From positions 1 to 34,005 of the forward strand of contig JAUVCD010000007.1 in the NCBI GenBank assembly GCA_030590865.1: a stretch of 34,005 nt of DNA. The letters run 5' to 3'. The translations under genes were made by a program, and so were the position numbers. Under the pieces are notes generated by a model that did not search any database, was not told the DNA's origin, and saw only the letters and a program-made list of their open reading frames with translations. Shown piece after piece: positions 1 to 34,005 of this stretch (the stretch's first letter is position 1; the number at the start of each line of letters is the position of its first letter). Origin of the DNA: Myxococcales bacterium (GTDB lineage Bacteria > Myxococcota_A > Polyangia > Polyangiales > Polyangiaceae).

Positions 1-1257
1 CTGGATAGCAACCTGACCTGTGAGTACCCCTGTCTGGCCACCGGCTCGGAGGTTTGCGACAATCTCGACAACGACTGTAACGGCCAAACGGACGAGGGGC
101 TCACGGCGCCTGCTCCGACCCAGGTCTGCGGCGTGGCACCGGCGGCGACCCGGCCTGAGTGCACCACCGGCGTGACGGTGGCGTGCCAGGGCGGCACCTG
201 GCAGTGCACTTTCCCCAACGGGGTGTGCAATCCCACCTGCGCCGGCGCCACCGAGATCTGCGACACGCTGGACAACAACTGTAACGGCAGCTTCAACGAG
301 AACGTGCCGGACTTCGGTTTGCCCTGCGTCAGCGACGGCGGCCTGCCTTATCCAGGCCACGGCGCCTGCCAGACCTCGGGCACCATGGTCTGCAATGGGC
401 CGTCCGCCACCGTCTGCAGCGCCGTCAAGGATAACTGCCTGAACCTGCCAGGCGCTTGCGTGGAGGAGTGCGACGGTGTCGACAACGACTGCGACACCTT
501 CGTGGACGAGGACAAGTGGACCGACATGGCCAACGCCAACGACGGCTACTTCGTCAAGCCGGCGGTGACCCAGGTCAACTCGGGTCACTGGATCTTCAGC
601 TACGAGGCGAGCCGTCCGAATGCCACGACGACCAGCGCCGGGACCGGCAGCGGCTATCATTGCGCTTCGGGCTGCGGCAGCAACGCTAGCGGCACCATCC
701 CAGTGGCCCCACCGGGTGAGCCGCTGGAAGGGACGCTCGCCTGCTCAGTGCCCAACCGGCTGCCCTGGTTCAACGCCTCGGCCGTCGAGGTGGAACAGAC
801 CTGCGACGCCCTCGGCGGCTTCGTCTGCGAGCTGCCCGACTGGCAGGATGCCTGCGAGGCGCAATTCAACTGTGACTGGGGCTACAACCCCAACACCGCC
901 AGCTGCCAGGCCTTGGCCACAGGCACCAAGTATTGCAACCTCCACGCCTTCGACTTCGAGGGTGGCACCAGCGGCATTCAAGACGGCCTGCTGGTCACTG
1001 CCTCGGGTCAGCTGCAGAATTGCTGGGCCGATTGGGCTGGCATCTACAGCAACACCGAGGTTGCCATCTTCGACATCACCGGCAACCTGCGGGAGATCAC
1101 CAAGGTGGGCAGCAACGTCTATCCCTTGATGGGCGGCGCCTTCAACTCGCCTAGCGAGTACGGCGCCACCTGCGATTTTGACTACTACGTCGTCGAGCAG
1201 GACTTCAAGCTGCTCGACACGGGCTATCGCTGCTGCTTCGGCAGCGATCCGCGGTAG
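1..1257 (+). CDS. MopE-like Cys-rich protein with putative metal-binding repeats (5' truncated by window)
   Basis: Frame 1 is open from base 1; repeats CDNLDNDCNGQTDEG, CDTLDNNCNGSFNEN, CDGVDNDCDTFVDED; C-terminal region Cys-rich (YRCCFGSDPR). Stop TAG at 1255-1257. Confidence 0.8.
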   Translation: MDSNLTCEYPCLATGSEVCDNLDNDCNGQTDEGLTAPAPTQVCGVAPAATRPECTTGVTVACQGGTWQCTFPNGVCNPTCAGATEICDTLDNNCNGSFNENVPDFGLPCVSDGGLPYPGHGACQTSGTMVCNGPSATVCSAVKDNCLNLPGACVEECDGVDNDCDTFVDEDKWTDMANANDGYFVKPAVTQVNSGHWIFSYEASRPNATTTSAGTGSGYHCASGCGSNASGTIPVAPPGEPLEGTLACSVPNRLPWFNASAVEVEQTCDALGGFVCELPDWQDACEAQFNCDWGYNPNTASCQALATGTKYCNLHAFDFEGGTSGIQDGLLVTASGQLQNCWADWAGIYSNTEVAIFDITGNLREITKVGSNVYPLMGGAFNSPSEYGATCDFDYYVVEQDFKLLDTGYRCCFGSDPR

Positions 1258-1292
1258 GGCAGGCGGCGCGTCAACCTACCGAAGCTGGGAGG

Positions 1293-1320
1293 CGCCCGCC
1301 TCGGCGGGCGTTCTCTCTTG
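1293..1320 (+). terminator. Rho-independent-like terminator after MopE-like CDS
   Basis: Perfect 8-bp stem cgcccgcc-tc-ggcgggcg followed by ttctctcttg. Confidence 0.55.
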
Positions 1321-1397
1321 CTAAGTCTGCGTGGCTTCTGCTAAAAAGCCGCCCCCAATGGGCTCTCTGGGCCCGAGCCTCTGCGGAGAATTGAATC

Positions 1398-1745
1398 ATG
1401 AGCACGCCCCTCGCCACTGCCAAGGAGCGCTTCGAGAGCAAAGAGAAGCTCGTCGTGGCCGTCCAAGAACTGATGACTGAGGACCTGTGGGTGTCGCGAC
1501 TCAGCAAGGACCGAGGCGGCGCCCGAGACATCAAGCACGTCTCGAACGCAAAGCTCCTGAAGCTGCACGCCCTCTTGACCCAGGTCAAAGAAGAGTTCGG
1601 CACCCGGACCAAGCTGATTGACGCCATCCTCGAGCTCGAGGGGCACAGCAAGGACGAGGGCTACCGCGCCCGGCTCGAGCCCTATCCGGTGCCTCGCCTC
1701 TACGATCTGCACCAGAGCGCGAAGCGGCGCGCCAAGCGCTCGTAG
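1398..1745 (+). CDS. Conserved-looking hypothetical protein, 115 aa, charged and helical
   Basis: ATG start, full ORF MSTPLATAKERFESKEKLVVAVQELM...; plausible composition; no family recognised. Confidence 0.65.
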   Translation: MSTPLATAKERFESKEKLVVAVQELMTEDLWVSRLSKDRGGARDIKHVSNAKLLKLHALLTQVKEEFGTRTKLIDAILELEGHSKDEGYRARLEPYPVPRLYDLHQSAKRRAKRS

Positions 1746-1761
1746 CGTCCGGAGCGCGGCC

Positions 1762-2508
1762 GTGGCAGTCCTGGACGCCATGGGGCGCTCCGCCAACGCC
1801 CAGCCGCAAGAGCCCGTGACTCGGGTTACCTTGGGTTGGGCCCATCAGGCTTGGCTCATCTTTCACAAGGACGTGAAGCTCGAGCTGAGCACCGGTGAGG
1901 TCGTGACCACCAGCGGCTTTTTTGCGGTCTTGGTGGTCATCATCGCCTCGCTGTCCTTCTACTCGGGACACGACGCCAGCGTGCAAGTCGCGCCTGGCGT
2001 CATCTGGGTCGCCGTGGCCTTCGCCTCCGTGCTGGCGCTGAGCCGCACTTGGCAGCGGGAGCGAGAGAATGATGCGCTCAGCGGTCTGTTGGCTCTGCCC
2101 GTCAGTCGGAGCGCCATCTTTGCGGGCAAGGCGCTCGCGTTGCTCTCCTTCATTTTGGTCATCGAGCTGCTGGTGATCCCCACAACGGCCATTCTGTTTG
2201 ATCTCAGCCTGGTGGAGACCGCACCGGGGCTGGTGCTCCTGTGTCTCGGCGCCACCCCTGGGATCGCCGCTGCCGGGACTCTGTTCGGCGCCATGACCGT
2301 GCGTACCGCCACACGAGATTTGGTACTCGCCAGCGTGCTTTTTCCGCTGCTCGCTCCGACGTTGCTCGCCGCGGTAGCCGGGACCCGAGCCCTGTTCGGA
2401 GGGGCCTCCCTGATCGAGCTCGGCGACTATTTTCAACTGATGGGAGCCTTCGCCGTGCTCTTCATCGTCGGTGGGCTGGGCCTGTTTGCGACCTTGATCG
2501 AAGCCTAG
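1762..2508 (+). CDS. CcmB-like heme exporter / ABC-2-type permease
   Basis: ORF track 1618-2508; likely start is GTG 1762 or ATG 1780. AWLIFHKDVKLELSTGEVVTTSGFFAVLVVIIASLSF and LVLASVLFPLLAPTLLAAVAGTRALF resemble CcmB; multiple TM segments. Confidence 0.65.
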   Translation: MAVLDAMGRSANAQPQEPVTRVTLGWAHQAWLIFHKDVKLELSTGEVVTTSGFFAVLVVIIASLSFYSGHDASVQVAPGVIWVAVAFASVLALSRTWQRERENDALSGLLALPVSRSAIFAGKALALLSFILVIELLVIPTTAILFDLSLVETAPGLVLLCLGATPGIAAAGTLFGAMTVRTATRDLVLASVLFPLLAPTLLAAVAGTRALFGGASLIELGDYFQLMGAFAVLFIVGGLGLFATLIEA

Positions 2509-2638
2509 CTCGTCTCATCTCAGACTGCCTCAGACCCGCTGGAAGCTCGACACAGTCCACAACTGACGGTCCCAGATCTCTGGTCGCGGCGACGCTATTG
2601 TTGGTGGGCGCCCGGCCCGGCGCTGATACTGTGTCGTC

Positions 2639-3211
2639 ATGACGCAGCAAGCGCGCGTCGGCGTCTTTGGCGGCAGCTTCAACCCTCCTCACGTGGGACA
2701 CGTGCTTGCGGCTGCCTATCTGCTCAGCGTACAGGCTGTCGATCTGCTGCTCGTCATCCCGGTGTTTCGCCACCCCTTTGCCAAACAGCTGGCGCCCTAC
2801 CAGGATCGTCTGGCGATGTGCCAGCTGGCCATGGAGTGGCTGCCTTCGGTGGAGGTCTCGGACATCGAAAGGCGGCTCGGTGGGGAAAGCCGCACGCTGG
2901 CCACCATCGAGGCGTTGCTGCAGGAGGAGCCCAATCGGGCCCTTCGTCTGATCATTGGCGCCGATGTGCTCAAAGACCGAGAGAGCTGGCATCGGTTCGA
3001 CCAAATCGCCGAGCTCGCGCCTCCGCTCATCTTGGGGCGAGCTGGCGTCGATCATCCCGAGGCCCCCGCTGCGGTGCTGCCCGCGGTGTCGAGCACCCAG
3101 ATTCGTGACCTGGTCGCTGGCGGCCACATCGCTGATTGCGGCGCGCTGTTGCCCGCGGCGGTGCAGCGCTATCTGGTTGAGCACCACCTCTATCGGGGAG
3201 CTCGGTCGTGA
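2639..3211 (+). CDS. nadD: Nicotinate-nucleotide adenylyltransferase
   Basis: MTQQARVGVFGGSFNPPHVGH nucleotidyltransferase HxGH signature; C-terminal VSSTQIRDLVAGG (ISSTxIR motif). Confidence 0.88.
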   Translation: MTQQARVGVFGGSFNPPHVGHVLAAAYLLSVQAVDLLLVIPVFRHPFAKQLAPYQDRLAMCQLAMEWLPSVEVSDIERRLGGESRTLATIEALLQEEPNRALRLIIGADVLKDRESWHRFDQIAELAPPLILGRAGVDHPEAPAAVLPAVSSTQIRDLVAGGHIADCGALLPAAVQRYLVEHHLYRGARS

Positions 3212-4065
3212 CGCTGGGCGACGTGGTCATCATCGGTGCCGGGACGGTGGGGTCTGTCTTGGCTCGAGGCCTTCGAAAAGCAGGCTTGGCGGTCAAGCTG
3301 CGTCCCCTTCGCCGGGGGCTGCCCAAGCGGCGGGTAGAGGCCGATCTGGTCGTGTTGGCGGTGCGTGACGGTGAGATTGCCCAGGTGGCAGACCGGCTGG
3401 CGTCCGCGGACCTCTTGGGCCACCGACGGCGCACCGTTGGGGTGGTCCACTGTGCAGGCGCCCTCGGCCCTGAAGTCTTGGCGCCGCTGCGAGCGCCCCG
3501 GGTGGCGGTGGCCCAGATGCACCCCTTGTTGTCCTTTGCCGACCGGCAGGCGCCCCCACAGCTTCGCGGTGGCTACGTCCACGTCACCGGAGACAGGCCG
3601 GCTCGCCGGCTGGCAACTCAGGCCTGTCGGGCCTTGGAGATGAAGCCGGTCACTATCGAGGGGCTCGATCTCGCCCTGTACCACGCTGCGGCTGCGCTCT
3701 TGGCCAACGGCGCGGTCGCCTTGGTCGGCTCGGCTCAGGCAGCGCTCGAGACCGCTGGCGCCGATCCAGATCTCGCTGGCGCTATGCTGGCACCGCTGTT
3801 GCGCAGCGTAGCGGAGAACGTGGCGCGCCTCGGTTTGCCGGCTGCCCTGACCGGGCCGGTACGGCGCGGCGATCTGGGGGCCGTGCGTGCTCATCTCGCT
3901 CGGCTCAGTGCGAAAACGCCCGGGCAGGTGGCGCTCTACCAGGTCCTGACCACCGCTCAAGTGCCGCTGGCACGGGCGCTTGCTGGGGCGTCGAACGAAG
4001 GCCCAAATGAAGGGGCAGCGGAAAAGTACGACGCCATCGCCAAGCTGCTGTCCGATTCCCGCTGA
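3208..4065 (+). CDS. Rossmann-fold DUF2520-like NAD(P)-binding protein
   Basis: GTG start overlaps the nadD stop; VVIIGAGTVGSVLARGLRKAG dinucleotide-binding motif; HPLLSFAD and YHAAAALLANGAVAL resemble DUF2520/P5CR-like proteins. Confidence 0.7.
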   Translation: MTLGDVVIIGAGTVGSVLARGLRKAGLAVKLRPLRRGLPKRRVEADLVVLAVRDGEIAQVADRLASADLLGHRRRTVGVVHCAGALGPEVLAPLRAPRVAVAQMHPLLSFADRQAPPQLRGGYVHVTGDRPARRLATQACRALEMKPVTIEGLDLALYHAAAALLANGAVALVGSAQAALETAGADPDLAGAMLAPLLRSVAENVARLGLPAALTGPVRRGDLGAVRAHLARLSAKTPGQVALYQVLTTAQVPLARALAGASNEGPNEGAAEKYDAIAKLLSDSR

Positions 4066-4170
4066 GCCAACGCTCCATCTTGGACCAGCCGAGTGTTTGG
4101 GACGGCAATCTGTCGGCATTTCGGCTACAATTCATCACGTTGACGCCCAATCTAGGGGGTAGTCACACGG

Positions 4171-7100
4171 TTGGATTCCATCTTGTCTTCATCCCAAGCC
4201 AAGGTTGTCGCATCAGCGACGGTGGTGCGATCCGAAGGTGTCGCCGCACCGTCGGACCCATCCGTCCCCCGGCAGCAGGCGGACCGACCGCTGTCAGGCT
4301 TCGAGCTGCTCGACGAGCTGGCTCAAGCGCCCCGCGCCTTCGGCACCGTGTCAGTGGCCGTTGACCCAGAGGCCTTCGCACCCCTCGGTCGCCACCTCGC
4401 CCGCCGCTGTCGGCAGACCGGTCGTCGTGCCATCATCGCTGCGGCAGCGCCGGTCGCTGATGTGTGGCAACAGCTCGCGCGGAGCCTCGGGGCCCTCGAG
4501 ACCGCCGCCGGACCGGGAGCGCAAGTTGACGCCATCTCGATTGCCTCCAAGCTGATCCAGGCGGCTAACGGCTGCGTTGCCGTGGTGGCAGAGCATCGCG
4601 CTACCGCTTGGGGTCGCACCCTCAGTCAAGAGCTGAGCCGGCTGGCGGCTGCCCGACAAAACCGACTCTTGCTCATCGTGCTGCGCGCACCGGTTGGTGC
4701 TGGGGCTGCGCTCCCTGAGGTGGCGTCGTCCAACATCGTCGACCGCCAGACTGCTCTCCAGGGGACGGCTGTTCAGGGGATGGGCGTCAGCAGAACGGGA
4801 GGGCTCGACGACCCAGAAGCGCCGCTCGCCATCGAGCTCGAGCTCCGCGGGTTGGCGCCTACCGACGGACGGCGCTGGTGGAGCGCCGTCGTGTCCCAGG
4901 ACGAGTTCGTCAGCCAGTCGCGCTTCGGGCGCCTCGCAGCGCTGGACCGATGGTGGCAGTCCACCCGTGAGCGTCCGGTGGCCGATGAGGCCCGCAGGCC
5001 TCGTCTCAAGGGCGGGCCAGGCAAGTTGCTCGACTATGCCCGAGCTGCGCAGCAGGCGCTCACTGCCGAACAATGCGAGGCGCTGGTGTCCCTCGAGGCC
5101 CGTCAGACGCTCATCGATCGGGGACTGGTCAGCTGCGACGAGAGCGGCACCATCACCGCTCAAGACGGTGCCGCTGGCTGGGCCACCGGGGGCTCGCTGA
5201 CCGCTGCACAGCGGCGTCGGCTGGCCACGGTGCTGGCAGGCCCGGCCGTGGACCAGGCGACCGGAGCGGCTCCGCAGCTAGCGGCAGCCGAGGGCGACCG
5301 CGACCCGTGGTCGATCATCCGGGCATGCGAGCTATGCGCCGAGGTGGGTGATGCGGCCAAGGCGGAGGATTACGCCTTCCAGGCTCTGCGCATGCTCAAC
5401 GACTCGACGGCCCGTCAGGACCTCTGGCTTCGGTGGGATCAAGCGCTTACTGGGCTGGCCGAACGCTGCTGGGCTGATGCGGTCGGGGCTGATTCGGTGG
5501 AGGGTCAGGCCACCCGGCTCGAGCCGCTGCTGCGGAGCGTTGAGGTTGCTCTCCAGCTCGGAGACTGTGACCGGGCCGACGTTTTGGTTCGCCAGGCGAT
5601 GGCCATCGACGGCGAGCGCTTCGACGCGCTCTTGCTTCACGGCCGTTCGAGCACCGCTCGGGGTGACGTCACGACTGCGGCCTTGTCGCTGTCACGGGCG
5701 CTCAGCATCGCTCCGAACACCGCCGACCGCGCCCGCGCCGCGGGGCTGATGGCCACGGTGTGCCAAGCCGGTGGTGACCCAGAACAGGCCGATCGCTACG
5801 CCAAGGAAGCCATCGAGCTTGCTGAGGATGCAGCCACTCGCCTCGAGGGACGCAACGTGGTCGGTAAGCTCGTGCTCGCCCGGGAGGCCTGGGCTGAGGC
5901 GGAGAAGCATTTCGCAACCGACGCCTATGATGCCGCTCTGGCCAGTGAGCGGGAAGCGGAGCTGCGGGCGCGGCTCAATCGAGCCATTGCGGTGCTGTAC
6001 CTCGGGCGCCGCGACCGCGCGCGAACGATGCTCGAAGAGGTGATGGTTGACGGTGAGCGCTACGGCGTTCCGCGGGCGGTGGCCTTCGCCCTGTCCAACC
6101 TCGCCACCATCGCCATCGTGCAACACCAGTATGAGCAAGCCCTCGCTCTATCCGAACGGGCCATCGAGGTTCGGCGGCGGATCGGTGGGCGACTCGGCAT
6201 GGTGCAGCCGATCACCAACTTGGCAGAGCTTCGTCTCCAGTTGGGCCTAGTCGACGAAGCGGAGCAAGGTCTGCGCTTTGGCCTTCACGCCTGTGGTCAG
6301 GACATTCCACTGTCCCGCTACGCCTATTTCGCCAAGGCCTCGGCGTGCATTCACCTGGCTCGGGGCGAGACCGGGCTGGCTGCCAACAAGGTCGCCACGG
6401 CCATCAGCGGCGCCACTAGCTCGGGCGATCGTGCCGTCTTGGCCCAATGCCACCGCATCAGCGTGCGCATCGCGCTGGACGATGGCGATGTCGCCCAGGC
6501 CGAGTCGGCGCTGTCGCAGGCTGCCACCCTGCGCCACACCACCTTTGGTGAGGCCGAGCTCGCGGTGCTCAAGGCCATGTGCGAGCGGGCCTCTGGCGGA
6601 CCGGTGCTCGACGCGGCCCGGGACGCCTTGAAGCTGGCCCAGCGGGCCGACGATCCCGAGTCGATCCGGGACGCCCATGTGCTGCTACACCACGCTCACC
6701 ATGTTGCCGGTGACGAGCCAGCTGCCGAGAGCCACCTTCACCGTGCGCTGGCAGAACGGGATCGAGTCGCTGCTGCCCTGCCCAGCGCGCTGAGGGGTCG
6801 CTATCTCGCCCGGCGCGAGCTGGCCGAGCTCCAAGAGATCGAGACCGGCGCCAGCAGCGCCCACTCTGCTGCCCACTCTGCTGCCCACTCCGCTGCCCAT
6901 TTCGCCAGCGCTGGCGTCAGCTTGGCTGCTAGGCCAGCGGCCCGGCCGCGCCGCGAGGCTACCGCCGCCCGCCGCCGCCGGATGGTTGGCGACAGTCCGC
7001 CCATGCGTTCGCTACGGGCGACCATCACGCGAATTGCCGGCACCGACGCTACCGTGCTGATCACCGGCCAGACCGGCACGGGCAAAGAGCTGGTGGCCGA

Positions 7101-8049
7101 AGCCGTTCACCGAGCCAGCACGCGCCGGACCGGACCGTTGGTCAAGGTCAACTGCGCAGCCCTCGTCGAGACCCTGCTGCTCAGTGAGCTGTTCGGCCAC
7201 GAAAAAGGCGCGTTCACTGGCGCATCTGCTCGCCATCGAGGTCGCTTCGAGGTTGCCGAGGGCGGCACCCTGTTCCTCGACGAAATCGGCGACATCTCCC
7301 CACGCACTCAGGTCGCCCTGCTGCGGGTGCTGCAAGACGGTACCTTCGAGCGAGTGGGCGGCTGCACCCAGCTGCACGCCAACGTCCGCATCGTCTGCGC
7401 CACCCACCGGGACCTGAAGGCTCTGGTGGAGCGGGGCGAATTCCGCGAGGACCTGTACTACCGGCTCTGTGGCGTGGCCCTCGAGGTGCCACCGCTGTGC
7501 GAGCGTCTGGGGGATCTGCCCGGCTTGGCAGAAGCGCTGCTCGCCGAGGCCCAGCGGTCCAGCGGCATCGAGAATAGGCCGGTCAGCCAAGCGGCGCTTC
7601 AGGCGTTGAGCCGTCACCGCTGGCCAGGCAATGTTCGAGAGTTGGAAAACGGCCTTCGGGTCGCGGCGCTGTTCGCCGTCGGCCCGGCGATCGAGCTCAG
7701 CGACTTCACGGAGAACGTCGAAGGGCTGCGCCATCTCGCTGAGCTTCCCCCGCCGAGCGATGGCGCCCTGAGCGTCGCGGCCCGAGATTCACTGTCTGGT
7801 GGCCTGACTAGCGACACCATCCCACCTGCCTCCAGGTCCACCGATCTGGTCTATGCGGAGGTCCGCGGGGGCACCAAACTCGCGGACATGAAGCGGCGGC
7901 TAGAGCAGGAATGCATCGCCAGAGCGCTAGTCGAGAGCGGCGGTAACATCACCCGCGCGGCAGCAATTCTGGGCATGAAGCGTCCACGGCTGTCACAATT
8001 GGTGAAGCAGTATGATCTTGCCAGTGTGTTGGAGGACATCAAGTCATGA
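4171..8049 (+). CDS. Sigma-54-dependent AAA+ regulator with long TPR-rich N-terminus and Fis-type HTH
   Basis: GQTGTGKE Walker [14 protein letters not shown] (GAFTGA sigma-54 contact loop), [11 protein letters not shown] Walker [12 protein letters not shown]-terminal [23 protein letters not shown]; alpha-helical TPR-like repeats through ~5300-6800. TTG start. Confidence 0.9.
6859..6906 (+). repeat. 12-bp in-frame tandem repeat (x4) encoding AHSA in interdomain linker
   Basis: gcccactctgct / gcccactctgct / gcccactccgct / gcccatttcgcc, giving [16 protein letters not shown]. Confidence 0.85.
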
Positions 8050-8109
8050 GTGCCCGGTGCAGCGAGCCGCACGACCCTGCCCCTGTGTTGGAGGACATCG
8101 AGTCATGAG
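8025..8109 (+). repeat. Direct repeat pair, 25/26 identical, offset 59 bp
   Basis: tgtgttggaggacatcaagtcatgag (8025-8050) and tgtgttggaggacatcgagtcatgag (8084-8109). Confidence 0.9.
8046..8108 (+). CDS. Candidate 20-aa micro-[23 protein letters not shown] with ATGA overlaps at both ends
   Basis: ATG 8046 overlaps the regulator TGA (8047-8049); its TGA (8106-8108) overlaps ATG 8105; ggagg upstream. Confidence 0.35.
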   Translation: MSARCSEPHDPAPVLEDIES

Positions 8110-8401
8110 CGCATTCAGAGTTGCCTGGCCCATTTATGTCGCTGTGGCGGTCGCGCTTTCCGGCTGTGTTCTGGACACCACCGAGTCCGATAATGGGGAC
8201 CACGAATGGATTGGCGAGGCGCCCCTCGAGCTGGACGCCGTGTCCGGCGGAGGGGATGACGACGGCACCGAAGATCAGCGGCAAGAGACCCACGACGACG
8301 GCTCCACTCAAAGCGAGGAGAACGCCGTGGCCGTCCCTCATGCTGAGCCCGATCCAGAGCCCTGGGATCCAGGCGATGGCACGGGGAGTGACGACGCCTA
8401 G
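8105..8401 (+). CDS. Small acidic putative lipoprotein
   Basis: MSAFRVAWPIYVAVAVALSGCVLDTTES: signal peptide with LSGC lipobox, then acidic low-complexity tail. ggagg SD upstream. Confidence 0.6.
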   Translation: MSAFRVAWPIYVAVAVALSGCVLDTTESDNGDHEWIGEAPLELDAVSGGGDDDGTEDQRQETHDDGSTQSEENAVAVPHAEPDPEPWDPGDGTGSDDA

Positions 8402-8471
8402 CCGGCTTGCCACCAGAGGACGACCTGGCGCCTCGGGCGCTCGGACCGCATCACCAACATAGGCTCCAGGC

Positions 8472-10622
8472 GTGGACCTATCCTATGACCTGAGAACACG
8501 CACGACGCTGGTCTGCGGAACGTTGGCCCTAGCCATCGCGATCAGCGCTCTGCTCGGCGGAAAGGTGCGGAAGGCCCACGGCCTGTTCGCGGCTTTCGCG
8601 GCCGACATCGGCTTCTGGTACCTGTCCCAATCCCTCTTCGGCCTTTTTCACAGCCACCTGTGGGAACGGCTGCGCCTGGTTCTCGCCATCCTGGCGCCGG
8701 TGTTTGCCGTGAACCTCTTCGAGGCGATGGTTCCGGAGGAGGACAAAGGGCGCCGTGGATCCCGGGTCGGGCGGCTGTCGCTCCTGGTCGCCCTGCCGAT
8801 GCTGGTACTGGCCTTGAGCCCAGCGCTCGAGTTCACCTTGGTCCGGGTGGGGATTTTTCTCTACGCGGTGGCCTCCATTGCCGCCGGTCTGTTCGAGCTG
8901 GGCCAGCGGGGCCGGCACAGTCGGTCTCGGGCGACCCAGCGCCGGGTACGCTTCCTGGTCGTCACCGGGGCGCTCGCCGGCCTCTTTGTCGTCGCCGACT
9001 TCGCGTGGGTGATCGGCTACGAGCCGGCCTACCACCCTCCACCGGTCGGCATCGTGCTGAGCGTGGTCTTCCTGTTCATGCTCGCCCAAGCGCTGCGACA
9101 CCAGCGGCTGCTCGACTTATACGAGATGCTCGGCCGGCTGCTCGTCGCCACGGCAACCGCCTTTCTGATTGCCTTCGTCTTCTACGTGATGGTCACGGTG
9201 GTGGGGCAGTTCAACACCATGTGGCTTAATGCCATTGTGGTCGCCATCGTGGTGCTGGTGCTGTTCAACCCGCTCCGCGACCGAGTCGAGGCGCAAATTC
9301 AGAGGCTCTTCTTTCGAGAGCGCCGCCGGCTCGAGGCGTCCTTGGCCACCGCCCGCCGAAGGCTGGCTCATACCCTGGAGGTGGAGGAGCTGGGCACGGT
9401 CGTCACCGGGGCGCTGGAGCGGTCACGGGCCGTCACCACCGCGACGCTTTTTCTGCTCCACGAAGACGGCACGGTATTCGAGCAACTGGCAGCGCTGGAC
9501 GACAAGGCGCCGGCGCGCATCGAGGTGGCCACCGCCAACGCCATGCTCGAGCAACTGAAGCATGGCGCCGTGGTGCTCGAGCAACTGGCGCACAATGCCC
9601 GACAAGGACGGCCTCAGCCAGACGGTCAGGTTCCGGCCGAGGCGGTGCTAGCTGCCGCCGAGGTGCTCGGACCGCTGCGAGATAGCGCCGTGGTGATGGC
9701 GATCCGCACCGAGCAAGGCGCGCTGGTCGGCCTGTTGGTGGTGGCGGACGAACGCATCGGCGATGCCTTCAGTCCCGAAGATGTCGCCTTGCTCGAGACC
9801 CTGGCCGCCCAGATCGGTGTGGTCGTCGAGAACTCGAGACTCTACGCGAGGATGAAGGAGCGCGATCGGCTGGCGGTGCTCGGCCAGCTGGCCGCCGGTC
9901 TAGCCCACGAGATCCGCAATCCCCTCGGTGCAATCAAGGGCGCGGCCCAGCTGCTCGCCGAGCCGGCCCCTGATGGCAAAGAGCCGGACGCGGCCTCCGC
10001 AGAGTTCTTGGGCATCATCCTCGAGGAGGTGGACCGACTGGACGGGGTGGTCGGTTCGGTGCTCGACCTGGCACGAGACAACCGAGATGTGGCGGCACCC
10101 ATCGACGTTAACGGTGTGATCCGCCGAACGCTGCAAGTCCTGTCTCCCGAGTGGGCGGATGGCAAGGTAGCCATTGAGACCCAGCTAGACGAAACCTTGC
10201 CGCGGGCCGCCATCGCGCCCGAGCAGTTGCGGCAAGTCATCATGAATCTGCTGCGCAATGCCGTGCAGGCGGTCCGCTCGACGGGCACGGTCCAGGTGGT
10301 GTCCTGCCCGCAGCAACGAGGGCAGGGAGCCTTCGTCGCCATCAGTGTCAGCGATGAGGGCCCTGGGATCTCGCGAGGTGCTCTGAAGAAGATCTTCTTG
10401 CCCTTCTTTACGACCAAAGACGACGGGACCGGTCTCGGCTTGGCGATCTGCCAGCGAATCGTCCAGGACGCCGGTGGCCGAATCGAGGTGCGGTCCCGAG
10501 AAGGGGAGGGGGCGACCTTCGACGTCCTGCTGCCTGTGGCCATGGAGGCCCTGGGTACTCCGACCCCTGGTCCCGCCGAGCGCCACGAGTCCGCAGGAGC
10601 TTTGGCCGAGTCAAAAAAATAG
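8472..10622 (+). CDS. Membrane sensor histidine kinase (N-terminal TM region, GAF-like domain, HisKA, HATPase)
   Basis: Multiple TM helices at N-terminus; LAAGLAHEIRNPLGAIKGAAQLL H-box; QVIMNLLRNAVQAV N-box; DEGPGIS, FFTTKDDGTGLGLAICQRIV G-boxes. GTG start. Confidence 0.9.
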   Translation: MDLSYDLRTRTTLVCGTLALAIAISALLGGKVRKAHGLFAAFAADIGFWYLSQSLFGLFHSHLWERLRLVLAILAPVFAVNLFEAMVPEEDKGRRGSRVGRLSLLVALPMLVLALSPALEFTLVRVGIFLYAVASIAAGLFELGQRGRHSRSRATQRRVRFLVVTGALAGLFVVADFAWVIGYEPAYHPPPVGIVLSVVFLFMLAQALRHQRLLDLYEMLGRLLVATATAFLIAFVFYVMVTVVGQFNTMWLNAIVVAIVVLVLFNPLRDRVEAQIQRLFFRERRRLEASLATARRRLAHTLEVEELGTVVTGALERSRAVTTATLFLLHEDGTVFEQLAALDDKAPARIEVATANAMLEQLKHGAVVLEQLAHNARQGRPQPDGQVPAEAVLAAAEVLGPLRDSAVVMAIRTEQGALVGLLVVADERIGDAFSPEDVALLETLAAQIGVVVENSRLYARMKERDRLAVLGQLAAGLAHEIRNPLGAIKGAAQLLAEPAPDGKEPDAASAEFLGIILEEVDRLDGVVGSVLDLARDNRDVAAPIDVNGVIRRTLQVLSPEWADGKVAIETQLDETLPRAAIAPEQLRQVIMNLLRNAVQAVRSTGTVQVVSCPQQRGQGAFVAISVSDEGPGISRGALKKIFLPFFTTKDDGTGLGLAICQRIVQDAGGRIEVRSREGEGATFDVLLPVAMEALGTPTPGPAERHESAGALAESKK

Positions 10623-10710
10623 TTAGGGCCGGGTAGGCTCCGCCAGCACTGAACGGGACGCCCTGGCTGGCGCTTGACGCGGCCCTGCAGCCAGCTACCC
10701 TGTGGCGGCT

Positions 10711-11643
10711 ATGGCTGCTGGCGGTGCCGCGGACAAGCTCCGGTTCTCGCTCAGGCTCCTGTCGGGGCAGAACCGAGGGAGCGAATGCGTGTTCGACAAC
10801 TCGATGGAAATCGTCGTCGGCCGGGCTAATGCTGCCGATCTGATACTCGTCGAGGGCATGGTGTCCCGGCGCCACGCTCGCTTCGCGATGCAATCAGGCC
10901 AGCTGTGCGTCAACGACTTGGGCTCCACCAACGGCACCTTCGTCAACGGCGAAAAGGTCCGGGGTGAGCACGCCCTCGACGAAGGCGACCGAGTGCTCAT
11001 CGGAACCAGCATTCTCAAAGTCGTCCGCTCGCGATCGCCCAAAGGCACCCGGCCTCCCCCGCCGGATCCCGCCCAGATCTCAGACGACCAGACCTCGAGC
11101 CGTCACCGGGCCACCGGAGATCTGCAAGACGTCAGTGTGCCCGAGTTGCTCGAGACCTTCAGCTCCAACAAACGCGATGCGGTGCTCGAGGTGTCCAGTC
11201 CGGCGGGCGAAGGGGTCATCACCATCGCGGGTGGCAAGGTCGAAGATTGTGTGGTCGACCGATTGCCTGACGCACCGCCGAAGAAGGCGCTGCTGCGCAC
11301 CTTGGGGTTCAGCAAGGGGACCTATGCGGTGCGTCGCTACCGCAAGCCGACCTCTCGGCGGCTCGACGAGCCGGTCCTGGAGCTGCTCGTTGATGGTCTG
11401 TTCAAGCTCGATGAGCTCGAGGTGTTGCGGCAGAAGCTACCCCAGAAGGGCAAACCGCTGGTACTGGCCAAGCCACTGGTCTCGAGTCTCAGCGCTCTGG
11501 ACGAGGCAGATCTGGACACGCTGCAGCTCGCCTACAATCTCGGGGACGTGGACGAGGTCCTCGACAAGTCACCGGAAACGGATGCCGAGGCCGCTGAGCG
11601 GTTGCTCGCCCTGCTGGACGGCGGTTATCTCCGCCGTCGGTGA
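10711..11643 (+). CDS. FHA-domain protein with C-terminal DUF4388-like region
   Basis: VGRANAADLILVEGMVSRRHARF...VNDLGSTNGTFVNGEKV is a canonical FHA domain; the following QDVSVPELLETFSSNKRDAVLEVSSPAGEGVITIAGGKVEDC resembles DUF4388. ORF track also allows GTG 10702. Confidence 0.85.
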   Translation: MAAGGAADKLRFSLRLLSGQNRGSECVFDNSMEIVVGRANAADLILVEGMVSRRHARFAMQSGQLCVNDLGSTNGTFVNGEKVRGEHALDEGDRVLIGTSILKVVRSRSPKGTRPPPPDPAQISDDQTSSRHRATGDLQDVSVPELLETFSSNKRDAVLEVSSPAGEGVITIAGGKVEDCVVDRLPDAPPKKALLRTLGFSKGTYAVRRYRKPTSRRLDEPVLELLVDGLFKLDELEVLRQKLPQKGKPLVLAKPLVSSLSALDEADLDTLQLAYNLGDVDEVLDKSPETDAEAAERLLALLDGGYLRRR

Positions 11644-12036
11644 GTGCCGGCCGGGGCCTGGTCGCGCGCCTGTTTATGCCTCTCGACGGAGGCCTAGGGT
11701 CGCGTTCTGGCAGGGTTTGTTGTAGGACTGGTGCCGCCTTTGCGGCTTGCAGGCTCGAACCCGCCTGGGCTTACTTCAGCCGACCCGCCATCCGTTAACA
11801 CCGTAGGGGTAAGTAAACTGACGGCAGGTCTTTTCGGTGGCGCCGCCACCAGCAAAACCAATTGGAATTGTTTAGCTTTGCGACCTGGCCCCATTTGTGC
11901 AACGCAGAGCTGCGGCAACCTTGGTCTGTAGCGGGATGCCACCGGTTCGCCCAACCGTCCAGTCGATCTGCGAGACGGGACGGTCAACGGGATGTCGAAG
12001 AGTGATCACCAATCAGCTGTGCAAGGAGAACCACGC

Positions 12037-15000
12037 ATGAATTGGAGTTGGACACGGGGGATACTAGCTGTCGGTGCCATTGCCGTTGCCACGAGTGGCG
12101 GTCTCGGCTGCGCCGAGGAGCGCGCGCCGATCAATCGAGTTCAGCCCAACGCCCTCGCCAAGGCGTTCTTCGTGGGCGAGAGCTTGAGCGACGATGCGGA
12201 CAACCCGTCGTTCTACGCCAACGGCACGATCCTCGAGACCGGCTATGGTGCGCCGTCGAGCGGCCTGTTCACCGGCTTCTACTCCAACGATCTGTCCATC
12301 ATCCGGTGGCAGATCACCGAGGACTTGCTGCTCGGTCGATTGGCCTATGAGCGCCTCGATGACTCGGACGGCAAAGGTGCCGGCTCGGAGACCAACGATG
12401 GTCAGGTCATCTATGCCTTCCCGGTCATCAAGCACTTCGACATTCGGCGGGGCTACAACCCGTCCACCGGCGAAGAGCTGAACGTGGTCGAGGAGAATGC
12501 CAGTGATCGCCCCTGGTACGAGCGGAGCTACTTCCGGGTCGACTGGTCGCAGAACCTCCAGTCCGACGCCTACGATTTCGACACTCTCGCGATGTACGGC
12601 TTGTTCTACGACATCCAGTACCAGCCGCTCGCTTACTACGTGAACGACCCCACCCATCCCCATGCGCCCAACTTCGACGTGGCGGATGGCTACTTCGATG
12701 TCACCACCAAGACTTGGGTGACCCCGGGCCTTGTGGACCTCTCCCATCTGGGCTGGGGCATCGACTCACTGCCTGCCTGCTGGCTCGACGCTGATTTCGC
12801 AGGCGGCACCTCCCCGTCAGGTAACTGCAATCCCCACGAGCTCACCGTCCGGCACTCGTTCTACAAGAAGGTGGACACGGACTTCGAGCCCGAGGAGATG
12901 GACGGCTACAAGTTCCAGGCCGCCGGCTCGTTCGTGAAGGAACGCTACGGTTACGACCGCGAGTACCGCATGAGCGACCACAAGTGGCATCGCTTCTTGC
13001 AGCGCTACAACATCTGGCAACGCAGCTTCTACTACACCGATGCAGACAAGATGACCGGTGCGGTGCGGTGCTACACCCCGGAGACCACCCCGGCAGGCGC
13101 CGACCCGGAACGGGACGACGACAACAACGGCACCCACGACGAGTGCGAGTCGGTGGGCTGGGGCTCACGGTGCAACATTTTCAAACAGAAGTGCACGCTG
13201 CCTTACGCTCAGCGGGAAGTGCGGCCGATCGTCAACTATTACACCAAGAACAGCGATCAGCGGTTCTACACGTCGTCGCAGCGCGCCGTCCGCCAATGGG
13301 ATCTAGCGATCCGCCAAGCGGTCATGGCGACCCGCAACGCCGAGTGCTGGCGGGTTCTCAACTCGCCTGACTGCGATTGGACGCAACCGGCCATCAAGGG
13401 CCAGATGACCATGTTGGGCGACGCCCTGGACATCATGCAAGAGGTTGAGATCTGCCTCAACGCGGCAGGATCCTGGGACCCCACCGACTGCGACGCTGTG
13501 GCTCGCAACGAGATTCTCGAGCGCGGCTATGTCGACGGCGGCGAGGACGCCAACTCGCTCTACACCCTGGCGATGATGGATATGACCAACATCTTGTGCC
13601 ATAGCCCCATCGAAGCTGCCGACCACCCGCTCTGCGCTCCTGGCCGGGCACGGTTGCCCTCCAACATCACGGCGAAAGAATGCCACGTGGCATGGGGTGA
13701 AGGCGGCGACAAGGCCCGTCGAGCCACCTGCAACCAGGCCTATGCCGTCCGTATCGGTGATGTGCGCCACCACCTGGTCAACATCATCGAGGAGCCTGAG
13801 TCGTTCTCCCCTTGGGGCTTCGGGCCCACCTACGCTGACCCACTGACCGGTGAGGCAATCAGCGCGAGCATCAACGTGTGGTCCTGGCCTACCGACTACA
13901 TCGCTCAGGCTACCGTCGACATCGCCCGTTTCGTGGCCGGCGAGCTGAGCGTCGAGGACGTCACCGATGGCGTCTACGTCAAGGACTGGGTCAAGGCTGC
14001 CGAGCTAGCCAGTGGCACCGGAGCGGTGCCGCCGATGACTCGTGCCGAGCACGACCAGCGTTTGGGCAACATGATGCGCGCCATGACCCGTGATCTGGCC
14101 ACCGGCGAGAACGCCTATATGGGAGATGATTTTGACACTGGCCCACCTGAGGCGGCTGCCCTGATGGCCAAGGTCCAGAAACTCGCCGAGCAAGGCGAGA
14201 TCCCAGAGAAGATCATCGCCAAGTTCGAGAGCATCAAGAGGCTGGAAAACGTTCGTGCTTCGGTGAATGCACCGTCGCTGATGGCGGGCAAGTACCTGGC
14301 CCGTATGAAGCGAGGCCGGGACACGGAGACCGAGGCAGACCTCACCACCCAGGGGATGCTGGAGTTTGCCGGCGTCGACAAGTTCCCGATGGAGGCGGCC
14401 GCCGCCATGGCCTCGCCTTTGCGCGGCATGTCGAACCCGACCATGCAGCGCCAGCTCCGCCACGTCCGCGAGGTCGCCATGGCCGAGCGGGGTGCCTGCA
14501 TGCTCGATCCCGACGACTTCGCCCCGTCACCGACGGCGATGATCGGCTTGTCCAAACAGCTTCAGCAGAAGTTCGGCAACTTCGACGCCAGCCAGTCGCT
14601 GACCGAGCAGCTGGCTCGGGCCGAGCGGATGAAGAACTACATGGTGGACCGGATGCACTACGGCGTCATCGTCCACGAGATGGGGCACACCTTTGGCCTG
14701 CGCCACAACTTCGTCAGCTCGGCGATGGCCATCAATTACCGGCCTCAGTACTGGCAGCTACGTACCGAGAACGGTGCGACCACGGCGGTCTGCCAGGATC
14801 TGACCGAGTCGGATGATGAAGCCAAGAACTGTGTTGGCCCGCGGTACTTCGACCAGATCACCAAGAACGAAGAAGACAACATGATCTGGATGTGGAGCCA
14901 GTCTTCGCTGATGGACTATGCTGGCGACTACTCGCAGGACCTGCTGGGCCTGGGTGCCTGGGACTACCTGGCGGCCCGGATGTTCTACGGTGGGACTACG

Positions 15001-16992
15001 ACGGTCTTTGCGGACCCGGCCTTCAACGAAGGTACGCCGCTGTCAGGGGCTATCACCGAGACCATCCTGGACAACTTCGGCGGTATTCTGGGCTATCGCT
15101 ATCAGAAGGCGCCGAGTGTCTTCCCGGAGAGCAACGGCATCCACTACAGCGAGCTGAACACTGCTTACGGCCTGATCAACAACTGCCAGACCGTCGATCC
15201 CAACGTGTTCAAGCCTTCGGACTGGGACACCGAGCAATGGGGCGAGTGGAACCCGCTGCTGGACGGCTTGCTGGTCCAGGTCAACGGCGAGTACTCGCGC
15301 TGCTTCCAGCCGCGAGTGGCCTATTCGAGATGGGAAGATCTGCGGCGAGCGAACCTGAGCAACTATCGCGAGCCACCAGCCATCGACCCCTGGAATCGTA
15401 CCCGCGTTCCTTATGGCTTCGGCACCGACAATTGGGCGGATCTAGGCAACCTGAGCGTCTATCGCCACGACATGGGCGCCGATCCTTACGAGCTGTTCCA
15501 CTTCTTCATCACCGAGCAGGAGCTCCGTCACATTTTCGACAACTACCGTCGCGGACGGCAGGGCTTCAGCGTACGTGGCGCCGCGAACCGCATCCTGAGT
15601 CGGTACAACGAGAAGATGCGGGACGCAGCCAAGGGCATGGGCCTCATCAAGAACGACACGCTCAACCCGGCTCTGATGGATCTGGGCGACTCGATCCCGG
15701 CGTCCCTGTTCCCCTCCATGGTCGGGTACTGGAACGTGAGCCCCTTGATGCTTGCCTCTGGCATGGCCTTCGACCACATCTCCCGCCAGCTGCAGCGTCC
15801 CAACGCCGGACCGCACGTCGATCCGCGCATTGGCCTGCCCCCGGGGATCCCGTCGTCAGCCGTTCCTGCGGCCGAGCTAGTACCGCTCCGGTTCGACGAC
15901 TTCGGCACCCCAGCAGTGATCGTTCCTGATGGCGCCCAGGGCTTCTGGGACACCGTCGGCGTCGGTGGCAAGCCGGTGAACAACGCTCTGGCTAGCGACA
16001 AGGGTGAGTTCGACTCGCAATACACGATTAACGCCGGGTCCTATTACGACAAGATCTACACCGCGATGTTGCTCACCGAGTCGGTGGATAACTTCATCAG
16101 CGACTCGATCGAGGACTTCACCGATCCCCGCTATCGTTCGGTCTCGCTGGCTGATTTGGTGCCCGACGGCTATCGCCGCTGGTTGGCGAACAACCTGACC
16201 GGTGACGACTGGATCAAGGGGGCGCGGGTGGCCACGACCCCTGCGGGCAACGTGCAGGTCGACTCGGAGAAGTACCCGTCCCAGCCCATCGGCTGGACGA
16301 GTTGGTGGCCCGACACGCCGGAGATCTGCTTCGCCAACACCGGCACCGCCGTGTGCACCGGCTGGGACATCGACGGCGTGCCGTTCAAGGCGAACACGCC
16401 AGCGAACACCCGTCCGATCGATCCCCAGGTCAGCTGGGAGCAGCACAAGTTCCTCATCGCCGACACTCTCATCTATCTGCCTGAGAACCAGAAGACGCTC
16501 TGGCTCGACATGATGGGCGTCTGGGCTATCGGCGACGACACCGATCCGGGCTTCGTGAATCGGATCGAGCTGCACCCACCTCACGGCGACACCTACGTGG
16601 CTCGCACCTACGGGACCGAGGAGATTTGCTTCGAAGAGTGCCGGACGGTTCAGCGCGGCATCGCTGCTCGTATGCTCGAGTACGCCAACGAGCTGCTTGC
16701 CCTGGCCTACGAAGTCACCCCGGTGACTTTGAACGGCACCACTTGGTACGAGCCCGTGCTCGACGTCAATGGCCAGCCCCAGGTGAAGTTCGATCCGACC
16801 CTGGTGTGGCTCGACGGCTTCTACTTCACGGACCCGCCGGCGGACTGCAACGACACGGACAACTCGGGTTGCAAGTGCGAGCACAATGCGGCTTGCATGA
16901 AGCTCGGCTCCTATCTGTCGGTGCCTGACTTCATGCGTCAGGCCATGCGGGACTTCGGCATGGCAGATCCATCGATGAAGGGCATCTACTAG
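12037..16992 (+). CDS. Large secreted zinc-dependent metalloprotease lipoprotein (Met-zincin/DUF4953-like)
   Basis: HEMGHTFGLRHNFVSS (HExxHxxGxxH) near 14680; N-terminus MNWSWTRGILAVGAIAVATSGGLGCAEE with lipobox; ~1650 aa. ORF track start 11992. Confidence 0.82.
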   Translation: MNWSWTRGILAVGAIAVATSGGLGCAEERAPINRVQPNALAKAFFVGESLSDDADNPSFYANGTILETGYGAPSSGLFTGFYSNDLSIIRWQITEDLLLGRLAYERLDDSDGKGAGSETNDGQVIYAFPVIKHFDIRRGYNPSTGEELNVVEENASDRPWYERSYFRVDWSQNLQSDAYDFDTLAMYGLFYDIQYQPLAYYVNDPTHPHAPNFDVADGYFDVTTKTWVTPGLVDLSHLGWGIDSLPACWLDADFAGGTSPSGNCNPHELTVRHSFYKKVDTDFEPEEMDGYKFQAAGSFVKERYGYDREYRMSDHKWHRFLQRYNIWQRSFYYTDADKMTGAVRCYTPETTPAGADPERDDDNNGTHDECESVGWGSRCNIFKQKCTLPYAQREVRPIVNYYTKNSDQRFYTSSQRAVRQWDLAIRQAVMATRNAECWRVLNSPDCDWTQPAIKGQMTMLGDALDIMQEVEICLNAAGSWDPTDCDAVARNEILERGYVDGGEDANSLYTLAMMDMTNILCHSPIEAADHPLCAPGRARLPSNITAKECHVAWGEGGDKARRATCNQAYAVRIGDVRHHLVNIIEEPESFSPWGFGPTYADPLTGEAISASINVWSWPTDYIAQATVDIARFVAGELSVEDVTDGVYVKDWVKAAELASGTGAVPPMTRAEHDQRLGNMMRAMTRDLATGENAYMGDDFDTGPPEAAALMAKVQKLAEQGEIPEKIIAKFESIKRLENVRASVNAPSLMAGKYLARMKRGRDTETEADLTTQGMLEFAGVDKFPMEAAAAMASPLRGMSNPTMQRQLRHVREVAMAERGACMLDPDDFAPSPTAMIGLSKQLQQKFGNFDASQSLTEQLARAERMKNYMVDRMHYGVIVHEMGHTFGLRHNFVSSAMAINYRPQYWQLRTENGATTAVCQDLTESDDEAKNCVGPRYFDQITKNEEDNMIWMWSQSSLMDYAGDYSQDLLGLGAWDYLAARMFYGGTTTVFADPAFNEGTPLSGAITETILDNFGGILGYRYQKAPSVFPESNGIHYSELNTAYGLINNCQTVDPNVFKPSDWDTEQWGEWNPLLDGLLVQVNGEYSRCFQPRVAYSRWEDLRRANLSNYREPPAIDPWNRTRVPYGFGTDNWADLGNLSVYRHDMGADPYELFHFFITEQELRHIFDNYRRGRQGFSVRGAANRILSRYNEKMRDAAKGMGLIKNDTLNPALMDLGDSIPASLFPSMVGYWNVSPLMLASGMAFDHISRQLQRPNAGPHVDPRIGLPPGIPSSAVPAAELVPLRFDDFGTPAVIVPDGAQGFWDTVGVGGKPVNNALASDKGEFDSQYTINAGSYYDKIYTAMLLTESVDNFISDSIEDFTDPRYRSVSLADLVPDGYRRWLANNLTGDDWIKGARVATTPAGNVQVDSEKYPSQPIGWTSWWPDTPEICFANTGTAVCTGWDIDGVPFKANTPANTRPIDPQVSWEQHKFLIADTLIYLPENQKTLWLDMMGVWAIGDDTDPGFVNRIELHPPHGDTYVARTYGTEEICFEECRTVQRGIAARMLEYANELLALAYEVTPVTLNGTTWYEPVLDVNGQPQVKFDPTLVWLDGFYFTDPPADCNDTDNSGCKCEHNAACMKLGSYLSVPDFMRQAMRDFGMADPSMKGIY

Positions 16993-17014
16993 CCTTCAGC
17001 GACGGAACGAGGTG

Positions 17015-17055
17015 GCGACCCTGGCAGCTTCAGCTGCTGGGGTCGCTGTCATTTT
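17015..17055 (+). terminator. Intrinsic terminator after the metalloprotease
   Basis: 14-bp stem gcgaccctggcagc/gctgctggggtcgc with loop ttca and two G-T wobbles, followed by tgtcatttt. Confidence 0.75.
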
Positions 17056-17156
17056 GTAGCCCCCTCGTCACGGGCCGCCAACTCGTACGCCGCCCGAAAC
17101 TAGCTAGTTGGCGGCTTGAAACCCCTGTTTCTTCGCGAAGCGGTTTTTGGGTGGGT

Positions 17157-17189
17157 CCCCGTCGCCGACGGCGATGGGGCGGGGTTTTT
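17157..17189 (+). terminator. Second hairpin plus T-tract
   Basis: ccccgtcgcc-gac-ggcgatgggg followed by cggggttttt. Confidence 0.6.
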
Positions 17190-17242
17190 GAGCTGCATAT
17201 TTGTGAAGGCCCCGAGAAAGAAACGCTAGTCGGCCAACAGGG

Positions 17243-17313
17243 GGGCGCTAGCGTAGGTCTCGCGCGCCCTTCGTCCCCGCCAGGGGGCGCGCGAGACCGC
17301 AGCGCCCTTTTTT
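17243..17313 (+). terminator. Large two-tier hairpin plus T6
   Basis: Outer stem gggcgct (17243-17249)/agcgccc (17301-17307); inner perfect 14-bp stem ggtctcgcgcgccc (17256-17269)/gggcgcgcgagacc (17285-17298); tttttt at 17308-17313. Confidence 0.7.
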
Positions 17314-17322
17314 GGCCGGAAA

Positions 17323-17916
17323 CTAGCTAGTCCAGTGGCCTTCGCGCAAGGCCGCCTGGTCGATCATCCGCACCTTGGGGCCGAGCGCTTCGCGGAAGAT
17401 GAATTCGTCATCAGGGATGAGGCCGCCGTCGCCAAAGTCCTCGGCAACCTCCATGGCGGCAGCAAGGATCGCCACGAAGGAAGCGAAGGTCGAGCCGCAG
17501 AGCACGGGCCGCAGCTCGGCGCCGCTCATGGCGGTCATGACTGGACAATCGCCTTCCGCATCCATCCGCGTGGTGTCGAGAAAGTAGGGATCGCCCAACA
17601 TCCCTTGGGCCACGACGATCCACCCTTCGCGCCAGCCGTTCATCCGTGGGTTGTCCCCGTCCCCTTGGCCGTAGCCGATCTGCTCTCCGGCTAGCTCGGC
17701 GACGGGGATGAAGCGCACTCGTTCGGTGGGTGTGACCGTTTCCACATCGAGCGGATCAGCGGCTTGCAAGAACGCCACGTAGCGGTCTGGCAAGTCGAGA
17801 GCTTGCTTTAGGGCCTTGACCACACCCTGGTCGTTGGTGCCGAAGTTTGCGGGAATAAGGCGCTTTTCAAAGACGGTCTTGAGTGCCTGTACCGATTCGG
17901 CCAGATCGCTATCCAC
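17323..17916 (-). CDS. SMI1/KNR4 (SUKH)-like protein
   Basis: KRLIPANFGTNDQGVVKALKQALDLPDRYVAFLQAADPLDVE...FIPVAELAGEQIGYG...WIVVAQGMLGDPYFLDTT matches the SUKH layout (start near an LP-Y-FL segment, later GDPYFLD). Confidence 0.6.
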   Translation of the reverse strand: MDSDLAESVQALKTVFEKRLIPANFGTNDQGVVKALKQALDLPDRYVAFLQAADPLDVETVTPTERVRFIPVAELAGEQIGYGQGDGDNPRMNGWREGWIVVAQGMLGDPYFLDTTRMDAEGDCPVMTAMSGAELRPVLCGSTFASFVAILAAAMEVAEDFGDGGLIPDDEFIFREALGPKVRMIDQAALREGHWTS

Positions 17917-18014
17917 CTGTCGAGTCCTCGCGTCGGAGCTGATTGTTCACGCGCCGCGGACCGGTCGCCACTAAGGCTTAACCCCGTTTGGCGGGATTAG
18001 TGTAACAAAAAGGA

Positions 18015-18830
18015 ATGATCGATACCGCCTATACACAGAGTCAGTACCGTCCGCCTGAGATCGACCACGCCTACGGGTCGCAGATCCACCTGCTAGACGA
18101 CCCCTTGGCTTGGTCGCTGTTGACCCGGGCATGTTCCCCCGAGGCGGGACAGCCCGAGTTTGGCCGGCTGATTTCCATGCTTTACAGCCGGCTGGCTGGC
18201 GTGGTGGTGAGCGCTGAGCTGCCTCGCGCCCGGGTCGACGTACCGACCCGAATGGCCTCCACCCATCGCGAGGCGGTTTACCGTGGCTTGGCCATCGACC
18301 GCCGCGCCAAGGCGGTTACGGTGGCCATCGCACGGGCGGGCACCGTTCCCTCCCAACTGCTCTTCGATCTGCTCAACGAGGTGCTCGACCCTGAGCAGGT
18401 TCGACAGGATCACCTGTTCATGAGCCGTCAAACCGACGACAAGGGCGCAGTCACCGGAGCGGTCTGGCACGACGCCAAGATCGGCCGAGACATCGAAGGG
18501 CGCTACGTGATGTTCCCCGATCCGATGGGCGCGACCGGCTCGTCGATGATCAGTGCGGTCGATCACTACAAGCGCTCGCTGGAGGGCACGCCTGCCAAGA
18601 TCATCGCCATGCACTTGATGATCACCCCCGAGTACGTCCGGAATCTGCAGAAGGCTCACCCGGATGTGACGGTCTACGCTCTTCGCTTGGATCGGGCGCT
18701 TTCGAGCGACAAGGCGCTGGCCGCCAAACCAGGAGAGGTGTGGGACGAAGAGAGCGGCTTGACGGACACGGACTACATCGTGCCCGGCGCAGGTGGCGTT
18801 GGCGAGCTGCTGAACAACGCCTGGGTGTGA
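18015..18830 (+). CDS. Uracil phosphoribosyltransferase-like protein
   Basis: FPDPMGATGSSMISAVDHYK matches the UPRT PRPP loop (DPMLATGGS); C-terminal DYIVPGAGGVGELLNNAW; aagga SD upstream. Confidence 0.72.
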   Translation: MIDTAYTQSQYRPPEIDHAYGSQIHLLDDPLAWSLLTRACSPEAGQPEFGRLISMLYSRLAGVVVSAELPRARVDVPTRMASTHREAVYRGLAIDRRAKAVTVAIARAGTVPSQLLFDLLNEVLDPEQVRQDHLFMSRQTDDKGAVTGAVWHDAKIGRDIEGRYVMFPDPMGATGSSMISAVDHYKRSLEGTPAKIIAMHLMITPEYVRNLQKAHPDVTVYALRLDRALSSDKALAAKPGEVWDEESGLTDTDYIVPGAGGVGELLNNAWV

Positions 18831-18837
18831 CGGGTGC

Positions 18838-19851
18838 CTAGTGGCGCTTGCGGAGTCGTGGGTTGCTGTCCACAGCGAGGGCAGGGTAGTCCAGCTCCGG
18901 CTCCGGTCGGGACGGCGGTGGTGGAATTTCGGGGGCCCGCAGCTCGAGCTCGGTGACCATCTCGCGGAGCTCTGAGGCGCCGGCCACGCGACGCTCGCGT
19001 ACCAGCTCTGCGTAGTCCTCGGCCAGCGCCGCGATCCCGGCACCGGCGACGTGTCCACGGCGCGCCAGCTCCAGGTAGCTGCGGGCCAGCGTTCCCCCGT
19101 CGAAGCGTTGCTTCAGAGCCAGATCCTGGGCCACCCGCAACACCGACCGAGGGGGCAGGCGGCCGCCCTCGTAGAGCACGCAAGCCGCCTGGAGGTAGTT
19201 GTAGAACGGCACGACGCGGCTACCGTAGAGGTTGAAGTCGACGGGTGAGCTTTGTCGCTCCAGGTGGATGAGGATGTGCTCCACCACCGGACCTGGCTCG
19301 ATATATGATGCGATGCGCACGGTGTCGGCGATGTCGTCTTCGTAGCACCGCTCAACTCGCATGACCTCGGCGAGTTGGTCTCCGTCCACCTGGCCAGCGC
19401 AGATGTCGGCGTAGATGGAATAGACGAAGGCGTCGGCCTCGGCGTCGTCACCAAAGAGGGTCTCCTGTACCAAGTCGCCAGAGCGATCCCGTTGGGTGGG
19501 CATTTCGCAGCGCCTACGCAGCAGCGCCGGTAGCTTGTAGCCCAGCTGCCCCCGTAAGGACCGGAAGCGCAGCCGCAGCAGATTCTGCAGGTTGGGCTTC
19601 AAGGTCAGGCTGGCGAAGCGGACGCCGTCGAGCCTGAGCTTCTCGACCACTCGTCCACGGAGCTGTTCGGGACTGCCCGAGAGAATGTGAATCTCCGTGC
19701 CTGCGTCCGACAGCTCACGCATGAGGGTGGCAGCCCCAGGAACGGTCTGCTTCTGGTCGGGACGCTCGATGGCCGTCCGGAGCAGCTCGAGGGGCGTGTC
19801 GAAGTCCGTGCGGAGGTAGGTTTTGTCCAGATCCCAGCGAGCGATGTACAT
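18838..19851 (-). CDS. HAD-like / App1 (DUF2183)-like phosphatase
   Basis: MYIARWDLDKTYLRTDF (DxDxT-type nucleophile motif) and EIHILSGSPEQLRGRVVEKLRLDGVRFASLTLKPN (motif II S plus lysine). Confidence 0.55.
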   Translation of the reverse strand: MYIARWDLDKTYLRTDFDTPLELLRTAIERPDQKQTVPGAATLMRELSDAGTEIHILSGSPEQLRGRVVEKLRLDGVRFASLTLKPNLQNLLRLRFRSLRGQLGYKLPALLRRRCEMPTQRDRSGDLVQETLFGDDAEADAFVYSIYADICAGQVDGDQLAEVMRVERCYEDDIADTVRIASYIEPGPVVEHILIHLERQSSPVDFNLYGSRVVPFYNYLQAACVLYEGGRLPPRSVLRVAQDLALKQRFDGGTLARSYLELARRGHVAGAGIAALAEDYAELVRERRVAGASELREMVTELELRAPEIPPPPSRPEPELDYPALAVDSNPRLRKRH

Positions 19852-19901
19852 GTGACCTCTAGGCGCTGAGCCGTCTTGCCCTAGCAGGCCGCCGAACGGT
19901 C

Positions 19902-22622
19902 CTAGGAGCCAGCGAACCAGCGTTGGCGCATGAGCTCGAGCTTGTCCACTAGCTGGGTCTGTTTGGTTTTCTCGGCCAGACGCAGGGCATCATCCAGATA
20001 GGTATAGGCGTCTGCCGGATGGCCAATCCCATGGGCGGCGTTGGCCAGTGACGCTAAAATGCGCGGTCGCTCTTTGGCCTGGGGCCCTGCCATGCCGAGC
20101 GCCTCGGTCAGAATGCCCTCGGCATCCTGGTGCTTGCCTGCCAGCACCAGGGCATCTCCCAGCTTGGTGGAGAACATCATCATGGCACTTTCTGGGTCGT
20201 CCAGCTCGCCCCGTGCCATCTCGACCCGAGCCAATTCGAGGGCCCGGCGCAACGCTCGGACCGCTCCCTCAGGATCGTCTCGGGCGCGGGATCGGGCGGC
20301 GGTCTGCTCTAGGAGCATCAGGGCTTCGAAAGATTCGCCAGCGTGATAGGCATGGAGGGCATGGGCCTCGAGGGGAATGCGCAGGTCGTCCACGCCGAAA
20401 TCACGACGGGCTCGGACATGCAGCTCGCGCCTCACGCCACGGGGGATGGATCCCAGCACGATCTCGCGCGTCAAGGGGTGCCCGCAGGCTGCCTCAGGTC
20501 CGTTGACGACGATGAAGCCGGCTTGGCGCAGCACGGTGAGGTAGCGGCCAAGCTCGTCCACGTCGGGCAACAGGGCCACCAGCTGGGCTGCCCGCGAGGC
20601 ATCGCCGAGCACCGCTACCGCCTGAAGAACGCGACGGGCGTCGGCGTCGAGACGCTCGATGCGCAGGGAGATCAGATCAGCGAGGCGCCCAGGCGGCTCC
20701 TCACCACCTTCCCGGGTGTAGCGCACCAGCTGCCCGAGATACATCGGGAGCACCCGACGCTCGCCATCATCTTCCGCGCCGGTGAGCAGTGCGCTTCCGC
20801 CCCCGTTCTCGCCTAATAGAGCGGCGCCGAGCTTGGCGGGTAGACCCCCGAGCGCCAGCGCCTCGGCATTCTCCCAACCTGGGTCGAAGCGGGACTGGTG
20901 GGCCGCGATCAGTAGCGCTTCCACCAAGGGCGGCTCGCTGATCACGTCCTTGAAGGCATTGCGGCTGGCACCGTCGACGGCATGGAGATCGTCGATGGCC
21001 AAGATGACACTGCCACCGTCGGTTCGTCCTTGGGCCCGGCTGAGGGCCCAGCGCAGCGCTTCGGCGGCCAGGGCGCGAGTGCTGCTGCCCTCCGTGGCAG
21101 CCGGCGGCGCATCCGCCCAGCGCCGTGCCATCCGTCGCGAGGCCGGGCTCTCGTGATCGAAGATCGCCTCGAGCCCGGCGCGACCGTCCGACGAGATGCC
21201 CGTCCAATCACTCGCATCACCGCCATGCTCTGGCAGGCCCGCCAGGCCGGTGATGGCGTGTTGCAACGCGTAGTAACTTCGCTCTACCCACCATGGGTCG
21301 GGACCGACGGACACCACCCGGTCGCCCCGCTCTTCTGCCTGAGACAGGAACTCATTGAGCAGCCGGGTCTTGCCCACGCCATTGGGGCCGGCCAGGGTGG
21401 CGCTGGCGAGAGCGAAGTGCAGGGTCTCCCGGCGCTCCCATAGCCAGCCCAGCTCATCTTCCCGGCCACTGAGTGGCAGGGGCAGTTGAACCACTTGTGG
21501 CTCCGGCGGGGCTGACTCGCCTGGTGGGGGCGGAACCTCACTCCCGACGTGGAGCGGTGAGCCACACTCGCCGCAGAACTTTTGACTGCGAGGCATGGTG
21601 GCGTCGCATTCGCGGCAGCGCTGCAGCGGCAACGGGCTCGGTCGGTCTGTCGTGTCCTCGACGGTCGTCGAGTCTTTGAGCGCCGCGGAAAACTCATTGG
21701 CGCTCTGAAAACGCTCCGACGGGTCTTTGGCCAGGGCCTTGTAGACGACGTCGAGCAGCTGGTCTGGGATATCGCGATGAGGCGCCAAGGCCCGCAAGTC
21801 GGGCGGGATCTTGGTCAGGTGCATCAGCACCGTTTCCCGGGGCGTCCCGCCATCGAAGGGTAACTCGCCGCCTAACAGCTCGAAGAGCAGCACACCGCAG
21901 GCGTAGAGGTCAGCTCGCCGATCGACGTTGTCTCCCCGAGCCTGCTCAGGCGCCATGTACTCCGGCGTCCCGCACACCATGCCCGGGTCGGTAATGCGCT
22001 TACCTCTGCCCCTGGCGACCTCGAGGACCTTGGCGAGGCCGAAATCGAGCACCTTGACGAAGTCGCCGCCCGAACGCAGCGGTGACAGGACCAGGTTCTC
22101 CGGCTTCAGATCTCGGTGAATGATGCCGATGGCGTGGGCCTCCTCGAGGGCCGCCAAGGCTTGCATCAGAATGTCGACGATGCGGCCGATCTCGAGCGGG
22201 CCATCCTCGTGGGCGACCGTCGCCAGGTCCCGTCCACGAAGGTACTCCATCACCATGTAGAGTCGGCCTTCGAACTTGCCGAAGTCGATGACGCCCACCG
22301 AATTGGGGTGGTTGAGCTGGCTGGCGGCGCGCGCCTCGGTGATGAAACGAGCCTCCACCGTCTCATCGCCGAGCAGGTGGGGGTGAATGATCTTCACCGC
22401 CACCGTGCGTCCCAGCATCTTCTGCTCGGCCCGGTAGACCCGGCCCATGCCGCCGACGTCGATGAGCTCGATCACCACATGACCGCCCGGCAGGGAACAG
22501 CCCACGAGCGGATCGTCGCTCTTCTCCCGCAGCTTCTCCATCGGGAAGCCACAGGCAGGACAGAACCGGTGCTCTGCAGGGCACTCGGTGCCGCAAGATG
22601 GGCACGTCAATTGGTCGGACAC
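19902..22622 (-). CDS. Ser/Thr protein kinase with two zinc ribbons, AAA-type ATPase and helical repeat region
   Basis: TCPSCGTECPAEHRFCPACG; kinase GGMGRVYRAEQKMLGRTVAVKII, IIHRDLKPENLVL, DFGLAKV, GTPEYMAPEQ; second ribbon CRECDATMPRSQKFCGECG; GPNGVGKTRLL P-loop; TPR-like C-terminus. Confidence 0.92.
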   Translation of the reverse strand: MSDQLTCPSCGTECPAEHRFCPACGFPMEKLREKSDDPLVGCSLPGGHVVIELIDVGGMGRVYRAEQKMLGRTVAVKIIHPHLLGDETVEARFITEARAASQLNHPNSVGVIDFGKFEGRLYMVMEYLRGRDLATVAHEDGPLEIGRIVDILMQALAALEEAHAIGIIHRDLKPENLVLSPLRSGGDFVKVLDFGLAKVLEVARGRGKRITDPGMVCGTPEYMAPEQARGDNVDRRADLYACGVLLFELLGGELPFDGGTPRETVLMHLTKIPPDLRALAPHRDIPDQLLDVVYKALAKDPSERFQSANEFSAALKDSTTVEDTTDRPSPLPLQRCRECDATMPRSQKFCGECGSPLHVGSEVPPPPGESAPPEPQVVQLPLPLSGREDELGWLWERRETLHFALASATLAGPNGVGKTRLLNEFLSQAEERGDRVVSVGPDPWWVERSYYALQHAITGLAGLPEHGGDASDWTGISSDGRAGLEAIFDHESPASRRMARRWADAPPAATEGSSTRALAAEALRWALSRAQGRTDGGSVILAIDDLHAVDGASRNAFKDVISEPPLVEALLIAAHQSRFDPGWENAEALALGGLPAKLGAALLGENGGGSALLTGAEDDGERRVLPMYLGQLVRYTREGGEEPPGRLADLISLRIERLDADARRVLQAVAVLGDASRAAQLVALLPDVDELGRYLTVLRQAGFIVVNGPEAACGHPLTREIVLGSIPRGVRRELHVRARRDFGVDDLRIPLEAHALHAYHAGESFEALMLLEQTAARSRARDDPEGAVRALRRALELARVEMARGELDDPESAMMMFSTKLGDALVLAGKHQDAEGILTEALGMAGPQAKERPRILASLANAAHGIGHPADAYTYLDDALRLAEKTKQTQLVDKLELMRQRWFAGS

Positions 22623-22748
22623 GACGTCAGCGATCGGTCACACCTAGGTGACTGGAGGGTAGCCTTTGGTCAGAGACCGCGGTCCTGCAAGGGCCGCGGA
22701 ACTAGCATACGTTAACAGAAAGATGAGCGTGGATCATGCCCGCCTGCA

Positions 22749-22779
22749 ACCCATTGGACGGGTCCATGGCAGCTTTTTT
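22749..22779 (+). terminator. Orphan terminator-like hairpin plus T6 in a divergent promoter region
   Basis: ccat(t)gga-cggg-tccatgg followed by cagctttttt; no + strand CDS ends upstream. Confidence 0.4.
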
Positions 22780-22881
22780 CGACCCTGCTTGACGCACTCC
22801 GGACGGGAGGGCTAGATGCCTCCGGCGTTTGGGGCCCGAGCATCGTCCCGAACCGCCAGAGCCAACCCAGAGGAAGATTCG

Positions 22882-23223
22882 ATGGCCGTAGACATCAAGA
22901 AGTTGTTCAACGAGGAACTGCCCGGCGCAATCGCGACCAAGCCGGACGCCGCGAAAGAGATCGGCGCCAAGTACCAGCTCAACATTTCTGGCGACGACGG
23001 TGGCGAGTGGTTCATCGATTGTACCGACTCAGGCCCCAAGGCCGAGGCAGGCAATCCTGGTGGCGCGGACTGCACCATCGAGATGACCAGCGAGGACTTT
23101 CAGAAGCTGGTGGAGAATCCCCAGGCAAACGGCATGCAGTTGTTCTTCGCTGGCAAGCTGAAGGTGACCGGCAACCAAATGCTGGCCATGAAGCTGCAGA
23201 AGCTGTTCGACCTGGCGAAGTAA
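22882..23223 (+). CDS. SCP2 sterol-binding-domain protein
   Basis: MAVDIKKLFNEELPGAIATKPDAAKEIGAKYQLNISGDDGGEWFID...DCTIEMTSEDFQKLVENPQANGMQLFFAGKLKVTGNQMLAMKLQKLF; SD aggaag. Confidence 0.88.
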   Translation: MAVDIKKLFNEELPGAIATKPDAAKEIGAKYQLNISGDDGGEWFIDCTDSGPKAEAGNPGGADCTIEMTSEDFQKLVENPQANGMQLFFAGKLKVTGNQMLAMKLQKLFDLAK

Positions 23224-23229
23224 CACCGT

Positions 23230-23255
23230 CAGTCATCGCCTTGCGCCGATGACTG
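23230..23255 (+). terminator. Hairpin between SCP2 and CaiB genes (no T-tract)
   Basis: 9-bp perfect stem cagtcatcg/cgatgactg with 8-nt loop ccttgcgc. Confidence 0.4.
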
Positions 23256-23277
23256 ATTGCTCAGGGGAGGTTGCTCG

Positions 23278-24435
23278 GTGAAGGCGCTCGAGGGCGTTGC
23301 TGTCCTCGACCTGTCGAGGCTCATCCCAGGTCCCTTTGGCACGCTGGTGTTGAGTGACTTGGGTGCGCAGGTCGATAAGCTAGAAGCGGTCGGCCAGGGC
23401 GACTACCTGCGCCACTTCCCCCCGAGCCGTGCAGGTGCCTCGGTGGCGTTCCATGCGCTCAACCGCGGCAAGCGCAGCGCACTGATCGATCTCAAAGCCG
23501 CTGAGGGGCAGCGAGCGTTCACGCGGCTGCTAGGCCGCTACGACGTCTTGGTGGAGCAGTTTCGCCCAGGTGTGCTTGCCCGGCTCGGACTCTCCCACCA
23601 GCGACTGCTGGACGCCTACCCACGGCTCATCATCTGCGCGCTCACCGGCTACGGCCAGACCGGCCCACTGAAAGACCGGGCGGGGCATGACCTCAACTAC
23701 CTGGCTCGCTCTGGGGTGTTGGGCCTGCAAGGACCGAAAGACGGCCCCCCCCAAGTGCCTGGCTTTCAGCTGGCCGACGTGAGCGGCGGGATGTGGTGCG
23801 TCATTGCCATCTTGGCGGCGTTGCGCCGTCGTGACGTCACCGGTCAGGGCGAAATCTGCGACATCGCGATGGCCGATGGGGTGCTCGGTTTCGCCGCCTA
23901 TTCGCTCTCCGCTGCGCTGGCCGGTGAGAGTTCCGAGCGTGGCGACGAAGCCTTGACCGGGGGCATTGCCCCTTACAACACCTATCTGTCCAAAGATGGC
24001 GTCGCCATGACCCTCGCGGCACTGGAGCCCAAGTTCTGGCTCACCTTCGCCGCCGCCAACGGGCTCGCGCTCGACGGCTCGGCGCTGCTCGTCGGCGACC
24101 ATCAGGAGGCGCTAAAAGGGCAGGTCGCCGCGGTATTCCGCTCCCGAACCAAAGACGAATGGGTCGCCTTCGCCGCCGAGCACGACTGTTGTGTCGAGCC
24201 AGTCATCGATCCTCACGAGCTGGCAGAGCAAGACCATCATCGGGCTCGCGGCCTGGTGACCGAACGACTGGTGGACGGCGAGTTGGTCTCCCATTTTCGC
24301 ACGCCCGTGACACCCCGGGGCGAGCCGCCAGCTTTGGCGCCCAAGGCGGGAGAGCACACTCGGGAGATCTTGTCCGAAGCTGGTTTCAGTGATGGCGAGA
24401 TCACGGCCCTCTTCGAGGCTGGCGTGATCGCCTGA
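23278..24435 (+). CDS. CaiB/BaiF family CoA-transferase (alpha-methylacyl-CoA racemase-like)
   Basis: LEGVAVLDLSRLIPGPFGTLVLSDLGAQVDKLE, LNRGKRSALIDLKAAEG, LIICALTGYGQTGPLKDRAGHDLNY; GTG start with gggagg SD. Confidence 0.9.
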   Translation: MKALEGVAVLDLSRLIPGPFGTLVLSDLGAQVDKLEAVGQGDYLRHFPPSRAGASVAFHALNRGKRSALIDLKAAEGQRAFTRLLGRYDVLVEQFRPGVLARLGLSHQRLLDAYPRLIICALTGYGQTGPLKDRAGHDLNYLARSGVLGLQGPKDGPPQVPGFQLADVSGGMWCVIAILAALRRRDVTGQGEICDIAMADGVLGFAAYSLSAALAGESSERGDEALTGGIAPYNTYLSKDGVAMTLAALEPKFWLTFAAANGLALDGSALLVGDHQEALKGQVAAVFRSRTKDEWVAFAAEHDCCVEPVIDPHELAEQDHHRARGLVTERLVDGELVSHFRTPVTPRGEPPALAPKAGEHTREILSEAGFSDGEITALFEAGVIA

Positions 24436-24536
24436 CTTCCGCCGAGACGCCCAGACGCTGGGCTCGGCCCAGCGGGCAGTCGGTGACCTCGTGACGGTGG
24501 CCGCGCCGGCGCTCCCGTGCCACGACTTCAATCATC

Positions 24537-24983
24537 ATGGGTGCGGCGGTCGACCGACGTTTCCGTTTGTTCGTCTACGGGACCTTTCTGCCTGGCGAGC
24601 CTGACCATGACTTTCTCGACGGCGCCGAGCTCATCGGTCCGGCCACCACCAAGCCGCAGTACAAGCTCGTCGAGCTCACCGCAGCTGCTGCCCTCTTGGA
24701 TCGTGGTGACACCGCCGTGGTCGGCGAAGTCTACGACCTAGACGTGAAGACTCTCGCCGCCTGTGACGTCAAGCGGGAGCACCCCGTTCTGTTTCAGCGA
24801 AGAGCGGTCGAGTTGAGCGATGGAACGGTAGCCCACGCCTATTTCTTGAGCCACGAGCAGTCCCGCGGGCGGCGCCGAGTGCGAGGTGGCGATTGGCTCA
24901 ACCGCTTCACGTGCAAGCGGCCCGGCGAGCTGCAAGGCGCCGGCCCCTTCGTGTCTTGGGCCCGCTCCCGCCATCGCCGTTGA
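24537..24983 (+). CDS. Gamma-glutamylcyclotransferase (GGCT/AIG2)-like protein
   Basis: FVYGTFLPGEPDHDFLDGAELIGPATTKPQYKLVEL...VVGEVYDLDVKTLAACD matches the YGTL and GEVY GGCT motifs. Confidence 0.75.
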   Translation: MGAAVDRRFRLFVYGTFLPGEPDHDFLDGAELIGPATTKPQYKLVELTAAAALLDRGDTAVVGEVYDLDVKTLAACDVKREHPVLFQRRAVELSDGTVAHAYFLSHEQSRGRRRVRGGDWLNRFTCKRPGELQGAGPFVSWARSRHRR

Positions 24984-25180
24984 GTCGCTGCGCGCGTTCA
25001 GCTCGATGCTGAGCGCTCGGCTGCGGCTGACGCACAGTGCGCCAAATTGTGCCGCCTGTGGGTGTGCAGGTGGCTCACTAGCTCACCTCTGAAGAACCCG
25101 TCTGCCATCTAGCTTGCTGTTATTCCAGAACTATACAGCCATGACGTAAGGCGGCACGGCGTGTGCACACTGTTGCCGCC

Positions 25181-28100
25181 ATGGCTATGCTAGATCGCGC
25201 CTCGGCGCTTACTTTGGGATTGGTCGTCATCACGACCGCTGTGATGACGGTCGGTGCTTGCGGCCTGGCTGATGATGGCACCCTGGAGGGCTTCGTCTCT
25301 GACGATCCAAATCGGGGTGCGGTCGACGATGGCGATGGCAGTACGGGCTCGTCGTCCACGTCCTCTTCGTCAGGCGAAGGCGGGTCCAGCGCCGGCACTG
25401 GGGGTAGCGATCCTGGCGTTGAGCCGCAGGATCCCGAGAAGATCATCGCCGAGGCAGACATCGTCCAGCTTCACGATGACCTGCTCTACGCGCTGAGCGA
25501 GTACAGCGGCTTGAGCATCATCGATGTCTCGGTGCCCGACCAACTCGAGCTGGTGGGCCAACAGCAGCTGCCGGGCAGGCCCTTCGAGATGTACCTGCGG
25601 GACGGCACGATCTACGCCATGTTCGCCAGCTGGGGGCGCTACGTCGAGAGTGGGGACGGTTGGCAATGGGTCGAGATGAGCCATCTCGAGGCGCTGGACG
25701 TCACTGAGCCGGCTGCCATCGAATCGGTGGGCTCCTTCGACCTGCCCGGCTCCCTTGCTGACTCGCGCATGGTGGGTGACGTGATCTATGTCGTCACCTT
25801 CGAAGATGGCTACTGCTGGGAATGCGACGCACAGCCCAACACGACGGTCACGTCTCTCGCTGTCGCTGACCCGAGCAACGTGGCGGTGGTCGATGAGCTC
25901 GCCTTCACCGACCCTGACGGCAACGGCGGATCGTGGCGACGGAGCATCTCGGTGACGACCGACCGCCTCTATGTGGGCGGCATCGATTGGGGCGATGGCA
26001 CCGGCGGCACGAGCACCATCCAGGTCGTGGACATTTCGAATCCGACCGGTGCGCTCGAGCTCGGCGACTCGGTCCAGGTCGCTGGTCAGATTCGCAGTCG
26101 CTGGCAGATGTCGGAGTACGAAGGGGTGCTCCGGGTCGTATCCCAGCCCTGGGACCCAACGGTCAATCCGAGAGTGCAGACCTTCTCGATCGCCTCATCC
26201 TACGCGCTCAGCCCCCTGGGCGAGACCGAGCTGCTGTTGCCGCAACCGGAAGATCTGCGGGCCGTTCGGTTCGACGGGGAGCGGGCCTATGCCATCACCG
26301 CCGAGGTGGTGGTTGGCGATCCGCTCTACACCATCGATCTGTCCAATCCGGCGCAGCCCCAGATGGTGGGGATGCTCGAGATGCCAGGCTGGGTCTATCA
26401 TATCGAGCCGCGAGGTGACCGCTTGCTGGCTCTCGGTTTCGACGAGCAGAACCCGGAAGGGTCGCTCAACGTGTCGCTCTTCGACGTGTCCAACATGGCC
26501 GCGCCCACGCTCATGCGCCGGGTGGCCTTCGGAGGCAATTGGAGCGATTTTGCCGAGGATCAGGATCGTATCCACAAGGCCTTCAAGATCTTGCCGGAGC
26601 TGAACCTGGTGCTGGTGCCCTTCTCGGCCTGGGAATGGAACGACAATGGCTGCAGCAGCTACCACAGCGGCATCCAGCTAGTGGACTACCTGGACGATGA
26701 CATCGTGCTGCGAGGTGTGGCGCCGGTGCGCGGCGATGCCCGCCGCGCCTTCATGCACCAGGACAGGCTCTTCGCGATGAGTGACGAGCAGATCCGCACC
26801 TTCGACATCAGCAACCGTGACGCTCCGCAGAAAGCCGCTGAGCTGCTCCTCTCCGCTCATGTCAATCAGGTGGTGGTGCAAGGCGATCACCTGGTGCGAA
26901 TGGCTGCCGACTGGTGGACCAGCGAGCCCCGGCTCGAGGTCGTGACCGCCGCCGATCCCAGCTCGGCCGATCCCATCGGAGCCGTCGATCTGGGGCCGAT
27001 GCTCGCCACCGCCGAGGATGATGACAGCTGCTACCGCTGGAGCTACTGGGACGTCCGCCTCTACGCTCACGGTCAGAGCGTCTTCTTGGTGTGGCCGTCG
27101 TGGAACGACCAGACCGCCCGGGTGGCCGCCGTCGACCTGTCCGATCCGACCCAGCCGCGGCTAGGGCCCCATCTCGACGTGGCCGTCGATACCCACAGCT
27201 ACTACGGATACCACTGGAGCTACGCCCCCTCGCTGCTGGCGGTCGGCGACTCGGTAGCTCAGGTCGGCTCCACGCTGGCCTTCCTCAGGGTCCACACGAC
27301 ACTCGACGAATGGGGCTATCCCGACGCGCTACCGACAATCGGCACCAGCCACGGGGCGAGTCTGCGGGTCGTGGATCTGTCCAACGTGGACGAGCCCAAG
27401 CTCGCCGCAACGGTCACGTTGCCGGCAGGCGGTGGCCACACTGGCCTGACCGCTCAGGGCCACAGAGTGCTGCTGTCCCATTGGGAGCCGCTGCCGGGCC
27501 TGTCAGGGAAGGCTCGCTTCTATCTCGACCGGATCGATCTCTCCAACCCCAGCGCGCCGATCGCGCTTGCCCCGATCAACGTGCCAGGGTCGCTGGTGGC
27601 CTACGACCAACCATCGGCCAATCTGCTGACCGTGGACTATCAACGGGAGATCTTGCCCGACGTGTTGCGCACCACTTGCTACGAGACCTTCAGCCATGGC
27701 GCCCAGTTCTGGCCCCACGACGAGCAATGGTGGGAGACCGACGACTGGAACACCGTGCGCGGCCAGTGCTGGTTCATGCATCGCAAGCTGAAGCTCGTCC
27801 ACGTTGACGAGATCAACGGTACGGCCAGGCTGCTTGATGACCACCCGCTGCCTGACGACCTGTCCACCAGCCAGTGGCTCGTCGCCGATGACCGGGTGTT
27901 CTTCACGAGCAACCCCCAATACTATGACGATGCCGGTGACGAGAGCCTAGTGTGGGTGATTGGCGGGCTGAGGGCAGGGGAGCTGTTGGTTCACAACGAG
28001 GCCCTGGACGCGGCACCTTGGGCCTGGTGGCAGCCCATCGAAGCGGAGGGTCAGCGGTTGGTGGCCTGGACTTGGTCCGGCGGTATCGTCACGGTGGATG

Positions 28101-28249
28101 CCGGCGACCTCGATGACCTGGCGATCGAAACCCACGACACGGTGCCGTGGCGCATCTCGAGCGCTGAGATCGAGGGCGACCGCGCTTACCTCTCGCTCGG
28201 GTCCTACGGGCTGCGAGTGGTCGATCTCGACGGGGTGCCCGGCTCGTGA
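25181..28249 (+). CDS. Secreted beta-propeller-domain lipoprotein with Ser/Gly linker
   Basis: MAMLDRASALTLGLVVITTAVMTVGACGLADD (signal, lipobox), GSSSTSSSSGEGGSSAGTGGS linker, repeated YALSEYSGLSIIDVSVPDQLELVGQ / LEALDVTEPAAIESVGSF / VVDISNPTGALELGD propeller-type blades. Confidence 0.78.
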   Translation: MAMLDRASALTLGLVVITTAVMTVGACGLADDGTLEGFVSDDPNRGAVDDGDGSTGSSSTSSSSGEGGSSAGTGGSDPGVEPQDPEKIIAEADIVQLHDDLLYALSEYSGLSIIDVSVPDQLELVGQQQLPGRPFEMYLRDGTIYAMFASWGRYVESGDGWQWVEMSHLEALDVTEPAAIESVGSFDLPGSLADSRMVGDVIYVVTFEDGYCWECDAQPNTTVTSLAVADPSNVAVVDELAFTDPDGNGGSWRRSISVTTDRLYVGGIDWGDGTGGTSTIQVVDISNPTGALELGDSVQVAGQIRSRWQMSEYEGVLRVVSQPWDPTVNPRVQTFSIASSYALSPLGETELLLPQPEDLRAVRFDGERAYAITAEVVVGDPLYTIDLSNPAQPQMVGMLEMPGWVYHIEPRGDRLLALGFDEQNPEGSLNVSLFDVSNMAAPTLMRRVAFGGNWSDFAEDQDRIHKAFKILPELNLVLVPFSAWEWNDNGCSSYHSGIQLVDYLDDDIVLRGVAPVRGDARRAFMHQDRLFAMSDEQIRTFDISNRDAPQKAAELLLSAHVNQVVVQGDHLVRMAADWWTSEPRLEVVTAADPSSADPIGAVDLGPMLATAEDDDSCYRWSYWDVRLYAHGQSVFLVWPSWNDQTARVAAVDLSDPTQPRLGPHLDVAVDTHSYYGYHWSYAPSLLAVGDSVAQVGSTLAFLRVHTTLDEWGYPDALPTIGTSHGASLRVVDLSNVDEPKLAATVTLPAGGGHTGLTAQGHRVLLSHWEPLPGLSGKARFYLDRIDLSNPSAPIALAPINVPGSLVAYDQPSANLLTVDYQREILPDVLRTTCYETFSHGAQFWPHDEQWWETDDWNTVRGQCWFMHRKLKLVHVDEINGTARLLDDHPLPDDLSTSQWLVADDRVFFTSNPQYYDDAGDESLVWVIGGLRAGELLVHNEALDAAPWAWWQPIEAEGQRLVAWTWSGGIVTVDAGDLDDLAIETHDTVPWRISSAEIEGDRAYLSLGSYGLRVVDLDGVPGS

Positions 28250-28251
28250 GG

Positions 28252-29310
28252 TCAGCCGCGAGGTGACAGTCTGCCTTTCAGGTCGGTTTGGCCGCCGACG
28301 TCGGGCGTGGGATGGCACCGGTCACGGACGGGGTCGTAGAGCAGGCGGCATGAGAAGCCGATGTTGCCCTGAGCGCGCATCTCGTCCCAGCTGGTCACGT
28401 AGTAAGAACATCGGTTGTTGAGGCAGACGTAGACGAAGTCGAGATCCCACTCCAAGAAGGGCGACTGCTCCAGATCGAGCTTGGTGAACGGTTCTTGGCA
28501 GTAGGGACACGCGAGGGTCTTGCTGAGCTGTTGCTTGCGTCGAGCCAGTTCATCGGGATCGACGGGATCGCCGAGCTCAGAGGGGATTTCGGGTCGGGGT
28601 GGCCGGTCGCCGGAGCCGCCACGTTTGTCGGCATAGACGGCAAAGACAGGGTCGCTCGGGATCCCCCGTTCAGCATAGTGGTCGTCTGCCGACCGGACTT
28701 TCCCCTGGGAGCTGAATATTTGCGGCTTGTGGTAGGCCTCGGTGACGTGGGTGAAGTAGTCCTCCACCAACCACACCCGCTCCTTCTCCGTCGAATCGCA
28801 CCAGATCTTCACAGCCTTGGTCGAGAACATTCGGTTGGAGAGGATCACGAGGTGCAAGCCGCCGGGCTTGAGCACCCGCGCGACCTCGGCGAAGACCTCG
28901 ACGGGCTTGGTCAGATATTCGACCGAGACGGTGTTCAGCACTACGTCGAAGGTCTCGTCCTCGAAAGGCAAACAGGGGTCACGATTGAGGTCCTGGACGA
29001 CCCGCTCGTCGAGGGCTGGGTTGCGCTCGAGCTCGACGGCGTTGAGCCCGAGACCCACCACCTTGCCAGGGGTCAGGCTCTCAGGCAGGTGGCTGTCCAG
29101 GCTGGCCATCAGGTCGAGGATCGCCGGCTGCGGCTCGACGACCAAGGTAGCGATGACTCGCTGGACTGTAGCCAGAGCGATCGGGTCGAGATGGGCGACT
29201 AGGCGCGGCTTGCGATAGAAGACGCCGTCGTCGTCTTGGTCCTCCCGTGAGAAGGATTCTGGTCCAAGGGTGTCGTAGAGCCGCTGGGAAAAATGGATTG
29301 CTACGGTCAT
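28252..29310 (-). CDS. SAM-dependent methyltransferase (methyltransferase_11-like) with C-terminal Cys-rich module
   Basis: AILDLMASLDSHLP, VVGLGLNAVELERNP, LPFEDETFDVVLNTVSVEYLTKPVEVFAEVARVLKPGGLHLVILSNRMF; tail CPYCQEPF...CLNNRCSYY. ORF track extends to 29331. Confidence 0.82.
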   Translation of the reverse strand: MTVAIHFSQRLYDTLGPESFSREDQDDDGVFYRKPRLVAHLDPIALATVQRVIATLVVEPQPAILDLMASLDSHLPESLTPGKVVGLGLNAVELERNPALDERVVQDLNRDPCLPFEDETFDVVLNTVSVEYLTKPVEVFAEVARVLKPGGLHLVILSNRMFSTKAVKIWCDSTEKERVWLVEDYFTHVTEAYHKPQIFSSQGKVRSADDHYAERGIPSDPVFAVYADKRGGSGDRPPRPEIPSELGDPVDPDELARRKQQLSKTLACPYCQEPFTKLDLEQSPFLEWDLDFVYVCLNNRCSYYVTSWDEMRAQGNIGFSCRLLYDPVRDRCHPTPDVGGQTDLKGRLSPRG

Positions 29311-29366
29311 GATCACTGACTCCGAAACCAAACGCCCCTCTCTTACGCGACTTCTGGAGCGCTGCC

Positions 29367-29403
29367 AGACAATTTACCGTCAGACAACCTGCCCGAAGAC
29401 AAT
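29367..29403. promoter_or_regulatory. Three direct repeats AGACAA(T/C) at exact 15-bp period in divergent promoter region
   Basis: AGACAAT 29367-29373, AGACAAC 29382-29388, AGACAAT 29397-29403. Confidence 0.5.
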
Positions 29404-29547
29404 CTGTGTCCGTTTCGCACAAAGGGAAGGGCATAGCCGCCTGGCGGGGCAAGACGGCCACTGGCAAGCGTCCGCCAAAGGCGTTTAGGTGCAGAACGTC
29501 ACCACGGGGCCTTGGCACGCATGGCGCTGCCAGGTTAGGGAGCTGCC

Positions 29548-30348
29548 ATGCCCAAGCTGCGTATCCTGTCATGGAACATCAACTCGGTACGCCTGCGGAT
29601 CGACTCGCTGCGGCGATTGGTGCGCAAGCTGGAGCCTGACGTGGTCTGCCTTCAGGAGATCAAGGTGCAAACGGATCTGTTTCCGCGCCAAGCTTTGGAA
29701 CGGATGGGGTTTTGTGGGGGAGCGATTGTCGGACAAAAGGGCTACCACGGCGTGGCGACCTTCTGCCGCGAGCCCCTGGATGACCATTGGTCCAAGGCGA
29801 TAGGTCGCTCCAAAGATGCTCGCCACGTGGCGGTGACCGTCCAGGGAGTGGAGATCCACAACATCTACCTGCCGGCGGGCGGTGACCTGCCCGATCCGGA
29901 GCGTAACCCAGCCTTCAAGGCCAAGCTCGAGTTCATGAGAGCCCTGGCCCGGTGGACCAAGCAATGGCCGGCCCGGGCCACGGCGAGGCGCGTCCTGGTC
30001 GGTGACCTCAACGTGGCGCCTTTGGAGACTGACGTGTGGTCCCATCAGAAGCTGAAGCGGGTGGTCACCCACAGCCCGGTCGAGGTGGCTCACCTCGAGA
30101 TGATGCAGCGGGCTCACCGATGGGTGGACGTGGCCCGCACTGTGGTGCCGCCCGACCAGCCGCTCTACACCTGGTGGAGCTATCGATCCCCTGACTGGCG
30201 GCGGCAAAACAAGGGCCGGCGGCTCGACCACATTTGGGTCAGCCCGGCCTTCAGCGAGAGCATCGTCGATTTCAGCGTGGCCCGTGACGTGCGGGGCTGG
30301 AAACGGCCGTCGGACCATGCACCGGTGTTGGCCACCCTTCAGCTGTGA
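29548..30348 (+). CDS. xth: Exodeoxyribonuclease III
   Basis: MPKLRILSWNINSVRLRIDSL, DVVCLQEIKVQ, GYHGVATFCR, VLVGDLNVAP, YTWWSYRSPDWRRQNKGRRLDHIWVS, SDHAPVLATL. Confidence 0.92.
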   Translation: MPKLRILSWNINSVRLRIDSLRRLVRKLEPDVVCLQEIKVQTDLFPRQALERMGFCGGAIVGQKGYHGVATFCREPLDDHWSKAIGRSKDARHVAVTVQGVEIHNIYLPAGGDLPDPERNPAFKAKLEFMRALARWTKQWPARATARRVLVGDLNVAPLETDVWSHQKLKRVVTHSPVEVAHLEMMQRAHRWVDVARTVVPPDQPLYTWWSYRSPDWRRQNKGRRLDHIWVSPAFSESIVDFSVARDVRGWKRPSDHAPVLATLQL

Positions 30349-30380
30349 GGCTGCCGAGCGGTGCCCGCTGCGCCTCGGCG

Positions 30381-31232
30381 TCAGGCCAGACCGACCCCGC
30401 GACGCAGGGCGGCGGCCATCTCCTTGGCTGATCCCCAGCGATCCTCCCGGTTCTTGCACAGCGCTCGGTCGACCACGTCGATGAGCCCCGCCGGCAGGTC
30501 GTCCCGCAGCGTGGCCAGAGACGGCGTGTCGTTCTGGACGATTTGTAGCAGCACGTCGAAGGTGTCCTCACTGTCGAAAGGCAGCATCCCGGAGAGCGCC
30601 TCGAACAAGAGGACGCCTACTGACCACAGGTCGGCCCGACCGTCCACGTCATCGGCTCGCGCTTGCTCAGGACTCATGTACTGGGGGGTTCCCACCGTCA
30701 GCCCATCGGCGGTCAGCTCCATGGCCGACTCGTTCAGGGTGATGATGCCGAAGTCGACCAACCTGACGTGCAGGCCGCCAAACTCGTCGTGGAGCAGCAG
30801 CACGTTGGCGGGCTTGACGTCTCGATGCACCAGGCCAACGGCGTGCACCGCCCCCAGCGCATCGAGCAGTTGAAGCGCAATCTCGAAGACCTCCGGAAGG
30901 CCCAGGGCACCGGCCTCCGAGGCCTGCTGCATGTCCTGCCCGTGCAGAAACTCTTGCACCAGATAGGGGCGCCCACCCTCAGTGGTGCCTGAAGCGATGA
31001 AGGCCACAATCCCGGGGTGACGGATCCGTTGGGCCGCCTGGGTCTCACGGAAGAAGCGGGACAGGTGTTCCTCAGATCCGAGCAGATCGGCGTGGAGCAA
31101 CTTCACCGCGACCCGTTGGTTTACGATCTGGTCGCGGCCTTCGTATACGGTGCCCGAAGCGCCGTCACCCAGCAGCCTGAGCAGCTCGTAGCGTCGCCCA
31201 ATGACGCGACCGATATCTGAAGCGTTCTTCAT
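30381..31232 (-). CDS. Ser/Thr protein kinase
   Basis: LLRLLGDGASGTVYEGRDQIVNQRVAVKLL, GLVHRDVKPANVLL, VDFGIITL, GTPQYMSPEQA. ORF track extends to 31241. Confidence 0.9.
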   Translation of the reverse strand: MKNASDIGRVIGRRYELLRLLGDGASGTVYEGRDQIVNQRVAVKLLHADLLGSEEHLSRFFRETQAAQRIRHPGIVAFIASGTTEGGRPYLVQEFLHGQDMQQASEAGALGLPEVFEIALQLLDALGAVHAVGLVHRDVKPANVLLLHDEFGGLHVRLVDFGIITLNESAMELTADGLTVGTPQYMSPEQARADDVDGRADLWSVGVLLFEALSGMLPFDSEDTFDVLLQIVQNDTPSLATLRDDLPAGLIDVVDRALCKNREDRWGSAKEMAAALRRGVGLA

Positions 31233-31468
31233 TGTGGACACAAGCGTTCAGAATCACCGGAGCCTAGCGGATGGCCTCGTCCAATGCCACGAGGAGCGGT
31301 GTCGCTGGGCCGGGTCTCGCCGGTCGGCCAGGGGTGCTGCCAGATCACCGGCCCATGTTAAGCTGCATCACGGGGTAACGGGTTGCCCGACCCAGGGCCC
31401 GTCCGACCGACCTTGCTCCATGACCTATCGCCTGCCACCTCGACAGGCACCTAGCCCAGGACGTCCTG

Positions 31469-32512
31469 ATGACTTCACCGGACCAACCCAACCCCCGCCT
31501 GCCCCTGCTGCGCCTCATGGCTTGGGCCGCTCTCTGTTGCTTGCTTCCGCTCGGCTGCGTCGCCCTGGCGGGGATGGACAACGACTATGTCGTGGGTGAC
31601 ACCGGCACTGGCGGCTCGAGCACCAGCGGCACCGGCGGAAGCGCTAGCGGTACTGGCGGAAGCGCTAGCGGCACCGGCGGAAGCGCCAGTGGTACCGGCG
31701 GAAGCTCGAGCGGCACCGGCGGAAGCTCGAGCGGTACCGGCGGAAGCTCGAGCGGCACCGGTGGCAGCACCAGCGGTGGGCCTCCCAACTTGGTCAATGG
31801 CAACCTCATCGTCCGCTACTTCATCGATGAAGGCTCGATCGGCCAGCCCACCAAGGATTTGCTCGATTCGGCACCCAATCCGCTGAACCTAGTCATCGAC
31901 TTCGATGGGACGAACCTCGGTTACACCGAGGTCAATGGCAATCGGGGGCTTCATTGGACCACTGCGGGCACCAATGCGCGGGCCTCTGTCTTGGCCACCA
32001 ACACCAAGATTCAGGCCGCCCTCAACGGCTCGGGTACGGCCACCATGGAGCTGGTCATCGACGTCGACAGCGCTGGCGGTAGCGAGGCGCGGCTCAGCCA
32101 CATTGGTGCGGGCACCGAAGAGGGCTTTTTTACCCTCGGCTGGGACAACAGCAACGTTCAGTACTGGATGAACGGGGCCTACAACGTGGGCCGCTGGAAC
32201 GTGTCACTCAACACGCTGGGCCGGGTGGTGCTCCACCTGGTGGTCGAGATCCTTCATGGGGATATGACGCAGCGCACCCGGCTCTACGTGGACGGCGTGT
32301 TGATCACCCCCAACAGCGCCCCGATGTTCCCAGGCACCAACACCCCCTTCATGTCACCTGCAGGCAGGCACTACGTGCTCGGCAACCGGGAAATGGGCGG
32401 CCGGTCGTTCCAGGGCACGCTCTACTACGCCGCCATGTACGCCGGCGCCCTCAGCCAGGGCGATATTTCCCAAAACGCCTCGGAGCTGCTGGCCAACGAC
32501 GACGGCTTCTGA
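31469..32512 (+). CDS. Lipoprotein with repetitive Gly/Ser/Thr linker and LamG/concanavalin-like C-terminal domain
   Basis: LRLMAWAALCCLLPLGCVALAG lipobox, (GTGGSxS)n linker, then beta-rich domain (RVVLHLVVEILHGDMTQRTRLYVDGVLI...YYAAMYAGALSQGDI) typical of LamG-like folds. Confidence 0.72.
   Translation: MTSPDQPNPRLPLLRLMAWAALCCLLPLGCVALAGMDNDYVVGDTGTGGSSTSGTGGSASGTGGSASGTGGSASGTGGSSSGTGGSSSGTGGSSSGTGGSTSGGPPNLVNGNLIVRYFIDEGSIGQPTKDLLDSAPNPLNLVIDFDGTNLGYTEVNGNRGLHWTTAGTNARASVLATNTKIQAALNGSGTATMELVIDVDSAGGSEARLSHIGAGTEEGFFTLGWDNSNVQYWMNGAYNVGRWNVSLNTLGRVVLHLVVEILHGDMTQRTRLYVDGVLITPNSAPMFPGTNTPFMSPAGRHYVLGNREMGGRSFQGTLYYAAMYAGALSQGDISQNASELLANDDGF
31628..31774 (+). repeat. 21-bp tandem repeat, 7 units, encoding GTGGSxS
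   Basis: ggcaccggcggaagcgctagc-type units; codon 1 alternates ggc/ggt unit by unit. Confidence 0.9.
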
Positions 32513-32530
32513 GACGGGGCGGACCACGAC

Positions 32531-33734
32531 TCAGGGTCCGACCGGCCCGACCTCTTCGAAGGTGTCCGGCGGTTCGGGCTCGACTGCCGGACTGGTACCG
32601 GTGAGCAGGGGCGGTGGCTGCAGGGCCGAGCTCAGCACTTTGCAGACGTCCTCGTGCTCCTCGCACCCGCAGCCGTTGCCACCACGCCCAAGAGGCTCCC
32701 ATGCCGCCGGCGATTGCCATGCCTCTTCATAGGCAGCACACGGTCTGGCTGATCGTCGTAGGGGTGGGCAGCGTCGTCCCACCGGCGGCCTGGCAGCTAC
32801 CTGGACTAGTAATCTCTGCCCGGCCTGACTGGGGCGGTGGGTTGCTGATGTCGTCGCAAGCGACGTCGCTGCTAGGCATGAAGTAGCTCCCTGCGCAGAC
32901 CGCATCGTTGAAGTGCAGGTTCAGGCGGCAGCTCACCCCTTGGGCCGAAGCGCAGCTGCAGGGATTGCAGAAATCGTCGCTGGCATAGACCTTGTGGGAT
33001 TCGGAAAACCCGTCAGGACACGAGACGTCTCCGGCCCGGGCCACGCAGAGCTTCTCATCCCAGCCGTTTCCGGCGACGGGCAAGCAGCCATCACTACAGC
33101 TCGAAGGGGCCGGGCACAGCGCTACAAATGTGCCGTCGGCCACTGATGGCTTGCCCACCGGGGTGCAGGAGCCGCTCGGTTGGAAGGTGAGGTTCAGCGC
33201 CACCCAGCTCGTTGGGTTGGAGATGGCTTTGCAGCTCTGAGTGTCGAACTCGAGGTCGAGCCCGGAATTAGCGCAGGGGTTGTTGCTGAAGAATTGGGCG
33301 GACACCGGGCAGCTAGCGTTGGAGGTGGGGCACTCGCAGAGGGGGCACTCGACCCCGCTGGTGTCAGTGCTTCCCTCTTGGATGGCACTGACACATGACG
33401 GCGCAGCGCTCTGGGTACCGGTATAGAGCTGCACCCTGGTGTCCCAGCCGGAAAGATCGGGCAAACCGGGGCAGTCGCCATCGTCTCGGAAGCAGCGGCA
33501 GCCGTCGGTGGTGGTGCTGCATGGATCGTCGTTGCCACCTAGGCTGGTCGTCGTGCCACTGCTCGTCGAGCCACCGACACCGGAGGTGGACGAGGTGGTG
33601 TCGTAGCTCAGATCGTCGACACCGAAGAGGGTGTTGCATCCCAGCGACCCACTCCAGGCAATGGCGACGGCTGCGCCACCGACGGTCAGCCGGCGGCATC
33701 GCGGTGACCGGATGAGCCGCAGCTGGGGGGGCAT
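32531..33734 (-). pseudogene. Cys-rich secreted lipoprotein with apparent frameshift near 32745
   Basis: ORF 33734-32727 starts MPPQLRLIRSPRCRRLTVGGAAVAIAWSGSLGCNTLFG (lipobox) and ends TVCCL*; the overlapping frame continues protein-like as CAAYEEAWQSPAAWEPLGRGGNGCGCEEHEDVCKVLSSALQ...VGP* to 32531. Confidence 0.55.
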
Positions 33735-33784
33735 GTCAGCATCATAACCGACGCAGAGCTGGCGAACGAGCCGACGCGGGGATC

Positions 33785-33818
33785 GCTCTCGGCTCTCGGC
33801 TCTCGGCTCTCGGCTCTC
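33785..33818. repeat. Heptanucleotide tandem repeat gctctcg, ~4.9 copies
   Basis: gctctcg x4 at 33785-33812, then gctctc. Confidence 0.9.
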
Positions 33819-33877
33819 TCGATCCTCGTTTCACTCGAATCTCGGGACAGCGCAGGTCGTGCTCACTGGAGCTTCGG

Positions 33878-33967
33878 GGCCTCCATCGGTCGCCGGGTTT
33901 GCTGCGAGGGCGACTGAACGCTGGGGGCGAGGTCGCCTTCTCGCAAACCCGGCGACCGATGGAGGCC
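33878..33967. repeat. 25-bp perfect inverted repeat with 40-nt spacer
   Basis: ggcctccatcggtcgccgggtttgc (33878-33902) versus gcaaacccggcgaccgatggaggcc (33943-33967); further inner pairing ggcgac (33909-33914)/gtcgcc (33932-33937). Confidence 0.95.
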
Positions 33968-33969
33968 AG

Positions 33970-34005
33970 ATGAAGCACGCATTCGATTACGAAAAGCTCG
34001 ATTGT
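33970..34005 (+). CDS. Start of probable four-helix-bundle (23S-IVS/S23-type) protein, truncated by window end
   Basis: ATG 33970 gives MKHAFDYEKLDC; ggagg SD at 33961-33965. The short N-terminus resembles F-[DE]-[YH]-E-[KR]-L-[DE]-V-Y starts of this family. Confidence 0.45.
   Translation, partial: MKHAFDYEKLDC

What the first reader, a model, noticed from the sequence alone, without database searches (positions are those of the whole stretch)
33785..34005. Repeat plus long hairpin plus four-helix-bundle gene: candidate IVS-like mobile or regulatory element
Seen: a gctctcg heptanucleotide array, then a 25-bp perfect inverted repeat (33878-33902/33943-33967), then ATG 33970 encoding MKHAFDYEKLDC. 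Established: 23S rRNA intervening sequences are long-stem elements that can carry a small four-helix-bundle (S23-type) protein, and the related Avd protein is a DGR accessory. Inference: this may be a free-standing element with the same parts, located outside rRNA next to lipoprotein genes.
Basis: partly seen in the sequence, partly recalled or inferred. Interest (0 to 1): 0.78.

Follow-up and report, generated by a model that had tools for sequence, protein, structure and literature searches.

The report
Free-standing hairpin elements carrying S23-like genes
The end of this window is one of many scattered copies of a small repeated DNA element (a short tandem array, a perfect hairpin and a gene for a four-helix protein otherwise known from 23S rRNA insertions), and the same kit recurs outside rRNA in many bacteria, which suggests an overlooked kind of selfish DNA.

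Summary
The window ends (contig end) inside a repeated element: a GCTCTCG heptamer array (33785-33818), a perfect 25-bp inverted repeat (33878-33902/33943-33967), and the start of a gene that intact copies elsewhere in the genome show to be a 107-aa TIGR02436/PF05635 four-helix-bundle (S23/IVP) protein. At least 18 other loci in the same MAG carry it. The gene is under strong purifying selection between copies (dN/dS 0.08), and many copies run into a second, convergent S23 gene with its own hairpin.

The plan is general. In a genus of the same order, twin convergent S23 genes, each behind a covarying hairpin that holds its Shine-Dalgarno sequence, sit inside hexanucleotide arrays; related species have orthologous sites without the element. 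Across the order and in other phyla, S23 genes outside rRNA are strongly enriched for upstream hairpins, flanking hexamer arrays and inverted flanks. RT and Y1 transposase genes do not track with the elements.

It is not a literal 23S IVS: it is outside rRNA, and here the stem precedes the gene. Best reading: an undescribed class of IVS-like, probably selfish elements that propagate with their own S23 proteins. Mobility and mechanism are inferred, not shown. I found no description in the open literature searched.

The parts
33785..33818 (+). Heptanucleotide array (GCTCTCG)4.9; other copies have degenerate CTCGNNN arrays of variable length here
33819..33877 (+). Leader conserved between copies (CTCGATCCTCGTTTCACTCGAATCTCGGGACAGCGCAGGTCGTGCTCACTGGAGCTTCGG)
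33878..33902 (+). 5' arm of the perfect 25-bp hairpin
33903..33942 (+). 40-nt hairpin loop, itself mostly self-complementary in the predicted fold
33943..33967 (+). 3' arm of the hairpin; contains the candidate Shine-Dalgarno GGAGG at 33961-33965
   Evidence: the Shine-Dalgarno reading is by inspection
33970..34005 (+). Start of S23-like gene A (MKHAFDYEKLDC...), cut by the contig end; intact copies encode 107 aa

Best explanation
It is one copy of a small, dispersed, probably selfish element of an undescribed class: 'free-standing IVS-like' or 'S23 hairpin' elements. The full-length form in this genome is array - hairpin A - gene A -> <- gene B - hairpin B, with short inverted ends in some copies; both genes encode basic S23/IVP four-helix-bundle proteins. 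Proposed working. (1) The S23 proteins, made from the element, bind their own hairpin or array as oligomers and help to copy or insert the element (inferred). (2) Each hairpin lies at the outer side of an inward-facing gene with the ribosome-binding site in its 3' arm, so a transcript reading in from outside folds the site away; only transcripts starting inside the hairpin would be translated, a lock against outside expression as is known for insertion sequences such as IS10 (sequence-based inference; IS10 comparison from my own knowledge). (3) Copying uses host replication or recombination, because neither a reverse transcriptase nor a Y1 transposase tracks with the elements; the hexa/heptamer arrays are either landing sites or terminal repeats left by the element (open). 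Shown: multi-copy, S23 fold, purifying selection, covarying hairpins, array association, element-free orthologous sites. Not shown: transposition, RNA or DNA binding, translation control.
For: Dispersed copies: 18 other loci in the same genome; a same-genus genome has 8 copies about 60% identical in protein. dN/dS between copies of gene A 0.078 at mean dS 0.41; in another genus 0.06-0.14 for both genes. S23 fold: pLDDT 94.9, best PDB matches 2gsc (Xcc0516) and 2rld, with Avd lower down. Second convergent S23 gene with its own hairpin. Genome G028: seven near-identical twin elements; G037 and G109 lack the element at the orthologous site next to the cinA-like gene, and G109 has only an array there. 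Hairpins covary: 8 of 18 and 12 of 28 pairs with changes on both sides. Upstream hairpin in 27/69 S23 genes against 0/189 control windows; hexamer array upstream of 26/60 against 2/192; inverted flanks in 44/95 against 5/276. RT found in 2 of 19 genomes of that genus, Y1 absent from the two richest.
Against: No catalytic gene is found in the element, so the mobility step has no identified enzyme. No clear target-site duplication. Element-free sites were shown for the sister family in another genus, not for the window family. Hairpin covariation has almost no one-sided G-U intermediates (3 G-T against 19 A-C mismatches), so it could come from DNA-level palindrome correction rather than selection on an RNA. 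The window genome is a fragmented MAG (7% contamination, 1123 contigs) whose contigs break at these repeats. The tests across loci use related copies, so their p-values overstate independence.
Confidence: 0.66

Rival explanations
1. The tandem arrays are the mobile or unstable part and the S23 cassette is a passenger: hexamer/heptamer arrays scattered over the genome let RecA-type recombination or gene conversion carry whatever lies between two arrays to other arrays.
For: In G028 and its genus nearly every twin element is flanked on both sides by CTGNCN arrays in the same orientation. Array hits are far more numerous than elements, e.g. 750 overlapping pattern hits in G028, and exist in genomes without S23 genes. 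G109 has an array without element at the G028 site.
Against: Five more distant species have no array at that site (read by inspection), so the array is not an old landing pad there. S23 genes are under strong purifying selection between copies, unlike passengers. Array number and S23 number correlate only weakly (rho 0.45, p 0.05).
Confidence: 0.15
2. The copies are a host-beneficial, domesticated module: S23 proteins bind hairpins and arrays as nucleoid- or RNA-organising factors, and the copies spread because they help the host.
For: Purifying selection and wide occurrence: 89 of 145 genomes of the order.
Against: Patchy presence, 0 to 30 or more copies between relatives, and none in some near-complete members of the same genus; decayed copies that have lost hairpin and start codon; element-free orthologous sites.
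Confidence: 0.12
3. A 23S rRNA intervening sequence in the strict sense, or a displaced copy of one, excised by RNase III.
For: Same protein family; a long perfect stem; the Coxiella IVS also has tandem heptamers directly before its S23p gene (PMC4990558); in other genomes inverted flanks enclose the S23 gene as in an IVS.
Against: No rRNA at gathering score in 20 loci; in the window family the stem lies before the gene and does not enclose it; two convergent genes per element.
Confidence: 0.03
4. A retroelement or DGR-like system moved by a reverse transcriptase acting with the Avd-like protein.
For: Avd is a structural relative and works with a reverse transcriptase.
Against: RVT_1 found in only 2 of 19 genomes of the G028 genus, absent from genomes with 8-15 S23 genes; Avd model NF033474 not reached; no RT in the elements read.
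Confidence: 0.04

Closest known systems
23S rRNA intervening sequences (IVS) with S23p ORF, e.g. Coxiella burnetii, Leptospira
   Same: S23/IVP gene, long inverted-repeat stem, short tandem repeats at the gene start (heptamers in Coxiella, PMC4990558), small size, presumed selfish.
   Different: Not in rRNA; many copies per genome; two convergent genes; hairpin upstream of each gene instead of enclosing it (enclosing inverted arrays do occur in other free-standing families).
Avd of diversity-generating retroelements
   Same: Four-helix-bundle fold; weak structural match to 4dwl and 8ub7.
   Different: No reverse transcriptase in the element; Avd family model not reached.
Insertion sequences with ribosome-binding sites locked in hairpins (IS10-like protection)
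   Same: Hairpin at the outer edge of inward-facing genes, ribosome-binding site in the inner arm; short inverted ends in some families.
   Different: No transposase; two S23 genes instead.
REPIN/RAYT systems
   Same: Dispersed hairpins tied to a gene family.
   Different: No Y1 transposase in the two richest genomes; the gene is inside the element.

Membership tests
S23 / 23S_rRNA_IVP protein family (PF05635, TIGR02436) | Profile score over the curated cut-off | tested here: met
   Gene A 37.6 bits (cut-off 33.8) and 40.7 (cut-off 24); gene B 58.7 and 57
S23 / 23S_rRNA_IVP protein family (PF05635, TIGR02436) | Four-helix-bundle fold | tested here: met
   pLDDT 94.9; top PDB hit 2gsc, TM up to 0.82
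23S rRNA intervening sequence | Located inside a 23S rRNA gene | tested here: not met
   No Rfam match at gathering score in 20 loci
23S rRNA intervening sequence | Terminal inverted repeats enclose the ORF | tested here: not met
   In the window family the stem precedes the gene; in other free-standing S23 loci inverted flanks do enclose it (44 of 95)
23S rRNA intervening sequence | Excised from the transcript by RNase III | not testable with these tools
   needs RNA
Diversity-generating retroelement | Reverse transcriptase present | tested here: not met
   PF00078 in 2 of 19 genomes of the G028 genus although 15 carry S23 genes
Diversity-generating retroelement | Avd equivalog model reached | tested here: not met
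   NF033474 at most 12.3 bits against a cut-off of 80
DNA transposon / insertion sequence | Encodes or depends on a transposase | tested here: not met
   Only PF05635 genes seen in the elements; Y1 transposase absent from G028 and G115. Other transposase families in trans were not tested.
DNA transposon / insertion sequence | Terminal inverted repeats | tested here: inconclusive
   GACTTGGTNATCG outside both hairpins in many g27 elements; CARGATAGTTGTCG at ends of some G000 copies, 23 sites in that genome and none in G001, G002 or G028; not seen beside the window copy
DNA transposon / insertion sequence | Target-site duplication and element-free sites | tested here: inconclusive
   Element-free orthologous sites found in G037 and G109; no clear duplication because arrays flank the element
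REPIN/RAYT | Y1 (RAYT) transposase in the genome | tested here: not met
   No PF01797 match in G028 or G115

The most novel reading that the evidence does not exclude
A categorically new kind of mobile element, found in several bacterial phyla, in which one or two S23-like four-helix-bundle proteins plus DNA hairpins and short tandem arrays are the whole transposition kit, working through host replication or recombination; the rRNA IVS would then be the special case that landed in a 23S gene.
Probability: 0.35. Interest if true: 0.9.

Novelty: new variant of a known kind. Interest (0 to 1): 0.74.

Why it matters
S23/IVP proteins have been known for decades with no function and are annotated in many genomes as 'four helix bundle protein'. 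This finding gives them a recurrent genomic context (hairpin, hexamer/heptamer array, often a convergent twin, many copies, purifying selection) that makes their role testable. It suggests that rRNA intervening sequences belong to a larger class of free-standing elements, and it offers a possible explanation for many short tandem arrays in Myxococcota genomes. If the elements move without any known transposase or reverse transcriptase, the mechanism would be new.

Tried and rejected
Rfam: no family at gathering score in these loci (weak chance matches). Reverse transcriptase and Y1 transposase as partners in trans: rejected for the G028 genus. Defence (PADLOC) and phage (PHROGs) families: no match for gene A or B of the window genome. 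Viral contigs: no relative. A first hairpin scan ignored strand and was discarded, then redone. Arrays as old, pre-existing landing pads: not supported at the one site with outgroups.

Full report
What is in the window. The window is contig C684 of a 9.5-Mb, 1123-contig genome, and its last base is the contig end. The last 220 bases hold (GCTCTCG)4.9 at 33785-33818, a conserved leader, a perfect 25-bp inverted repeat with a 40-nt loop (RNA fold -88.5 kcal/mol, z -10.2) and ATG 33970. Apart from a single 14-mer pair, no comparable inverted repeat occurs elsewhere in the window. By inspection the hairpin's 3' arm contains GGAGG, 4 nt before the start codon. Upstream lies an ORF on the other strand (32727-33734), so the element sits about 50 bp from its start; there is no rRNA in the copies examined.

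Copies in the same genome. DNA search found 18 other loci matching at least 150 nt of the query at 89-98% identity and many partial ones, often at contig ends, as expected of repeats that break a short-read assembly. A complete copy of this half (L030, contig C409) shows array, leader, hairpin and a 107-aa ORF. Gene A is a PF05635/TIGR02436 protein; its model (pLDDT 94.9) matches Xcc0516 (2gsc) and BT_0352 (2rld) best, with Avd further down. Between seven intact copies dN/dS is 0.078 with mean dS 0.41, so copies diverged while the protein stayed constrained.

The full element has two genes. Many copies continue past gene A into a convergent second S23 gene B, often truncated; complete B genes (L099, L100) are preceded by their own hairpin, whose 3' arm covers B's start codon in L099. 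Some ends carry an inverted CARGATAGTTGTCG motif, found 23 times in this genome and not in G001, G002 or G028. Other S23 families in the same genome have the same convergent layout. Several copies of gene A have lost the hairpin and start codon, by inspection at short microhomologies such as TCGCCG and TTCG, as expected if the palindrome forms a hairpin in DNA.

Relatives and element-free sites. In the same order PF05635 occurs in 89 of 145 sampled genomes, from none to about 30 copies. In G028, a 4.2-Mb well-assembled genome of another family, seven near-identical twin elements lie in CTGNCN hexamer arrays of the same orientation. In the genus nearly all copies show hexamer array, hairpin with AAGGAG or AAAGGA in its inner arm, gene A, gene B, hairpin, array, and many have a GACTTGGTNATCG end motif outside the hairpins (lost on the G028 A side). 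At one G028 site, beside a cinA-like gene (named by eye), G037 (about 89% identical flanks) has 13 bp where G028 has about 1160 bp, and G109 has a short hexamer array but no genes; more distant species with the same neighbours have no array. At a second site G037 has a scar with the outer B-side motif. So the element is absent from orthologous sites in relatives, and arrays can stand alone there; whether the array came first or is a remnant is open.

Hairpins. In 18 gene-A hairpins of that genus 8 of 18 consensus pairs show changes on both sides that keep the pair, and 12 of 28 in 16 gene-B hairpins. One-sided intermediates are nearly absent, and stem mismatches are 3 G-T against 19 A-C on the gene strand. 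This argues for constraint or correction at DNA level (cruciform, or template switching in palindromes) at least as much as for an RNA on the sense strand. Around 69 S23 genes, a stem score of 14 or more within 240 nt upstream occurs in 27, against 0 of 189 control windows.

Arrays and inverted flanks. Arrays of period 5 to 9, nearly always 6, lie within 450 nt upstream of 26 of 60 S23 genes and downstream of 16 of 58, against 2 of 192 control windows and 2 of 55 distant windows of the same loci; the units differ between genomes. Outside Myxococcota the association is weaker but present: 8 of 45 upstream against 1 of 45. Complementary inverted flanks score 25 or more around 44 of 95 S23 genes, against 5 of 276 mismatched pairs and 0 of 98 distant pairs. 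In Desulfobacter latus, for example, hexamer arrays in inverted orientation enclose a single S23 gene, which is IVS topology outside rRNA. Copies are related, so the Fisher values are only indicative. The Coxiella rRNA IVS has two to three tandem heptamers right before its S23p gene (PMC4990558), an independent parallel.

Partners. Reverse transcriptase is found in only 2 of 19 genomes of the G028 genus and Y1 transposase in neither of the two richest. Other transposases in trans were not tested. No PADLOC match, no viral-contig relative, and no PHROGs match for the window genome's own genes.

Interpretation. Shown: a multi-copy element with an S23 gene under selection, a hairpin and an array, and a widespread plan of the same parts outside rRNA. 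Inferred: that it is mobile and selfish, that the S23 proteins act in its spread, that the hairpin locks translation from outside transcripts, and that host replication or recombination does the copying. Not a member of the 23S IVS class by location and stem position; it resembles an IVS in parts and probably in lifestyle.

Noticed in passing
L188 (G078:C2) and related loci of G036, G052, G143, G135: Hexanucleotide arrays of many different units (GATTCC, TCCGAC, GTGAGC, GCGTCA, GAGCAG) near S23 genes in large Myxococcota genomes; in G078 five S23 genes lie in tandem about 620 bp apart (C2:1856842-1859602).
   Followed up: partly
L290 (G143:C1:1590700-1593300): Divergent pair of S23 genes, each with a long interrupted hairpin at its start and a hexamer array behind its stop: the same parts in the opposite arrangement.
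   Followed up: partly
L099 about 400-560, L019, L030 and other G000 copies: A GC-rich interrupted palindrome (CCCCTTCCCCCACGTGC ... GCACGTGGGGGAAGGGG) and a second module (CCTTGATCGGTGGTCGGTAGGGATACCTCTTACTGTCG) recur beside the elements, giving mosaic repeats.
   Followed up: no
L101 (G000:C471): An S23 gene with its own hairpin lies directly next to an IS-like transposase gene (identified by eye).
   Followed up: no
L223 (G037) opposite L191: Scar with the outer B-side motif and an unrelated repeat (CCGGTTGACGCAGA) at an orthologous site; that repeat also follows several G028 elements.
   Followed up: no
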